A stretch of 64,000 nucleotides of DNA from Roseibaca calidilacus (GTDB lineage Bacteria > Pseudomonadota > Alphaproteobacteria > Rhodobacterales > Rhodobacteraceae): assembly GCF_001517585.1 (NCBI RefSeq), contig NZ_FBYC01000004.1, positions 1,755,501 through 1,819,500 on the forward strand. Reading direction: 5' to 3'. Position 1 is the stretch's first letter, and each line of letters begins with the position of its first letter. Shown piece after piece: positions 1 to 64,000 of this stretch. The notes beneath the pieces were generated by a model, which saw only the letters and a list, made by a program, of their open reading frames with translations, ran no database searches and had not been told where the DNA came from. Both the position numbers and the translations under genes were made by a program.

Positions 1-270
1 GCCTATGTCACCCTGATGAACGACCAGAGCCCAAGCGAAGAGCTGCGCAAGGAACTGGTCAAATGGGTCCGCACAGAGATTGGCCCGATTGCCAGCCCGG
101 ACCTTATTCAATGGGCCCCGGGCCTGCCGAAAACCCGCTCGGGCAAGATCATGCGCCGCATCCTGCGCAAGATTGCCGAAAATGATTACGGCGCGTTGGG
201 CGACACATCCACGCTGGCTGATCCGTCGGTGGTCGATGACTTGATCGAAAACCGCATGAACCGGGGCTGA
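1..270 (+). CDS. acsA: Acetyl-CoA synthetase, C-terminal fragment
   Basis: Only the last 89 codons are in the window; the frame is already open at base 1. The residues are the C-terminal lid domain of AMP-forming acetyl-CoA synthetase (acetate + ATP + CoA to acetyl-CoA). The motif [11 protein letters not shown] contains the conserved lysine that is the acetylation target in this family. An adenylate kinase gene starts 4 bases downstream, which fits recycling of the AMP made by Acs, and an acetate-type symporter follows. Identity as Acs rather than propionyl-CoA synthetase rests on the tail motif and context. Confidence 0.88.
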
Positions 271-274
271 ACCT

Positions 275-889
275 ATGACCACTGTAACACAAACCCGCCC
301 CGTCAACATCATTCTGCTGGGACCGCCCGGCGCTGGCAAAGGAACGCAGGCGCAATTGCTGGCAGAGGCGCGCAATATGAAGCAGCTTTCGACCGGTGAT
401 ATGCTGCGCGCGGCCCGCAGTTCGGGCACCGAGATGGGCAAGCGCGTGGCAGATGTGATGGACAAGGGTGAGCTTGTCACCGATGACATCGTCATTGGCC
501 TGATCGAAGAGCAACTGACCACGGTTCAAGCGGATGGCTTCATCTTTGATGGCTTTCCACGCACGCTGGCACAGGCCGATGCTCTGGATGCCCTGCTGAA
601 AAAATCGGGGCAGCGTCTGGATGCCGTCGTCGCCATGGAGGTGGATGACGAGGTGCTTGTAAAGCGCATCCTGAACCGTGCCGAGCAAGCCAAGGCCGCC
701 GGCCAGCCCGTGCGCGCGGACGACAATGAGGAAAGTCTGAAGCTGCGCTTGATGGAATACTACAAAAAGACATCGCCGCTGATGGGCTATTACCACGCGA
801 AGGGCGCTTTGCGGCATGTCGATGCCATGGCCGATATCGCCAGTATCGCAAAAGACATGTCCGCCATCGTGACAGAGGCGGCGGGCTAA
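275..889 (+). CDS. adk: Adenylate kinase, short-LID form
   Basis: Converts ATP + AMP to 2 ADP in the cytoplasm. P-loop GPPGAGKGT (residues 16-24), STGDMLR (39-45, NMP site) and DGFPRT (92-97) are intact. The LID is short: between the core at about residue 130 and [11 protein letters not shown] (149-159) there are only about 20 residues, with no zinc cysteines. The usual bacterial Adk has a long LID here. Protein length is 204 residues. It sits 4 bases after acsA and probably shares its transcript, so its special role may be to clear AMP produced by acetate activation. Many relatives carry a second adk in the ribosomal protein operon; whether this genome does cannot be seen. Confidence 0.9.
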
Positions 890-1050
890 TAGATCCGGGC
901 AACCGGGGCTGGCGCATCCGTGCGCCGGCACATGCGGGACGGGTCGGAATGGCCTGCCCGCGCCAGCCTCGCCCCGTGCGAGGACTGGGAAAGGAGAGGA
1001 AGCCTGCCTCATAACGGGGCGGGCGCAGGAGGAAACTGGGAGACGTCACA

Positions 1051-1305
1051 ATGTCAGACAAGTCACGGGGCGCCTATTGGGCAGCTAACCTCAGAATTAT
1101 CGGGATCAGCCTGGTAATCTGGGCGTTGGTATCCTTTGGGTTCGCCATCATTCTACGCCCGCTACTGTCGGGTATTCCGGTCGGGGGCACTGATCTTGGG
1201 TTCTGGTTCGCGCAGCAAGGCTCGATCCTGACCTTCATCGTGCTCATTTTTTACTACACCTCTTACATGAACAAGCTCGACAAAGAGTTTGACGTGGAAG
1301 AATAA
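1051..1305 (+). CDS. DUF4212 small symporter subunit
   Basis: An 84-residue protein with two hydrophobic helices, the typical small partner encoded just before VC_2705-type sodium:solute symporters. It begins MSDKSRGAYWAANLRII and ends with an acidic tail (DKEFDVEE). A strong Shine-Dalgarno (AGGAGG near 1028) precedes the ATG. The 160 bases between adk and this gene show no other gene; they may hold the promoter. The family is thought to be a small membrane subunit of acetate/pyruvate-type transporters; the exact role is not established. Confidence 0.85.
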   Translation: MSDKSRGAYWAANLRIIGISLVIWALVSFGFAIILRPLLSGIPVGGTDLGFWFAQQGSILTFIVLIFYYTSYMNKLDKEFDVEE

Positions 1306-1319
1306 GGGATACCTGAGCA

Positions 1320-3086
1320 ATGGATCAGTTTTTAATCAACCTTCTCTTCGTGGGCGCGTCTTTCGCGCTCTATATCGGGATCGCGATCTGGGCACGCGCC
1401 GGGTCGACCGCAGACTTCTACGCGGCATCGCGCGGGGTCAACCCGATCGTCAACGGGGCGGCCACGGCGGCGGACTGGATGTCGGCGGCCTCTTTCATCT
1501 CGATGGCGGGTCTGATCGCCTTCGTGGGTTACGGCAACTCGACCTTCCTGATGGGTTGGACCGGCGGCTATGTGCTGCTGGCCATGCTGCTGGCACCCTA
1601 TCTGCGCAAATTCGGCCGTTTCACGGTGCCCGATTTCATCGGTGACCGCTTCTACAGCCAGACCGCACGTCTGGTGGCCGTCATCGCGTTGCTGATCATG
1701 TCGATCACCTATGTGATCGGCCAGATGACCGGCGCAGGTGTGGCATTCTCGCGCTTTTTGGAAGTGTCGAATACGACCGGCCTGTTCATCGCGTCCGGTG
1801 TTGTCTTCATCTACGCTGTTCTGGGCGGGATGAAGGGCATCACCTATACGCAGCTGGCCCAATATGTGGTTCTGATTATCGCCTACACCATCCCGGCGGT
1901 CTTCATTTCGCTGCAACTGACCGGCAACCCGCTGCCGCAGCTTGGCCTGTTTTCCACCCATACCGGGTCTGGCCAGCCGCTGCTGACCACGCTGAACGAA
2001 GTTCTGGTTGAACTGGGCTTCAACGACTACACCGGCAACCATGGATCGACCTTCAACATGGTGCTGTTCACCCTGTCGCTGATGATCGGCACCGCGGGCC
2101 TGCCGCACGTCATCATCCGCTTCTTTACCGTGCCGAAAGTGTCGGATGCGCGTAAATCGGCAGGTTGGGCGCTGATCTTCATTGCGCTGCTCTACACCGT
2201 TGCACCTGCTGTCGGTGCCATGGCGCGCCTGAACATCATCACCACGATCTTCCCGAACGGCGCTCAGGAAACCCCGCTGGCCTATGAGGACAAGCCCGAC
2301 TGGATGACCAATTGGGAAGCAACCGGCCTGCTGGCGTTCGAAGACAAGAATGGCGACGGGTTCATCCAGTATTACAACGAAGCAAATCCCCCTGCTTTCG
2401 CGGATGAACTGGGCTGGGGCGGCAACGAGATGGTGACCTTCAACCAAGATATCCTTGTGTTGGCGAACCCGGAAATTGCACAGCTTCCGGGCTGGGTTAT
2501 CGGCCTGATCGCGGCAGGTGGTCTGGCAGCGGCATTGTCCACGGCGGCAGGTCTGCTTCTGGCCATCTCGTCTGCGGTCAGCCACGACTTGATCAAATCG
2601 ATGATCAATCCCGGCATCTCGGAAAAGGGCGAGTTGATGGCCGCGCGGATTTCGATGGCCTTTGCCATTGCCTTGGCGACCTATCTGGGCCTGAACCCGC
2701 CGGGCTTTGCGGCGCAGGTTGTGGCACTGGCCTTCGGTCTGGCGGCAAGCTCGCTGTTCCCGGCAATCATGATGGGCATCTTCAGCAAGAAGATGAACGC
2801 TGCCGGGGCGATCACGGGTATGATCGTGGGCCTTGGGGCAACCGTGCTGTACATCTTCACCTATCTGGGCTGGTTCTTCATCCCCGGCACCAACATGCTG
2901 GCGAATACCCCGGATAACTGGCTGTTTGGCATCTCGCCGCTCAGCTTCGGTGCGGTGGGCGCAGCCCTGAACTTCGCGTCGGCCTATATCGTCAACAAGC
3001 TGACGGGCGATGCACCTGCGGAAATTCAGGAACTGGTGGAATCGATCCGCGTGCCGAAAGGCGCTGGCGCGGCTGTCGATCACTGA
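1320..3086 (+). CDS. Sodium:solute (acetate-type) symporter
   Basis: A 588-residue SSS-family transporter of the VC_2705/ActP-like branch with about 13 hydrophobic helices. The segment GMKGITYTQLAQY and the N-terminal SRGVNPIVNGAATAADWMS region are typical. It follows the DUF4212 gene by 14 bases. A large soluble loop between helices contains DKNGDG from residue 342 (D342, N344, D346, F348, Q350), resembling an EF-hand calcium loop. Context (acsA, adk upstream) favours acetate or a related short carboxylate as substrate; the substrate is inferred. A 13-bp hairpin lies just after the stop. Confidence 0.88.
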   Translation: MDQFLINLLFVGASFALYIGIAIWARAGSTADFYAASRGVNPIVNGAATAADWMSAASFISMAGLIAFVGYGNSTFLMGWTGGYVLLAMLLAPYLRKFGRFTVPDFIGDRFYSQTARLVAVIALLIMSITYVIGQMTGAGVAFSRFLEVSNTTGLFIASGVVFIYAVLGGMKGITYTQLAQYVVLIIAYTIPAVFISLQLTGNPLPQLGLFSTHTGSGQPLLTTLNEVLVELGFNDYTGNHGSTFNMVLFTLSLMIGTAGLPHVIIRFFTVPKVSDARKSAGWALIFIALLYTVAPAVGAMARLNIITTIFPNGAQETPLAYEDKPDWMTNWEATGLLAFEDKNGDGFIQYYNEANPPAFADELGWGGNEMVTFNQDILVLANPEIAQLPGWVIGLIAAGGLAAALSTAAGLLLAISSAVSHDLIKSMINPGISEKGELMAARISMAFAIALATYLGLNPPGFAAQVVALAFGLAASSLFPAIMMGIFSKKMNAAGAITGMIVGLGATVLYIFTYLGWFFIPGTNMLANTPDNWLFGISPLSFGAVGAALNFASAYIVNKLTGDAPAEIQELVESIRVPKGAGAAVDH

Positions 3087-3103
3087 TCTGACGCAAAGAC
3101 ACC

Positions 3104-3132
3104 GGCCTGTCCCCGTGCTACGGGGGCAGGCC
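3104..3132. repeat. Intercistronic hairpin after symporter gene
   Basis: GGCCTGTCCCCGT (3104-3116) pairs with ACGGGGGCAGGCC (3120-3132) around a 3-base loop, with one G-T wobble. There is no T-run after it, so it looks like an mRNA-stabilising or partially attenuating hairpin between the symporter gene and the DUF294 gene rather than a full terminator. Confidence 0.6.
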
Positions 3133-3155
3133 ACCCCAACCCCCGGAAACATCTC

Positions 3156-4985
3156 ATGCCCGATCTCAGCCCCAAGGTTCTGGACTTCCTGCAATCGGTG
3201 CACCCGTATGACACGTTGCCGCTTGACGAATTGACGCGCGTTGCCAATTCCTTCAGCCGCATCGAATACCCTGCCGGAACGGTCATCTATACCGAAGGCG
3301 AGCCAATCGGCGGCGTCTGGCTGGTGAAATCCGGCACGGTCGAGGTGACCGATACCCATGGTGCTTTGGTCTCTATCCTGAACCCGCGCAATTCCTTTGG
3401 CGAGCGTGGCTTGCTGCGCGACGGGCGCGCGGCGACAACCGCCACCACCACCGCCGACACGGTCCTGCTGCAACTGCCCGGTGGCGAATTGCGCCACCTG
3501 ATCGCCAATTTCCCGGCCTTCGAGCGGTTTTTCAGCCGGGGCCAAGGCCAAAACAAGCTGGGCCGCCAGAACGACCTTGCCACGTTGAAAGTGTCGGACC
3601 TGATGGTGCGCAACCCGCGCAGCGCCACGCCCGACATGACCGCGCAAGACGCCGCCAAGCTGCTGCGCGAGCACCGCATTTCTTGCCTGCCGGTGGTCGA
3701 GGGCGAGAGGCTGGTCGGCATTGTCACCACGCGCGATTTGTCGGGCAAAGTGCTGGCCGAGGGGCGCGCCCCGGATACGCCGCTGTCCGCGTTCATGACC
3801 CGCGATCCCCTGTCGCTGGACCCGAGCGCGCTGGGGTCCGACATTCTGCATATGATGCTGGAACACCGCATTGGCCATGTCCCGATCACGCGCGGCCCCA
3901 AGCTGGTCGGCATGATTACCCAGACCGACCTGACCCGTTTTCAGGCCGTCAGCTCCGCGCAACTGGTGCGCGACGCGGCAAATGCCACCGATTACGCCGG
4001 GCTGGCCGATGTGACCGCCCGCATTCCGCAACTGCTGATGCAGCTTGTCGGTGCGCATAACGCGCATGATGTCATCACCCGCCTGATTACCGACATTGCC
4101 GACACCGTCACGCGCCGCCTGCTGCGCATGGCAGAGGATGAATTCGGCCCCGCCCCCGTGCCCTATCTGTGGGCCGCTTGCGGCAGCCAAGGGCGGCAAG
4201 AGCAAACCGGCGTCAGCGACCAAGACAATTGCCTGATTATCGACGATAGCGCCACACCCGATGACATGGCCTATTTCACCAAGCTGGCGCGCTATGTCAG
4301 CGACGGGCTGGACGCGGCGGGCTATTTCTATTGCCCCGGCGACATGATGGCCACGAACCCGCGCTGGTGCCAGCCCCTGTCGGTCTGGCGGCGCTATTTC
4401 CAAGGCTGGATCAACACGCCTTCGCCCGAAGCGCAGATGTTGGCCTCGGTCATGTTCGACCTGCGCCCCATTGGCGGGCAGGTCAGCCTGTTCCGCGATT
4501 TGCAGGCGGAAACGCTGGAAGCGGCCTCGAAGAATTCGATTTTTGTCGCCCATATGGTGTCGAATTCCATCAAGCACGCGCCGCCCCTTGGGCTGCTGCG
4601 CGGCTTTGCCACCATCCGCTCGGGCGAACACAAGAACCATGTCGATATGAAACTGGGCGGCGTGGTGCCGATCACCGACCTTGCGCGCGTCTACGCCTTG
4701 CGCGGGCGCATCCCGGCGGCGAATACCCGCGCGCGGCTGCTGGCGGCGGAAGAGGCCGGGATCATCTCTGTCTCTGGCGCGCGCGACCTGATCGAAGCTT
4801 ACGACCTGATCGCCGATCTGCGGCTGGAAAACCAAGCGACATTGGTGCGGATGGGCCGCAAGCCGGACAATTTCCTCGCGCCATCGGACCTGTCCGATTT
4901 CGAGCGTAGCCACCTGCGCGACGCCTTTGTCGTCGTGCGCACGATGCAATCTGCCGTGGGGCAGCTTGCAGGCACTTTGGGCTGA
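3156..4985 (+). CDS. cNMP-binding / CBS / DUF294 nucleotidyltransferase-like protein
   Basis: A 609-residue cytoplasmic protein. In order: a cyclic-nucleotide-binding-like domain (about 15-130), a CBS pair (about 145-265, with VSDLMVRNPR at its start), and a DUF294 putative nucleotidyltransferase. In the last, G343-S-x-G-R347-x-E349 ... S354-D355-x-D357 gives the nucleotidyltransferase-fold signature. A helical DUF294 C-terminal domain follows. Such proteins are repeatedly found next to VC_2705-type symporters (family knowledge) and resemble GlnD-type sensors. Ligand and target are unknown. The gene lies 69 bases after the symporter and 13 bases before the next gene, so it probably belongs to the same operon. 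Confidence 0.85.
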   Translation: MPDLSPKVLDFLQSVHPYDTLPLDELTRVANSFSRIEYPAGTVIYTEGEPIGGVWLVKSGTVEVTDTHGALVSILNPRNSFGERGLLRDGRAATTATTTADTVLLQLPGGELRHLIANFPAFERFFSRGQGQNKLGRQNDLATLKVSDLMVRNPRSATPDMTAQDAAKLLREHRISCLPVVEGERLVGIVTTRDLSGKVLAEGRAPDTPLSAFMTRDPLSLDPSALGSDILHMMLEHRIGHVPITRGPKLVGMITQTDLTRFQAVSSAQLVRDAANATDYAGLADVTARIPQLLMQLVGAHNAHDVITRLITDIADTVTRRLLRMAEDEFGPAPVPYLWAACGSQGRQEQTGVSDQDNCLIIDDSATPDDMAYFTKLARYVSDGLDAAGYFYCPGDMMATNPRWCQPLSVWRRYFQGWINTPSPEAQMLASVMFDLRPIGGQVSLFRDLQAETLEAASKNSIFVAHMVSNSIKHAPPLGLLRGFATIRSGEHKNHVDMKLGGVVPITDLARVYALRGRIPAANTRARLLAAEEAGIISVSGARDLIEAYDLIADLRLENQATLVRMGRKPDNFLAPSDLSDFERSHLRDAFVVVRTMQSAVGQLAGTLG

Positions 4986-4998
4986 AAGGGCGCAAGAC

Positions 4999-5550
4999 AT
5001 GTTTCTGGAATTCTTCGCAGTGATCGTGGCAGGGGTGGCGGGGTTCGGCACCGCACTGATTGCCCACCGCCTGACCCTGCGCCGCCTGCCCGACTGGACC
5101 GCGCCATTTGGCGCAGCCATCGCCATGGTGTTGATGGTCATCTACCTGGAATATAGCTGGGCCGGACGGTTCGAAGCCGGGTTGCCCGAAGATGTGACCG
5201 TCGTCAGCCGCAACGAGCATCGCGTCTGGTATCGGCCATGGACCTTCGTGGTGCCTTTGACAACGCGCATCATCGCGGTCGATAACCGCATTCGCCAGCC
5301 GCATTCCGTCAATCCCGACATGGTGCTGACAGGGGTGATTTTGAAAGAACGCTGGGCGCTGACCTTCGGGTTTAAGTCCATTTTCGACTGTGCGGCAGGG
5401 CGCCGCGCAGATCTGTCCGAAGGCACGGTGCTGGATGAAGAGGGCATCCCGCAAAATGTCGACTGGTTCACCATGGACCCTGACGACCCGTTCTTGACGA
5501 CCGCATGTGGAGGAGAGATGCACAATGGAGGATCAAGCGCGCAAGGCTGA
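4999..5550 (+). CDS. Hypothetical protein with two N-terminal membrane helices
   Basis: 183 residues from the ATG at 4999. An earlier in-frame start at 4927 would sit inside the DUF294 gene and is less likely. Two hydrophobic stretches (about residues 3-22 and 36-52) are followed by a soluble domain of about 130 residues with no motif I recognise. The 3' end overlaps the following response-regulator gene by 26 bases, showing tight translational coupling. Its place in a symporter/signalling operon suggests a membrane partner of the downstream sensor-like protein; this is inference. Confidence 0.7.
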   Translation: MFLEFFAVIVAGVAGFGTALIAHRLTLRRLPDWTAPFGAAIAMVLMVIYLEYSWAGRFEAGLPEDVTVVSRNEHRVWYRPWTFVVPLTTRIIAVDNRIRQPHSVNPDMVLTGVILKERWALTFGFKSIFDCAAGRRADLSEGTVLDEEGIPQNVDWFTMDPDDPFLTTACGGEMHNGGSSAQG

Positions 5551-5953
5551 GATTCTGGTCATCGAGGACGAGGACAATATCGCCATCGCCCTTGACTACC
5601 TGCTGACCCGCGAGGGCTATGCGCAAACCCGCCTTGCCACCGGCGCGGGCGCGGTAGAGGTAATCTGCAAGCGCAGGCCGGACTTGGTGTTGCTTGATGT
5701 CATGCTGCCAGAGGTCTCTGGCTATGAAATATGCCAGAGCGTGCGCGCGCGCCCGGATTGCGACGACATCCGCATTCTGATGATGACCGCGCGCGGCTCT
5801 GCCGTGGAGCGGCGCAAAGGGTTGGCGATGGGCGCGGATGGATTCATCTCGAAACCCTTCGAGTTGAAGGTCTTGCGCGACGAGTTGCGGCGTATGCTGG
5901 CGACTGATCGGGTTGACATGACAACCGGCGCAGAAGGCGCGCAAGATGCTTGA
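5525..5953 (+). CDS. Stand-alone response regulator receiver
   Basis: 142 residues, a single CheY-like receiver with no output domain. The acidic pair E14/D15, phospho-acceptor D58 (LVLLDVMLP), T88 (MMTAR) and K110 (SKPFE) are all present. The ATG at 5525 is chosen because GGAGGAGAG lies 8 bases upstream; a GTG at 5507 is possible. It overlaps the upstream gene by 26 bases and the downstream gene by 8 bases. The fused kinase-like protein that follows lacks the phospho-donor His, so the kinase for D58 must be elsewhere or the receiver must act without it. Confidence 0.88.
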   Translation: MEDQARKAEILVIEDEDNIAIALDYLLTREGYAQTRLATGAGAVEVICKRRPDLVLLDVMLPEVSGYEICQSVRARPDCDDIRILMMTARGSAVERRKGLAMGADGFISKPFELKVLRDELRRMLATDRVDMTTGAEGAQDA

Positions 5954-8042
5954 CCGCCTGTCGCTGCGGCTGCGCATCTTGCTGTTTTTCGCGCTGATCG
6001 CGGGGGGTGGGGTTGCGGCCATCATTGCCGGAGGCTGGCTGACCCTGTCGCGCAGCCCGGAACCGGGGCTTGAAGGGCCGTTGCTGCAAGCCGGTATGAT
6101 CGCGGGCTTTCTGATCCTGTTTATCGTGACGGGCATCTGGTATCTGTTCGACGCCAATGTGGCCCGCGCCATTGACGGGCTGTCAAACGCAATCCGCAGC
6201 CGCGCCCATGCCGATATCGGCGGCAGCCTGAAGCAAGAGGCCGCGCAGGCGCGGTATCTGGGCGATCTTGCCCCCGCCGCCGAAGCCATCGCCGCCTCGC
6301 TTACGCAGACCCGCTCGGCGCTGGCGGAATCCGTCGCGCGCGAAACCGCCCGGCTGTCCGCCGAAAAGTCGCGGCTGGAAAAGCTGCTGGCGGATGTGCC
6401 GGTGGCGGTGCTGCTGTGCAATGCCGATTTCCAGCTTGCGTTCTATAACGGACAGGCTGTGACCATTCTGGAAGCAGGCGGTGCCCCCGGTCTGGACCGC
6501 AACCTGCTGGATTACCTGCGCGACGGGCCGGTGCGCCATGCCTACGACCGCCTGCGCAAGCTGGACGATCCCGATGCCGTGTCGGACCTGATGTGCGCGA
6601 CGATCGCCAGCGGGCGGCTGCTTTCGGGCCGGATGCGCGTGTTGCGCCGGACCGACAACACCCGCCGCCCCGGTTTCGTGCTGACCTTGCGCGATGTGAC
6701 GGCGGACCTTGCCGCCCATGCCGCGCGCGAAGCGCTTTTACAAGAAGTGTTCGACCGCGTGCGCCGCCCGGCGGCAAACCTGCAAACCGTGATCGGGGTT
6801 CTGGCCGAAAGCCCAGACATGGCGCATGAAACCGACCTGACGACCGCCATGCAAGCCGAGGTGCGCGCATTGACCAATGCGATCACGGAACTGGGCGCGC
6901 GCCATGATGCCACGCGTGGCGAATGGCTGCCCCAGACCCGCACCCGCTCGCGCGATTTGCTGGACGGGATCGAAGCGCAATTCAGCGCTGACGGGCTGTT
7001 CTTGACCACCGAGGGTCCGGAACTTGTGCTGACCTGCGACGGGTTTGAACTGGCCATGTTCTTTCGTTGGCTGGGCGGCAAACTGGCCGCAACCAAGCGC
7101 GCCAAGACCTTTCGCCTTGTGCTAAGCGAAGAAGACGGGCCCGGCGCGATCCTTGATCTGATATGGCAAGGCCCGCCCCTGCCGGTGGGCGAATTCGACG
7201 GCTGGCTGACCGACAGCATCAACCCCGACCTGCCCGAAGTGACGGCGCGGGCGGTGCTGTCAGCGCATATGACAGACGCTTGGACAGAAACGCGCCGCAA
7301 CGGCCATGCCTGCGTGCGCCTTCCGATCCCGCAGGCCCGCCGCGCCACAACCCGCCCCGCACCGATTGAACGCGACGTGGTGTATGATTTCGACCTTTTG
7401 TCGAAAGAGCGCAATGCGGGCGTGCTGGAAAGCCGCTTGGAAGACCTGACCTATGTGGTGTTCGACACGGAAACCACGGGGCTGACACCCTCGAGCGATG
7501 AGATTGTCCAGATTGCCGCCGTGCGCGTGGTCAATGGCCGCCGTGTCCGGCGCGAGGTATTCGACACGCTGGTCGATCCGGGTCGGCCCATCCCGCAAAG
7601 CTCGACCGATGTGCATGGCATCACCGCGGATATGGTCAAGGGCGCGCCGACGATTGTCGATGCGGGCAAGCGGTTCCACGATTTTGCCCGTGGCGCGGTG
7701 CTGATTGCCCATAACGCGCCTTTTGACATGGAATTCCTGCGGCGGCACGAAAAGGATATCGGCGCGCAATTTGACAACCCGGTGCTGGACACCGTGCTGT
7801 TGTCGGCCGTGGTCTATGGCCAGCTAGAACAACATTCGTTGGATGCGCTTACCGCGCGGCTGGGCATAACCATCCCTGAAGAAGCGCGCCACACCGCAAT
7901 TGGCGACACCGTGGCCACGGCGGATGCGTTTTTGAAACTGCTGCCAATGTTGCAGGCCAAGGGGTTGGAAACCTTTGGCGATGTGTTGGCCGAAGTGCGG
8001 CGGCACGGGCGGCTGTTGAAGGATCTTAACACGCAGATGTAG
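5946..8042 (+). CDS. Membrane PAS / pseudo-histidine-kinase fused to DnaQ-type exonuclease
   Basis: 698 residues. Two membrane helices (about 10-32 and 47-65) are followed by a linker/coiled region, a PAS-like domain (about 145-245) and a DHp-like helix pair. In the latter D270-R-V-R-R-P275 occupies the place of the H-E-x-R-x-P box, so the phospho-acceptor His is Asp. A CA-like region without clear N and G boxes follows. The C-terminal third is a complete DEDDh 3'-5' exonuclease: D507/E509 (FDTETTG), H589-N-A-P-F-D594, H649 ... D654. DnaQ-like exonuclease genes are known near these symporter operons; here one is physically joined to a degenerate sensor kinase. Substrate and role are unknown. 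Confidence 0.82.
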   Translation: MLDRLSLRLRILLFFALIAGGGVAAIIAGGWLTLSRSPEPGLEGPLLQAGMIAGFLILFIVTGIWYLFDANVARAIDGLSNAIRSRAHADIGGSLKQEAAQARYLGDLAPAAEAIAASLTQTRSALAESVARETARLSAEKSRLEKLLADVPVAVLLCNADFQLAFYNGQAVTILEAGGAPGLDRNLLDYLRDGPVRHAYDRLRKLDDPDAVSDLMCATIASGRLLSGRMRVLRRTDNTRRPGFVLTLRDVTADLAAHAAREALLQEVFDRVRRPAANLQTVIGVLAESPDMAHETDLTTAMQAEVRALTNAITELGARHDATRGEWLPQTRTRSRDLLDGIEAQFSADGLFLTTEGPELVLTCDGFELAMFFRWLGGKLAATKRAKTFRLVLSEEDGPGAILDLIWQGPPLPVGEFDGWLTDSINPDLPEVTARAVLSAHMTDAWTETRRNGHACVRLPIPQARRATTRPAPIERDVVYDFDLLSKERNAGVLESRLEDLTYVVFDTETTGLTPSSDEIVQIAAVRVVNGRRVRREVFDTLVDPGRPIPQSSTDVHGITADMVKGAPTIVDAGKRFHDFARGAVLIAHNAPFDMEFLRRHEKDIGAQFDNPVLDTVLLSAVVYGQLEQHSLDALTARLGITIPEEARHTAIGDTVATADAFLKLLPMLQAKGLETFGDVLAEVRRHGRLLKDLNTQM

Positions 8043-8061
8043 CGGCTGTTCGCGGCCATGA

Positions 8062-8088
8062 AAAAGGGCGCCCAGCGGGCGCCCTTTT
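8062..8088. terminator. Bidirectional intrinsic terminator
   Basis: AAAAGGGCGCCC (8062-8073), loop AGC, GGGCGCCCTTTT (8077-8088). It is symmetric, with A-run and T-run, and lies between the converging exonuclease-fusion gene (+) and etfA (-), so it can stop both transcripts. Confidence 0.85.
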
Positions 8089-8107
8089 GCTTGCGCCTGT
8101 GGCGCTC

Positions 8108-9034
8108 TTAAAGCTTCTCGGTCAGTTCCGGCACCAGCGTGAACAGATCGCCCACCAGCCCATAATCGGCCACTTGGAAGATCGGGGCTTCCTCGTCCTT
8201 GTTGATGGCAACGATGATTTTGCTGTCCTTCATGCCCGCCAAATGCTGGATCGCGCCAGAAATCCCGACTGCGATATACAAATCAGGGGCGACGACCTTG
8301 CCGGTCTGGCCCACTTGCCAGTCATTCGGGGCATAGCCCGAATCGACCGCCGCGCGGGACGCGCCCACGGCGGCACCCAACTTGTCGGCCAGCCCTTCGA
8401 TAAGTTTGAAATCATCTTCGGACCCGACACCGCGCCCGCCGGACACAACCACCTTGGCGCTGGTCAGTTCGGGACGGTCGGATTCTGCGACCTTATCCTC
8501 GACCCATTCTGACAGGCCGGGGTTCTCGGTGGCACCCACGGTTTCCACCGGGGCCGACCCGCCCTGCCCTGCCGCCTCGAAGGTCGAGGTGCGGATGGTC
8601 AGAACCTTGGTCGCATCGGACGATGTCACGGTCTGGATGGCGTTGCCCGCGTAGATCGGGCGTTCAAACGTGTCGGCATCGACCACGGCGGTCACATCCG
8701 ACAAGACCATCACGTCCAGAAGTGCTGCCACGCGCGGCAGGATGTTCTTGGCATCGGTGGTCGAGGGCGCAACGATATGGCTGTAGCCATCCGCCAGCGA
8801 CACGATCAGCGCCGCGGTCGGTTCGGCCAGACGGTGCCCCAGACTGGCATCCTCTGCCACCAGCACTTTCGTCACCCCGTCAATGCTCGCGGCTTGCGCA
8901 CCGGCATCGGCGGCTTGCGAGCCGGCACACAGCACTGTCACATCGCCCAGTTGCTTGGCGGCAGTCACGGCCTTGGACGTGGCGTCCATGTTCAGCGCGC
9001 CATCGGTGATTTCAGCCAGAAGAAGAACAGCCAT
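8108..9034 (-). CDS. etfA: Electron transfer flavoprotein, alpha subunit
   Basis: 308 residues. Forms the FAD-carrying heterodimer with EtfB and passes electrons from acyl-CoA and other dehydrogenases to ETF:ubiquinone oxidoreductase. The C-terminal FAD domain shows [43 protein letters not shown] and the conserved end region ([21 protein letters not shown], split here by description only as the NKD...AD pattern). It overlaps etfB by one base and is second in the etfBA operon. Confidence 0.96.
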
Positions 9035-9795
9035 CAGATAACCCCCGCTTCATCCTTGAGTTTCGCCATCAGCTCATCGACAGAGCCAACCTTCACGCCT
9101 GCGGCCCGGGCAGCCGGTTCCGAGGTTTTGACCACGCTCAGACGCGGGCTGACATCGACCCCGTAATCGGCGGGTGTCTTTTCGTCCAAAGGCTTTTTCT
9201 TCGCCTTCATGATGTTGGGCAGCGACGCATAGCGCGGCTCGTTCAGGCGCAGATCGACCGAAATGATCGCGGGCAGCTTGACCTTGATGGTCTGCAAACC
9301 GCCATCAACCTCGCGGGTGACGGTGGCGGTGTCGCCCGACACTTCCACCTGAGAAGCAAATGTCGCCTGCGCCCAGCCGGTCAGCGCGGCCAGCATTTGC
9401 CCGGTGGCGTTCATGTCATTGTCAATGGCCTGCTTGCCGCACAGCACCATGCCCGGTTCTTCGGCGTCGATCACGGCTTTCAGCAGCTTGGCGACGGCCA
9501 AGGGTTCGATATCGGTATGCACATCCTCTGCCGCCACGATCAGGATCGCGCGGTCTGCCCCCATGGCCAGCGCCGTGCGCAAGGTTTCCTGCGCCTGCTT
9601 CACGCCGATGGACACCGCGACGACCTCGGACACGATGCCTTTTTCTTTCAGGCGGATCGCCTCTTCGACGGCGATTTCATCGAACGGGTTCATCGACATC
9701 TTGACATTGGCCAGATCGACACCGCTGCCATCCGCCTTGACGCGGACCTTCACGTTATAGTCGATCACGCGCTTTACAGGCACAAGAACCTTCAT
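9034..9795 (-). CDS. etfB: Electron transfer flavoprotein, beta subunit
   Basis: 253 residues, the AMP-binding partner of EtfA. It begins [16 protein letters not shown] and contains [11 protein letters not shown] and the signature ending in [14 protein letters not shown]. Start at 9795 is preceded by GGGAGAGA. First gene of a two-gene operon with etfA. The 108 bases between etfB and the crotonase-fold gene on the same strand hold a short dyad (GCATCCAC/GTGGACGC-like, near 9870-9891) and probably the etfBA promoter. Confidence 0.96.
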
Positions 9796-9903
9796 AGGCG
9801 TATCTCTCCCTCATGTAATACTGCGACAGGTTTAGCGATATGCTGCCGCAAGACATAGTGTAAAATCGACGCATCCACAGCCGTGGACGCCACGTCGCGC
9901 CTG

Positions 9904-10692
9904 TCAGGCCCAATCGGGGCGGCGTTTTTCCAGGAAGGCATTGATGCCCTCATTGGTATCGCGCAGCAGCATATTGTCGGCCATCACCCGGCCGGTATGG
10001 GCGTAGGCCTGCGCGAGGTCCATCTGCGCTTGTTCGTAAAAGGCGCGCTTGCCGATCTTGACCGCCGCCGACAGTTTCGCGGCGACGGTCTGGGCCAGGT
10101 GCCGCGTTTCCGCTTCCAGCGTGTCCTGCGGCACGGCGCGGTTTATCAGCCCCAGTTCGGTGGCGCGCGCGGCGTCTATGAATTGCCCGGTGGTCAGCAA
10201 CTCGAACGCCGCTTTGCGCCCGATATTGCGGGTCAGCGCAACCATGGGTGTGGAACAAAACAGCCCGATATTGACGCCATTGACCCCAAAGCGCGTGCCC
10301 TCGGCGGCGATAGCCATGTCGCAAGAGGCGACCAACTGGCACCCAGCGGCGGTGGCAATGCCCTGCACTTCGGCAATGACCGGTTGTGGCAAGACCGGGA
10401 TAAGCTGCATCAGCGCGCCGCAGCGGGCGAACAGGTCGTTGAAATAGGCCGCACCCCCATCAGGGGCCGCGCGCCCGGCCTGCATTTCTTTCAGGTCATG
10501 GCCCGCGCAAAACGCCTTGCCCGCCCCGGCCAGAATGATGACGCGCACATCAGGGTCCGCAGCCAAGGTGGTCAAACGCTCTGTCAGGGCGGCAAGCATC
10601 GCATCGGACAGCGCGTTCAGCTTGGCGGGGCGGTTCATAACCAGCCGGGCGATCCCATCCGTTACGTCAACCTTCAGGATTTCGTCTTCCAC
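9904..10692 (-). CDS. Crotonase-superfamily protein, ECHDC3-like, lacking both catalytic Glu
   Basis: 262 residues from a GTG at 10692, chosen because an earlier start would run over the divergent thioesterase start and because the family begins here; an AAGGGGGGCAGG stretch lies just upstream. The fold signatures NRPAKLNALS and AFCAGHDLKEM (oxyanion hole) are present. The two glutamates of classical enoyl-CoA hydratase are replaced: GCQL (Q119) instead of GGCEL, and FGVNGVNIG (G139) instead of FGxPExxLG. So a standard hydratase reaction is doubtful. The whole pattern (GLFCSTP) matches ECHDC3-type proteins. It is divergent from a hot-dog thioesterase, suggesting acyl-CoA handling. Confidence 0.82.
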   Translation of the reverse strand: MEDEILKVDVTDGIARLVMNRPAKLNALSDAMLAALTERLTTLAADPDVRVIILAGAGKAFCAGHDLKEMQAGRAAPDGGAAYFNDLFARCGALMQLIPVLPQPVIAEVQGIATAAGCQLVASCDMAIAAEGTRFGVNGVNIGLFCSTPMVALTRNIGRKAAFELLTTGQFIDAARATELGLINRAVPQDTLEAETRHLAQTVAAKLSAAVKIGKRAFYEQAQMDLAQAYAHTGRVMADNMLLRDTNEGINAFLEKRRPDWA

Positions 10693-10761
10693 CCTGCCCC
10701 CCTTTGGCGTGAAATTACACTTCCCGGTAGCACAGAGCGGACCCCCCGCAAAGGAGTAGCG

Positions 10762-11178
10762 ATGAAAATGGACAAGGCCGCGCTGACCGCGTTTCTGGAC
10801 AGCGATTTTCCGCAAGTCAAAGATATGTTCGCGGTCGAAACGGTCGGCGCAGATACATTGACCATGCGCCTGATCAACAGCCCCTCCTTGCTGCGGCCCG
10901 GTGGCACCGTGTCTGGCCCGGCCATGTTCGCCTTGGCAGATGTGGCAGTTTACCTAACCATCCTTAGCCAAATCGGCCCCAAGGCGCTGACCGTAACCAC
11001 CAGTGCGACCATGGATTTCATGCGCAAACCCGCCGCCGGGGTCGACCTGCTGTGTGAAACGCGGCTGTTGAAACTGGGCCGCGCGCTGGCCGTGGCCGAC
11101 GCGCTGATCTTCGCCGAGGGCGACACGCGCCCGGTGGCACGGGCCTCGCTGACCTATTCCATACCGCCGGAGGGGTGA
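10762..11178 (+). CDS. PaaI-type hot-dog thioesterase
   Basis: 138 residues from the ATG at 10762 with AAGGAG at 10751-10756. The hot-dog core is visible: LLRPGGTVSGPAMFALAD (hot-dog helix) followed by TVTTSATMDFMRKP. The family hydrolyses acyl-CoA thioesters. The gene is divergent from the crotonase-fold gene, so they may share the 69-base promoter region. The substrate cannot be read from sequence. Confidence 0.85.
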   Translation: MKMDKAALTAFLDSDFPQVKDMFAVETVGADTLTMRLINSPSLLRPGGTVSGPAMFALADVAVYLTILSQIGPKALTVTTSATMDFMRKPAAGVDLLCETRLLKLGRALAVADALIFAEGDTRPVARASLTYSIPPEG

Positions 11179-11409
11179 TGGGAAGGGAAGAGCCCTGAGC
11201 GGTCATCCGCGCTGGACATTGAGAAAACAGATTGAAGTTCTTATCTGTAGCAGGCGGGCCAACCCTTGCTGTGATTTTTTGTCGCGCTCATCTTGTGAAA
11301 ATTTTGTCTTTTTCTGTGGATGTTTTGCTTTTCGTGTCGGTCATCGGAATTCCAATTTTGATCCGGCGCAGAAACCAACGCCGGAAGCATAAAACCTGAT
11401 GTGCCATTA
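11179..11409. promoter_or_regulatory. AT-rich intergenic leader of the metallopeptidase-like gene
   Basis: About 230 bases with clearly more A+T than the flanking genes (T-runs near 11275-11330). TCCGGCG (11362-11368) and CGCCGGA (11379-11385) can form a 7-bp stem with a 10-base loop 25 bases before the start codon. No gene was recognised here. A promoter is likely but I cannot place -35/-10 boxes with confidence. Confidence 0.35.
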
Positions 11410-12123
11410 ATGACATTGCGCCGCCTGACTGCAGTTGTTTTCGTATTGCTCAGCATCGCGCTGGGATGGTTCCTGTATTCTGAACCGCATGTCAGGGCGT
11501 ATCTGTGCCCGGCATGTTCCGGATTTCGAAAGGTTGCACCTCACATATATGTCGATCAACAGGCGACTGACGCACAAATCGATGCGGTATTGCAGGACCT
11601 TGCGGCTGCGGAAACGGTGGTTTTGGATTTCTATCCAGAGCTCAGATCAGATCCTGTCTGGCTGATGTGCCTGTCAGGTGAATGCGGAGTGCGCACCCCG
11701 CCTCTGCCGCTTGCAATGGCTTACATGAACCTGTTCGTATTCGTGTACCCTGATGGGGCAACCCGGACCATATTGGCGCATGAGCTTGCGCACGCGGAAC
11801 TGCACCAGAGGGTCGGCAGCGGCCGGCGGTTCTTCTCGCAAGCTGTTCCTACATGGTTTGACGAGGGCCTCGCCGTCTATATTTCCCAAGATACCCGTTA
11901 TCTGGACGTAGAAGATAGCGTGGTCACGGGCTGCAAAGACGGAAATTGGCCGCAACCGCCTTCCGATCAGCGAACATTCCGACGCCTAGGCGCTACCGAG
12001 GCAGAGGCGATTTATAGGGCTTCGGCCTGTCAGGTGATTGATTGGATTAACCACCACGGTGAGGCAAAAGCTGTTGTTTCGTTGCTGAGCGAAATTCGAG
12101 CAGGTGACACCTTTCGCGAATGA
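11410..12123 (+). CDS. Membrane-anchored HExxH metallopeptidase-like protein
   Basis: 237 residues from ATG 11410 (a GTG at 11401 is also possible). One N-terminal hydrophobic helix (about 7-22) acts as signal anchor or signal peptide; a CPAC pair (C33, C36) follows. H124-E-L-A-H128 plus E152 in WFDEGLAVY gives the gluzincin zinc-site pattern, as in peptidase MA-like families. The family name is not certain and the substrate is unknown. Base composition is lower in GC than its neighbours and it has no operon partner, which could mean transfer. Confidence 0.7.
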   Translation: MTLRRLTAVVFVLLSIALGWFLYSEPHVRAYLCPACSGFRKVAPHIYVDQQATDAQIDAVLQDLAAAETVVLDFYPELRSDPVWLMCLSGECGVRTPPLPLAMAYMNLFVFVYPDGATRTILAHELAHAELHQRVGSGRRFFSQAVPTWFDEGLAVYISQDTRYLDVEDSVVTGCKDGNWPQPPSDQRTFRRLGATEAEAIYRASACQVIDWINHHGEAKAVVSLLSEIRAGDTFRE

Positions 12124-12177
12124 CCGAAAGGTCCGCAAAACTGCCCCCCGCGCCGCACTTGAGTACCGAGTGCCGCG

Positions 12178-13101
12178 CTACACCGCCAGCGCCCCATCCA
12201 CGTTGCGCGCGGTGATCCAGCTTATCCGCGTGTTCGATTCGACCGTGACACCGGCGATATGCGGCGTGGCGATCAGGTTGGGCGCACCTTCCAACGGGCT
12301 GCCTGCGCCAAGGGGTTCAGAGGCGAACACATCCATCGCTGCCCCCCGCAGATGACCGGAGTGCAGCGCATCGGCCAAAGCGGCTTCGTCCACGATATGC
12401 CCCCGCGCGGTGTTTATCAGAACCGCCCCCGGTTTCATCATGGCCAAGCGGTCGGCCCCGAACAGCCCGCGCGTGGTGTCAGTCAGCGGCACATGCAGGC
12501 TAAGCACATCGGCATGCGCCGTCAGTTCATCCAGATTGTCGAAATGTGCGACGCCTTCCCATGCGGGGTCGCTAGCGGCCAGAAAGGGGTCATAAGCGGC
12601 AATCGACATGCCAAGTGCACGCGCGCGCAGGGCGGTAGCTTGTGCAATGGCGCCAAAACCGACAAGGCCCAAGGTCGCGCCCTCCACCTCATGCCCCATC
12701 ATGCGTTGGCGCGGCCATGCGCCCGACAGCACCTGTGCACTGCCCAGCCACGCGCCCCGGCGCAAGACCAGAAGCGCGGTGATGACATATTCCGCAACCG
12801 AGGTAACATTGCCGCCCGTTGCCGGAAAGACCGCAACGCCGCGCGCTGTCGCGCCCTTGGTGTCAATATTGTCCAGCCCCACGCCCAAGCGGCCAATCGC
12901 GCGCAGGGCGGGGGCTGCGTCCATCAGCGCGGCATCCACCTGCGTGCGGTTGCGCACGATCAAGGCATCTGCATCCGCGCATGCCGCGCGCAGACGCGAC
13001 GGGTCATCTACCAACGAGGGGTCGTAGGTCACGTCATGGCGCGCGCGCAGCCAGTCGATTGCAGGTTCATCCATGAATTCGGAAATGACGACGCGGGGCA
13101 T
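12178..13101 (-). CDS. D-isomer-specific 2-hydroxyacid dehydrogenase
   Basis: 307 residues from the ATG at 13101. NAD(H)-dependent oxidation of a 2-hydroxy acid. The Rossmann motif LGLVGFGAIAQA, the catalytic R of NTARGHIVDE, the E of VFASEPL and the H of TPHIAG are present. It follows the TctCAB transporter genes on the same strand, so the imported compound may be its substrate. The N-terminus VVISEFMDE and the transporter context resemble the (S)-sulfolactate dehydrogenase SlcC with its Slc transporter; that is a recollection-based suggestion, so no symbol is given. A generic hydroxyacid dehydrogenase is the safe call. Confidence 0.85.
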   Translation of the reverse strand: MPRVVISEFMDEPAIDWLRARHDVTYDPSLVDDPSRLRAACADADALIVRNRTQVDAALMDAAPALRAIGRLGVGLDNIDTKGATARGVAVFPATGGNVTSVAEYVITALLVLRRGAWLGSAQVLSGAWPRQRMMGHEVEGATLGLVGFGAIAQATALRARALGMSIAAYDPFLAASDPAWEGVAHFDNLDELTAHADVLSLHVPLTDTTRGLFGADRLAMMKPGAVLINTARGHIVDEAALADALHSGHLRGAAMDVFASEPLGAGSPLEGAPNLIATPHIAGVTVESNTRISWITARNVDGALAV

Positions 13102-13121
13102 TCGGGGTCCTTTGGTTTCGG

Positions 13122-13574
13122 TTATAGCAGCGGTGCGCGGAACGGGCGAATGCCCAAAACGTCCGAAAACACCCAGAAAAAGCCACCAACGACAACAAGC
13201 GCCACGGCCAGAGCGATCAGGTAGTCGCGCGGCGCAAGCGGTCCGGCGCGCCGTTTCATCACCAACGCCAGCGCGGCGAAAAGCGGCACGGATGTCGTGA
13301 CGAAGCCGACATGCTTGATGCCAAGCCACCACGCCGCCATCACACCAACCCCGATCAGCACAGAGCCGGCACCGTCGAATGACAGCGTGGTTGGTTCCGC
13401 GGCAAAAAAACCGCGCACCAGCAGAACAGCCGAAATTGCCCCGACAAGGACGAGAACCGTGTTCGGGAACACGGAACTTAGGAAGCCGACATCGCCACGA
13501 TTGAAGAAAAACAAGGCGGTAAGCGCAAGGCCGAACAGCCCGCTGAGCAACTCTGTGTTCAGACGCAGATGCAT
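13122..13574 (-). CDS. tctB: Tripartite tricarboxylate transporter, TctB small membrane subunit
   Basis: 150 residues with four hydrophobic segments, the size and layout of the TctB subunit. It lies 6 bases after tctA and 20 bases before the dehydrogenase gene on the same strand. The charged loop in the middle (LVMKRRAGPLAPRDY) is typical. It forms the membrane complex with TctA. Confidence 0.85.
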   Translation of the reverse strand: MHLRLNTELLSGLFGLALTALFFFNRGDVGFLSSVFPNTVLVLVGAISAVLLVRGFFAAEPTTLSFDGAGSVLIGVGVMAAWWLGIKHVGFVTTSVPLFAALALVMKRRAGPLAPRDYLIALAVALVVVGGFFWVFSDVLGIRPFRAPLL

Positions 13575-13580
13575 GATAGC

Positions 13581-15080
13581 TTACTCCTGTTTCCGTATGC
13601 GTTTGGGCCAAGCCGTCCAGCCAATGACCGCCACTGTCAGCACAATCAGGATCTGGCTCAGCGTGTTTTCGAGCAGGCGCAGTTGCGGGACATCCATGGC
13701 CATGCCGCCCAAAATGGTTTGGACATAGCCCTGTTCGGCAATCGTGCCCAAGATCAGCCCCAGCACGATGGGTGCTGCATCTAGCCCCAGCCCACGGATC
13801 AAGAAACCGACAACACCCAGCCCCAACATCAGCGCCACATCGACCACGTTGTTGCGCAGCGCGTAGGTGCCCAGAATGGTGATGACCAGAATGGACGGCA
13901 CAAGGAAGTAATGCGGCGTGCGCCGGATGACCTGATAGATCAGCCGCCCGCCCAGCAAGCCAACCGGGATCAGCAAAAGCGCGGCCAGACCCATAGAGAT
14001 GATGAAGCCATTGGCCAGAACGCCGGTTTCGGAAAACAGCTCCAACCCCGGGCGCAACCCGTGCAGCAGCATCACGCCCAGAATGACCGCATCGGGTGGC
14101 GCGCCGGGAATGCCCAGCGTCAGCAGCGGCACCATGGACCCGGCGACCATCACGTTATTGCTGGATTCGGACGCGACCAAGCCTTCGGGGTTGCCCTTGC
14201 CAAAGCTGTCGGGGTCGTCCGATGCGCGCTTGGCCTCGTTATAGGCCACAAGCGAGGTGATGGACCCGCCCGCGCCCGGAATGATGGCAATGATCTGCCC
14301 GATCAGGCAAGACCGGATCAGGTTCATGGGCTTGCTGAACACCGTGCGCATGGCGCGCCCAAAGCGAAATCCACCATCGCCAAGCCCTGCGTTACTGTCC
14401 AACGACGCACGGCCTGCACGCATCATGTTCAACAATTCCGGGATCACGAACAGTCCGATCAGGGCCACGATCAGCGAAATCCCCCCCTGAAGCGGCGGCC
14501 ACCCGAAGGTGAAACGTGATTCGCCGCCAATGGGCGAAATGCCGATGGTCCCGATCAGCAGGCCCAAGGCACCGCCCAGCAGCCCTTTCAGCACCGACCC
14601 CGTCGACAGCGTGCCGATCAGCGTCAGCCCCAGAATGGCGACCCAGAACATTTCGGAGGGGCCGAATTTTAGCGCCAGTTGCGCCAAGGGTGGCGCGGCC
14701 AGCAACAAGAATATCACGCCCACCAGACCGCCCACGACAGAGGCAATGGTGGCAAGGCTGATCGCTTCCAATGCGCGGCCCTGCTTGGCCATAGGGTGCC
14801 CATCAAACGTGGTGGCAATGGATGACGGCGTGCCGGGCGTGTTGATCAGGATCGCGGTGAATGCCCCGCCGTAGATCGTGCCCATATAGACCGCGCCAAG
14901 GGCCACCAGCCCTTCCAGCGCGTCCATGGCGAAGGTAAAGGGCAGCATAAGGGCCAGCGCCATGGTGGCGGTCAAACCCGGCAGCGCGCCGACAAACAAG
15001 CCCGCCGTCACGCCCAGCAGAACGATCAGCAGCATATGCGGTTGCAAGACGGACAAGGCCGCCGCGATCAGGACATCCAT
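13581..15080 (-). CDS. tctA: Tripartite tricarboxylate transporter, TctA large membrane subunit
   Basis: 499 residues with about 12 hydrophobic helices. Family marks include GALPGLTATMALALMLPF near residue 30, GTIYGGAFTAILINTPGTP, and IIPGAGGSITSLVAYNEAKR. It is the substrate-translocating subunit. Gene order here is tctC-tctA-tctB; many operons have C-B-A. Confidence 0.95.
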   Translation of the reverse strand: MDVLIAAALSVLQPHMLLIVLLGVTAGLFVGALPGLTATMALALMLPFTFAMDALEGLVALGAVYMGTIYGGAFTAILINTPGTPSSIATTFDGHPMAKQGRALEAISLATIASVVGGLVGVIFLLLAAPPLAQLALKFGPSEMFWVAILGLTLIGTLSTGSVLKGLLGGALGLLIGTIGISPIGGESRFTFGWPPLQGGISLIVALIGLFVIPELLNMMRAGRASLDSNAGLGDGGFRFGRAMRTVFSKPMNLIRSCLIGQIIAIIPGAGGSITSLVAYNEAKRASDDPDSFGKGNPEGLVASESSNNVMVAGSMVPLLTLGIPGAPPDAVILGVMLLHGLRPGLELFSETGVLANGFIISMGLAALLLIPVGLLGGRLIYQVIRRTPHYFLVPSILVITILGTYALRNNVVDVALMLGLGVVGFLIRGLGLDAAPIVLGLILGTIAEQGYVQTILGGMAMDVPQLRLLENTLSQILIVLTVAVIGWTAWPKRIRKQE

Positions 15081-15147
15081 GATCGGTCCTCACGAATTGA
15101 AGGGTTTGGGATGCCCCGGCAAGCATCGCCCGCCGGGGCAAAACCGA

Positions 15148-16098
15148 TTATTGCGTCAGGAAATCGCCATACTGGTCACGCAGGCGCGCCAGCAGATCGA
15201 CCGCCGCCTGACCGCGAATATCGGTCATCTGGAAGCCCATCGGCACTTGGCGTTCGGCCATGGTCTCGTTCATCTCTGTGAACAGGTCGGCCAGCATCTC
15301 GATGCGCTCTGCCGGGGTGCCTTTGGGGGCTGCCACACCGCGATAGGTGCCGCCGACAATGTCGTAACCCAATTCGCGGAAGGTGGGCGTGTCGGGCAGC
15401 ACGTCCAGCCGCTCCTCAGAGGCCACGGCCAAAACGCGCACATCATCGCCCATCTGCACGCCAAGGGTAGAGTTCGAGATCACGGCACCCACATGCCCCC
15501 CCAAGATGGCCGCGGGCAATGGCCCTGTGCCGGTAAAGGGAATATAGGTCACATCCGCTTCAGTCAGTTGCTCCATCCGCAGCGTTTCCAGATGGTTGCC
15601 AGAGAAGGTGCCCGATCCGCCCACGGTCAGCGATTGCGGGTTTTCCTTGGCAAATGTCACAAGGTCTTCCAGCGTCTGGAACGGGCTGTCGGCGCGGACC
15701 ACCAGCACATGGGGCGTGAAGTGGAACCATGTGATGATGTCAAAACCTTCGGTTTCATACCCGGCATTGTCGCGCTGGATCGGCTGGCCCACGATATGCG
15801 GCAGGTTGATGCCGATAATCTCATGCCCATCCGGTTCGGCATTGCCTTGGAATTCGGCCCAAGCCACGGCACCGCCGCCGCCCGGCTGATGGCGCACGTT
15901 CACCGAAACGCCCAGCGCCTCTTCCATCATCGGTTCCTGCATCCGCGCGGTAATGTCGGATTCGCCGCCCGGATTGAACGGAATGATATATTCGATGGCC
16001 CGTTCGGGGAAATCCTGCGCAAAGGCTGGCGCAGCAAGGGCCAGCCCGGCAACTGCGCCAAGCAAAGCGGAAAAACCGGTGTTCTTGATCGTTGTCAT
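15148..16098 (-). CDS. tctC: Tripartite tricarboxylate transporter substrate-binding protein (Bug family)
   Basis: 316 residues; Sec signal peptide at the N-terminus ending near APAFAQ (residues 23-28). The Bug/TctC signature is seen at FPERAIEYIIPFNPGGESD, and the TPAERIEML region near the C-terminus is typical. The periplasmic protein delivers substrate to TctAB. In Bug proteins an Asp in the FxPGGxxD loop reads the ligand's carboxylate; here D is present. First gene of the four-gene minus-strand operon; an AT-rich dyad lies 43-78 bases upstream. Confidence 0.92.
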   Translation of the reverse strand: MTTIKNTGFSALLGAVAGLALAAPAFAQDFPERAIEYIIPFNPGGESDITARMQEPMMEEALGVSVNVRHQPGGGGAVAWAEFQGNAEPDGHEIIGINLPHIVGQPIQRDNAGYETEGFDIITWFHFTPHVLVVRADSPFQTLEDLVTFAKENPQSLTVGGSGTFSGNHLETLRMEQLTEADVTYIPFTGTGPLPAAILGGHVGAVISNSTLGVQMGDDVRVLAVASEERLDVLPDTPTFRELGYDIVGGTYRGVAAPKGTPAERIEMLADLFTEMNETMAERQVPMGFQMTDIRGQAAVDLLARLRDQYGDFLTQ

Positions 16099-16140
16099 AA
16101 TCCATCCTCCCTAGTGATGTGGGCAAAGCCTAGCAGGGCA

Positions 16141-16176
16141 AATTACACATGTATACTATAAAGTTTATATGTAATT
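16141..16176. promoter_or_regulatory. AT-rich dyad upstream of the tctCAB operon
   Basis: AATTACA (16141-16147) and TGTAATT (16170-16176) form a perfect 7-bp inverted repeat, with the palindrome GTATAC (16151-16156) between them. The stretch is strikingly AT-rich compared with its surroundings. ATGTATAC-like cores are common for GntR-family repressors acting on carboxylate transport genes. It could serve tctC (-) or the helicase gene (+). Confidence 0.4.
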
Positions 16177-16222
16177 CAGACACCTTCCCCTGCCCGGCCC
16201 GCGCCCTAGCTTGCGGTGCGAC

Positions 16223-18643
16223 ATGACACAGACAGTTCCCCCCCGATTGGCCGGCTGGTTCACCGCGCAAGGCTGGCAACCCCACCGGCACCAGTTAGAG
16301 ATGCTGCACGCACCCGGCCATGCGCTGCTGATCGCCCCCACCGGCGGCGGCAAGACGCTGGCAGGGTTTCTGCCCACGCTGGCCGATGCCTGCACGGGCG
16401 CGATGGAGCCGGGAATGCACACGCTCTATGTCTCTCCCCTCAAGGCGCTGACGCATGATATCGCGCGCAACCTGTCGCGGCCCGTGGCCGATATGGGGCT
16501 GGACATGCGGATAGAGGACCGCACCGGCGACACCGCCGCCGCCCGCCGCGCCCGCCAAAGGGTCGACCCGCCCCATGTGCTGCTGACCACGCCCGAAAGC
16601 TTGGCGCTGATGCTGTCCTACCCCGAAGCCCCACGCATCTTTGCAGGGCTGAAGCGGGTGGTCATCGACGAAATCCATGCGCTCGCAGACAGCAAACGCG
16701 GCGACCAGCTGGCGCTTGGGCTGGCGCGGCTGATGACCCTTGCACCGGGGCTGCGCATGGCGGGGTTGTCGGCCACGGTCGAAAACCCCGCAGCCTTGGC
16801 GCAGTTTATGGGCGGCGCGGATGTGGTGCTGGCCGATCCCGGCCCACCCCCCGATATTGCCATGCTGCCCACCAAGGCGATACCGCCATGGTCGGGCGCA
16901 GGCGGGGCCTATGCCGCGCGCGATGTGCTGGAAGCCATCCGCGATGCCCGGTTAACGCTTGTGTTCATCAACACCCGCGCGCAAGCCGAACTGTTCTTCC
17001 AAGCCCTCTGGGCCGTGAATGACGACAACCTGCCCATTGGCCTGCACCATGGCAGCCTGTCACGCGACGCGCGCCACAAGGTTGAAAGCGCGATGGCGCA
17101 AGGTGCGTTGCGCGCCGTGGTGGCGACCGGATCGCTCGACCTTGGGCTGGATTGGGGCAATGTCGATCTGGTCATCCAGATCGGCGCGCCCAAGAACATC
17201 AAACGGCTGGTGCAGCGCATTGGCCGGGCCAATCACCGGTTCGACACGCCATCCCGCGCCCGCATCGTGCCCGCCAACCGGTTCGAGGTGCTGGAATGCG
17301 AGGCCGCGCTGCAAGCCGTGCAAGCGGGCGAGTTGGACGGCGACGGTTTGCCGCCCGTCGGTGGCCTAGACGTGCTGTGCCAGCACATCCTGACGCTTGC
17401 CTGCGCCGGGCCGTTCGACGCGGACGACCTTTTCCACGAAATCCGCCGCGCCGGCCCCTATGCGGGCCTGACCCGTGCACAATTCGACGATTGTCTGGAT
17501 TTCACTGCAACCGGCGGCTACGCGCTGCGCGCCTATGACCGCTGGCAACGGCTGATGCAGCGTAACGAGCTGTGGCACTTGCGCGACCCTCGCGCCGCGC
17601 GCGACATCCGCATGAATATCGGCACCATCGTGGCACCCGAACTGCTATCCGTGCGGCGCGGCCCCCGCGGCGGTGCGCCCTTGGGAGAGATCGAGGAGAG
17701 CTTTGCCGCAAGCCTCTCGCCCGGCGACACCTTCCTGATCGGCGGGCAGACCGTGCGCTATGACCGGCTGCGCGACATGGTGATCGAGGTCACACCCCAG
17801 CCGACCCGCGACCCCAAGATCGCCGTGTTCAACGGGCTGAAAATGGCCACCTCGACCGAGTTGTCGGCCCGCGTGCTGGATCTGATCGGCGACCGGGCTG
17901 CATGGGCCGCCCTGCCGGAGCACACTGCCGAATGGCTGGCCCTTCAGGCAGAGGTGGCGACCCTGCCCACCCCCGGCACCATGACCTGCGAGTCGTTCTT
18001 GCGCGGCGGGCGGTGGTATTTCGCGCTTTATTCCTTTGCCGGGCGCAACGCCAACCAGACCCTTGGGCTGCTGCTGACGCACCGCATGGAACAGGCCAAG
18101 CTCGCGCCCTTGGGCTTTGTCGCCACAGATTACGCGCTGCTGATCTGGTCGCTGGACCCGGTGCGCGATCCTGACCCCCTTCTGGACCCCGAGGGCCTGC
18201 GCGACGGGATGGAAACATGGCTTGCGGAAAACGCCGTGATGAAGCGCACCTTCCGCGCGGTCGCCACCGTTTCGGGGCTGTTGCAGCGCAACCTGCCGGG
18301 GCAGCGCAAATCCGGCAAGCAGGCGACATTTTCCAGCGACATCTTGTATGACACGCTGCGCAAATTCGACCCCGATCACCTGCTGTTACGCATCACCAAG
18401 CAAGAATCGCTGCGCGGTTTGGCAGATTTCGGGCGGATAGAGGAAATGCTGCGCGCGCGCCCGCATATCGTGCATTCCCTGCCCCCGCATGTCACGCCTT
18501 TCGCGGCCCCCCTTATGCTGGAAGCCGGCCGCATCCCCATTCGTGGCGCGGGCACAGAGCGCCTGCTGGATGAGGAAGCCGCCCGCATGATGGCCGAAGC
18601 AGGCTTGCAGATGGATGAGCACCACGCCAAAACCAACGCATGA
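16223..18643 (+). CDS. Ligase-associated Lhr-type DEXH helicase
   Basis: 806 residues from ATG 16223. ATP-dependent 3'-5' DNA translocase/helicase of the Lhr-Core type. Walker A APTGGGKT (38-45), DEIH box, SATVENP (motif III), helicase C domain with GLHHGSLSRDARHKVE and QRIGRANHR (motif VI), then the winged-helix and C-terminal Lhr-Core domain. Family knowledge: it belongs to a conserved four-gene repair set (helicase, metallophosphoesterase, ATP-dependent ligase, MBL exonuclease), all present here. The stop overlaps pdeM by four bases (ATGA). Confidence 0.93.
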   Translation: MTQTVPPRLAGWFTAQGWQPHRHQLEMLHAPGHALLIAPTGGGKTLAGFLPTLADACTGAMEPGMHTLYVSPLKALTHDIARNLSRPVADMGLDMRIEDRTGDTAAARRARQRVDPPHVLLTTPESLALMLSYPEAPRIFAGLKRVVIDEIHALADSKRGDQLALGLARLMTLAPGLRMAGLSATVENPAALAQFMGGADVVLADPGPPPDIAMLPTKAIPPWSGAGGAYAARDVLEAIRDARLTLVFINTRAQAELFFQALWAVNDDNLPIGLHHGSLSRDARHKVESAMAQGALRAVVATGSLDLGLDWGNVDLVIQIGAPKNIKRLVQRIGRANHRFDTPSRARIVPANRFEVLECEAALQAVQAGELDGDGLPPVGGLDVLCQHILTLACAGPFDADDLFHEIRRAGPYAGLTRAQFDDCLDFTATGGYALRAYDRWQRLMQRNELWHLRDPRAARDIRMNIGTIVAPELLSVRRGPRGGAPLGEIEESFAASLSPGDTFLIGGQTVRYDRLRDMVIEVTPQPTRDPKIAVFNGLKMATSTELSARVLDLIGDRAAWAALPEHTAEWLALQAEVATLPTPGTMTCESFLRGGRWYFALYSFAGRNANQTLGLLLTHRMEQAKLAPLGFVATDYALLIWSLDPVRDPDPLLDPEGLRDGMETWLAENAVMKRTFRAVATVSGLLQRNLPGQRKSGKQATFSSDILYDTLRKFDPDHLLLRITKQESLRGLADFGRIEEMLRARPHIVHSLPPHVTPFAAPLMLEAGRIPIRGAGTERLLDEEAARMMAEAGLQMDEHHAKTNA

Positions 18644-19326
18644 CAAGCTTCACCTTTCACAGCCAGACCTTCACCGCGCTGCCCACGGGCGCGCTGCACT
18701 GGCCCACGCAAAATGCGCTACTGGTCGCCGACCTGCATCTGGGCAAGTCCGAGCGCATGGCCCGGCGCGGCGGTGCGCTTCTGCCCCCCTACGAATCGCA
18801 GGCCACGCTGGCGCGCCTTGCCCAAGACCTTCACGCCACCGCCGCCACGCAGCTGATAGCCCTTGGCGACACGTTTGACGATGACGCCGCGCAAACCGCG
18901 CTCGACCCTATGGCGCGCACAGCACTTGACCAAATCACCACGCGCCACGAATGCCATTGGGTGACCGGAAACCATGATCCAAATGCACCGGGCCAAGCCA
19001 GTCTGACCATCGGCGGCCTAACCCTGCGCCATATCGCAGGCAACGGCCCCGACATCTCGGGCCATTACCACCCCAAGATAACGCTGGCCGGTCGCCGCCT
19101 GCCCGCCTTTCTGCTTGGGACAGACCACCTGATTCTGCCTGCCTACGGCGCTTATACCGGGGGGCTCGATGCCGATCATCCCGCGCTGGCAACCCTCATC
19201 CCCGACGGCTGCGCTATCACCACCGGCAAACGCACACGCATGGTGCCACTGTCGCGGGGTTCATCCTTGCACAAATATCCTGGGGGGAGAGCGCGCCAGC
19301 GCTCGGGGGGCAAAGCCCCCCAATAA
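18640..19326 (+). CDS. pdeM: Ligase-associated metallophosphoesterase PdeM
   Basis: 228 residues, overlapping the helicase gene by 4 bases. Calcineurin-like metallophosphoesterase sites are all seen: D31-L-H33, G76-D77, G-N111-H-D113, and G-H142-x-H144. Manganese-dependent DNA endonuclease activity is known for this family. The last ~17 residues (KYPGGRARQRSGGKAPQ) are encoded by a structured intergenic repeat (19260-19321) and are not family sequence: the gene apparently lost its own stop or uses the repeat as a tail. Confidence 0.92.
   Translation: MTSFTFHSQTFTALPTGALHWPTQNALLVADLHLGKSERMARRGGALLPPYESQATLARLAQDLHATAATQLIALGDTFDDDAAQTALDPMARTALDQITTRHECHWVTGNHDPNAPGQASLTIGGLTLRHIAGNGPDISGHYHPKITLAGRRLPAFLLGTDHLILPAYGAYTGGLDADHPALATLIPDGCAITTGKRTRMVPLSRGSSLHKYPGGRARQRSGGKAPQ
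19260..19321 (+). repeat. Structured intergenic repeat, copy 1
   Basis: TTCATCCTTGC, AAATATCCT and a G-run are followed by two hairpins: GAGCGC-gcca-GCGCTC (19289-19304) and GGGGGGC-aaa-GCCCCCC (19305-19321). Copy 2 is at 32810-32880 in the same orientation relative to the upstream gene. The outer parts match while the first stem has a different sequence that still pairs. Here it also codes the C-terminal tail of PdeM. Confidence 0.8.
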
Positions 19327-19365
19327 CAAATTATCCTGTGCGCGCGGAACGCGCGCTCCGCTGGA

Positions 19366-20931
19366 TCACTTGGACAAAAACGCGCGCAAACTCTCAAGCG
19401 TATCCGCCTCTTGCGCAGGCTTGTCCGCCCGTATGCGCGCGATACGCGGGAACCGCATGGCCACGCCAGATTTATGGCGCGGCGACAGATTCAACCCCTC
19501 AAACGCCACTTCCACCACCATCTTGGGCGCGACTGCGCGCACCGGCCCAAAACGGTCTACCGTGTTATTGCGCACGAAGCGGTCCAGCTCTTTCAGCTCT
19601 GCATCGGTAAAGCCGAAATAGGCTTTGCCCACCGGCACCAGCGCGCCCGCATCCCATACCCCAAAGGTGAAATCGGAATAATAGCCCGACCGTTTGCCAT
19701 GGCCGCGCTGCGCGTAAAGCAGAACGGCATCCACCCGCATCGGGTCGCGTTTCCACTTGAACCAATGGCCCTTGATCCGCCCGCCCAGATAGGGGCTAGC
19801 GCGGTGTTTTATCATCACCCCTTCGATGACCGAATCCGGCGGGTCGGAGCGCAGCTTGGCCACGTCATCCCATGTGTCGAATGCCAACAGGCCTGACAGG
19901 TCCACGCGCGCGGGGTCAAGCCCATCGACTGCGCGCTCCAGTGCCGCGCGGCGGGTGTTAAAGCATTCGCCGCGCAAATCGCGCCCCTCCCACAGCAGCA
20001 GGTCATAGGCGCGCAAGGCCGCCGGGTGGCTGGCTTGCAGCTTGGCGCTGGGAGCTTTGCGGCCAAGGCGGGTTTGCAACTCGTTGAAGGGCGCGACCGC
20101 CGCTCCCCGTCGCACCAGCAACTCCCCGTCGATCACGCCATCGAAATCGAGCGCCGCCAAAAGATCGGGAAAAGCCTGCGAAATATCATCGCCCGTGCGC
20201 GAATAAAGTCGGCGCGTGCCCGCATCCGACACGGCCTGCACGCGTATGCCGTCCCATTTCCATTCGGCGGCGTATTGCGCGGGGTCCAGATCGGCCAGCG
20301 CCTCGGCATCGGTGGGGGTGGACAGCATCACCGGGCGGAACGGCGCGCGCGCGGCGGAAACGGGTTTCGCGCCTCCTTCGGCCCATGCGAATAGCGCCGT
20401 ATAGGGCGGGGTCAGCCCGTGCCAGAGTTCTTCCACCTTTGCCAGGTCCAGCCCGCCATAATCCGCCACCGCCTGCCGCGCCAAACGGGCCGAAACACCC
20501 ACCCGCAAGCCGCCCGTGGCCAGCTTCAGATAGGCATAGCGCGACGAAGGGTTAAGCGCGTCCAAGCGTGCGGCAATCACCTGTGGCAGGCGGGCCTTGG
20601 GCGTATCGCGCAGCTCTGTCACAAGGTCCGACAAGGCCAGACCCGGCCCCGGTGCGGCATCGGGCCATGCCAAAGCGATGGTTTCGGCCAGATCGCCCAC
20701 GAAATCGTAGCTGATGGCGAACAGATCAGGGTCCAGCCGGTCGCTGGCCAGCCCGCGCAGCAAGGATGGCGTGACCGCGCGCAAGCCCAGATCACCGGTC
20801 AGCGCCGCCAGCGCCAACCCGCGGTCCGGGTCGGGCTGGCTGGCGAAATAGCGCTTCAGATGGTCCAGCTTGCGCAAGCGTTGCGGGGTGAAGGCCAGCC
20901 GCTCCAACAGGTCTGCGAAAGCGCCGATCAT
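19366..20931 (-). CDS. ATP-dependent DNA ligase of the repair cluster
   Basis: 521 residues. Seals DNA nicks with ATP. Motif I is EWKWDGIR with the adenylated lysine K225; motif III/IIIa around FDGVIDGEL; motif IV EGVMIKHR; motif V HWFKWKRDP. An N-terminal helical DNA-binding domain of about 190 residues precedes the adenylation domain. The start overlaps the end of the exonuclease gene by four bases. It converges on the helicase/pdeM pair. Confidence 0.94.
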   Translation of the reverse strand: MIGAFADLLERLAFTPQRLRKLDHLKRYFASQPDPDRGLALAALTGDLGLRAVTPSLLRGLASDRLDPDLFAISYDFVGDLAETIALAWPDAAPGPGLALSDLVTELRDTPKARLPQVIAARLDALNPSSRYAYLKLATGGLRVGVSARLARQAVADYGGLDLAKVEELWHGLTPPYTALFAWAEGGAKPVSAARAPFRPVMLSTPTDAEALADLDPAQYAAEWKWDGIRVQAVSDAGTRRLYSRTGDDISQAFPDLLAALDFDGVIDGELLVRRGAAVAPFNELQTRLGRKAPSAKLQASHPAALRAYDLLLWEGRDLRGECFNTRRAALERAVDGLDPARVDLSGLLAFDTWDDVAKLRSDPPDSVIEGVMIKHRASPYLGGRIKGHWFKWKRDPMRVDAVLLYAQRGHGKRSGYYSDFTFGVWDAGALVPVGKAYFGFTDAELKELDRFVRNNTVDRFGPVRAVAPKMVVEVAFEGLNLSPRHKSGVAMRFPRIARIRADKPAQEADTLESLRAFLSK

Positions 20932-21935
20932 TCGGGTTCATCCTCGTAGCCAACCAGCCGCAAGGGCCGTGCCGCACGCCCTTGCAGCGCGCACCAACGC
21001 AAGATCGCGTCCTCGCGGCCATGCGTGACCCAAGTTTCGGACGGGTTCAGTTCGGTGATGGTGGCGGTCAGTTCCGGCCAGTCCACATGGTCCGAAATGA
21101 CAAGCGGCAATTCCACGCCGCGTTGTCGCGCCCGCGCGCGCACCATCATCCAGCCGCTGGCGAAACAGATGACAGGGTCGGGGAATCGCTGCGCCCATGT
21201 CGCGGCAAAGGCCGAAGGTGGGGCGATGATGATCGCGCCCGCGAAATCGCCCTTCTTGCCGCGCGCGACCGTGGCGGGGCGCAAGTCGCCCAAGGGCACG
21301 CCTTGGGACAGGTGGTAGTCGCACAGCTTTTGCAGCGCACCATGAATATAAATCGGTGCGTCATAACCCGCTTGTCGCAGCAGCATGATGACGCGTTGCG
21401 CCTTGCCCAGCGCATAGGCCCCGACCAGATGCGCGCGGTCAGGGAAGGCCGCGACAGAGGCCAAGAGCTTGCCGATCTCCTGCGCCGGGTCGGGATGGCG
21501 GAAGACCGGCAGCGCAAAGGTCGCTTCGGTCACGAAAATATCGCAAGGCACGGGTTCCCATGCGGCGCAGGCCGGATTCGCGGTGCGGGCGTAATCGCCC
21601 GTCACAACCACGCTTGGCCCCGCGCCCGTAACCTGTATCTGCGCGGACCCCAACACATGCCCCGCCGGGTGAAACCTGACCGTCACATCACCGATTCGGA
21701 CCGGCCCTTCGGCCACCTGCTGCGCTTGCGTGAACCCCGCGCCATAGCGCAGCGCCATGATGTCGAGCGTTTGCGCCGTGGCCAGCACCGCGCCATGGCC
21801 AGCGCGGGCGTGGTCGGCGTGACCATGGGTAATCAGCGCGCGCGCCACCGGGCGCAGCGGGTCGATGTAGAAATCGCCAGCGGGGCAATACAGCCCCTCC
21901 GGGCGGGTGATAAGGGGCAGTGGCCTGTCAGTCAT
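20928..21935 (-). CDS. Ligase-associated MBL-fold exonuclease
   Basis: 335 residues of the metallo-beta-lactamase/beta-CASP fold. H37-G-H39-A-D41-H42 is the metal-binding motif; further metal ligands lie in HPAGHVLGSAQI and in the DHVDWPEL region. Family knowledge: related to SNM1/Artemis-type nucleases, acts as 5' exonuclease in the Lhr/ligase repair set. First gene of the exonuclease-ligase pair on the minus strand. Confidence 0.92.
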   Translation of the reverse strand: MTDRPLPLITRPEGLYCPAGDFYIDPLRPVARALITHGHADHARAGHGAVLATAQTLDIMALRYGAGFTQAQQVAEGPVRIGDVTVRFHPAGHVLGSAQIQVTGAGPSVVVTGDYARTANPACAAWEPVPCDIFVTEATFALPVFRHPDPAQEIGKLLASVAAFPDRAHLVGAYALGKAQRVIMLLRQAGYDAPIYIHGALQKLCDYHLSQGVPLGDLRPATVARGKKGDFAGAIIIAPPSAFAATWAQRFPDPVICFASGWMMVRARARQRGVELPLVISDHVDWPELTATITELNPSETWVTHGREDAILRWCALQGRAARPLRLVGYEDEPE

Positions 21936-22386
21936 CGCAGGGAATGTGCCTTTGGATTTCCGCGCATCACATCCATCTAGGCTTTGCCAGCTTGCTGCCC
22001 AGTTTCAAGGCGACCATGTCCCCGACATGCACCGCGCCGCCCATTGGTGCGCCCCCGAAAGCAAACCGTTAATGAAGATCTGAGACTTTTCAACGCATCC
22101 TCAACGCTTTGCGCAGGTCAAGTCAATTTACCCACAATAATTCACATTTTTGTCGTTGACGGCAGCCCCCAATATACGTCAGTTTGTGGCAGTCAGCATT
22201 TGGCCCACAACATGTAGTAAGCGCCAGTAAGCGCGCGCGGGCTGAGGGACAGGGGTTCGTAAAACACGCAATGGCTTGCTTTTGGGCAATGTCAGGCAGC
22301 GTTCGTTTTGCATTTCACCCTGGTCCAGCGGGCATTTTAGCAGGCGCTTCGCGGCGCGGTCACGGCAAATAGAGGGTCACAGGCAG
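21936..22386 (+). promoter_or_regulatory. Long leader/promoter region of nrdJ
   Basis: About 450 bases without a convincing gene. Seen: TTGTGG (22184-22189) and CCACAA within 22205-22210 as an inverted repeat; a tandem 9-mer AGTAAGCGC at 22216-22224 and 22226-22234; a CAATATAC core (22170-22177) that faintly resembles half an NrdR box; and a TTGACG at 22156 without a good -10. I looked for the conserved B12-box of a cobalamin riboswitch and did not find it. The promoter cannot be placed. Confidence 0.35.
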
Positions 22387-25300
22387 ATGAAAATCGAGCG
22401 GCATTTCACGACGGCAACACAAGACGCCTACGCGGCGCTGGAATTCACCACCACGGTTTCCGAAATCCGCAACCCGGACGGGACAGTCGTGTTCCGCAAC
22501 GACGCGGTCGAGGTGCCAAAAAGCTGGAGTCAGGTGGCCAGCGACGTCATCGCGCAGAAATACTTTCGCAAGGCCGGTGTGCCTGCCCGCCTGAAGCGCG
22601 TGGCCGAAGAAGGCGTTCCGGAATTCCTGTGGCGCTCGACCGCCGATCTGGACGCCTTGGCAGAGCTGCCCGAAGACGACCGCTACATCGGCGAATCGAG
22701 CGCGAAGCAAGTGTTTGACCGCTTGGCCGGTGCATGGTGCTACTGGGGCTGGAAAGGCGGCTATTTCGCCACCGAGGAAGACGCCCGCGCCTATTTCGAC
22801 GAGATGCGCTTCATGCTGGCCGCGCAGATGGCGGCACCGAACAGCCCGCAGTGGTTCAACACCGGGCTGCACTGGGCTTACGGCATTGACGGCCCAAGCC
22901 AAGGCCACTTCTATGTGGACCCGTTCACCCACAAGCTGGTGAAATCGAAATCCAGCTACGAACACCCGCAGCCGCATGCCTGCTTCATCCAGTCGGTGTC
23001 GGATGATCTGGTCAATGACGGCGGCATCATGGATCTTTGGGTGCGCGAAGCGCGCCTGTTCAAATATGGTTCCGGCACCGGGACCAATTTCAGCTCGCTG
23101 CGTGGTGAAGGCGAGAAACTGTCGGGCGGCGGTAAATCCTCCGGGTTGATGGGTTTCCTGAAAATCGGGGATCGTGCCGCTGGCGCGATCAAGTCGGGCG
23201 GGACCACGCGCCGCGCGGCCAAGATGGTCATCTGCGACATGGACCATCCCGATATCGAGGAATTCATCAACTGGAAGGTGATCGAAGAACAAAAGGTCGC
23301 CTCGCTTGTTGCCGGCTCCAAATTGCACGAAGCGCGCTTGAACGATATTTTCGGCGCGATCCGGGCATGGGATGGCAGCACGGAGGATGCCGTTGACCCG
23401 GCAAAGAACCCCAGCCTGAAAGCCGCGATCAAGGCCGCGAAGAAAGCCATGATCCCGGAAACCTACACCGCGCGCGTGCTGCAATATGCCCGCCAAGGCT
23501 ATGACAGCATCGAATTCCCGACCTATGATACGGATTGGGATTCGGAAGCCTATGTCACCGTGTCGGGCCAGAACTCGAACAACTCGGTGCGCGTGACCGA
23601 TGCGTTCTTGCAGGCCGTCAAGGAAGATGCCGATTGGGAATTGCTGCGCCGCACAGATGGCAAGGTCGCCAAGACCGTCAAGGCGCGCGAATTGTGGGAC
23701 CAGGTCGGCCACGCCGCTTGGGCTTGCGCTGATCCGGGCATCCAGTTCCATGACACCGTGAATGCGTGGCACACCTGCCCCGCCGATGGCGCGATCCGCG
23801 GGTCGAACCCGTGTTCGGAATACATGTTCCTGGATGACACGGCCTGCAACCTTGCGTCCATGAACCTGCTGAAGTTTTACGACGGCACCCGGTTCGATGC
23901 CGAAGCCTATATGCACGCATCGCGCTTGTGGACGATCACGCTGGAAATCAGCGTCATGATGGCGCAATTCCCGTCGAAGGAAATTGCGCAGCGGTCGTAC
24001 GAATTCCGCACGCTAGGTCTGGGCTATGCCAATATCGGCGGGCTGCTGATGAATATGGGCTATGGCTATGACAGCCGTGAAGGCCGCGCGCTGGCCGGTG
24101 CCCTGACCGCGATCATGACGGGTGTCAGCTACGCCACAAGCGCCGAGATGGCGGCAGAGCTTGGCGCCTTCCCCGGCTACAAGAAAAACGCCGATCACAT
24201 GCTGCGCGTGATCCGCAACCATCGCCGGGCCGCTTTTGGCGCAACCGACTACGAGGGCGTGAATGTGGCCCCCGTGGCGCTGGATGCCGCCGGGTGCCCC
24301 GACAGCCGCTTAGTAGATCTGGCCCGCGCGGCTTGGGACGAAGCGCTGTCCTTGGGCGAAGCCCATGGCTACCGCAACGCGCAAGCCACCGTCATCGCCC
24401 CCACCGGCACAATCGGTCTGGTCATGGATTGCGACACGACCGGCATTGAACCCGATTTCGCGCTGGTGAAGTTCAAGAAACTGGCCGGGGGTGGTTACTT
24501 CAAGATCATCAACCAGTCGGTGCCGGCCGCTTTGCGCAAGCTGGGCTACAAGGAAGCACAGATTGCCGAGATCATCGCCCATGCGGTTGGTCACGGGTCA
24601 CTGGGTCAGGCGCCCGGCATCAACCATACCAGCCTGATCGGCCACGGCTTTGGCGAGGCCGAGATCAAGAAAATCGAAGCGGCCCTGCCTTCGGCGTTCG
24701 ATATCCGGTTCGTGTTCAACCAGTGGACGCTGGGCGAAGAATTCTGCCGCGAAACCCTTGGTATTCCGGTGGCAGAGCTGAACAATCCCAGCTTCGACCT
24801 GCTGCGCCATCTGGGCTTTACCAAGGCACAGATTGACGCTGCCAATGACCATGTTTGCGGCACGATGACACTGGAAGGCGCGCCGCATCTGAAACCAGAG
24901 CATTACGGCGTGTTCGATTGCGCCAATCCCTGCGGCAAGACCGGCAAGCGCTTCCTGTCGGTGGACAGCCACATCCACATGATGGCGGCGGCACAAAGCT
25001 TCATCTCTGGCGCAATTTCCAAGACGATCAACATGCCGAATTCGGCCACGATCGAGGAAACGCTAGCGGCCTATGAATTGTCTTGGTCGCTGGGGATCAA
25101 GGCCAATGCGCTGTATCGGGATGGGTCGAAGCTGTCGCAGCCCTTGGCCGCCGCGCTGATCGAAGATGACGAGGAAGCCGAGGAAATCCTCGAATCCGGC
25201 TCGACACAGGAAAAGGCCAAGGTTCTGGCCGAAAAGATCGTCGAGAAGGTTATCGTCAAGCAGATCGTGCGCTCGAACCGCGAAAAACTGCCAGAGCGCC

Positions 25301-26031
25301 GCAAGGGTTACACCCAGAAAGCGGTTGTCGGCGGTCACAAGGTCTACCTGCGCACCGGCGAATATGCCGATGGCAAGCTGGGCGAGATCTTCATCGACAT
25401 GCACAAGGAAGGCGCTGGCTTCCGCGCGATGATGAACAATTTCGCCATCGCCGTGTCGGTCGGGCTGCAATACGGTGTGCCGCTGGAAGAGTTCGTCGAT
25501 GCCTTCACCTTCACCCGCTTTGAACCGGCGGGCATGGTGCAGGGCAATGACAGCATCAAGAACGCGACATCCATTCTGGACTACATATTCCGCGAATTGG
25601 CGGTCAGCTATCTGGACCGGACCGATCTGGCGCATGTGAAGCCCGCGGGCACCGCATTTGACGATCTGGGCGCGGGCGAAACCGAAGGCCAGCGCAATGT
25701 TGCTGAACCGTCGGACGATGCGGCGTCGCGGTCGTTGGAAGTGCTGCGGCAGATTTCCTCGACCGGGTATCTGCGCAAGCGCCTGCCGCAGGAACTGACG
25801 GTGCTGCAAGGCGGTCAGGCGACTGGGTTTGCCACCGATGGCTCCGCCGCCGTGGCTTACCAGACCCGCGACGTGGAAAGCGTGACTGTCGCCACGATGG
25901 ACGCGCGCACCAAGGCCAAGATGCAAGGCTACGAGGGCGACCCCTGCGGCGAATGCGGCAACTACACGCTGGTGCGGAATGGCACCTGCATGAAGTGCAA
26001 CACTTGCGGCGGGACGAGCGGGTGTAGCTGA
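22387..26031 (+). CDS. nrdJ: Adenosylcobalamin-dependent ribonucleotide reductase (class II)
   Basis: 1214 residues from ATG 22387. Reduces ribonucleoside diphosphates/triphosphates to deoxy forms using coenzyme B12, without oxygen or a radical-generating partner subunit. The core shows [34 protein letters not shown] (split: NPCSE, then the conserved Cys of TACNL) and the [19 protein letters not shown] region. The C-terminal domain of about 250 residues ends in a cysteine-rich zinc-ribbon-like tail (CGECG ... CMKCNTCGG) and a redox-type end. An earlier in-frame start at 22276 has no family match. A perfect hairpin follows the stop. Confidence 0.96.
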
Positions 26032-26043
26032 GGAGATTAGGTT

Positions 26044-26078
26044 GGGGCGCAGAAGTGCGAGTTCTGCGCCCCGGCTTT
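26044..26078 (+). terminator. Hairpin terminator after nrdJ
   Basis: GGGGCGCAGAA (26044-26054) pairs perfectly with TTCTGCGCCCC (26062-26072) around a 7-base loop, followed by GGCTTT. The T-run is short but the stem is strong and begins 13 bases after the nrdJ stop. Confidence 0.7.
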
Positions 26079-26246
26079 CCGGTGGGCTATTTGGCACACC
26101 ACCGGAGCACCTAGTCCACCCCTCTCGGAGCGATGCTTTCGGGAAAACAGGGAAAAGGCGCTGGTGCAATAGCCTGCCAAGTAACTCACAGACTTCCTAA
26201 CGGAAAACTTGGAATGTCTGTGGATAACTTTGAAAGGTCTAGTAGC

Positions 26247-26525
26247 ATGGCTCTAGAATTCACTGGCGAACTTAGTAAGCAAGGCACGGCCTTGGGTAGA
26301 TATAAGATCGAGGTAAGGGTGCTGGGAGACCACCGTAAAAGATACGGCGTGACGTCGGTCCCAATGTCACCAAAAATACGGACCGCGCTCTTTGACGCAG
26401 ACTCTATTGCGTTCAGCTTCAAGACCGACGACGGACAAGAGCTTAATCTGCGACCTGCGAGGCACATCAATATCGGTGGCGACAGGGTCGTCCTTGAAAC
26501 CTCCGGACGAATTCCCGGAATGTAA
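26247..26525 (+). CDS. Small orphan protein, unknown
   Basis: 92 residues from ATG 26247, which has AAAGG 9 bases upstream; in-frame alternatives are 26214 and 26133. The sequence is mixed beta/charged (VRVLGDHRKRYGVTSVPMSP), without signal peptide or membrane helix, and I recognise no family. Codon use and base composition are clearly more AT-rich than the neighbours, and it stands alone between two terminators, beside a long inverted repeat. It looks like a late arrival, but there are no integrase or transposase remains. Confidence 0.5.
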   Translation: MALEFTGELSKQGTALGRYKIEVRVLGDHRKRYGVTSVPMSPKIRTALFDADSIAFSFKTDDGQELNLRPARHINIGGDRVVLETSGRIPGM

Positions 26526-26550
26526 TTTGTGTCGCAAGAATACGACTAAG

Positions 26551-26575
26551 CCCGGCCATCTTGGCCGGGTTTTTG
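26551..26575 (+). terminator. Intrinsic terminator after the orphan gene
   Basis: CCCGGCC-atctt-GGCCGGG (26551-26569 approx.) followed by TTTTTG. A textbook rho-independent terminator 25 bases after the stop of the 26247-26525 gene, which supports that gene being transcribed. Confidence 0.85.
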
Positions 26576-26596
26576 TTTGCTTACGGCATCGGGAAA

Positions 26597-26673
26597 GCGA
26601 CAACCCGCGACCGCCCGAGGGGGGTGCGGGGAACCCGCGCCCGCCTGGGGGGCGGGCGGTCGCGGGTTGTCGC
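26597..26673. repeat. Perfect 21-bp inverted repeat with GC-rich spacer
   Basis: The 21 bases at 26597-26617 (starting GCGACAACCCGCG) are the exact reverse complement of 26653-26673 (ending CGCGGGTTGTCGC). The 35-base spacer is G-rich and contains a further small dyad (GCGGGGAACCCGC-like, 26626-26638). No open frame depends on it. Too long and perfect for a simple terminator, with no T-run. It may be a REP/MITE-like element. Confidence 0.75.
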
Positions 26674-26694
26674 GCTTGCGCGCGACTCTGCTTC

Positions 26695-26994
26695 CTACTG
26701 CAACCGCATATCCCGCGCGCGGCGGCCGCCGATTTCGAACTCTCCCACCACGTGCCGCCAGTCGCCCGCCGACATCCGCTTGCGGTGCGAAAACCGCACC
26801 GAATGCAGCGGCCCGTCGATCTTCTCGTGCCAGAATTCGATAAACTCGAACAAGTGCGGATAGTCCGGGGCCAGATCATACTCTTGCCACAGGAAGGTGT
26901 TCAGAACATGCGTGTGGTCGGGCATCCGGTAGATCATTTCCGCCGTGGTCAGCCCGTAGCCTTTCAGCATCAATTCGGTGGGGGATGCGGTCAT
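26695..26994 (-). CDS. usg: Usg family protein
   Basis: 99 residues. The pattern GYGLTTAEMIYRMPDH ... LWQEYDLAPDYPHL ... FEFIEFWHEKIDGPLHSVR is that of the alphaproteobacterial Usg protein, named from its place near trp genes in other species; biochemical function unknown. Here it stands alone, opposite in direction to gyrA. A dyad CATGAT/ATCATG (about 27018-27035) lies just upstream of its start and may be regulatory. Confidence 0.85.
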   Translation of the reverse strand: MTASPTELMLKGYGLTTAEMIYRMPDHTHVLNTFLWQEYDLAPDYPHLFEFIEFWHEKIDGPLHSVRFSHRKRMSAGDWRHVVGEFEIGGRRARDMRLQ

Positions 26995-27079
26995 GTTTCG
27001 CCTCTTTCAAACCATGATCTGAAAATCATGCCGCAAGAAATATAATTTTCAATGAAAACATATTGTTAGCCACCACGAC

Positions 27080-27102
27080 CCCCGGCTGCCAAAATGCCGG
27101 GG
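27080..27102 (+). other. Leader hairpin upstream of gyrA
   Basis: CCCCGGC (27080-27086) and GCCGGGG (27096-27102) form a 7-bp stem with a 9-base loop, 85 bases before the gyrA start and without a T-run. Possibly part of the gyrA 5' leader. No other feature was recognised between usg and gyrA. Confidence 0.35.
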
Positions 27103-27186
27103 CGCTGGCCATTGCACCCCATATCGTGCATCTGATACTGTGCCCCCAACCAAATATAGACAGCCCCAACAGCCAAAGAGGGTCCA

Positions 27187-29934
27187 GTGAGCGACACGCC
27201 CGAAACCCCTGATAACATTGACGAAAACACGCCAGCCGCCCCCAGCGGCCCGAGCATCTCTATCGAGCAGGAGATGCGCGCGTCCTATCTGGACTACGCG
27301 ATGAGCGTGATCGTCAGCCGCGCGATCCCCGATCTGCGCGACGGGTTAAAACCTGTGCATCGGCGTATTTTGTATGCAATGCATGAGGGCGGCAACACGC
27401 ATGACAAGCCCTATCGCAAATCCGCCCGCGCGGTGGGTGACGTGATGGGTAAGTATCACCCGCATGGCGACAGCGCGATCTATGACGCACTGGTGCGCAT
27501 GGCGCAGCCGTTTTCGATGTCGCTAAAGCTGCTGGATGGGCAGGGCAATTTCGGGTCCATGGATGGCGATAACCCCGCGGCCATGCGCTACACCGAAGTG
27601 CGGATGGACAAGGCCGCCGCCGCCCTTCTGGCCGATATTGACAAGGACACGGTCAATTTTCAGGACAATTACGACGGGCGCGACCGCGAACCCACCGTGC
27701 TGCCCGCGCGCTTTCCGAATATGCTGGTCAATGGCGCGGGCGGGATTGCCGTGGGCATGGCCACGAATATTCCGCCGCATAACTTGGGCGAAGTGGTCGA
27801 TGCCACGCTGGCGCTGATCGAGAACCCTGACCTGACCAGTTCAGAGTTGATGGACTACGTCCCAGCCCCGGATTTCCCCACGGGCGGTCTGATCCTTGGC
27901 CGGTCCGGCGCGCGCAAGGCCTATCTGGAAGGGCGCGGGTCGGTCATTATCCGTGCCAAGACGCATATCGAAGAAATCCGCAAAGACCGCTTTGCGATTA
28001 TCGTGGATGAGATTCCCTATCAGGTGAACAAATCCACCATGGTCGAGCGCATTGCCGAAGCCGTGCGCGACAAGCGGATTGAAGGGATTTCCGGCGTGGC
28101 CGACGAATCCGACCGCGTCGGCGTGCGCGTGGTGATCGAGTTGAAGCGCGACGCGACGCCTGATGTTGCGCTGAACCAGTTGTTCCGCTTCACCCCCATG
28201 CAGACCAGTTTCGGCTGCAACATGCTGGCGCTGAACGGCGGGCGGCCAGAGCAGTTGGCGCTGCGCGATTTCCTGACGGCCTTTATTTCGTTCCGCGAAG
28301 AGGTCGTCACCCGCCGCACCGCCTATGAGTTGAACAAGGCGCGCGAGCGCAGCCATGTGCTGTGTGGTCTGGCCGTGGCGGTGTCGAATGTGGATGAAGT
28401 TGTCGCCACGATCCGCGCCTCTGCCGACCCGGCGGAAGCGCGCGAAAAGCTGATGACGCGGCGTTGGCCAGCGGGCGATATTGCCCAATATATCCGCCTT
28501 ATCGACGACCCCAGCCACACCATGAATGACGATGGCACCTATAACCTCTCGGAAACGCAGGCCCGCGCCATTCTGGAACTGCGCCTGCAACGCCTGACCG
28601 CCATGGGCGTGAAGGAAGTGACGGACGAGTTGGAAGCACTGGCCGCAAAGATCAAGGATTACCTTGACATCCTGCGCTCGCGCGCGCGGGTGATGGAGAT
28701 CATCGGCACCGAACTGCGCGAGGTGCGCGACCAATTTGCCGTGCCGCGCCGCACAGAGATCGTCGATTGGTCCGGCGACATGGACGACGAGGACCTGATC
28801 GAGCGCGAGGATATGGTCGTGACCATCACCTCTGGCGGCTATATTAAGCGCACGCCGCTGGCCGATTTCCGCGCCCAGCGCCGCGGCGGCAAGGGGCTGT
28901 CGGGCATGGCCACCAAGGATGACGATGTTGTCACCACCTTGTTCGTGGCCAACACGCATACGCAGCTTTTGTTCTTCACCACCGACGGGATGGTCTACAA
29001 GCTGAAGACATGGCGCCTGCCCTTGGCGGGGCGCAATGCGCGCGGCAAGGCGATGGTCAATATCTTGCCCATTGCGACCGGGGTCAGCATTGCCGCCATT
29101 CTGCCCGTGGAACGGCCAGAGGAAGAATGGGAGAACCTGCAAATCGTCTTTGCCACTTCGGCAGGCGATGTGCGGCGCAACGCGCTGTCGGATTTCACCA
29201 ATGTCATGCGCAACGGCAAGATCGCCATGAAGCTGCCCGATGGCGTGACCATGGTCAATGCGCGCATCTGCGACGAGAATGACGACGTGATGCTTGTCAC
29301 CTCGTCCGGGCGTGCGATCCGCTTCCGCAGCACGGATGTGCGGGTCTTCAAAGGCCGCGATTCGACGGGTGTGCGCGGCGTGCGCATGGGGGCCGATGAC
29401 AGCGTCGTCTCGATGGCCGTGATCCGCCACTTTGAGACCACGCCTGAAGAACGCGAAGCCTTTATCCGCCAGCGCCGTCTAATCGCGGGCGTGACAGACG
29501 ATGACACGGACGAACCCGATGAGGCGGTCGAGGCAGGCCAGCTTTCGACCGAACGCTACGCAGAGATGTCCGCCGCCGAAGACCTGCTGCTGACGATCAC
29601 GGAGAATGGCTTGGGCAAGCTGACCTCCAGCCATGACTACCGCATCACCACGCGCGGCGGTCAGGGCGTGGGGGCCACCGACAAAGCCATGCGCGGCGGC
29701 GCGCTTGTGGCGCTCTTCCCGGTGGATGCCAGCGATCAGGTCATGCTGGCCACGTCCAAAGGCCAGTCCATCCGCGTGCCGGTCGAGGGCATTCGCTTCC
29801 TGCGGCGCACGGGCGGCGGGGTGAAAGTGTTCAACACCGGGGCGGGCGAACAGGTCGTATCGGTCGCGCGGATTGCCGAAACCGGCGACGAGGATGCGGT
29901 TGCCGAGCCGCCAGAAGGCGGCACAGAGGCGTGA
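27187..29934 (+). CDS. gyrA: DNA gyrase subunit A
   Basis: 915 residues, GTG start. Breaks and rejoins DNA within the GyrA2B2 complex. Catalytic tyrosine Y136 in [10 protein letters not shown]; quinolone-determining region [11 protein letters not shown] with Ser96 and Asp100, the drug-sensitive residues at both key places. The C-terminal beta-pinwheel contains the GyrA-box QRRGGKG (which separates it from ParC) and ends in an acidic tail. The region around residues 765-790 ([16 protein letters not shown]) is an acidic insertion seen in alphaproteobacterial GyrA. The stop overlaps the next start (GTGA). Confidence 0.97.
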
Positions 29935-30248
29935 TCACAAGGCTGGACGCGCGGCTAGACGATCTGGCCGCGCAACGGCAAGTCATGACCTATGGCGCGC
30001 TGGCCGCTGATCTGGGGCTGGAGGGACCGGGGCGCATTGCCCGGCTGACCGCAGCACTGGAAGAGCTGATGGAAACAGACAGCGCGGCAGGCCGCCCCTT
30101 GCGCGCCGCGCTGGTGGTTGGCCGCGCCTCTGGCGGATTGCCGGCGCGCGGGTTCTTCCAGAAAGCGCAGGCGCTGGGGCATGACACCCGCGACCCGGCG
30201 GCGTTTCACCAAACCCACCTTGACGCCTGTTTCGCGCGCGCCCGCTAG
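29931..30248 (+). CDS. Small hypothetical protein coupled to gyrA
   Basis: 105 residues with GTG start overlapping the gyrA stop by four bases. Rich in Ala/Leu/Arg. The stretch [22 protein letters not shown] looks like the start of a winged-helix fold and the end ([21 protein letters not shown]) is unlike any motif I know. No membrane helix or signal peptide. Translational coupling to gyrA suggests a nucleoid or gyrase-related role, which is inference. Its 3' end overlaps the converging GntR gene by four bases. Confidence 0.6.
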
Positions 30249-30913
30249 CCCTGCAAGTGCTTTAACCCTTGGGTCACATCCGTGCGGATCGCCAACCGCA
30301 AGGCGGCGTCATCGCCCGCGCGCAGGGCTTCCAGAATATGCCGGTGGTGCGGCGGCGGCGTGGTGCGGCGCAGGCGGGTATATAGCACCCGCATGGTCGG
30401 GCCAAGCTGAAGCCAGACGGTTTCCAACAACCCCAGAATGGCCGGGCTTTGCGCGCGCAAATACAGCGTGCGGTGAAATTCCAGATTGGTGCGGATATAG
30501 CTGATCGGATCTTGCCGGTTGACGGCACGGGCATTCGCCTCGTTGATCGCATCCATCCGGTCAATCAGCGCCAGATGTGCGCGGCGCAGCGCGCGGCTGC
30601 CCAATTCGGGTTCCAAAAGCGCGCGGATCTGCGCCAGTTCCTCAATCCGGTCATTGCTCAGCTCCGGGGTGGTCACGCGGCCCGACCCCGACATGGTCAG
30701 CGCCCCTTCGGCGGACAGGCGGCGGACCGCTTCGCGCGCGGGGGTCATGCTGACCCCAAAGGCCTTGCCAATGCCGCGCAAGGTCAGCGCGTAGCCCGGC
30801 GGCAATTCGCCATGCATGATCTGCTGGCGCAACCCGCGATACACACGGTCATGCGCCGCCTGCGCGGGCGCATCGGGCTGGGCGGGCGGCAATCGTGTCA
30901 GCATAACGGGCAT
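30245..30913 (-). CDS. GntR-family regulator with FCD ligand domain
   Basis: About 222 residues; ATG 30913 preferred, TTG 30919 and ATG 30904 possible. The N-terminal winged helix is clear (VYRGLRQQIMHGELPPG ... MTPAREAVRRLSAEGAL). The all-helical FCD domain follows with the metal-site style residues D...H (NLEFHRTLY and HHRHILEAL). FCD regulators sense small carboxylates. It is divergent from coxG-lldD, so it is a candidate regulator of L-lactate oxidation, like LldR-type GntR proteins. Confidence 0.88.
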   Translation of the reverse strand: MPVMLTRLPPAQPDAPAQAAHDRVYRGLRQQIMHGELPPGYALTLRGIGKAFGVSMTPAREAVRRLSAEGALTMSGSGRVTTPELSNDRIEELAQIRALLEPELGSRALRRAHLALIDRMDAINEANARAVNRQDPISYIRTNLEFHRTLYLRAQSPAILGLLETVWLQLGPTMRVLYTRLRRTTPPPHHRHILEALRAGDDAALRLAIRTDVTQGLKHLQG

Positions 30914-30920
30914 GCGCAAC

Positions 30921-30976
30921 TGTGATCACATTTGCCGCCCAAGGTCAATTCAGACCGCGCCATTCGACCTTTGGTC
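30921..30976. promoter_or_regulatory. Candidate GntR operator cluster
   Basis: TGTGATCACA (30921-30930) is a perfect 10-bp palindrome. Next come GGTC-n6-GACC (30943-30956) and GACC-TTT-GGTC (30966-30976), both inverted repeats. They lie between the divergent GntR gene and coxG-lldD, where an autoregulated operator would be expected. Which dyad binds cannot be told from sequence. Confidence 0.45.
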
Positions 30977-31050
30977 ATGCGACGAAAGCCTTGGTCGCGC
31001 GCGCAGCCGGTATGCCATATGCTGGTGCCAAGCCAAAGGGGGGACATTTC

Positions 31051-31575
31051 ATGGAACTGACCGAAGACCGTATCATCAACGCGCCGCGCAACACCGTTTG
31101 GGCGGCCCTGTTCGACCCGGAGGTGCTGAAAGCCTGCGTGCCCGGCTGTCAGGAACTGACCGGCTCTGCCGAAGACGGGTTCGAGGCCGTGGTCGTGCAA
31201 AAGGTCGGCCCCGTCAAAGCCACGTTCAAGGGCGCGGTGACAATGGCGGATGTGGTCGCGGGCGAAAGCTGCACCCTTGTGGGCGAAGGCAAAGGCGGGG
31301 CCGCCGGGTTTGCCAAGGGCGAGGCCCGCGTCGCGCTGGAAGATGCCGAGGGTGGTGCGACCAAGCTAAGCTATGTGGTTGACGCCAAGGTCGGCGGCAA
31401 ATTGGCACAGCTTGGCAGCCGCATTGTCGATGGGTTCGCGCGCAAGATGGCGCAGGATTTCTTCACCCGGTTTCAGGAACAGGTCGAACCGCCCAAGCCC
31501 GATGCCGAGGCCACAGAGGCAGAGTCGGAGGACGCGCCCAAGAAAGGCTGGTTGAAGCGCACTTTCAGTTCCTGA
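31051..31575 (+). CDS. CoxG/SRPBCC-family protein
   Basis: 174 residues from ATG 31051 with AAAGGGGGG upstream. The N-terminus MELTEDRIINAPRNTVWAALFD and VLKACVPGCQEL are typical of CO dehydrogenase subunit G-like proteins (START/SRPBCC fold, hydrophobic pocket). The C-terminus has an acidic linker and ends KKGWLKRTFSS, possibly a membrane-touching helix. No coxLMS genes are near. CoxG-like proteins often go with other redox enzymes; here the partner gene is lldD, 63 bases downstream. Confidence 0.85.
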   Translation: MELTEDRIINAPRNTVWAALFDPEVLKACVPGCQELTGSAEDGFEAVVVQKVGPVKATFKGAVTMADVVAGESCTLVGEGKGGAAGFAKGEARVALEDAEGGATKLSYVVDAKVGGKLAQLGSRIVDGFARKMAQDFFTRFQEQVEPPKPDAEATEAESEDAPKKGWLKRTFSS

Positions 31576-31638
31576 TGCCAGACTTGCTTTGATCTGCGCG
31601 TGTCGGTAAAGATTTCTTACCAATATGCGGAGAGCGTC

Positions 31639-32808
31639 ATGCCTGTCATCACCAATATCGAAGATCTGCGCCGAATCTACGAACGCCGCACGCCGCGCAT
31701 GTTCTACGATTACGCGGAATCGGGCAGTTGGACAGAGCAGACCTTTCGCGAGAACACGTCCGATTTCCGCCATATCCGGCTGAAACAGCGCGTGGCCGTG
31801 GATATGGCAAACCGCAGCACCAAAACGCAGATGATCGGCGAAGACGTGTCCATGCCCGTGGCATTGGCCCCCGTGGGCCTGACCGGCATGCAATCTGCGG
31901 ATGGCGAGATCAAGGCAGCCCGCGCCGCCGAGAAATTCGGCGTGCCCTTCACGCTTTCGACCATGTCCATCTGCTCGATAGAGGATGTGGCCGCGCATAC
32001 CACCAAACCCTTCTGGTTTCAGGTCTACACGCTGAAAGATGACGATTTCATGCGCCGCCTGTTCGACCGCGCGCGCGCGGCCCAGTGTTCGGCCATCGTG
32101 GTCACGGTCGATCTGCAAGTGCTGGGCCAGCGCCATAAAGACCTGAAAAACGGGCTGTCCGCCCCGCCCAAGCTGACGGTAAAATCCGTGGCCAATATGA
32201 TGACCAAGGTGCAATGGGGCTTGGGGATGCTGGGCACCAAGCGGCGCTTTTTCGGCAATATCGTGGGCCATGCCAAGGGCGTGAGCGATCCTTCGTCGCT
32301 ATCCACTTGGACCGCCGAAGCCTTTGATGTCTCGCTCGATTGGGACCGGATCGCGCAGTTCAAGAAATGGTGGGGCGGCAAGCTGATCGTCAAAGGCATT
32401 ATGGATGCGGAAGATGCCCGCCGCGCCGCAGATATTGGCGCTGACGCGATCATCGTGTCCAACCATGGGGGCCGCCAGTTGGATGGCGCGGTCAGTTCCA
32501 TCCGCGCCCTGCCCGCGATCATCGATGCGGTGGGCGACCGAATGGAAGTGCATTTCGACAGCGGTATTCGCTCTGGTCAGGACGTGCTCAAGGCTGTGGC
32601 TCTGGGCGCCAAAGGCACCTATGTCGGCCGCGCCTTTACCTATGGTTTGGGCGCGATGGGCGAAGCGGGTGTGACCAAGGCACTGGAAGTTCTCCACAAG
32701 GAACTCGATGTGTCGATGGCGCTGTGCGGCGAAACCGATATTCACAATGTCGGCCCGCATATCCTGTATGTGCCGCAGGGATTTGGCGATCCGACCGTAC
32801 TGGTGTAA
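31639..32808 (+). CDS. lldD: L-lactate dehydrogenase, FMN-dependent (quinone-linked)
   Basis: 389 residues from ATG 31639 (GGAGAG upstream); a GTG at 31600 is less likely. An alpha-hydroxy-acid oxidase fold: RMFYDYAESGSWTEQTFREN, ALAPVGLTGMQ, and the active-site stretch IIVSNHGGRQLDGA with the catalytic His, followed by HFDSGIRSGQDVLKA and GRAFTYGLGAMG for FMN phosphate binding. Oxidises L-lactate to pyruvate at the membrane. Family neighbours such as mandelate or glycolate oxidases cannot be fully ruled out. Confidence 0.9.
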   Translation: MPVITNIEDLRRIYERRTPRMFYDYAESGSWTEQTFRENTSDFRHIRLKQRVAVDMANRSTKTQMIGEDVSMPVALAPVGLTGMQSADGEIKAARAAEKFGVPFTLSTMSICSIEDVAAHTTKPFWFQVYTLKDDDFMRRLFDRARAAQCSAIVVTVDLQVLGQRHKDLKNGLSAPPKLTVKSVANMMTKVQWGLGMLGTKRRFFGNIVGHAKGVSDPSSLSTWTAEAFDVSLDWDRIAQFKKWWGGKLIVKGIMDAEDARRAADIGADAIIVSNHGGRQLDGAVSSIRALPAIIDAVGDRMEVHFDSGIRSGQDVLKAVALGAKGTYVGRAFTYGLGAMGEAGVTKALEVLHKELDVSMALCGETDIHNVGPHILYVPQGFGDPTVLV

Positions 32809-32809
32809 C

Positions 32810-32880
32810 TTCATCCTTGCCGAAATATCCTCCGGGGGTGAATTGTGCCGCAGGCACAAGAGGGGGCTGGAAAAGCCCCC
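32810..32880 (+). repeat. Structured intergenic repeat, copy 2
   Basis: Begins two bases after the lldD stop with TTCATCCTTGC, AAATATCCT and a G-run, as in copy 1 (19260-19321). The first hairpin is TTGTGCC-gca-GGCACAA (32843-32859), the second GGGGGC ... GCCCCC (32862-32880). Position right after a gene suggests a 3' mRNA-end or termination role. Confidence 0.8.
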
Positions 32881-32920
32881 TTCCCTTCCCACCGAATCTG
32901 CCCTATAGCCACGCTACTTT

Positions 32921-32946
32921 CGGCCCGCACCCTTGGAGGCGGGCCG
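32921..32946 (+). other. Hairpin in the rplY leader
   Basis: CGGCCCGC (32921-32928) pairs with GCGGGCCG (32939-32946), followed by TTTC. It lies 30 bases before rplY. It may terminate read-through from lldD or act as an attenuator of rplY. Confidence 0.5.
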
Positions 32947-32975
32947 TTTCACATGTGTTATAAAGGATGAACACA

Positions 32976-33593
32976 ATGGCAAAAGAGATCCCGGATCTTG
33001 TAGCCGAGGCACGCGCGGGGACAGGCAAGGGGGCCGCCCGTCAAGCTCGTCGTGAGCATTTCGTGCCCGGTATCGTTTATGGCGGCGGCGTAGACCCGCA
33101 GCCGATCAACTTCAACTACCACTACCTGATCGCCAAGCTGAAAGCCGGGCGCTTCTTGTCGACGCTGTTCAACCTGAAGGTCGAAGGTCAGGACGACGTG
33201 CGCGTGATCTGCCGCGGCGTGCAGCGCGACGTGGTCAAGGGTCTGCCGATCCATGTTGACCTGATGCGCCTGCGCCGCACCAGCCGCATCAACCTGTTCA
33301 TCCATGTCGAGTTCCTGAACGCCGACAAATGTGTGGGCCTGAAGCGCGGTGGCACGCTGACCATCGTCCGCCCCGAGGTGGAACTGAACGTGCTGGCCGG
33401 TGACATCCCCGAGCAGTTGGAAGTGGACCTGACCAATTACAAGGTTGGCGACACGATCACCATTTCGGCCATCAACCTGCCCGCAGGCACCAAGCCGACC
33501 ATCGACCGCGATTTCGTGATTGCCAATATCGCCGCACCGCGCGCATTGGCCGCCGCCGATGACGAGGATGAAGCCGAAGCCGCAGCGGAGTAA
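32976..33593 (+). CDS. rplY: Ribosomal protein L25 / general stress protein Ctc
   Basis: 205 residues from ATG 32976, with AAAGGA 8 bases upstream; ATG 32967 sits on the Shine-Dalgarno itself and is rejected. Long (TL5/Ctc-type) L25: the N-terminal 5S rRNA-binding domain ([20 protein letters not shown] ... [20 protein letters not shown]) and a C-terminal beta domain, ending in an acidic tail. The gene is close to pth, the usual neighbour, but with an inserted gene on the opposite strand. Confidence 0.95.
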
Positions 33594-33610
33594 TCCTTGC
33601 GCAGGCTATA

Positions 33611-33650
33611 AATAGACAGGGCGCCCCGCAAGGAGGCGCCCTTTTCTATT
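33611..33650. terminator. Bidirectional terminator between rplY and the heme-oxygenase-like gene
   Basis: GGGCGCC (33619-33625) and GGCGCCC (33635-33641), then TTTT. The flanks AATAGA (33611-33616) and TCTATT (33645-33650) also pair, extending the structure. It can serve rplY (+) and the converging minus-strand gene. Confidence 0.8.
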
Positions 33651-33972
33651 CGTCGCTCTTGGCGCGAATGCACTGGACCGAATCGTAAATCTCTAATTCG
33701 GGCGGGCCAAGATAGATCGTGCCGTGATCGCGTACGCCTTTATGCGAGCCGCGGAAGTTCTGCGATTTCGCCCAAGCATCGAAGGCGGCCTTGTCGCGCC
33801 ATAACGTGTGCGACAGGTAGATCGTCGCCGCGTCGTCGGATGCCCCGCGGAACAAGTGAAATTCCACGAACCCGTCCATTTCAGGCAGCTTGCTTTCGCG
33901 GTTTTGCCAGATTTCCTCGAACGCGTCTTCTTGTCCCGGTCGCACCTTGAAGCGGTTGATTGTCAGATACAT
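33646..33972 (-). CDS. IsdG/ABM-type heme-degrading monooxygenase candidate
   Basis: 108 residues of the dimeric alpha-beta barrel (antibiotic biosynthesis monooxygenase-like) fold. N6 (YLTINRF), W67 (FDAWAKS) and H77 (FRGSHKG) fall at the positions of the Asn-Trp-His triad of IsdG/IsdI, which opens heme without a classical heme oxygenase. I see no iron-type operator upstream. Alternative: a general ABM-family protein of unknown substrate, as many such genes are annotated. Confidence 0.75.
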   Translation of the reverse strand: MYLTINRFKVRPGQEDAFEEIWQNRESKLPEMDGFVEFHLFRGASDDAATIYLSHTLWRDKAAFDAWAKSQNFRGSHKGVRDHGTIYLGPPELEIYDSVQCIRAKSDE

Positions 33973-34092
33973 GCCGTCATCCTTTCTCTTTTCCCCAAGG
34001 TAAGAGACACGTGTGTCAGCCTCAAGCGCGGCTTGCGCTTTTCACCGGGCGCGGGCCGGACTATGCTGCGCGGGCGAACAAGGTAGGCGGTT

Positions 34093-34767
34093 ATGAAACT
34101 CTTTGCGGGGCTTGGAAATCCGGGCGCGAAATACGCGGGCAACCGGCATAATATCGGCTTTATGGCGCTGGACGCGATTGCCGATGCGCATGGATTCGCG
34201 CCATGGCGCGCCAAGTTCCAAGGCGAGACGACCGAAGGGCGACTGGGGTCGGAAAAGGTCATCCTGCTCAAGCCGCATACGTTCATGAACCTGTCGGGCC
34301 AATCCGTGGCCGAGGCTTTGCGTTTCTACAAGCTGGATGTGGCGGATTTGGTAGTGTTCCATGACGAATTGGACCTTGCCCCCGGCAAGCTGCGTGTCAA
34401 GCAAGGCGGTGGACATGCCGGGCATAACGGGTTGCGGTCAATCCATGGCCATCTGGGCCCGGACTATACCCGCGTGCGGCTGGGCATTGGCCATCCCGGC
34501 CACAAGGACCGGGTGGCGGGCTATGTGCTGTCGGATTTCGCCAAGGCCGATCAAGACTGGCTGGATGACCTGATGCGCGGCATGGCCGACGGCGCGCCTG
34601 CGCTGGCGTCGGGGGATGGCGCGCGGTTTTGCAACGCGGTCGGGTTGCGCATGGCACCCCCCAAATCCAAGCCCGAAGCGCAGATGCCCAAGCCTGCGCC
34701 AACCCAAACGCCTGCCACACAGGACACACGCAGCCCGCTGCAAAAACTGGTGGACCGCTTCAAATGA
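34093..34767 (+). CDS. pth: Peptidyl-tRNA hydrolase
   Basis: 224 residues. Frees tRNA from dropped peptidyl-tRNA. N9 (GLGNPG), catalytic H19 (NRHNIGF) and the aspartate of [14 protein letters not shown] are present, with [12 protein letters not shown]. The C-terminus carries an extra Pro/Lys-rich extension of about 35 residues ([11 protein letters not shown] ... LVDRFK), common in Rhodobacterales. The stop overlaps the DUF2332 start. Confidence 0.96.
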
Positions 34768-35816
34768 ACTTTCGCGATCATGCCAAGGCGCAGGCGGCGG
34801 CCTGCGCGCAGCTTGGCTCTCCGTATACGGCGCGGGTGCTGGCCCTGATTGCCGACCATTTGCGCCCCGGTCACGCCGTGGCCGACCGGCTGCTGGGCTG
34901 GCCCGCCGACCGTATGGAAGACGATGCCGTGGCCTTGCGACTGGCCGGTGCGTTGCATTACCTTGTGCTGACCCGGCAAGCCGCCATGCTGGCGCGCTTC
35001 TACACGCGCGACGATATCGCCGATGCGCAACTGTGGCGCAGCATTGATGCCGTGCTGCGCCTGAATGCCACGGACATCCTGCCGGTTCTGGACCACGCGC
35101 CGCAAACCAACGAGGTGGCACGCAGCGCCGTTTTCATCGCTGCCGGGCATTGGCTAAGCGCCGCGTTCGGGCTGCCGCTGGTATTGTCGGAACTGGGCAC
35201 TTGCGCCGGGCTGAACCTGATCTGGGACCGCTACGCGCTTCAGATCGGCGAACACCGCTACGGGCCGGATGACGCCGCAATTACCCTTGCGCCGGAGTGG
35301 CACGGCACGCTGCCGCCGCTGGCAACACCCGTCATTCGCGCCCGTGCCGGGGTGGACCGCAACCCGCTGGACCCGGTCGCGGACCGGGACCGGCTGCAAA
35401 GTTATATCTGGGCCGATCAGGTTGCGCGGCTGCAACGTCAGGCCATCGCGCTGGACCTGGCCGCCGAAGCCAGACCGCCCGTGCAACAAGGCTGCGCCGT
35501 GGCATGGCTGTCGGACCGATTGTCACGCCCGCAACCGCAGGCTTGCCACATGGTGTATCACAGCCTGTTCTGGCAATACCTGACAGATGCGCAACAACGC
35601 GAGATCATCGACGCCATGGCCCGCGCGCGGCTGCAAACGAATGAACCCTTGGCACATGTCGCCATGGAAGCAGATGACAGCGGCCCCGGTGCCCTTGTGA
35701 CGCTGACGCTTTGGCCACAGGGCACGGAAATCGCCCTAGGCCGGGCCGATTTTCACGGCGCATGGGTCGATTGGCAGGCACCCGACCCGCAGGCATGGAC
35801 AGGCCGCGCGCGCTGA
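34764..35816 (+). CDS. DUF2332 family protein
   Basis: 350 residues from ATG 34764, which overlaps the pth stop (ATGA). Begins [21 protein letters not shown]. Family marks are [16 protein letters not shown] and the end [20 protein letters not shown]. It is a predicted cytoplasmic protein; SAM-type methyltransferase-like features (GTCAGLNL) are possible. No function is established. Confidence 0.82.
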
Positions 35817-35850
35817 CTATCTGTTGGAAAGCGCCGCAAAGGATCATGCC

Positions 35851-36234
35851 ATGTCGATCGTCAAACACCCCTCTGTCAACGTCTTGGGCGGCACGCTGGA
35901 CCCGTGCTCGACCGCGCCGCTGACGGGGTTCTTTCGCAACGGGGCATGCGACACCTGCGCAGAGGATCGGGGCAGCCACACGGTCTGCGCCGTGATGACG
36001 GCAGAATTCCTGGCGCATTCGAAATATCTGGGCAATGACCTGTCCACGCCGCGCCCGGAATTCGCCTTTCCGGGGCTGAAACCGGGCGACCGCTGGTGCC
36101 TATGCGCTGCGCGCTTCCTGCAAGCCCATGCAGAAGGTGTCGCCCCGCAGATCGTGTTGCGTGCTACGCATGAACGCGCGCTTCAGATCGTGCCGTTCGA
36201 GGTATTGCAAAGCTATGCGACTGACCTGCCTTAA
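35851..36234 (+). CDS. DUF2237 family protein
   Basis: 127 residues from ATG 35851. Cysteine-bearing core: NVLGGTLDPCS, TGFFRNGACDTCAEDRGSHTVCAVMT, DRWCLCAARF, then the conserved RATHERAL end. These residues define DUF2237; cysteine clustering hints at a metal or redox site. Convergent with the LuxR-type gene, 3' ends overlapping by four bases. Confidence 0.85.
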   Translation: MSIVKHPSVNVLGGTLDPCSTAPLTGFFRNGACDTCAEDRGSHTVCAVMTAEFLAHSKYLGNDLSTPRPEFAFPGLKPGDRWCLCAARFLQAHAEGVAPQIVLRATHERALQIVPFEVLQSYATDLP

Positions 36235-36740
36235 TCTTTGTCTTTCTCAGAGCATGGCGGCGAGTCGGCGATAAGATCGTCAATGAACAGGCTCATCAAC
36301 TGGCCACGACCGCTGACCCCGGCCTTGCGGTAAATCGCGTTGGTCTGGGCTTTGACCGTGCCTTCCGATGTTTTGCGGAACCCTGCGATTTCCTGCGTTG
36401 AAAACCCCTTTAGCACGAAGAACGCGACATCGCGCTCTGCCGGGGTCAGGCCCCAAGTGCAGAAATTCTGCTCTAACAGATCCATGAACGCGGCAGAGGC
36501 GCGCTGCAATTGCGCTTCGGCCCGGCCCAGCCGCCGCTGCGACTGCATCAGCAACGCCCCCGACAGCACCAACCCGATCAGCAGCGCGACTGCCGCGCCG
36601 ATTTCCAGCATTTCGCGGGTTTGCCAGTCGATGGGCTGACGCGGAATACCCAGCACCGACATTGCAATATCCCCGATGAAGAACAATGCGCCCACTGCCT
36701 GCACCAGCACCATCAGCAAGATTAGTAGGTTAAGCTTCAC
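36231..36740 (-). CDS. Membrane-anchored LuxR-type HTH regulator
   Basis: 169 residues. Two hydrophobic helices at the N-terminus (about 3-24 and 45-66), a short helical linker, then a LuxR/GerE helix-turn-helix (about 95-155: LTPAERDVAFFVLKGFSTQEIAGF ... EGTVKAQTNAIYRKAGVSGRGQL, with the E and V of the GerE core). No receiver domain is present, so this is a one-component regulator held in the membrane. Signal and targets unknown. Confidence 0.85.
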   Translation of the reverse strand: MKLNLLILLMVLVQAVGALFFIGDIAMSVLGIPRQPIDWQTREMLEIGAAVALLIGLVLSGALLMQSQRRLGRAEAQLQRASAAFMDLLEQNFCTWGLTPAERDVAFFVLKGFSTQEIAGFRKTSEGTVKAQTNAIYRKAGVSGRGQLMSLFIDDLIADSPPCSEKDKD

Positions 36741-36803
36741 GCATCCCTCCTGCTGCTAAATGGCGCGCCGGTGTCGCGATATGGTTGAAAATGCATGATG
36801 TTT

Positions 36804-37151
36804 TCAATTCTGTAACGGCAGATCATTCGGAGAGTTGAGCATTTCGCCCCCGCGCGGCATATCGCCCGGTTCAGGGTTGGGCAGGTCGGATGGCGCAAAT
36901 TCAACCGCATAATCGCGCAGGATCTGGCCCGTGGACGCATCGAGCACGATTTCGCGCCAGACAGGACCAAGCGACGCGATGATCCTAACCCGCCCCAACA
37001 GCGTGCGGGTGACGGATTCGACTTTGTAGCCCTGCACTTCCAGTGCCGTGCTGACCATGTCCGATGTTATCCGATCCACAGCCAAAGCCGGTTGCGTTGT
37101 GAGGCACAACGCAAGGCACGCGGCAATGAAAGCTTGTCTTAGACAGACCAT
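36804..37151 (-). CDS. PepSY-like secreted protein
   Basis: 115 residues from ATG 37151. Signal peptide (MVCLRQAFIAACLALCLTTQ, cleavage near ALA-VD), then about 60 residues with the PepSY-like pattern VSTALEVQGYKVESVTRTL ... GRVRIIAS ... REIVLDASTGQILRDYA. Predicted periplasmic. PepSY domains are thought to modulate peptidases or sense the envelope. It is probably co-directional with the membrane LuxR-type gene 63 bases downstream, so it could sense for it; inferred. Confidence 0.75.
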   Translation of the reverse strand: MVCLRQAFIAACLALCLTTQPALAVDRITSDMVSTALEVQGYKVESVTRTLLGRVRIIASLGPVWREIVLDASTGQILRDYAVEFAPSDLPNPEPGDMPRGGEMLNSPNDLPLQN

Positions 37152-37194
37152 GGCACGGTTCCGATTGGGGCAAGCAAGCCACCCCAAATGAAAA

Positions 37195-37225
37195 ACCGCA
37201 CCCCGGAACAATACCGGGGTGCGGT
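37195..37225 (-). terminator. Strong intrinsic terminator on the minus strand
   Basis: ACCGCACCCCGG (37195-37206) and CCGGGGTGCGGT (37214-37225) form a perfect 12-bp stem with a 7-base loop. Read on the minus strand it is followed by TTTTC. It lies about 265 bases after the trpB stop and 44 bases before the PepSY-like start codon, so it ends a separate minus-strand transcript. Confidence 0.8.
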
Positions 37226-37320
37226 CGTAATCATAGCACTCTTTACCAACACTGGCACTCGGGCACAGGTTCACCCCGCGTAGAATGGGCTCGACTGACC
37301 CTGCAACGGACACTCACACA
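37195..37320 (-). ncRNA. Candidate small RNA ending in the terminator
   Basis: The ~100 bases just upstream of the terminator (minus strand) contain no good gene: the open frame here only continues into the PepSY-like gene through the terminator. A terminator placed between a gene end and the next gene's start, preceded by a GC-balanced stretch, is the layout of an independent small RNA (or a strong attenuator). 5' end uncertain; a TG repeat (37313-37330) marks the likely upstream boundary. Not matched to any named family. Confidence 0.35.
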
Positions 37321-37475
37321 CACACAACATAGTCAACCACTGCAATGACAGAGCGAGGGAAAGCGCCCCGGAACACCTAGATCAACGATCGCCCGAACGT
37401 TAAAATCATCGCTCAGGCACGGGTTGGTTACGGCAAAGCGAAGGCGCTATCTATTAAGCAGAGGTTTATATTTTA

Positions 37476-37497
37476 GGCATAAACGAAAGTTTATGCC
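37476..37497 (-). other. Hairpin overlapping the trpB stop codon
   Basis: GGCATAAAC (37476-37484), loop GAAA, GTTTATGCC (37489-37497) form a 9-bp stem-tetraloop. The trpB TAA (37491-37493) lies inside the stem. The following minus-strand bases are A/T-rich but not a T-run, so termination may be partial. The 265 bases between it and the strong terminator hold no gene besides the candidate RNA. Confidence 0.5.
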
Positions 37498-38717
37498 CCC
37501 ATTTCAAAGCCCAGATGCTTGGCAACCGTGAAAATGTCCTTATCGCCACGGCCACACATATTCATCACCAGCAGATGATCCGCAGGCAGGCTGGGTGCAA
37601 TTTTCAGCACATGGGCCAGCGCATGGCTGGGTTCCAGCGCCGGGATGATTCCTTCCTGCGCGCAGCAGGTCTGGAAGGCGGCCAGCGCCTCGTCATCGGT
37701 AATGCTGACATATTCCGCGCGGCCCACATCCTTCAGCCAGGCATGTTCAGGGCCGATGCCCGGATAATCCAGCCCCGCGCTGATCGAATGCCCTTCCAGA
37801 ATTTGCCCATCGTCATCCTGCAACAGGTAGGTGCGGTTGCCATGCAACACGCCGGGCCGCCCCCCGGTAAGCGATGCGCAATGCTCCATCTTGTCATTCA
37901 CACCGCGCCCGCCGGCCTCGACCCCGATAATGGCCACATCCTTGTCATCCAAAAACGGATAGAACAGCCCCATCGCGTTCGACCCGCCACCAATGGCCGC
38001 AACCAGCGTATCGGGCAGGCGCCCTTCACGTTCCATGATCTGTTGCTTGGTTTCCTTGCCGATGATCGACTGGAAATCACGCACCATCGCCGGGTAAGGG
38101 TGCGGCCCGGCCACCGTGCCGATGCAATAGAACGTGTCATGCACATTGGTCACCCAGTCGCGCAGCGCGTCGTTCATCGCATCTTTCAAAGTGCCGCGGC
38201 CAGAGCGCACGGGCACCACTTCGGCCCCCAGCAAGCGCATGCGGAACACATTGGGGGCTTGGCGCTCGACATCATGCGCGCCCATATAGACGATGCATTG
38301 CAAACCAAAGCGCGCGCAAACCGTGGCGGTTGCCACCCCGTGCTGCCCTGCCCCGGTTTCGGCAATGATGCGTGTTTTGCCCATGCGCCGCGCCAGCAGA
38401 ATCTGACCCAGCACATTGTTGATCTTATGCGCGCCGGTATGGTTCAGCTCGTCACGCTTCAGGTAGATCTTGGCACCGCCGCAATATTCGGTCAGCCGTT
38501 CTGCGAAATACAAGGGAGAAGGGCGGCCCACATAATGCGTCCACAGATCGTCCATCTCGGCCCAGAAACTGGGATCGGTCTTGGCGCGTTCATATTCCGC
38601 ATCCAACGACAGGATCAGCGGCATCAGCGTTTCCGACACGAAGCGCCCGCCATAAATGCCGAAGCGCCCTTGCTCGTCTGGGCCGGTCATGTAGGAGTTC
38701 ATCAGGTCGTCTGGCAT
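37491..38717 (-). CDS. trpB: Tryptophan synthase beta chain
   Basis: 408 residues. PLP enzyme making tryptophan from indole (from TrpA) and serine. PLP lysine K98 in [19 protein letters not shown] phosphate-binding loop; [14 protein letters not shown] for the active site. This is the TrpB1 type. trpF and trpA are not beside it in this window. Upstream is the aspartic protease gene after 116 bases with no clear feature. Confidence 0.97.
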
Positions 38718-38833
38718 GGCGCGTATCCTCTGTGCGGGGTTGCCAGAGTCCTAGCGCCGCAACCCAGTGCAGACAAGCGTTTTGCAGGCGGGTATTTTGC
38801 AGGCAGGCCCGTAGCCAAAAGGGCCGAAGCCCG

Positions 38834-39415
38834 CTATCGCTGCAAGATCAGCCGCTCGCCCTCTATCGCGATGCGCGCGTAGCGTGACAAATACCCCATG
38901 CCCAAAAGCGACACGTCCAACTCGCCTTCATTGACAAAGGCTGGGACATTTAGGTCACGAAACTCCAGCCCGCCTTCGGCCAAAACGACCTCCGCCAACT
39001 CGACCCGCGCCAGCCCGACAGTGCCATTGGCGGTGCGCGCCTGCCCCAGATAAGGCAGGCTGTCCGGGTCAAGCCCCACGCGCGCGGCGTCGTCCTGTGA
39101 CAGCACGATATCGGATGCACCCGTGTCCAGAATAAAGGTGATCGGCGTGCCGTTGACCTTTAGGTCCAGCTTGAAATGCCGGTCGCTGCCCGCGCGCAAC
39201 ACGATTTCGCCATCCCCGGTCACGCTGGGGCCGCGATCGGTCATGTTCTGCCACAGCCCATAGCCTGCGGCAACACCCACAAAGATCAACCCCCACAGCA
39301 CCGCATGGCGCAAGGTGGTCCCCAGATTGGTCGTGCGGGCGACCAGAAAATAGCCGACCAGAACGGCGCCCCAGATGCTCAGATACACCAGTTGCATCAT
39401 GTCATCGGCGGTCAT
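38834..39415 (-). CDS. Membrane-anchored retropepsin-like aspartic protease (TIGR02281 type)
   Basis: 193 residues with two hydrophobic helices (about 8-27 and 36-54), then a single retropepsin-like domain: ILDTGASDIVLS with catalytic D97, and the conserved MGYLSRY end. Such proteins work as dimers with one Asp each. Located in the inner membrane facing the periplasm. The start overlaps the stop of the FAD monooxygenase gene by four bases, so the two are translated together. Confidence 0.85.
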   Translation of the reverse strand: MTADDMMQLVYLSIWGAVLVGYFLVARTTNLGTTLRHAVLWGLIFVGVAAGYGLWQNMTDRGPSVTGDGEIVLRAGSDRHFKLDLKVNGTPITFILDTGASDIVLSQDDAARVGLDPDSLPYLGQARTANGTVGLARVELAEVVLAEGGLEFRDLNVPAFVNEGELDVSLLGMGYLSRYARIAIEGERLILQR

Positions 39416-40557
39416 GCGGCCCCCTCGGTCACGTCATGGTCGTAAATCCAGCCAAATTGCCGCAAGGGCGCATCGCGCACAAATTTTTGCGACAGGCGCA
39501 AGGCCATATGGGCCAGCGGTGCGACGGGCGGGCGCAGGTGATAGTTGCGTGCATTGCGATTCGCCGCCTCGACCACGCGCTGCACGCGGTTGCGCCGCGC
39601 GGTCTGGTAGGCGGCAAGGCCGGTGGGCAGATCGGGCGCGCGATCCAATTCGCGGGCAAGCGTATAGGCATCTTCCAGCGCCATATTCGCCCCCTGCGCC
39701 ATGAAGGGCAACGTGGGATGCGCGGCATCCCCCAGCAGCACGGCACGGCCCGAATGCCAAGTGGCGGCGACACTATGGCGGAACAGGCCCCATAAAAACA
39801 CCTTATCGACCTGTGCCAGCCAGCCCGGCACCGGCCCGCCAAACCCCGCAAAGGCGCGGCGCAGGGTGGTTGGGCTGTCGGGATGGGCCCAGCCCTCTTC
39901 GGCCCAGGCCTTGCGTTCCTCGACCGCGACAATGTTGCGCAAACTGCCGCCGCGCAGCGGATAGCTGACCAGATGCTGGCCCGGCCCCATGAAGACCTGC
40001 GCTTCGGGCGGGTCCGATGGGTCGCCGGGCACCAGCGAGCGCCACGCAACTTGGCCCGTGAAAAAGGGGGTGGCGTGCCCGTTCAGCGCAACGCGCAGCA
40101 CCGAATGCAGCCCATCCGCACCGACCACCAGATCGGCGGTCATGACCGCGCCTCCCGATAGGGTAACGCTGCCTGCCGCCGGATCGACCGCCACGACCTG
40201 CGCATTGAAGCGCGTGGCAATACCATCGACGCGCGCCGCCAGACCGGCCACGCAATCGGCCCGGTGCACAAGATGAAACCCTGCCCCACCCTGCGGCAAA
40301 TCCATGCGCAAGACCTGAGCGCCCTGCGCATTGCGCAAGGTCACGGCTTGTGCGCGCATCGCCTCGACATGAACGCCAAGGGCTTGCAAAACGCGTGCCC
40401 CGTTCGGGCTGATCTGAATGCCCGCGCCGACCTCTCGAAAGCTTCCCGCTTGTTCCAACACGGTCACGGATGCACCACGGTCGCGCAGCGCCACCGCTGC
40501 GGCCAGACCGCCAACGCCACCGCCCACCACCAAAACCGATTTGCCTGCAAGCGTCAT
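39412..40557 (-). CDS. FAD-dependent monooxygenase (salicylate-hydroxylase-like)
   Basis: 381 residues. Dinucleotide fold GGGVGGLAAAVALRDRG (about 11-27), the DG motif ADLVVGADGLHSVLR, and the second FAD motif LLGDAAHPTLPFMAQGANMALEDA. Flavoprotein hydroxylase family, acting on an aromatic acid or a related ring. The ~107 bases upstream hold no clear gene. Exact substrate unknown. Confidence 0.85.
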   Translation of the reverse strand: MTLAGKSVLVVGGGVGGLAAAVALRDRGASVTVLEQAGSFREVGAGIQISPNGARVLQALGVHVEAMRAQAVTLRNAQGAQVLRMDLPQGGAGFHLVHRADCVAGLAARVDGIATRFNAQVVAVDPAAGSVTLSGGAVMTADLVVGADGLHSVLRVALNGHATPFFTGQVAWRSLVPGDPSDPPEAQVFMGPGQHLVSYPLRGGSLRNIVAVEERKAWAEEGWAHPDSPTTLRRAFAGFGGPVPGWLAQVDKVFLWGLFRHSVAATWHSGRAVLLGDAAHPTLPFMAQGANMALEDAYTLARELDRAPDLPTGLAAYQTARRNRVQRVVEAANRNARNYHLRPPVAPLAHMALRLSQKFVRDAPLRQFGWIYDHDVTEGAA

Positions 40558-40664
40558 GCAATCCCTTTCAACGACAAGGGCACCGGTGCGGCTTCACGCC
40601 CCGATGCCCCGACTTGTCTTGGATCATGCGCAAAGCGCCATCGCCACGCAACGCGGCAAAATGG

Positions 40665-41087
40665 TCAATCGTCGCGATGCACGCGCTCTTTGCGCTCATG
40701 TGCTTCCTGCGCTTGCAACGTCATGGTCGCGATGGGACGCGCATCCAGACGTTTCAGCGAAATCCGCTCGCCCGTCATCTCGCAATAGCCGAAATCGCCG
40801 GATTCGATGCGCCGCAGCGCCGCATCTATCTTGGCGACCAGTTTGCGCTGGCGGTCACGGGTGCGCAATTCCAGCGCGCGGTCCGTTTCCTCAGAGGCGC
40901 GATCGGCAATATCAGGAATCGCGCGGCTGCTCTGGGCCAATTCCGCCAGCGTTTCTGCGCTGCCCTTCATGATGTCGTCTTTCCACGCCAATAACTTGCG
41001 GCGGAAGTACTCAAGTTGCCGCTCGTTCATGAACGGCTCGTCTTCGGCGGGCCGATAGTCTTCTGGCAGAAAAATTTCAGTTTTCAT
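40665..41087 (-). CDS. dksA: DksA-type RNA polymerase regulator with degenerate zinc finger
   Basis: 140 residues from ATG 41087; the family N-terminus MKTEIFLPEDY supports this start over an upstream one. Coiled-coil tip D59-I-A-D62-R-A64 matches the DxxDxA needed with ppGpp. Of the four zinc cysteines only C102 remains (T105, T123, A126), as in zinc-independent DksA variants. Controls rRNA and amino-acid gene transcription. Divergent from the MoxR operon, with ~200 bases between. Confidence 0.93.
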   Translation of the reverse strand: MKTEIFLPEDYRPAEDEPFMNERQLEYFRRKLLAWKDDIMKGSAETLAELAQSSRAIPDIADRASEETDRALELRTRDRQRKLVAKIDAALRRIESGDFGYCEMTGERISLKRLDARPIATMTLQAQEAHERKERVHRDD

Positions 41088-41286
41088 AACCTGTTTCCCG
41101 TTCTCTGCGGAAACATAGGTCTTGAGGTCTTCGTGCATGACATCACCCATATTCCGCGCCCTCGTGGGCCGGATACCCCAAGCCGGGGGTATTGTCACGC
41201 GCTTTCCGTCCATGGGGTTACGCGACCTTGCCGCGTCACTTCACGCAGGCTAGGTTCACAGCAAACAGTGGTCAGACGGGTGAGTC

Positions 41287-42129
41287 ATGCGGTTTTCTTC
41301 CACCAGCAATTATATCGCAGGCGACGACCTGACCATGGCGGTCAACGCGGCGATCACGCTTCAGCGCCCTTTGCTGGTCAAGGGCGAACCCGGCACCGGC
41401 AAAACCGAACTGGCCCGGCAGATTGCCGCCAGCTTGGGCGTGCCGATCATTGAATGGGGCATAAAATCCACGACCCGCGCGCAACAAGGGCTTTACGAAT
41501 ACGATGCCGTGTCGCGCCTGCGCGACAGCCAGTTAGGCGATGCGCGGGTAGAAGATGTGTCGAACTACATCCGCAAGGGCAAGCTGTGGCAGGCGTTCGA
41601 AGCGGATGAGCGTGTCGTTCTGCTGATCGATGAAATCGACAAGGCCGATATCGAGTTTCCCAACGATCTGTTGCAGGAACTCGACCAGATGCAGTTCTTT
41701 GTTTACGAGACGGGCGAAACGATCCGCGCGCGGCATCGGCCCATCGTCATCATCACTTCGAACAATGAAAAAGACCTGCCCGACGCGTTCTTGCGCCGGT
41801 GCTTCTTTCACTACATTCAATTTCCCGACATGGATGCGCTGAAATCCATCGTCGCGGTGCATTTTCCTGACATAAAACCGCGCTTGCTGGAAACCGCGCT
41901 GACGCAGTTTTTCGAACTGCGCGACACGCCGGGGCTGAAGAAAAAGCCATCCACTTCGGAAGTGCTGGACTGGCTGAAGCTGCTTTTGGCCGAAGATCTT
42001 TCGCCCGAGGATCTGCGCCGCAACGGAGCTAGCGCGCTGCCCAAGTTGCATGGCGCCTTGTTGAAAAATGAACAGGACGTGCATCTGTTCGAACGGCTGG
42101 CCTTCATGGCACGGCGGCAGGGGCGATAA
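41287..42129 (+). CDS. MoxR-type AAA+ ATPase
   Basis: 280 residues. Walker A GEPGTGKT (33-40), Walker B VVLLIDEIDKAD, sensor TSNNEKDLPDAFLRRC. AAA lid 2 at the C-terminus. MoxR ATPases act as chaperones, usually with VWA-domain partners; a VWA gene lies in the same operon (44090-45271). First gene of the operon. Confidence 0.92.
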   Translation: MRFSSTSNYIAGDDLTMAVNAAITLQRPLLVKGEPGTGKTELARQIAASLGVPIIEWGIKSTTRAQQGLYEYDAVSRLRDSQLGDARVEDVSNYIRKGKLWQAFEADERVVLLIDEIDKADIEFPNDLLQELDQMQFFVYETGETIRARHRPIVIITSNNEKDLPDAFLRRCFFHYIQFPDMDALKSIVAVHFPDIKPRLLETALTQFFELRDTPGLKKKPSTSEVLDWLKLLLAEDLSPEDLRRNGASALPKLHGALLKNEQDVHLFERLAFMARRQGR

Positions 42130-42132
42130 ACG

Positions 42133-42567
42133 ATGCAGTTGCGCCCTTTGGAAAAAACCGACCGCGCGCAATGGGATGCCCTGTGGCACGGGTATCTGAG
42201 CTTTTACGAAACGGCCCTGCCGCCCGAAACCTATGACGCAACCTTTGCCGCACTATTCTCCGAAAATGACATGTGCGGCTTGGTCGCTGATGATGCGGGC
42301 CGGTTGCTGGGCCTTGCGCATGTCGTGTTTCACGCGCATTGCTGGCGGCCCGAGGGTGTGACCTATCTGCAAGACCTGTTCACCCTGCCCGAAGCGCGTG
42401 GCACCGGCGTGGGGCGGGCGCTGATTGAAGCGGTTTACCGGCTGGCGGATGCACGCGGACGCCCTGCCGTCTATTGGACAACCCAGCACTTCAATACCGA
42501 AGCGCGGCAGCTTTACGACCGGGTCGGGCAGTTGACCCCCTTCATCAAATACAGTCGTCCGACATGA
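42133..42567 (+). CDS. GNAT-family N-acetyltransferase
   Basis: 144 residues. The acetyl-CoA-binding loop LFTLPEARGTGVGRALIEAVYRLA is clear. Three bases after the MoxR gene and overlapping the next start (ATGATG). Substrate unknown; may modify a protein or amine. Confidence 0.88.
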   Translation: MQLRPLEKTDRAQWDALWHGYLSFYETALPPETYDATFAALFSENDMCGLVADDAGRLLGLAHVVFHAHCWRPEGVTYLQDLFTLPEARGTGVGRALIEAVYRLADARGRPAVYWTTQHFNTEARQLYDRVGQLTPFIKYSRPT

Positions 42568-43904
42568 TGCGCGCGCTGGCATTCGCGCTTTTGCTGGCGG
42601 GCTGCGCATCCCTGCCCGAAGAAGGGCCCGCGCCCGACATGGCCATTCAGACCCGCGCGCTCAGCTCGCAAGCCCTGTTTGGCGCACCGCAGCCGCAACC
42701 CACGCAAGTGCCCAACGCCCAGATCGTGCAAGATATCCTGGAACTGGGCTTTCAGCTAGAATCGGGGCGCAAGATTGAACAACTGTCGCGCTTCGAAGGC
42801 CCGGTCACGCTGCGCCTGACAGGCAGCCCGCCGCCTTTGGCCGCGACCGAAACCGACCGCTTGCTGGCGCGGTTGCGCCGCGAAGCCGGGCTGGACATTC
42901 GCCGCCAGACCGGACCGGCCAACATAACCGTCGAATTCGTGCCGCGCGCCACGATGCGCCGCACGGTCCCCGAGGCAAGCTGCTTCGTGGTGCCAAGCAT
43001 CACCTCTTGGACCGAGTTTCGGGCCGCGCTGCGCGGTCCGGGGCTGGACTGGGCGGAAACTGTGGAACGCGACCGCGTGCTGGTTGTGGCCCCGGCGGAT
43101 GCCACGGTGCAAGAAATGCGCGACTGCCTGCATGAAGAAATCGGGCAGGCCCTTGGCCCCTTGAACGATCTGTATCGCATTGCCGGCACCGTCTGGAATG
43201 ATGATAATTTCCAGACCACGCTGACCGGCTATGACATGTTGGTTCTGCGGGTCTGGAACGACCCGGCCCTGCAATCGGGCATGGCAAAGGCAGAGGTCGC
43301 TCGCCGCCTGCCCGCCATTCTGGCCCGGCTGAACCCGCGCGGGCAAACCGGGGCGGCCAGCGCCCCGTCGCCCACCGGGCGCGACTGGGTGCAGGCGATC
43401 GAGAACGCGCTGTCATCGCCGCGCCCGGCGGCCAGCTACCGGTCGGCGGCGCGCGCGCTTGGGCTTGCCGTGGAGGCGGGCTGGGCCGATGCGCGGCTGG
43501 CCTTTAGCCTGTTTCTGGTGGCGCGTTTCGCCCCACCCGCCCGCGGCGCAGAGGCATTCGAGGCGCTGCTGCAAGCCTCGCGGCTATATGGCTCGCTGCC
43601 CGACGGGGCCAAGGCGCAGGCCTATGTCGACCTGCATATTGCCGCACAAGCCCTTGGGGCCAAGCAGTATTCGACCGTTTTAGCCCTGACCGCGCGCGCC
43701 ATGACGGCCGCGCGCCGGGCCGAAAACGGGGCGCTGCTGTCATCGCTGATGCTGCTGCGCGCACAAGCTCTGGCCGCGCAGGGAAATACGTCCGAGGCCG
43801 CACGATTGCGCCGTGACGCAACCCCGTTCGCGCTGTATGGCTTCGGCTCTGACAAGGCCGCCACGGCCCGACGCGACGAAATCGCATTGCTGGCGGCACC
43901 ATGA
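42564..43904 (+). CDS. DUF2927 lipoprotein
   Basis: 446 residues from ATG 42564 (42567 also possible). A lipoprotein signal (MMRALAFALLLAGC, lipobox LAGC) is followed by the DUF2927 core: RDCLHEEIGQALGPLND, WNDDNFQTTLTGYDMLVLRV, SGMAKAEVARRLPAIL. DUF2927 resembles metallopeptidases in sequence pattern. C-terminal helical region of about 150 residues looks TPR-like. Probably in the outer envelope. Confidence 0.85.
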   Translation: MMRALAFALLLAGCASLPEEGPAPDMAIQTRALSSQALFGAPQPQPTQVPNAQIVQDILELGFQLESGRKIEQLSRFEGPVTLRLTGSPPPLAATETDRLLARLRREAGLDIRRQTGPANITVEFVPRATMRRTVPEASCFVVPSITSWTEFRAALRGPGLDWAETVERDRVLVVAPADATVQEMRDCLHEEIGQALGPLNDLYRIAGTVWNDDNFQTTLTGYDMLVLRVWNDPALQSGMAKAEVARRLPAILARLNPRGQTGAASAPSPTGRDWVQAIENALSSPRPAASYRSAARALGLAVEAGWADARLAFSLFLVARFAPPARGAEAFEALLQASRLYGSLPDGAKAQAYVDLHIAAQALGAKQYSTVLALTARAMTAARRAENGALLSSLMLLRAQALAAQGNTSEAARLRRDATPFALYGFGSDKAATARRDEIALLAAP

Positions 43905-43920
43905 CACGGAAAGGCACAAA

Positions 43921-44085
43921 ATGATCGTGATCGCGGGAATGATCCTTGGGGCGGTTCTGGGCTGGCGCAAAGCCCGCAAGATGGGCGGCAATCGCGCCGA
44001 TATCGCGCAATATGCGGGTGTTGGCGTCATCCTTGGCGGGCTTTTGGGCCTGTTCGCCACGATCGGGGTCGAAAAGGTGCTGTAG
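43921..44085 (+). CDS. Small membrane protein
   Basis: 54 residues from ATG 43921 (AAAGG upstream). Two hydrophobic segments around a basic turn (GWRKARKMGGNRADIAQY), the second ending at IGVEKVL. It lies 16 bases after the DUF2927 gene and 4 before the VWA gene, so it is within the operon. Too small for a family call. Confidence 0.75.
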   Translation: MIVIAGMILGAVLGWRKARKMGGNRADIAQYAGVGVILGGLLGLFATIGVEKVL

Positions 44086-44089
44086 GCCC

Positions 44090-45271
44090 ATGTTCCTGCC
44101 CTTCTTCCAAGCGCTGCGCGCCCATCAGGTGCCGGTCAGCCCACGCGAATACTTGGGCTTTCTGGAAGCGGTTCTGGCAGGGCTGGCGACCTATGACATT
44201 GATGGCTTCTACTATCTGGCCCGCGCGGCCATGGTGAAGGACGAACGCCATCTGGACCGCTTTGACCGCGCCTTTGCCGCAAGTTTCGAAGGGGTGGACG
44301 CCATCACCTTTGACGAGATGGTGCAGGCCATGGACCTGCCGCGTGAGTGGCTGGAGAAGCTGGCAGAAAAAACCCTGACGCCAGAGGACATGGCCGAGAT
44401 CAAGGCGCTTGGCGGCTTTGAAAAACTGATGGAGACGTTGAAGCAACGTCTGGAAGAGCAAAAAGCCCGCCATCAGGGCGGCAATAAATGGGTGGGAACG
44501 GCGGGCACTTCTCCTTTCGGGGCCTATGGCTACAACCCCGAAGGCGTGCGCATCGGTCAAGACCGCTCGCGCCACCGCCGCGCTGTCAAGGTCTGGGACA
44601 AGCGGCAGTTCCGCGATCTGGATGGCGACCGCGAATTGGGGACGCGCAACATCAAGGTCGCGCTGAAGGGCTTGCGCAAATGGGCGCGCGATGGGGCCGC
44701 GCAGGAACTGGACCTTGACGGCACGATCCGCGCCACCGCCGAACAAGGCTGGTTGGACGTGAAAACCCGGCCAGAGCGGCGCAATGCGGTCAAGGTGCTG
44801 CTGCTGTTGGATATTGGCGGGTCAATGGATGACCATGTGCAGGCAGTCGAAGACCTGTTCAGCGCCGCGCGTGCCGAATTCAAGCATATGGAACATTTTT
44901 ACTTCCACAATTGCCTGTACGAATTCGTCTGGCGCGACAATGCGCGGCGTTGGACCGAACGCCTGCCCACATGGGATTTGCTGCGCAGCTATGGCAGCGA
45001 CTGGAAGTGCATTTTCGTGGGTGATGCGGCCATGTCACCCTATGAAATTGCCCTGCCCGGCGGCGCTAATGAGCATTGGAACGAAGAAGCCGGTCAAGTC
45101 TGGCTGCACCGCGCCCGCACGCAATGGCCAGACCATCTGTGGATCAACCCCGCGCCGGAAGAACATTGGCGCTACACGCAATCGACCCAGATGATTTCGC
45201 AGATCTTCGAAGGCCGTATGGTCCCGATGACATTGGACGGCATCGGGCGGGGCGTGAAGCTGCTGGGCTGA
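44090..45271 (+). CDS. VWA-domain protein, CoxE-like, partner of MoxR
   Basis: 393 residues from ATG 44090. N-terminal helical domain (about 1-220), then a von Willebrand A domain with MIDAS motif D241-I-G243-G-S245 and the metal-loop region GGANEHWNEE near residue 325. MoxR/VWA pairs assist assembly or metal loading of other proteins. The gene is four bases after the small membrane protein gene and closes the operon. Confidence 0.9.
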   Translation: MFLPFFQALRAHQVPVSPREYLGFLEAVLAGLATYDIDGFYYLARAAMVKDERHLDRFDRAFAASFEGVDAITFDEMVQAMDLPREWLEKLAEKTLTPEDMAEIKALGGFEKLMETLKQRLEEQKARHQGGNKWVGTAGTSPFGAYGYNPEGVRIGQDRSRHRRAVKVWDKRQFRDLDGDRELGTRNIKVALKGLRKWARDGAAQELDLDGTIRATAEQGWLDVKTRPERRNAVKVLLLLDIGGSMDDHVQAVEDLFSAARAEFKHMEHFYFHNCLYEFVWRDNARRWTERLPTWDLLRSYGSDWKCIFVGDAAMSPYEIALPGGANEHWNEEAGQVWLHRARTQWPDHLWINPAPEEHWRYTQSTQMISQIFEGRMVPMTLDGIGRGVKLLG

Positions 45272-45363
45272 GTCGGCATTTTTCTGCCACCCCAATTTGC
45301 ATCATGTGATCGCCTCCCCTACCTGTTCGGTAGTCGCGGACCAACCCGCGCAGATTAGGAGAG

Positions 45364-45747
45364 ATGATGACCTTGAAAACCACTCTGACCGCCGCTGTGC
45401 TCGCTTCTGGACTGGCACTTGGAACCGCGCCTGCCGCCATGGCGCAATCCGAGCCGGATGGGGCCGCCCTGGTGCAAGAAGAGGGGAAGATGGATTCCTT
45501 CGTCACGGCAGCGCTGGCCGTGGACGAAGTGCGCAACACCTACGTGGCGCAGCTTCAGACCATTGAGGATGAAGCGGAACAGCAGGCGCTGATCGAAGAA
45601 GCCAATGAGGCAATCGTTCAGGCCGTGGAAGAAGCCGATGGCATCAACTTGGAAGAATATGTGGCGATTGGTGAAGCCGCAAGCACCGACCCGGAAATTG
45701 CCGCGCAGATTGACGCGCTGATGAGCGAGCGCGCACCGATGGAGTGA
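45364..45747 (+). CDS. DUF4168 secreted protein
   Basis: 127 residues (start 45364; 45367 also possible) with AGGAGAG upstream. Signal peptide ending APAAMAQ (about residues 22-28), then an acidic, helical DUF4168-like domain (FVTAALAVDEVRNTYVAQL ... EYVAIGEAASTDPEIAAQI). Predicted periplasmic. A clear terminator follows. Confidence 0.8.
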   Translation: MMTLKTTLTAAVLASGLALGTAPAAMAQSEPDGAALVQEEGKMDSFVTAALAVDEVRNTYVAQLQTIEDEAEQQALIEEANEAIVQAVEEADGINLEEYVAIGEAASTDPEIAAQIDALMSERAPME

Positions 45748-45767
45748 CGCCACACCGTCACAACGCC

Positions 45768-45797
45768 AAAGGCCGGGCTATTTGCCCGGCCTTTTTT
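45768..45797. terminator. Intrinsic terminator after the DUF4168 gene
   Basis: GGCCGGGC (45771-45778), loop TATTT, GCCCGGCC (45784-45791), then TTTTTT; AAA on the other side. It can stop both the + gene and the converging cyclophilin gene. Confidence 0.88.
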
Positions 45798-45813
45798 GTT
45801 CTATTACATGGAC

Positions 45814-46431
45814 TTAGCGTTCGATCGTCACACGCGCCATGCGGTCTGGATCGCCGGTCACAGCGCCGTTCCCGCCAGTGCCGCGCTTGATGGCATCCAG
45901 CACCTCAAAGCCGTCCATCAACTGGCCAACGACGGTGTATTGACCATTCAGATGCGGCGCGGCCGAGAACATGATGAAGAACTGGCTATTCGCGCTGTCC
46001 GGGCTTTGCGAACGCGCCATGCCGACAACCCCGCGGGCAAAATCCTCGTCCGAGAATTCAGCTTCCAGATCGGGCAGGTCAGACCCGCCCATGCCCCAGA
46101 AACGGGGGTTTCCATCGGCGCCGCCATGCTCCACATCGCCGGTCTGGGCCATGAAGCCTTCGATCACCCGATGGAACACAACACCGTCATAGGCGCCGCT
46201 TTCAGCCAGCGTGACCATGCGGTCAACATGGTTCGGCGCCAGATCATCGCGCAGGGCAATGCGCAGCGTGCCATTCGCCTCGCCCGCGACCTCTATCACC
46301 ATCACGGGGCCGTCATGGTCGGCGGGCACTTCGGTGGTTTGGGCGCTGACCGCGTTCAGGTTCCACCACGACGCCCCCAGAATGGCCAGACCGGCCACGA
46401 ACAACCCCGCAAAGATCAGCTTGTCACGCAT
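45814..46431 (-). CDS. Cyclophilin-type peptidyl-prolyl isomerase, exported/anchored
   Basis: 205 residues from ATG 46431. One hydrophobic N-terminal helix (LIFAGLFVAGLAILGASWW) is a signal anchor. Cyclophilin core: YDGVVFHRVIEGFMAQTGDV and SQFFIMFSAAPHLNGQYTVVG. Overlaps the upstream cyclophilin gene by 8 bases. Envelope-facing copy of a pair. Confidence 0.9.
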   Translation of the reverse strand: MRDKLIFAGLFVAGLAILGASWWNLNAVSAQTTEVPADHDGPVMVIEVAGEANGTLRIALRDDLAPNHVDRMVTLAESGAYDGVVFHRVIEGFMAQTGDVEHGGADGNPRFWGMGGSDLPDLEAEFSDEDFARGVVGMARSQSPDSANSQFFIMFSAAPHLNGQYTVVGQLMDGFEVLDAIKRGTGGNGAVTGDPDRMARVTIER

Positions 46432-46930
46432 CGGCGGCCACCTTGACCGACAGCATCTTGTCCGGGGTTGCAGGCGGTTCGCCGCGCGTGATGGCATCGA
46501 CATGCTCCATACCCGAGATTACCCGGCCATAGACCGTGTATTGCCGGTTCAGGAAATGGTTGTCGTTGAAGTTGATGAAAAACTGGCTGTTGGCGCTGTC
46601 GGGGTTTTGCGAGCGCGCCGCGCCCACAGTGCCCCGGTCATGCGGCACGCCAGAGAATTCGGCCTTCAGGTTCGGCAGGTCCGACCCGCCGGTGCCGCAG
46701 CGGCCGGGGTTGTAGTTCACTTCGGTATTGCCATTGGCCACGTCGCCGGTCTGCGCCATGAACCCGTCGATCACGCGGTGAAATACAACATTGTCGTATT
46801 TGCCCGCGCGCGCCAGTTCCTTCATCCGGGCGCAATGGCCGGGGGCCACGTCGGCCAGCAATTCGATAACGACGGTCCCGTCCTTCAATTCCATCAGGAT
46901 CGTGTTTTCGGGGTCTTTGATCTCGGCCAT
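46424..46930 (-). CDS. ppiB: Cyclophilin-type peptidyl-prolyl isomerase, cytoplasmic
   Basis: 168 residues with no signal peptide. Core residues YDNVVFHRVIDGFMAQTGDV, NSQFFINFNDNHFLNRQYTVYG. Converts Xaa-Pro bonds cis/trans. The paired cytosolic/exported arrangement with the next gene is common in this group. Confidence 0.93.
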   Translation of the reverse strand: MAEIKDPENTILMELKDGTVVIELLADVAPGHCARMKELARAGKYDNVVFHRVIDGFMAQTGDVANGNTEVNYNPGRCGTGGSDLPNLKAEFSGVPHDRGTVGAARSQNPDSANSQFFINFNDNHFLNRQYTVYGRVISGMEHVDAITRGEPPATPDKMLSVKVAADA

Positions 46931-47068
46931 GGGGCGCTCCTGTCTGTTTGCTTGACCCGCAACCTAATCTGGCAAGGGGCCAAGGAAAAGCCCCTTCGCG
47001 GGCGCTGCGACCATTGACCCGCCCAATGGTTTCGCGCCACATAGCGGCAGACCAGACCGGGGGACAGC

Positions 47069-48259
47069 ATGGCTTTCAACACGCTTGACGACATCGCTTT
47101 CGCAGGCCGCACGGCACTTGTGCGGGTGGATATCAACGTGCCGATGGCCAATGGCCGCGTGACAGATGCCACCAGGATTGACCGCATCTTGCCGACGATC
47201 CGCCACATCACCGAAGCTGGCGGCAAGGTCGTGCTGCTGGCGCATTTCGACCGGCCCAAGGGGCAGCGCGTGCCCGAAATGTCGCTATCGCTTGTCCGGC
47301 CCGCGCTGGAAGCGGCCTTGGGCCATCCCGTTGGCTTTGCCGAGGATTGCATCGGGATGCCTGCCAAGAAAGCGGTCGCGGCCATGGAAGCGGGCGATGT
47401 GCTGTTGCTAGAAAACACGCGCTTTCACGCTGGTGAAGAAAAGAATGACAAAATGCTTGCGGCGGGCATAGCGGCCCTTGGCGATATTTTCGTGAACGAT
47501 GCCTTTTCGGCTGCGCATCGGGCACATGCTTCGACCACCGGGGTGGCAGAGCTGATGGAAAACTGCGCCGGTCGCCTGATGGAGGCCGAATTGACCGCGC
47601 TGGAAAAGGCGCTTGGCACGCCTGAACGCCCGGTGGCGGCGGTGGTGGGCGGGGCCAAGGTCTCGACCAAGCTGGACCTGTTGTCGAACCTGATCGGGCG
47701 GGTCGATCATCTGATCATCGGCGGCGGCATGGCCAACACATTTCTGGTCGCCCAAGGGCGCGAGATCGGCACGTCGCTGGCAGAGCGCGACATGACCGAC
47801 ACCGCGCGCGACATCATGGCCAAGGCAAGTGATGCGGGCTGCACCATCCACCTGCCACGCGACATTGTGGTGGCGCGCGAATTCGCCGAAGGGGCCGCGT
47901 CGGAAACGCTGCCGGTCGATCAATGCCCGGCAGATACGATGATCCTTGATGCCGGGCCCGACACCGTTGCCGCAATCAAGGAACTGTTCGCCGGATGCCG
48001 GACACTGGTCTGGAACGGGCCGCTGGGAGCGTTCGAGATTGCCCCTTTCGACATGGCCACCAACGCCGCAGCACGGGCCGCGGCAGAGTTGACAGAAGCC
48101 GGCGCGCTGATTTCGGTTGCCGGCGGGGGCGATACGGTCGCGGCGCTGAATAAGGCCGGTGCGGCGGAACGCTTCAGCTATGTCTCGACCGCTGGGGGCG
48201 CTTTTTTGGAATGGCTGGAAGGCAAGACCCTGCCCGGCGTTGCCGCGTTGGAGGTCTGA
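47069..48259 (+). CDS. pgk: Phosphoglycerate kinase
   Basis: 396 residues. Substrate-binding VRVDINVPM and HFDRPKGQ near the N-terminus, basic patch residues [14 protein letters not shown], and the nucleotide site [13 protein letters not shown] at the C-terminus. The ATG at 47069 has GGGGGA upstream. Makes ATP in glycolysis or consumes it in gluconeogenesis. A 3-base gap leads to the next gene. Confidence 0.97.
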
Positions 48260-48262
48260 GCC

Positions 48263-48478
48263 ATGGACATGATCGTCTGGGCCGGGGCGGTGCTGTCACT
48301 GGCCGGCGTCGCGGGGCTGGTCTGGTGCATACTGTATGTGATGCGGCTGCGCCGCAAGGCACTTGACGACGCCACGATGCGCAGCCGGATGCAAAAGGCC
48401 GTCCTGGTAAATTTCGCGGCGCTGGCCGTATCGACCTTGGGCTTGATGATGGTGGTCATCGGAATTTTCCTGTCCTGA
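48263..48478 (+). CDS. Small membrane protein after pgk
   Basis: 71 residues, two hydrophobic helices (about 3-27 and 46-69) around a basic loop (MRLRRKALDDATMRSRMQK). Start 3 bases after pgk, so likely co-transcribed. Not matched to a named family by me. Confidence 0.75.
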   Translation: MDMIVWAGAVLSLAGVAGLVWCILYVMRLRRKALDDATMRSRMQKAVLVNFAALAVSTLGLMMVVIGIFLS

Positions 48479-48568
48479 GGGATTCCCGCGCGGAATGTTT
48501 TGTGGCATGGTGACACTGTAAGGGTCAGAGCATAACTAACCCGTCCATTGCACGAGCAGGACAACCCA

Positions 48569-48865
48569 ATGCGCAAGACACGCCCGGCGATCGGGGCGCT
48601 TTTCTTTTTCGGGACAGCGCTGGTGCTGGCCTTGTATTTCACCTTTGCGGCGGTGCAGGGCAGCTTCGGGCTGTTCAACAGGGTGCAGGTGCAGGCAGAG
48701 AATGCCGAACTGATGCAACGCCGCGACCGGTTGCAGGTGGAATTGTCGCAGCTTCAAAACAAAACCACGCGGCTGTCCGATGACTATCTGGACCTTGACC
48801 TCTTGGATGAACGCGCGCGCGACGTTCTGGGGCTGACCCGCCCGGATGACGTGATTATTCGCTGA
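48569..48865 (+). CDS. ftsB: FtsB/DivIC-like septum formation initiator
   Basis: 98 residues from ATG 48569. One membrane helix (about 8-27) followed by a coiled coil (VQVQAENAELMQRRDRLQVELSQLQ, given in parts), then the conserved short C-terminal DLLDERARDVLGL. Part of the FtsQLB complex in cell division. In relatives it often precedes pdhA; here that gene is not next. Confidence 0.85.
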   Translation: MRKTRPAIGALFFFGTALVLALYFTFAAVQGSFGLFNRVQVQAENAELMQRRDRLQVELSQLQNKTTRLSDDYLDLDLLDERARDVLGLTRPDDVIIR

Positions 48866-49024
48866 CCTGCGGCGCGGCCCGCCGTGCAGGGGCGCTCTGG
48901 CAGCGCATCGGCGGGCGGCCTGCATGCGAGCGTGCCACATTCCTTCACAGTCACGCGCGACACGCCAAAGTTTTGCGGTCACATAGCTTTACGCACAGCC
49001 TGACAGCGTTCAGCGCGACAGGGT
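48866..49024. other. Gene-free stretch between ftsB and the sugar transferase
   Basis: About 160 bases with only GC-rich self-complementary pieces (GGCGGGCGGCCTGC region near 48910). No convincing gene, terminator T-run or known RNA was seen. Confidence 0.3.
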
Positions 49025-50461
49025 TTAATAGGCGTTTTCACCGCTTAGAACGGCGGGTAGCGTCAGCACCAGAATGCGCATGTCCAGCCAAGGCGACCAA
49101 GTGTCGATGTAATCCAAATCGCTGGCAAGACGGCGGCGGATATCTTCTGGCCGCGTGACCGCGCCGCGAAAGCCGCGGATCTGCGCCAGCCCGGTCAGCC
49201 CCGGTTTGACCTTGTGCCGCGCGGCGTAGCCCGCCGCCACGGCGGCGAAATCCAGATCATGGCTGCGCGCGCCGACCGCGTGCGGGCGCGGCCCAACCAG
49301 CGACATGTCACCGGCCAGAACATTGAACAATTGCGGCAACTCATCCAGCGATGTGCGGCGCAGAAAGCGGCCAACACGCGTGACGCGGGCGTCATTGCGC
49401 GCTACGGGGTTACGCGCGCTATCATCGCGCAGCGCGTGGTGCAGGCTGCGGAACTTCAGCGCGGTGAAGGGCGCGCCGACATAGCCTTCGCGCAACTGGC
49501 GAAACAGGATCGGACCGGGGCTGTCCAGCCGGATTGCCAGCGCGATCAGCGCCATCAGCGGCAAGGCCACCACCATCAGCACCCCGCCCAGCACCAAATC
49601 GAAGCCGCGTTTGAACAACGCATCACGCCCCCGCAAGGGGCGGTCGAACAGGTCGAGCAACGCCAGCCCGCCCAGCCAGCGATACGAGCGCGGGCGCAAA
49701 CCCAGCTTGCTGTCATGCGGCGCCAGCCGAATATCGACCGGCAGCACCCAGAGCGGGGCAAGAATTTGCACGATACGGTCTTCGGCCCGCGGGGGCATGG
49801 TGACAATGACCATATCGACCGATTGCCGAGCGATGAAATCGGGCAGATCAGCCATGCGGCCAAGCCTTGGGACACCCATTTGCATTTGCGGCGAGCGCGC
49901 GCCATCCCGGTCGTCGAACAGGCCCAGCACCCGCACGCCCTGCCCGTGCAGCCGGGACAGATGTTCAAGCGTGGCGCGCGCTTCTTCCCCGCCACCGGCG
50001 ATGACTATGCGCAAGCTGATACGCCCGTGCCACGTGCCGACCCGGAACAGCGGCACAAGCATTGTGCGCCATAGCGCCGCCATAGCTGCCGCGACCGCCC
50101 AAAGCGCACAGCCCGGCATATGAAAGGCCCACCATCCGGCCCCCGCCAGCAGCGCCAGAACCGCCCAGAGCCGCGCCCCGTCCACCCGGTCATAGCCCGC
50201 AAGGGGGGCGGCGCTGTCAGGCCGGGTCAGCAGCATTCCCAGCCACAGCCCCGACAGGCCAAGCACCAGCGATGGCGCTGCCGCCAAGACCGGCAGCGCG
50301 GCCAAGCCAAACGACATGGCCACCAGCCCCAAGCCTGCCAGCGCAAAGACCCATTCCAGAAAACGCGCGATTTCGACCGCGCGCGCAGGCGAAAGCCGCC
50401 AGCGCACCCCGCCAAGCGGTTGCGCGCCCAGACCCAATGAACCGGATGGCAATTGCTGCAT
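49025..50461 (-). CDS. Polyprenyl-phosphate sugar phosphotransferase (exopolysaccharide initiation)
   Basis: 478 residues. N-terminal hydrophobic region (about 4-5 helices up to 130), a Rossmann-like middle domain, then the PHPT bacterial sugar transferase domain: FKRGFDLVLGGVLMVVALPL, KFRSLH, RTSLDELPQLFNVLAGDMSLVGPRP and KPGLTGLAQIRG. It transfers a sugar-1-phosphate from UDP-sugar onto undecaprenyl phosphate to start exopolysaccharide. No other polysaccharide genes are near. Confidence 0.9.
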   Translation of the reverse strand: MQQLPSGSLGLGAQPLGGVRWRLSPARAVEIARFLEWVFALAGLGLVAMSFGLAALPVLAAAPSLVLGLSGLWLGMLLTRPDSAAPLAGYDRVDGARLWAVLALLAGAGWWAFHMPGCALWAVAAAMAALWRTMLVPLFRVGTWHGRISLRIVIAGGGEEARATLEHLSRLHGQGVRVLGLFDDRDGARSPQMQMGVPRLGRMADLPDFIARQSVDMVIVTMPPRAEDRIVQILAPLWVLPVDIRLAPHDSKLGLRPRSYRWLGGLALLDLFDRPLRGRDALFKRGFDLVLGGVLMVVALPLMALIALAIRLDSPGPILFRQLREGYVGAPFTALKFRSLHHALRDDSARNPVARNDARVTRVGRFLRRTSLDELPQLFNVLAGDMSLVGPRPHAVGARSHDLDFAAVAAGYAARHKVKPGLTGLAQIRGFRGAVTRPEDIRRRLASDLDYIDTWSPWLDMRILVLTLPAVLSGENAY

Positions 50462-50521
50462 GATGGCCCGTCCCTAATGTTCCGGGGCACGCTACAGCGC
50501 GGCGGTTAAAGGCGCGTAAAA

Positions 50522-50912
50522 ATGCGGATGGCCTGTAAGCCGGGTTCTGTCCGGGGGGCTTGCGCCCCCTTGGATGACCATTCATCTGCCCCCATGCTTG
50601 CGCGTGGGGGTCAAGCTGCCAACCCGGACCTCGGGCTGAAGCGGCCCTGCGGCGGTATCCCCGAAGGGACCGGACCCGCGCGAAGTCCCTATTCGGCATT
50701 GCTCCCGGTGGGGCTTGCCATGCCGGTCCGGTTGCCCGTCCCGCGGTGGGCTCTTACCCCACCGTTTCACCCTTGCCATGCGTGCATGGCGGTCTGTTCT
50801 CTGTGGCGCTGTCCCTCGGGTTGCCCCGGCCGGGCGTTACCCGGCACCGTCGCTTCATGGAGCCCGGACTTTCCTCGAAGGCGCACCTCCGCGGTCATCC
50901 GGCCATCCGCAT
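50522..50912 (-). ncRNA. rnpB: RNase P RNA (class A)
   Basis: Read on the minus strand, the 5' end pairs with the 3' end (GCGGATGGCC at 50901-50910 with GGCCATCCGC at 50524-50533, P1). The universal core GAGGAAAGTCCGGGCTCC is present near 50880, followed by ACAGAGAACAGACCGCC, and the 3' core AGAACCCGGCTTACAG near 50530-50550. T-run TTTTT follows the 3' end. It processes the 5' leader of tRNA. Ends are set by P1 pairing and may be off by a few bases. Confidence 0.95.
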
Positions 50913-51017
50913 CGGCGTTGCGCATAAGCTGCGCGGCCGGTTTGGTCAATGCCCCTCACCCCTTGTCGCCCTGCCCGGCCTGCACTAAGCAAGTGACAAG
51001 GCAACCATGGGGCGATC

Positions 51018-51803
51018 ATGCGAATTCTGGTAACGAATGACGATGGAATCAACGCGCCCGGTCTGAAAGTTCTGGAAGAGATCGCGGCCCGCATTGCCGG
51101 ACCGACAGGCGAGGTCTGGGTTGTCGCGCCTGCATTCGAGCAATCGGGCGTGGGTCATTGCATTAGCTACACCCACCCGATGTTGCTGAGCAAACTGGAT
51201 TATCGCCGCTATGCCGCCGAAGGCAGCCCTGCCGATTGTGTGCTGGCCGGGTTTTATGACGTGTTGCAAGGCGCGCGCCCCGATCTGGTGCTGTCGGGCG
51301 TGAACCGCGGCAATAACGCGGCGGAAAACGTGCTCTATTCCGGCACGGTCGGCGGCGCGATGGAAGCGGCCCTGCAAGGCCTGCCCGCAATTGCCCTGTC
51401 GCAGTTCATGGGCCCGGAAACAGAAGAGCTTGCATCGCCGTTCGACGCCGCCATCGGCCATGGCGAGGCCGTGGTGCGCGCGCTTCTGGACAAGGCACCT
51501 TGGGACCAAGACGATTACCGCCTGTTCTATAACGTCAATTTCCCGCCCATCGGGCGCGATGCGGTCAAGGGCATAAAGGTCGTGCGGCAAGGCTACCGCA
51601 AGGACACGTTTTTCGGCGTGGAACCGCAAATGTCGCCCTCTGGGCGGCGGTTTTTGTGGATAAAGGGCGGCCCACAACACATGCCCACGGCACCCGGCAC
51701 CGATGCGGCGGCCAATCTGGACGGCTACATTTCTGTCACGCCCATGCGCGCGGACCTGACCGCCGAAGACGCGCTGGACGATGTGCGAAAGGCACTGGAA
51801 TGA
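51018..51803 (+). CDS. surE: 5'/3'-nucleotidase SurE
   Basis: 261 residues. N-terminal metal site [16 protein letters not shown], then [13 protein letters not shown] and SGVNRGNN. Releases phosphate from nucleotides; part of a stationary-phase survival set. The stop overlaps the pcm start (ATGA). Confidence 0.96.
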
Positions 51804-52456
51804 GTGACGCAACCGACCCGACGCCCGACGCGCAGGAAGCGCGGATGCGGTTTATCTACACGCTGCGATCGCGCGGGGTGACGGATATGCGGGTGTTGCA
51901 GGCGATGGAAAAGATCGACCGCTCGGCCTTTCTGACAGGCCTGTTCCGCGAACGCGCCTATGAGGACACGCCGCTGCCCATTGCCTGCGGGCAAACCATT
52001 AGCCAGCCGTCGGTGGTCGCGCTGATGACAGAGGCGCTGGATGTCGGGCCGCGCGACAAGGTTCTGGAAGTGGGCACCGGGTCTGGCTATCAGGCCGCGA
52101 TCCTCAGCCAGCTTGCGCGGCGGGTCTATACGGTCGAACGCCATCGCGCGCTGGCAAAACAGGCCCAAGGCGTGTTCGATGCGCTGGGGCTTGTGAATAT
52201 TACCGCCATCGTGGGCGACGGCTCTCATGGGTTGCCCGATCAGGCACCGTTTGATCGCATCATCGTGACTGCGGCGGCAGAGGACCCTCCCGGCCCTCTC
52301 TTGGCGCAACTCAAGATTGGCGGTATCATGGTGGTTCCTGTTGGACAGTCGGATACGGTTCAGAACCTGATCCGGGTGCATCGGCAGGAAACAGGGTTCG
52401 AGTATGAGGAATTGCGCGCCGTGCGGTTTGTGCCCTTGGTCGAAGGGCTGGGATGA
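51800..52456 (+). CDS. pcm: Protein-L-isoaspartate O-methyltransferase
   Basis: 218 residues from ATG 51800, overlapping surE by four bases; a long upstream in-frame extension is rejected. SAM-binding [23 protein letters not shown] marks [17 protein letters not shown] and [14 protein letters not shown]. Starts repair of isoaspartyl damage in proteins. surE-pcm-nlpD order is typical. Confidence 0.95.
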
Positions 52457-52508
52457 CCGCGCCAAGAGCCGGAACGGCCTAGGCGCCAGAGCAGAAGGGT
52501 AAAGGGAC

Positions 52509-53639
52509 ATGCGACAGACACGCCCGGTTTTGATAACAGCGGCCACCGCCCTGCTGGCGCTGACCGCCTGCGGCAATTTCGATCTGGATATGCGCAGCGC
52601 AACCAACGGGTTTTCAACTGCCGATGCCGCGCGCCAGCCAAGCGCGGACCGTCCAAAGGCGGATGCGCGCGGGATCATTACCTACCCGGATTACCAAGTT
52701 GTCGTCGCGCGCGGGGGCGATACGGTGCAAACCGTGGCAGAGCGTCTGGGCCTGAACCCGGTCGAATTGGCGCGCCACAATGCCCTGACCCCCGACACGA
52801 CGCTGCGCGGGGGCGAAGTGCTTGCCTTGCCACGCAAGGTGGATGCGGGCGAAGACATTGCCGTCACCACGCTGGCAGAATCCGCGATCACGCGCGCCGA
52901 AAATGGCGATGATGCGCCGGAACCCGCCGCGCGCGCCGATGGTCCGCAACCGACGCAGCACCGGGTGGAACGCGGCGAAACCGCGTTCCAGATCGCACGG
53001 CTCTATAGCGTCAGCCCGCGGGCCTTGGCGGATTGGAATGGCCTGAACCCGGAAATGGAAGTGCGCGAAGGCCAAGTGCTGATGATCCCGGTCGCGGCGC
53101 AACTGGAGCGCGCTCAGGAAGAAGAACCGGTCACACCACCGGGCAGCGGCAGCCCAACGCCGCCGCCGCCTTCTGCCTCTACCCCGATGCCGGAACCGGA
53201 ACCGCCTGCCGAAGTAGCCGACCGGCAGGCCGAAGAATCGCGCCCGCCCTCGCCCCAACTGGAACAAGAACGCACCGAACCCGCGACGACGACGAACTTT
53301 GCCATGCCGGTCGATGGCCGAATCATTCGCGCCTATGCACCGGGGCGCAATGACGGCATCGGGATCGCGGCCAGTGCGGGCACGAATGTGCGCGCTGCGC
53401 AAGCGGGCACGGTCGCCGCTGTCACCAAGACAACGACGGGCGTGAATATCCTAGTGCTAAGCCACGCAGACAACCTGCTGACAGTTTACGCCAATATCGA
53501 TACGCTCGCGGTCGAAAAAGGCGCACGCGTCACGCGTGGCCAGTCAATTGCCAAGGTGGCCGCGGGCGACCCGAGCTTCCTGCATTTTGAAGTGCGCAAC
53601 GGGCAAGACAGTGTGGACCCGATGCGCTACCTGCAATAA
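52509..53639 (+). CDS. nlpD: NlpD-type lipoprotein: two LysM and a degenerate LytM domain
   Basis: 376 residues. Lipobox LTAC within the first 21 residues. LysM repeats at about 60-107 and 153-200, a Pro-rich linker, then an M23/LytM domain (about 265-376). In active M23 enzymes the metal site has H..D and HxH. Here the HxH spot reads F357-L-H359, and the first-ligand region NDGIGI has no His, so the domain is probably inactive and acts as amidase activator, as in NlpD/EnvC. Confidence 0.9.
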   Translation: MRQTRPVLITAATALLALTACGNFDLDMRSATNGFSTADAARQPSADRPKADARGIITYPDYQVVVARGGDTVQTVAERLGLNPVELARHNALTPDTTLRGGEVLALPRKVDAGEDIAVTTLAESAITRAENGDDAPEPAARADGPQPTQHRVERGETAFQIARLYSVSPRALADWNGLNPEMEVREGQVLMIPVAAQLERAQEEEPVTPPGSGSPTPPPPSASTPMPEPEPPAEVADRQAEESRPPSPQLEQERTEPATTTNFAMPVDGRIIRAYAPGRNDGIGIAASAGTNVRAAQAGTVAAVTKTTTGVNILVLSHADNLLTVYANIDTLAVEKGARVTRGQSIAKVAAGDPSFLHFEVRNGQDSVDPMRYLQ

Positions 53640-53644
53640 CCGCG

Positions 53645-54133
53645 TTAGGAGGCACGCGCCACGCCGTCGGGCGCTGTGTCGGCTGATGGCAGCGGGATGG
53701 TGTTTTCCGCGTCAAACAACATGGACAACCGTTCCGTGGCGGCAAGCAGCATGGCTTGTTCCCATGGCGCAAGCTGTTCAAACCGCTGTGTAAAGCGATC
53801 GTGCAACGGGTCGGGCGTCTGGTCCAGCAGGTCGCGCCCGGCGTCTGTCAAGATGACCCAGACCGCACGCCGGTCTGCCTGACGGCGTTCACGCCGCACG
53901 AAACCACGCGCTTCCAGCCGGTCGATCTGCACAGAGATGGTGGCCTGCCCGACGCCGAGCGCGCGGGAAATATCGCGCGGCATCTCCTGCCCTTTGCGGC
54001 GCAGGGTGTGCAAAACCAGAAGCTGCGCCTGCGTCAGCCCCGAAGCACGCGCCATGGCGCGCTCATTGCCCTCTAGCGCGTGTAAAATTCGTCGCAAAGC
54101 GATCAAGGTATCGGATGAGCGTTCAATCACCAC
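53645..54133 (-). CDS. ectR: MarR-family regulator of ectoine genes
   Basis: 162 residues, start GTG 54133 or 54130 (GGAGG lies immediately upstream). Winged helix with DISRALGVGQATISVQIDRLE and the wing RRERRQADRRAVWVILTDAG, the MarR signature. Divergent from ectA. EctR-type MarR proteins repress ectABC in methylotrophs; here the same arrangement is seen, and its operator is probably in the intergenic space. Confidence 0.85.
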   Translation of the reverse strand: MVIERSSDTLIALRRILHALEGNERAMARASGLTQAQLLVLHTLRRKGQEMPRDISRALGVGQATISVQIDRLEARGFVRRERRQADRRAVWVILTDAGRDLLDQTPDPLHDRFTQRFEQLAPWEQAMLLAATERLSMLFDAENTIPLPSADTAPDGVARAS

Positions 54134-54209
54134 AGCCTCCGGGAAACTTAGTTACTGATAATGCCCTTGGCCCATGCGAAAGACAAGCCGGCGCCGCGCG
54201 TTTAGTTTT

Positions 54210-54248
54210 CTTAGCAATTCTTTCATGAAAAGAAAAAACTTTGCTAAG
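54210..54248. promoter_or_regulatory. Candidate EctR operator dyad
   Basis: CTTAGCAA (54210-54217) and TTGCTAAG (54241-54248) are a perfect 8-bp inverted repeat. Inside it lies a second imperfect dyad TTCTTTCATGAAAAGAA (54218-54234). The whole is very AT-rich against the window average. It sits between the divergent ectR and ectA. Confidence 0.5.
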
Positions 54249-54330
54249 CGAATTCTTCACGGGTCATTTTTCGCTATTTTTCTTTAAATTCTGCATGTTG
54301 ACTGACAAGATCAACTGCAAATACTTCGGG

Positions 54331-54359
54331 TTGATAAAATAAGCCAAGCGCCATATGTT
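54331..54359 (+). promoter_or_regulatory. Candidate ectA promoter
   Basis: TTGATA (54331-54336), 17-base spacer, TATGTT (54354-54359), then 32 bases to the ATG. A second partial -35 (TTGACT near 54299) lies upstream. Both are sigma70-like. Assigned on spacing and sequence only. Confidence 0.45.
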
Positions 54360-54391
54360 ATGCACAACGAAACAACAGGGGTCGCAAACCC

Positions 54392-54934
54392 ATGGCGAAA
54401 GACGTGACATTCGATCAGGCCGAAGCGCCGGACTTGCTGCATCTGCGCAAGCCGACCAAGGCTGATGGCGCTGCCGTCTGGCAGTTGGTGGCAAATTGCC
54501 CCCCGCTGGACCAGAACTCGATGTATATGAACTTGGTGCAATGCGATCATTTCGCGGAAACCTGCATTCTGGCAGAACGTGGCAACACGGTGCTGGGCTG
54601 GATTTCGGGCCATATCCCGCCCGAATCTCCGGATACGATTTTCGTCTGGCAGGTGGCGGTGCATGCCGATGCGCGAGGCTTGGGCTTGGGCAAGCGCATG
54701 TTGCGCGCGCTGTTGCAGCGCCCGGCCTGTGCCAATGTCACCAAGTTGGAAACCACCATCACCCGCAGCAATGATGCAAGCTGGGGCCTGTTCCGCAGTT
54801 TTGCCCGTGACCGGGGCGCGCCCCTGACCGATGCGCCGCATTACGAGCGTGACGCCCATCTGAATGGCGAGCATGCGACCGAACATTTGGTCACGATCGA
54901 CCTGCCGCGCAAGCGGCTTCGGCTGGTGGCCTGA
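54392..54934 (+). CDS. ectA: L-2,4-diaminobutyrate acetyltransferase
   Basis: 180 residues. GNAT fold: acetyl-CoA loop VAVHADARGLGLGKRMLRAL; family marks LRKPTKADGAAVWQLVANC, DQNSMYMNLVQC. Second step of ectoine synthesis. Starts the ectABC-ask operon. Confidence 0.95.
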   Translation: MAKDVTFDQAEAPDLLHLRKPTKADGAAVWQLVANCPPLDQNSMYMNLVQCDHFAETCILAERGNTVLGWISGHIPPESPDTIFVWQVAVHADARGLGLGKRMLRALLQRPACANVTKLETTITRSNDASWGLFRSFARDRGAPLTDAPHYERDAHLNGEHATEHLVTIDLPRKRLRLVA

Positions 54935-54987
54935 GGGGCGCGCGACACCCCTGCCCCAAACACCCGACATTCCTGAAAGGATAGACC

Positions 54988-56268
54988 ATGACTGACTCAG
55001 CCATGACCGATATTTACCACCGCCGCGAATCTGAAGCACGCAGCTATTGCCGGTCCTTCCCGGTCAGCTTTACCAAGGCGCAGAACGCCACGCTGACCGA
55101 TGCCAATGGCCGCGACTATACCGATTTTCTGGCGGGCTGTTCGTCTTTGAACTACGGCCACAACGACCCCGACATGAAAGCAGCCTTGATGGAACATATC
55201 ATGGCCGATGGCGTGGCTCATGGTCTGGACATGCACACCACCGCAAAGGAAGCGTTTCTGGGCGCGTTTGAACGGATCGTGCTGAAGCCGCGCGGCATGG
55301 ATTACAAATTCATGTTCACCGGCCCGACCGGCACCAATGCGGTCGAAGCGGCAATGAAGCTGGCGCGCAAGACCACCGGGCGCGAAACCATCGTGGCCTT
55401 TACCAACGGCTTTCACGGCATGACCATGGGTGCCTTGGCCGCGACCGGCAATGCAGGCAAGCGCGGCGGCGCGGGCATGGCGCTGTCGGGCGTGGTGCGT
55501 ATGCCGTATGAAGGCGCGATGGAAGGTGTCGACAGCTTGGCGCTGATCCGCGAAATGCTGGACAACCCATCCAGCGGCATTGACGCGCCGGCGGCCTTTC
55601 TGATCGAACCGGTTCAGGGCGAAGGTGGCCTGAATGCCGCCAGCGCCGAGTTCCTGAAGGGCCTGCAAAAGCTTGCCCGCGAACATGGCGCGCTGATCAT
55701 CATGGATGACATTCAGGCGGGCATCGGCCGCACCGGGCCGTTCTTCAGCTTTGAAGGCATGGGCATTCAGCCCGACCTGATCCCGCTGGCGAAATCGCTG
55801 TCGGGCATGGGCCTGCCCTTTGCCGGCCTGCTGATCCGCCCCGATCTGGACGTGTGGAAACCGGCGGAGCATAACGGCACGTTCCGCGGCAACAACCACG
55901 CGTTCGTGACCGCCCGCGTGGCACTGGAAAAATTCTGGAGCGATGACGCCTTCCAGAAACAGACCGAAGCAAAGGCCGCGTTCCTGACCGAACGTCTGCA
56001 ACGCATCGCCAATCTGATCCCCGGCGCCAGCCTGAAAGGGCGCGGCATGATGCAGGGTGTCGATGTCGGCTGTGGCGAGATGGCCGCTGCGATCTGCGCC
56101 ACCTGTTTTCAGCACGGGCTGATTATCGAAACATCGGGCGCGCATGACGAGGTGGTCAAGGTGCTTGCCCCCCTGAGCATCCCGCAGGACCAGTTCGCCA
56201 AGGGGCTGGACGTGCTGGAAGCCGCCGTGCAAGTTCATGCCCCGGCCAACAAGATCGCAGCGGAGTAA
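54988..56268 (+). CDS. ectB: L-2,4-diaminobutyrate aminotransferase
   Basis: 426 residues. PLP-binding lysine K269 in [28 protein letters not shown]. First step: aspartate-4-semialdehyde + glutamate to diaminobutyrate. An early ATG at 54988 is used; an ATG at 55003 is possible. Confidence 0.96.
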
Positions 56269-56273
56269 CGCAC

Positions 56274-56660
56274 ATGATTATTCGCGACTTTCACAAAGCC
56301 AAGACAACAGACCGCCGCGTAGGCGCAGAGCGCTGGGAATCCGTGCGCCTGCTGCTGGCCGAGGATGGAATGGGGTTTTCCTTCCACATCACCACGATCG
56401 AGGCCGGGTCGGAACATACCTTCCACTACAAGAACCACTTTGAAAGCGTCTATTGCATTTCGGGCGAGGGCAGCATCGAAGACATCGCCACCGGCGAGGT
56501 GCACGAATTGCGCCCCGGCGTAATGTATGCGCTGGACCAGCATGACAAGCACACCTTGCGCTGCCGCACCGAAATGGTCTTTGCCTGCTGCTTCAACCCG
56601 CCCGTCACGGGCAAGGAAGTGCACCGCGAAGACGGCTCTTACGCGCTGGAAAATTCCTGA
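56274..56660 (+). CDS. ectC: Ectoine synthase
   Basis: 128 residues, cupin fold. Metal-type residues E57, Y85 and H93 align with the iron ligands known for EctC. Closes the ring from N-gamma-acetyl-diaminobutyrate to ectoine. Five bases after ectB. Confidence 0.96.
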
Positions 56661-56701
56661 ACACAGGCGGCGGGGGTGAAAAGCCGCCCGCCAACATATC
56701 C

Positions 56702-58153
56702 ATGACCCATACAGTCGAAAAAATCGGCGGCACCTGCATGAGCCGCGCGCCCGAATTGGTGGATGCGCTGTTCCTGCACGACCCCAAAGCGGTTTATAAT
56801 CGTGTGTTCGTGGTGTCGGCCTTTGGCGGCATTACCAACAAGCTGCTGGAACACAAGAAAACCGGATCGCCCGGCATTTATGCGCGCTTTGTCAGCGATG
56901 ATAGTGGTGCAGGCTGGGTGGACGCGCTGCGCGACACGGCCGAGACCATGTGCGCCACCCATGCAGAGATCCTGACCCATGACGGTGATCGCGAACGCGC
57001 CGATGCTTTCGTGCGCGACCGCATGGAAGGCGCGCGCGCCTGTATGCTGGATTTGCAGCGCCTTGGCAGCTACGGGCATTTCCGCATCGACCAGCAAATG
57101 ATGACCCTGCGCGAATTGCTGTCGGGCATGGGCGAGGCGCATTCGGCCTTTGTCACCACGCTTTTGTTGCAGCGCAACGGTGTGAATGCGCGCTTCGTGG
57201 ACCTGACGGGCTGGCGCGACGAAGAAAACCCGACCTTGGCCGACCGGTTGACGCAAGCCATGGCGGGGATTGACCTATCGGCGGAACTGCCCATCGTCAC
57301 GGGCTATGCGCAATGTTCCGAAGGGCTGATGCGCGAATATGACCGCGGATATTCCGAAGTGGTTTTCGCGCATCTGGCGGCGCTTTCCTGCGCGCGCGAA
57401 GCGATCATCCACAAGGAATTCCACCTGTCTTCGGCAGATCCCAAGATTGTCGGGGTGGATGCCGTGCGCAAAATCGGCCGCACCAGCTATGACGTGGCCG
57501 ACCAGTTGTCGAATCTGGGCATGGAAGCGATCCATCCCAATGCGGCGCGCGTGCTGCGCCGTGCCGATGTGCCGCTGCGCGTGAAACATGCGTTCGAACC
57601 CCATGATCCGGGCACGCTGATCGGGCCAGAGGGTGGCCAAGCAAACCGGGTTGAAATGGTCACCGGCCTGCCGGTGCAGGCGTTCGAGGTGCATGAACCC
57701 GACATGGTCGGCGTCAAAGGCTATGATGCGACGGTGTTGCAAGCCCTGACCCGGCACAATCTGTGGATCGTGTCGAAACATTCGAACGCGAACACAATCA
57801 CGCATTACATCGACGGGTCGCTAAAGGCGCTGCGCCGCGCCGAGCAAGAGGTGCTAAAAGCCTATCCAAACGCAGAAATCAGCACCCGCGCGCTGTCCAT
57901 GGTCGCGGTGATCGGGTCCGACTTGTCTGATGTATCGGTGCTGTCGCGCGGCTTGCTGGCGCTGGAAGCCGCCGGGCTGCGCCCCTTGGCCGCCCAACAA
58001 GGCCTGCGCCGGATAGAGGCGCAATTCCTGCTGCCCCGCGACGAAATGGATAATGCAATCAAGGCGTTGCATGAGGCCTTGGTCACTGACGCCACCGGCA
58101 AACGCAATTCGGGTAAGGCGGGCAAGAAAGGCCCGGCGCTGCGCGCGGCCTAA
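56702..58153 (+). CDS. ask: Aspartate kinase, ectoine-type
   Basis: 483 residues. N-terminus VEKIGGTCMSR is typical of Ask_Ect rather than the housekeeping KFGGTS type. ACT-like C-terminal region (STRALSMVAVIGSDLSDVSVL). Feeds aspartyl phosphate into ectoine synthesis and may escape feedback by lysine/threonine. No ectD (hydroxylase) lies in the window. Confidence 0.93.
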   Translation: MTHTVEKIGGTCMSRAPELVDALFLHDPKAVYNRVFVVSAFGGITNKLLEHKKTGSPGIYARFVSDDSGAGWVDALRDTAETMCATHAEILTHDGDRERADAFVRDRMEGARACMLDLQRLGSYGHFRIDQQMMTLRELLSGMGEAHSAFVTTLLLQRNGVNARFVDLTGWRDEENPTLADRLTQAMAGIDLSAELPIVTGYAQCSEGLMREYDRGYSEVVFAHLAALSCAREAIIHKEFHLSSADPKIVGVDAVRKIGRTSYDVADQLSNLGMEAIHPNAARVLRRADVPLRVKHAFEPHDPGTLIGPEGGQANRVEMVTGLPVQAFEVHEPDMVGVKGYDATVLQALTRHNLWIVSKHSNANTITHYIDGSLKALRRAEQEVLKAYPNAEISTRALSMVAVIGSDLSDVSVLSRGLLALEAAGLRPLAAQQGLRRIEAQFLLPRDEMDNAIKALHEALVTDATGKRNSGKAGKKGPALRAA

Positions 58154-58205
58154 ATGCGTGTGTTCGGGTCGAAAACCGGCGTGGGGCTACGGCTGCCGCG
58201 CCGTT

Positions 58206-58439
58206 TCAGTTTGTGGCGCGCAGCCGCGCGCGACCGCCCCGCCGTTTTTGCAACTCTGGTGCGCGGCTGGGCAATTCGGCCATGACAGCGCGGCGCTGAT
58301 CCGCGCTCATCCGCGACCATCCGGCAATTTCATCCAACGATCTAAGACAGCCGGTGCACAACCGGGCTTCGGGATGGATCACGCAGATCTTGACGCAAGG
58401 GCTTTCCACCTCGTCGCGCTTCCAGATGTCGTCGGTCAT
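58206..58439 (-). CDS. DUF1289 protein
   Basis: 77 residues from ATG 58439 (GTG 58466 possible). Contains VESPCVKICVIHPEARLCTGCLRSLDEIAGW, the four-cysteine DUF1289 pattern (C..C ... C..C) that probably binds metal, followed by Arg-rich tail. Role unknown. Confidence 0.85.
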   Translation of the reverse strand: MTDDIWKRDEVESPCVKICVIHPEARLCTGCLRSLDEIAGWSRMSADQRRAVMAELPSRAPELQKRRGGRARLRATN

Positions 58440-58501
58440 ATGGCGCCCCAGAAACTGTCCTGTCACGCAGATAGGCCGTGGCAGGCAAAAAAGAAAGGCC
58501 C

Positions 58502-58981
58502 CTAGCCGCGCCGCAGCACCGTCAGGCGGTCCAGCGCGCCTTGCAGGATAACGCCGGCGGCCACATGGTCGATCACCTCTGCCCTTCGGCGGCGGGATGT
58601 GTCGGCTTCCAACAGCGCGCGTTCGGCGGCCACGGTGGACAGCCGTTCATCCCAGAACCCGATGGGCCGGTCGGTCAACCGTGACAGGTTGCGTGCGAAA
58701 GCGCGGGTTGACTGGCAGCGCGGCCCTTCGGTGCCGTCCATGTTGCGCGGCAAGCCAAGGATGATCCCGCCAATCTCGCGCGCGTCCAGAATTTCCAGCA
58801 GCGCTGCTGCATCCAGTCCGAATTTCTTGCGCCGGATGGTCTGCAAGGGCGAGGCGATGGACAACATCCTGTCCGACACCGCCACGCCGATGGTCTTGTC
58901 ACCCAGATCCAGCCCCGCCAGCGCCCGCATGGGCGGCAGCGCGGCAGCGAAACCCGCGATGTCGTCGTGAAGGCTGCTCAC
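58502..58981 (-). CDS. ruvX: RuvX/YqgF putative Holliday junction resolvase
   Basis: 159 residues, RNase H-like fold. LAGLDLGDKTIGVAVSD carries the first Asp (D25); GLPRNMDGTEGPR and WDERLSTVAAERAL with the downstream acidic residues are typical. Also linked to pre-16S rRNA end processing. Overlaps the ccmI stop by four bases. Confidence 0.92.
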   Translation of the reverse strand: MSSLHDDIAGFAAALPPMRALAGLDLGDKTIGVAVSDRMLSIASPLQTIRRKKFGLDAAALLEILDAREIGGIILGLPRNMDGTEGPRCQSTRAFARNLSRLTDRPIGFWDERLSTVAAERALLEADTSRRRRAEVIDHVAAGVILQGALDRLTVLRRG

Positions 58982-60222
58982 TCGTCCGTCAGCCCGGCAT
59001 CGCGCGCGGCATCATTGATGATTTTCAGCGCCGCAGCATCGGCGGCAAAAATCGTGCGCGCCTCTCCCAGAATGGCAAGGGCTTGTTCACGCCGCTCCAA
59101 CACACCCATGGCTCGCAGAAGCTGCGCCCAATCCTGCGGTGGGCCGCCTTCATTGGCCAGCCGCGACAACATGCCATCGACCATGCCTGCGATCATCTCC
59201 TGACGCTGCTCTGGCGTCATGTCCTCGGCAGCTTCGATATCGGCGGCAGAAGGCCCGCGTGCACTGGGCGGCGGCGGCAACTGGTAGCGTGGCGCGCCGG
59301 AAATCTGCGCCAGTTCGGGCAGCGCGGCGCGAATTTCTTCCAGCCATGGCGCGTCAGGTTCGCTGACATCATGCAGGCGGCGCCACAGGCGAAAGGTCAG
59401 ATCGGGCCGCCCGGTCTGGGCATAAAGCCGCCCGGAATAATACAGCGCGATCGGGTGTTCCGGGTCGCTGCGCAGAATGCGTTCGATCACCGACTCCTGC
59501 TCGGGCGAGACGATGCCCCCCGTCGCAAGCGCCATCAGGTCCAGCAGATAGGCCAGGTCTTCGACCGGCACGCGATCATCCGACAGTTCGATCACGCGCA
59601 ATTGCGCTTCGATCGCAGCGCGGAAATTGCCAAGCCGCACTTCATTTTGCGCCAGCAGGCGAAAGCCGTTCATATCCTCTGGGCGGGTAACAAGCGCTTC
59701 GCGCAACTGTTGCACCATCGGTTCCAGATCATCACGGCCCGGAAAATCGAACGGGCCGGGGAAGGCTTCGGCATAGCTTGCTTCCAGTTCGGCCTGACGC
59801 GGACGGTTGGCGCGCGCCTCTTGCGCCTCGGCATGGCGCTGGACCAATGGCATGTCGGGGTAGTTGGGCACACCGACCGACCAATACACGCCGACCGCAC
59901 CCAAAAGCGCAACCGCCACCACGCCCAGCACCGCAATGCGAGAGCCGCTTGCCGCCCCTTGCAGGTCGCCACGGGCAGTGCGGTCAAGTTCCAGAATACG
60001 GCGCTGCACTTCCAGTTTGGTGCGCTCGGCCTCGTCCTCGACAAGAACACCGCGCGCAAGATCACGATCAATTTCCGCCAACTGGTCACGATACACCCGC
60101 ATGGCGCGTTCATAACCGTTGGCCGCATCGGTTTGCCGCCCCGCGCGCAGCACCGCGCGCCAAAGCACGATGCCGACCATCAGTATCATAACCCCAAACC
60201 CTGCGATCTGGCCAAATGTCAT
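58978..60222 (-). CDS. ccmI: Cytochrome c maturation protein CcmI
   Basis: 414 residues. Two membrane helices (about 5-22 and 91-113) with a conserved cytoplasmic loop YRDQLAEIDRDLARGVL, then a periplasmic TPR-type region (MNGFRLLAQNEVRLGNFRAAI, etc.). Chaperones apocytochrome c. Heads a minus-strand pair with ruvX. Confidence 0.88.
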   Translation of the reverse strand: MTFGQIAGFGVMILMVGIVLWRAVLRAGRQTDAANGYERAMRVYRDQLAEIDRDLARGVLVEDEAERTKLEVQRRILELDRTARGDLQGAASGSRIAVLGVVAVALLGAVGVYWSVGVPNYPDMPLVQRHAEAQEARANRPRQAELEASYAEAFPGPFDFPGRDDLEPMVQQLREALVTRPEDMNGFRLLAQNEVRLGNFRAAIEAQLRVIELSDDRVPVEDLAYLLDLMALATGGIVSPEQESVIERILRSDPEHPIALYYSGRLYAQTGRPDLTFRLWRRLHDVSEPDAPWLEEIRAALPELAQISGAPRYQLPPPPSARGPSAADIEAAEDMTPEQRQEMIAGMVDGMLSRLANEGGPPQDWAQLLRAMGVLERREQALAILGEARTIFAADAAALKIINDAARDAGLTDE

Positions 60223-60436
60223 GCTGTCGCCCTTTTCGTATCCTACGGTGTTCTGTAACCTTCCCGCGGCGCACGCAAAAGCGAAAACGGGTCACAGGCC
60301 TGTCACCGACCCCCTGATTGCGACCATGCGCCGCGCCGACAGCGCGATTTCGGTTTTCGTCCGGAACATGACGTTTCTGGATAACCGCACGCGTCGCCGC
60401 TGGTCCAGAAGAACGCAAGAGCTCGGAGTGCCGCCC
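60223..60436. promoter_or_regulatory. Divergent promoter region ccmI / soxB
   Basis: About 214 bases between the divergently read ccmI and soxB. GGAG (60425) serves soxB. I see no clear dyad or -35/-10 pair. Confidence 0.3.
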
Positions 60437-61684
60437 ATGAAACACTATTCCGCCTTTGCCATCGCCCGCGAAGCGTTCCGCCAGCATACCGGCTGGGGCC
60501 GCGCCTGGGCCAGCCCAGAGCCGCGCAAATCCTACGATGTGATAATCGTCGGCGCTGGCGGGCATGGGTTGGCCACGGCCTATTACCTTGGCAAGCGCTA
60601 CGGCATAAAGAACGTCGCGATCATCGAGAAAGGCTGGTTGGGCGGGGGCAACACGGGGCGCAACACCACGATCATCCGGTCGAACTACCTGCAAGACCCG
60701 TCGGCGGCGATTTATGAGAAATCGCGCTCGCTGTATGAAACGATGAGCCAAGACCTGAACTACAACGTCATGTTCAGCCCGCGCGGCGTGATGATGCTGG
60801 CGCAGACCGAACATGAAAAGCGCGGCTACCTGCGCACCGAACGCGCCAATGCCCTGCAAGGGGTGGAAACGCGCTTCATCTCTCCCGCAGAGGTGAAGAA
60901 GCTGGTGCCGATCATCAACCTTGACGGCCCGCGCTACCCGGTGCTCGGCGCCTTGTGGCAAGCGCGCGGCGGCACCGCGCGGCATGATGCAGTCGCGTGG
61001 GGCTATGCGCGCGCCTGTTCGGCCATGGGCATGCATGTGATCGAGCAATGCGCGGTCACAGGGGTTACGTCGGAAAACGGCATGGTCACCGGCGTGAACA
61101 CCACCAAGGGCCATATCGGCTGCAAGAAGCTGGGCATCGTGGTCGCGGGCCATTCAGGCGCGCTGGCCGATATGGCGGGCTTCCGCCTGCCGGTCGAATC
61201 GGTCGCGCTGCAAGCCTTGGTGTCCGAACCCATCAAACCCTGCATGGATGTGGTCGTCATGGCCAACACGGTGCATGGCTACATGTCGCAATCCGACAAG
61301 GGCGAAATGGTCATCGGCGGCGGCGCGGACGGGTTCAACAACTACACGCAGCGCGGGTCGTGGCACCATATCGAAGAAACCGTGCGCGCATTGGTCGAAA
61401 CCTTCCCGATGGTCAGCCGCCTGAAAATGCTGCGCCAATGGGGGGGCATCGTGGATATGACCGGCGACCGCTCGCCCATCATCTCGAAAACCCCCTTGGG
61501 CAACTGCTTTATCAATTGCGGCTGGGGCACGGGCGGGTTCAAGGCCACGCCGGGGTCCGGCTACGCCATGGCCGAACTGGTCGCCAAGGGCGAACCGGGA
61601 CCGCTGGCCGAGGCGTTCAGCATGTATCGCTTCCGCGAGGGGCGCTTCATTGATGAAAGCGTGGCGGCAGGGGTGGCGCATTGA
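60437..61684 (+). CDS. soxB: Sarcosine oxidase, beta subunit
   Basis: 415 residues from ATG 60437. FAD fold DVIIVGAGGHGLATAYYL; GGTARHDAV, where H183 corresponds to the covalent-flavin His of the heterotetrameric enzyme (family knowledge, alignment inferred). Oxidises sarcosine to glycine with formaldehyde passed to tetrahydrofolate. First of the soxBDA(G) operon. Confidence 0.94.
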   Translation: MKHYSAFAIAREAFRQHTGWGRAWASPEPRKSYDVIIVGAGGHGLATAYYLGKRYGIKNVAIIEKGWLGGGNTGRNTTIIRSNYLQDPSAAIYEKSRSLYETMSQDLNYNVMFSPRGVMMLAQTEHEKRGYLRTERANALQGVETRFISPAEVKKLVPIINLDGPRYPVLGALWQARGGTARHDAVAWGYARACSAMGMHVIEQCAVTGVTSENGMVTGVNTTKGHIGCKKLGIVVAGHSGALADMAGFRLPVESVALQALVSEPIKPCMDVVVMANTVHGYMSQSDKGEMVIGGGADGFNNYTQRGSWHHIEETVRALVETFPMVSRLKMLRQWGGIVDMTGDRSPIISKTPLGNCFINCGWGTGGFKATPGSGYAMAELVAKGEPGPLAEAFSMYRFREGRFIDESVAAGVAH

Positions 61685-61775
61685 TGGGCCATTTTCCGCG
61701 CAATTCCACCGGCTTGGGGGTGACATGGCGCGCGGCATCCCTATCTCTGTTACGGACGGAACAGAGGACAGTGCC

Positions 61776-61964
61776 ATGCGTTTTACCTTCATCACCCGAT
61801 TTGCCGATGCCATCCTGCGCAACCCGCAGCGCTTGGCGGGCCTTGCCTTTGGCATTCTCATTCCGCTTCTGGTCGCGGGGCTTGCCCTTGCCCCGCGCAT
61901 TGGCGGGTTGTCGGACAATCAAGTGTCCAGCACTCCGCAAGCCTACACCATCCCTGTCGATTAA
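61776..61964 (+). CDS. Small membrane protein within the sarcosine oxidase operon
   Basis: 62 residues from ATG 61776, with GAGGA upstream. N-terminal basic-aromatic piece, then one hydrophobic helix (LAGLAFGILIPLLVAGLALA) and a short polar tail. Lies between soxB and soxD, where most operons have no gene. Not a known sox subunit. Confidence 0.6.
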   Translation: MRFTFITRFADAILRNPQRLAGLAFGILIPLLVAGLALAPRIGGLSDNQVSSTPQAYTIPVD

Positions 61965-62000
61965 GGCGCGCTGGCCCGCGCGCCCCATGAAAGGCGCGCC

Positions 62001-62324
62001 ATGCTACTGCTGACATGCCCCTGCTGCGGCGTTACCGCCGAGGAAACCGAATTCGCCCCCGGCGGCGAAGCGCATCTGAAACGCTCTGGCCCCGGTTCAT
62101 CCGATGCCGAGTTCGACAGCTACATGTTCAACCGCAAGAACCCGCGCGGCGTGCATTTCGAACGCTGGCGGCATGCCTATGGCTGCGGCAAATGGTTTCT
62201 GGCCGCGCGCTGCACCATGACGCTGGAAGTGTTCGGCACCTACCCCGCGCAAACGGTTGAACCGCCCGCCGAAATTGTCGCCGCCATCAAAGCCAAACGC
62301 CCGGATTGGGAGGGGTTCGCATGA
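62001..62324 (+). CDS. soxD: Sarcosine oxidase, delta subunit
   Basis: 107 residues. Zinc ligands by family alignment: C6 and C9 (CPCC), H58 and C62 (RHAYGCGKWF). Stop overlaps the soxA start by four bases (ATGA). The small zinc subunit of the heterotetramer. Confidence 0.95.
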   Translation: MLLLTCPCCGVTAEETEFAPGGEAHLKRSGPGSSDAEFDSYMFNRKNPRGVHFERWRHAYGCGKWFLAARCTMTLEVFGTYPAQTVEPPAEIVAAIKAKRPDWEGFA

Positions 62325-64000
62325 GCCATCGTCTTGCCTCTGGCGGTCGCCTGATCGACCGCAGCCGCGATGTGACATTCACCTTCAACGGCAAGACCAT
62401 GAAGGGCCATGCGGGGGATACGCTTGCGGCCAGCCTGCTGGCCAATGGCCAGACCTTGTTGGGGCGGTCGTTCAAATACCACCGCCCGCGCGGCATTGTC
62501 GCAAGCGGCGCGGAAGAACCCAATGCACTTGTCGGGCTGGGCAAGGGGGATCGGTATGAACCAAACCAACGCGTGACCACGACGGAACTGTTCGAGGGCA
62601 TGAGCGCCGAGACGCAGAACCACTGGCCAAGTCTGGAATTCGACCTGCTTGCGGTGAACAGCCTTGTGCCGCAATTCCTGACGGCGGGTTTTTATTACAA
62701 GACCTTCCTGCGCCCGCGCGCGTTCTGGAAGCATGTGTATGAACCCATCATTCGCAAATCGGCGGGCTTGGGCAAAGCCCCCGCGCATGATGCGCGCGAC
62801 CCCGACCGCTATGAACAGCTTTACGCGTTTTGCGATGTGCTGGTCATCGGTGGTGGCATTGCGGGTCTGCAAGCCGCGCTGTCGGCGGCTGAAACCGGCG
62901 CGCGTGTGGCGCTTTGGGAGCAGACCGCGCATTGGGGCGGCCGTGCGCCCGTAGATGGCATAACCATAGACGGGCAGGATGCCGTTGCGTGGATTGCCGC
63001 GACCGTTGCCAAGTTGGCGGGCATGGCGAATGTCCATCTGCGCCTGCGCTGCATGGGCGCGGGTGTGCATGACCATGGTTATGTTCTGGGGTATGAGCGG
63101 GTATCCGACCACGCGCCGAATACCGACGCCCCCCGCCACCGCCTGTGGCGGATGCGCGCGGGCCAGATTGTGACGGCCACGGGGGCAATTGAACGCCCCC
63201 TGTCCTTTGCGGGCAATGACCTGCCGGGCGTGATGCTGGCCAGCGCCATGCGCGACTATGTGGTCAATTACGCCGTCGCGCCGGGAAAATCCGTGGTGGT
63301 TGTGACCAATAACGACGACGCCTACCGCACCGCAATCGCGCTGCGCCGTGCCGGTATCGGCGTGCCCGCCGTGGTCGATGCCCGGCCCGAGGCCAACGGC
63401 CCGCTGGTGGCAGCGGCCCGCGCCGCAGGCATCACCGTTCTGACCGGCAAGGGCATTCGCAAGGTCAAGGGCGGCAAAGCGGTAACAGGTGTCGAGATTT
63501 GCCGCATCGACAGCAAGGGCACCGCTTTCACCGAGGAATTCGACTGCGACGCGGTGGCCATGTCGGGCGGCTGGTCGCCCGTCGTGCATCTGTGGTCGCA
63601 TTGCGGCGGCAAGCTGGTTTGGGACGAGGCGCATCATTTCTTCCGCCCCGATGCCAGCCGCCCGCCTTTGGGCGTGGATGGCGCGGGCTTCGTGCGCGCC
63701 TGCGGCGCGGCCAATGGCGACATGGGCGCAGTGCTGAGTGGCGCGCATGACGCGGGTTTGACAGCGGCAAGAGCCACCGGGGCCACGGGCAAGGCCCCTG
63801 CCCCGGCCACCGACCAAGCCCCCGACATGGCCCCGATGGACGCCGTCTGGATGATGCCGCGTAATGCCGAATACGACCTGCGCATGAAAATGTGGCTGGA
63901 TTATCAGAACGACGTGAAGGTCGCCGACGTGCAATTGGCCGCGCGCGAAGGCTACCAGAGCGTGGAGCATACCAAGCGCTATACCACGCTGGGCATGGCG
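62321..64000 (+). CDS. soxA: Sarcosine oxidase, alpha subunit (cut by window end)
   Basis: 560 codons are open to the last base; full family length is about 980. N-terminal 2Fe-2S-like domain (DVTFTFNGKTMKGHAGDTLAASLL, SFKYHRPRGI), then the FAD/NAD fold at about residues 172-200 (DVLVIGGGIAGLQAAL). Remainder, with the tetrahydrofolate-binding domain, and the gamma subunit gene, lie outside. Confidence 0.94.
   Translation, partial: MSHRLASGGRLIDRSRDVTFTFNGKTMKGHAGDTLAASLLANGQTLLGRSFKYHRPRGIVASGAEEPNALVGLGKGDRYEPNQRVTTTELFEGMSAETQNHWPSLEFDLLAVNSLVPQFLTAGFYYKTFLRPRAFWKHVYEPIIRKSAGLGKAPAHDARDPDRYEQLYAFCDVLVIGGGIAGLQAALSAAETGARVALWEQTAHWGGRAPVDGITIDGQDAVAWIAATVAKLAGMANVHLRLRCMGAGVHDHGYVLGYERVSDHAPNTDAPRHRLWRMRAGQIVTATGAIERPLSFAGNDLPGVMLASAMRDYVVNYAVAPGKSVVVVTNNDDAYRTAIALRRAGIGVPAVVDARPEANGPLVAAARAAGITVLTGKGIRKVKGGKAVTGVEICRIDSKGTAFTEEFDCDAVAMSGGWSPVVHLWSHCGGKLVWDEAHHFFRPDASRPPLGVDGAGFVRACGAANGDMGAVLSGAHDAGLTAARATGATGKAPAPATDQAPDMAPMDAVWMMPRNAEYDLRMKMWLDYQNDVKVADVQLAAREGYQSVEHTKRYTTLGMA

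Follow-up and report, generated by a model that had tools for sequence, protein, structure and literature searches.

Here, we propose that the 698-aa protein encoded at 5946-8042 (forward strand) of the window, the 64,000-nucleotide stretch of Roseibaca calidilacus DNA analysed here, is a membrane-anchored exonuclease governed by a pseudo-histidine kinase of the DivL type. In our best reading, to which we give a probability of about 0.7, a CrbS-like kinase would phosphorylate a lone receiver, the receiver would act on the pseudokinase core and the core on the exonuclease, a DivL/DivK-like reversed relay operating in acetate/pyruvate metabolism. The combination of a dead sensor kinase, an intact-looking exonuclease and a phospho-switch protein suggests a nuclease switched by two-component signalling.

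Domain composition

The assignments below combine the ORF translation with Pfam and other comparisons, and all features lie on the forward strand. Two hydropathy segments, at about residues 9-31 (5970-6038) and 46-70 (6081-6155), agree with the two membrane helices described in an earlier note on this DNA. The PAS-like domain that it also named (residues 150-253, 6393-6704) is seen as a PAS_4 match which is below its cut-off in the window protein (E 0.004) and recurs in 23/40 homologues. Next come a DHp-like region (about residues 258-330, 6717-6935), a CA (HATPase)-like region (about residues 331-466, 6936-7343) and a DEDDh (DnaQ/RNase T) exonuclease domain (residues 504-662, 7455-7931; Pfam RNase_T E 2.2e-37), whose nearest PDB sequence is the PolC-type 2p1j (E 3.5e-28). 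The exonuclease residues already recognised in the earlier note, D507, E509, D594, H649 and D654, are all in place, and they are retained in 182, 183, 184, 185 and 185 of 186 homologues, respectively, so that the motifs hold in alignment. With its D-x-E, D and H-x4-D residues and its family match, the domain is a predicted DEDDh (DnaQ-like) exonuclease.

At E<=0.01, Pfam models match the 40 homologues as follows: RNase_T in 40, PAS_4 in 23, PAS in 20, HisKA in 4 (best E 4e-4) and HATPase in none. Among the best 25 of 35 NCBIfam matches, no equivalog model for the fusion exceeds its cut-off, and the sole model that does is the domain-level dnaq TIGR00573.

A conserved pseudokinase core

The search against HisKA and HATPase families that the earlier note had called for found no Pfam hit to either in the window protein, even with E values of up to 1 admitted; profile comparison nevertheless identifies the core as homologous to real histidine kinases (Prob 98.7, E 2.6e-16) over 209 columns, the whole of the kinase core, with D270 (6753-6755) aligned under the phospho-histidine. 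As a control, the core profile compared with receivers gave Prob 0.3. The best PDB matches of the core include DivL (4q20, E 2.9e-7), whose Y550 and R553 align with residues 270 and 273.

The box D270-R-V-R-R-P275 reads as the earlier note had it, and its proposal that Asp replaces the phospho-histidine extends to relatives: across the 186 non-redundant homologues, column 270 holds 0 His and 102 Asp or Glu among 123 letters. Nor has the histidine moved, as no conserved His column was found near the DHp helix of the 119 proteins that carry the core (the commonest, 258, 266, 289 and 267, hold His in 33, 22, 17 and 15). The earlier note saw no clear N or G box. The N-box Asn (column 379) is present in only 4/119 core-class proteins and the G1-box Asp is replaced by W407 (7164-7166) in 118/119, so both are absent as a rule, but one G1-box glycine, G409, is retained in 113/119. 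Lacking the phospho-histidine and the N and G1/G2 box residues of an active histidine kinase, while keeping the homology, the core is a predicted pseudo-histidine kinase of the DivL type. The loss of kinase residues spans the whole family, which the earlier note had not seen.

Might the core then be a relic in decay, useful only for dimerisation, with an exonuclease that is constitutive or controlled through the PAS domain or the membrane, and a receiver that serves something else? The core is absent from 50/177 family members and eroded in 8/177, while the membrane, PAS and exonuclease parts persist, as decay would have it. On the other hand, R273 (6762-6764), W407, H441 and W446 are kept in 110, 118, 116 and 113 of the 119 core-class proteins, respectively, and conservation of this order over large divergence points to constraint rather than decay.

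Receiver and core are lost together

Immediately upstream, at 5525-5953, lies the gene of a 142-aa lone receiver (Pfam Response_reg E 1.9e-25), which, as had been noted, overlaps the pseudokinase/exonuclease gene; the overlap is 8 nt. Its residues include the acidic pair E14/D15, the phospho-acceptor D58, T88 and K110, making it a predicted phosphorylatable receiver, and over 112 aligned rows D58 is kept in 111, K110 in 112, Thr or Ser in 110 and the second acid as Asp in 107.

The counts of receiver and core come from a homologue set of 212 proteins, from which dnaQ (L002) and seven exonucleases of other architecture (L133-L139) had been dropped beforehand; removing 26 with identical C-terminal 350 aa left 186. 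Nine of these (fragments, frame-broken or mis-extended) were set aside because too little of the PAS region could be read, and the remaining 177 comprise 119 core-class, 8 eroded-core and 50 coreless proteins, an example of the coreless short form being that of Ruegeria sediminis (L198). A receiver lies just upstream in 111/119 of the core-class proteins, in 0/8 of the eroded-core and in 0/50 of the coreless ones, that is, in 0/58 proteins without the core or its DHp part, and every locus without a receiver shows at least 1.4 kb of upstream DNA. Fisher p for this association ignores kinship. The tree shows 7 changes in core state and only 5 independent pairs on supported branches, and the receiver shifts with the core in 4.8-4.9 of the 5 pairs and never in the opposite direction (sign test p 0.0625). 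The receiver and the DHp-like region have thus been lost together on separate branches.

Exceptions exist. Eight of the 119 core-class proteins have no receiver just upstream; one of these has a receiver just downstream, leaving seven with none beside them in the DNA seen. In one of the 111, the receiver is part of a longer multi-receiver protein rather than lone, and two genomes (G111, G131) keep the receiver orthologue without the exonuclease. The seven and the two are what a relic would allow; the empty upstream position in all 58 proteins that lost the DHp-like region is not. Conservation within the core and a receiver that is still intact together disfavour the relic, and we consider it unlikely. 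The earlier note had left two options, a membrane sensor controlling a nuclease and a nuclease directed by a pseudokinase. Because the receiver is adjacent only where the core is present and goes when the core goes, the second is favoured, with the receiver as partner. These patterns suggest that the core is a receiver-reading, DivL-like module which regulates the membrane-anchored exonuclease.

An acetate operon

The gene order is acs-adk-DUF4212-symporter-cNMP/CBS/DUF294-HYP-receiver-pseudokinase/exonuclease, all on the forward strand. The 3' end of acs (acetate--CoA ligase) occupies 1-270, its start preceding the window (L251, 3202-5271; NCBIfam TIGR02188, 1024.8 bits against a cut-off of 725). 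After a gap of 4 nt comes adk (275-889; Pfam ADK E 2.2e-55), the adenylate kinase product of which would recycle the AMP made by Acs. The DUF4212 symporter small subunit (1051-1305; Pfam E 1.1e-31, TIGR03647 105 bits) and a VC_2705-family sodium/solute symporter (1320-3086; NCBIfam TIGR03648, 816 bits) precede a protein with a cNMP-binding domain, two CBS domains, a DUF294 nucleotidyltransferase containing the motif GSQGRQEQTGVSDQDN, and DUF294_C (3156-4985). The small protein HYP (4999-5550), in which no Pfam or NCBIfam family scores above cut-off, has by inspection a hydrophobic N-terminal half and is conserved in the cluster. By gene content the cluster is an acetate operon that includes acs; the same operon occurs in Paracoccus denitrificans PD1222, where PDEN_RS22690 is the receiver and PDEN_RS22695 the exonuclease, and also in Rhodobacter capsulatus DSM 1710, where the neighbouring genes match. 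Neither the acetate operon nor the SLC5-type kinase discussed below had been seen in the earlier note.

This metabolic setting bears on whether the protein could be an anti-phage or DNA-repair nuclease. PADLOC models do match (E 3.5e-40 and weaker), but only within residues 497-668, the DEDDh part; no PADLOC defence model matches the whole protein. On both grounds we reject a defence role as highly implausible.

What, then, would phosphorylate the receiver? An SLC5-type (CrbS-like) histidine kinase is its likely upstream partner. In 23/33 loci outside the window's family, the named Rhodobacterales and the Hyphomicrobiales, such a kinase is encoded no more than 1.5 kb away and in the same orientation. 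In the window's genome the orthologue lies elsewhere (L243, 3985-6738), adjoining another lone receiver. Presence per genome is no clean discriminator because the kinase is nearly universal in the family (133/149 genomes, whether or not they hold the pair): all 28 same-family genomes with core and receiver have it, but so do 105/121 others. It is also possible, though we think it less than probable, that acetyl phosphate or a different kinase phosphorylates the receiver instead, the remaining scheme holding. The ackA and pta families are present in the window's genome, and the SLC5-type kinase is adjacent in none of the 31 loci of Rhodobacterales or the window's family (0/27) and Hyphomicrobiales (0/4). 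Its adjacency in the 23/33 other loci argues the other way, as does its absence from the one same-family genome that has a core but lacks the receiver (G130), and from one of those with an eroded core (G083).

Proposed mechanism

In the relay that we favour, the SLC5-type kinase would sense the supply of short-chain carboxylates and phosphorylate the receiver at D58, and the receiver would bind the DHp-like helices near R273. This docking would set off a movement that, together with input from the PAS domain or the membrane, may switch the DEDDh activity on or off. By trimming RNA, or a target that bears a nucleotide, the exonuclease would, along with DUF294, adjust the uptake and activation of acetate and pyruvate. 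One point against this relay is that the acidic residue at the former phospho-site might confer a preference for the unphosphorylated receiver.

In an alternative, exonuclease and DUF294 would be an eraser and a writer: a protein, perhaps the symporter or Acs, would receive a nucleotide from DUF294 and be cleared of it by the DEDDh domain. Counting against this, DEDDh enzymes of known function work at the ends of nucleic acids. In its favour are five proteins that join exonuclease and CBS-DUF294 in one ORF (L134, L135, L137, L138 and L139, by phmmer; Pfam, run on four, confirmed 4/4) and two loci where they are neighbours (L133, L136), like PP_0353 and PP_0354 in Pseudomonas putida (PMC9927547). 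The exonuclease also lies near CBS-DUF294 in 39/39 loci of Rhodobacterales or the window's family where the flanking DNA reaches 3.5 kb or more in both directions. Against it, no CBS-DUF294 was found within 8 kb in 12/33 core-class loci outside these groups and Hyphomicrobiales. We think it improbable. A broader scheme, doubtful but perhaps worth stating, is a two-component pathway that ends in nuclease action rather than transcription. The SLC5-type kinase, lone receiver and reversed core would gate the membrane exonuclease, and this enzyme and DUF294, opposing or assisting each other, would erase and write a nucleotide mark or an RNA tail carried by the acetate-uptake machinery.

Comparison with known systems

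We found no description of the fusion in the open-access literature, as judged from titles and the beginnings of abstracts among the matches listed. By sequence, this is a widespread family with DivL-like logic and an enzyme attached as output, and its natural core deletions already indicate which part the receiver requires. The family also gives a way into the role of PP_0353, a so far unexplained, stand-alone RNase_T-type exonuclease of the MxtR/ErdR (CrbS/R) regulon whose deletion slows growth on pyruvate (PMC9927547). PP_0353 likewise sits beside a CBS protein and is linked to ActP and CrbS/R-type control; control there is transcriptional, however, and no part of PP_0353 is described in that paper as membrane, PAS, pseudokinase or receiver. 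The CrbS/CrbR system itself, an SLC5/STAC kinase with a LuxR-type regulator of acetate genes, shares the likely upstream kinase and the setting of acs and symporter, but here the signal would pass by way of a lone receiver to a nuclease and not to transcription. With the PolC/DnaQ/YprB-type DEDDh exonucleases the window protein shares all catalytic residues, whereas it is predicted to be membrane-tethered and carries a sensory and pseudokinase module in the same chain, with no polymerase or helicase.

A close parallel in logic is DivL/DivK of Caulobacter, where a PAS-bearing protein with a dead kinase core and a replaced phospho-histidine has a lone receiver as partner (PMC4211667). R273 takes the place of DivL R553, which is needed for DivK~P binding, much of which is lost in R553A, and the DivL authors called for study of how widespread such reversed signalling is (PMC4211667). 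The two differ in that the histidine has given way to Asp or Glu here and to Tyr in DivL, in the more degenerate CA part of the window protein, in its acetate operon as opposed to the cell cycle, and in the exonuclease fused to it as output.

Kinase-like core and family spread

The open reading frame at 5946-8042 (forward strand) encodes 698 residues, with the Asp270 box and the DEDDh residues at the positions given in the earlier note. Its C-terminal part matches RNase_T (Pfam, residues 504-662, E 2.2e-37) and, at the sequence level, is an exonuclease with all its catalytic residues. The PAS_4 match is weak. Pfam finds neither HisKA nor HATPase in the protein, yet a profile of 40 homologous cores (DHp plus CA region) matches whole cores of real histidine kinases (HKs) over 209 columns (Prob 98.7, E 2.6e-16). 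The HK profile comprised 14 cores, seven from HKs with a symporter-like N-terminus (SLC5-type) and seven from other HKs of the window's genome; as a control, the core profile reached only Prob 0.3 against a receiver alignment. In our reading of the core alignment, the phospho-His is matched by D270, the two N-box Asn by W375 and K379, and the G1 Asp by W407. HKs are also the best matches of the core among PDB sequences, DivL included (4q20, E 2.9e-7), with residues 270-273 under DivL Y550-E-L-R553.

The replacement of the phospho-His extends to the whole family. Across 186 non-redundant homologues (from 212), column 270 holds Glu in 62, Asp in 40, Ala in 8, Arg in 3, Gly, Met and Pro in 2 each, Gln, Thr, Ile and Ser in one each, a gap in 63, and His in none; the loss of the phospho-His is therefore old and family-wide, with an acidic residue preferred. 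The 119 proteins with a full core conserve R273 in 110 cases, W407 in 118, H441 in 116 and W446 in 113. As for the N and G boxes, the N-box Asn and the G1 Asp are replaced as a rule, with one G1-box Gly of the ATP site, G409, persisting in 113/119. As its sequences indicate, this is a kinase core without catalytic residues yet under constraint.

Searches with the protein give matches at E<=1e-30 in 73 of the 149 genomes from the window's family and at E<=1e-25 in 52 of 299 from its phylum, the window's genome counted in both and other exonucleases being included among the weaker matches. At least 80 loci kept from a scan of named genomes span Alpha-, Beta-, Gamma- and Deltaproteobacteria, Magnetococcales and Nitrospirota. 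The pseudokinase/exonuclease is real and widespread.

Joint loss of core and receiver

The lone receiver gene (5525-5953, forward strand) lies directly upstream, as first noticed, overlapping the pseudokinase/exonuclease gene by 8 nt and, by 26 nt, a small protein gene (4999-5550, forward strand). The receiver is intact by sequence, as had been proposed: D58 is present in 111, K110 in 112 and Thr/Ser88 in 110 of 112 rows (the window's own receiver counted twice). At most 23 residues lie beyond the matched domain in 110 of 111 receiver proteins (median 5), the exception, L129, having 237.

Classing of 177 proteins with a PAS region gave 119 with a full core, 8 with an eroded one, whose DHp-like part is shortened or missing, and 50 coreless, of about 470 residues, in which TM-PAS is joined straight to the exonuclease. 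Directly upstream, on the same strand and no more than 1.5 kb away, a receiver accompanies 111/119, 0/8 and 0/50 respectively, L129 among the 111 having it inside a longer multi-receiver protein; in every locus without one, the DNA ahead of the gene extends for at least 1.4 kb. With the core columns left out of the tree, core state requires seven changes and provides five independent pairs on supported branches. The receiver changes the same way as the core in 4.8 (FastTree on all 177 rows) or 4.9 (IQ-TREE quick on 74 of those rows) of the five and the opposite way in none, p being 0.0625, with 0.05 out of reach for five pairs. R273 also tracks the receiver in the 127 full- or eroded-core proteins (both in 105, neither in 10, one only in 6 and 6). 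At the level of gene content, core and receiver have been lost together.

Where a genome has the short form, its best match to the receiver at E<=1e-22, if any, is a more distant receiver, such as that adjoining the SLC5-type HK in G035, G039 and G076; the receiver gene thus seems lost, not relocated. Several cases tell against this link: no receiver lies upstream of the core-bearing proteins L077, L112, L153, L193, L195 (which has 2.6 kb of DNA ahead of it), L196 and L199, L163 has its receiver downstream, and genomes G111 and G131 have a receiver gene near adk and no exonuclease match. The receiver may thus have a second partner. Lone-receiver orthologues that sit close to adk where the genome gives no exonuclease match (L244 5961-6437; L245 6524-7015) are possibly a sign of that partner or a relic.

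A candidate upstream kinase

In many other lineages an HK (ORFs of 740-1114 residues, mostly 900-1000) adjoins the receiver/pseudokinase pair, with HisKA, HATPase and a symporter-like N-terminus (SSF above the Pfam cut-off in 2/8 scanned, weak in a third). Of the 33 sufficiently flanked core-class loci outside the window's family, named Rhodobacterales and Hyphomicrobiales (order not known for 8 of the 33), 23 have it on the same strand no more than 1.5 kb away; the figures are 0/27 for Rhodobacterales/window-family loci and 0/4 for Hyphomicrobiales. By this architecture we call it CrbS-like. The window's genome has an orthologue (E 3e-149 to 1e-161 with the N-terminal 640 residues of five such HKs) beside a lone receiver and an ScfR-type regulator, in a second signalling locus (L243 3985-8997, reverse strand). 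Among the HisKA-bearing ORFs fetched from this genome, it is closest to the pseudokinase profile (E 1.3e-11, next 1.3e-9), which fits, and does not prove, descent of the core from an SLC5-type HK.

Acetate operon and DUF294

The window cluster is, by gene content, an acetate operon: acs (forward strand, 3' end at 270; TIGR02188, 1024.8 bits), adk, DUF4212, a VC_2705-family symporter (TIGR03648, 816 bits), a cNMP-CBS-DUF294 protein with a nucleotidyltransferase motif, the small protein, the receiver and the pseudokinase/exonuclease. The small protein, hydrophobic in its N-terminal half and below cut-off for every Pfam and NCBIfam family, keeps its cluster position in Rhodobacterales and some others, and is possibly another component of the system. 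The order acs-DUF4212-symporter-DUF294-hypothetical-response regulator-'3'-5' exonuclease' recurs in Paracoccus denitrificans PD1222 plasmid 1 (PDEN_RS22665-22695) and in Marivivens JLT3646; the PD1222 cluster, acs included, is carried whole on the 654-kb plasmid (L246). Relatives at E<=1e-30, some perhaps other exonucleases, occur in 35 plasmid records, 20 of them Paracoccus.

All 39 Rhodobacterales/window-family loci that extend 3.5 kb or more to each side (27 core, 12 coreless) have CBS-DUF294 and a symporter no more than 8 kb away. Elsewhere the DEDDh domain and CBS-DUF294 share one ORF (L134 1537-3648; L135 1503-3638; L137 3049-5283; L138 2848-5196; L139 3296-5764; Pfam on all but L138) or adjoin (L133, L136). 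DUF4212 and the symporter are near the fusion in L135, L137 and L139, and one genome, G360, has both a pseudokinase/exonuclease (L073) and a fusion (L139).

Proposed mechanism and known systems

How might these parts work together? The SLC5-type HK would phosphorylate the receiver, which would dock onto the DHp-like helices of the core and so alter the nuclease, whose target may be RNA or a nucleotide mark tied to DUF294. An acidic residue 270 facing the phospho-site could equally favour the unphosphorylated receiver, and control may have either sign. The finding is directly testable.

A possible counterpart of the exonuclease is PP_0353, of RNase_T type, which shares an operon with the CBS protein PP_0354 and is a target of MxtR/ErdR (CrbS/R); without it, growth is slower on pyruvate, though not on succinate or 20 mM acetate, its role is called unclear by the authors, and the P. 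aeruginosa homologues adjoin actP (PMC9927547). PA3232-PA3235 are upregulated on propionate (PMC9765439), PA3234 expression depends on MxtR/ErdR (PMC5436829), Pflu5625, annotated as cAMP-binding, CBS and nucleotidyltransferase, is discussed in a CrbS/R study (PMC5715377), and a second SLC5/STAC system is described (PMC9100948). Among the papers listed by searches of open-access full text, no title or abstract opening describes the pseudokinase/exonuclease family.

The precedent for a pseudokinase reading a phosphorylated receiver is DivL, where R553A is one of four changes weakening DivK~P binding 8-15-fold (PMC4211667). R553 aligns with R273, and Y550 with D270. From sequence and this analogy, we propose that the family represents DivL-like reversed signalling that differs from DivL in carrying a fused nuclease as its output.
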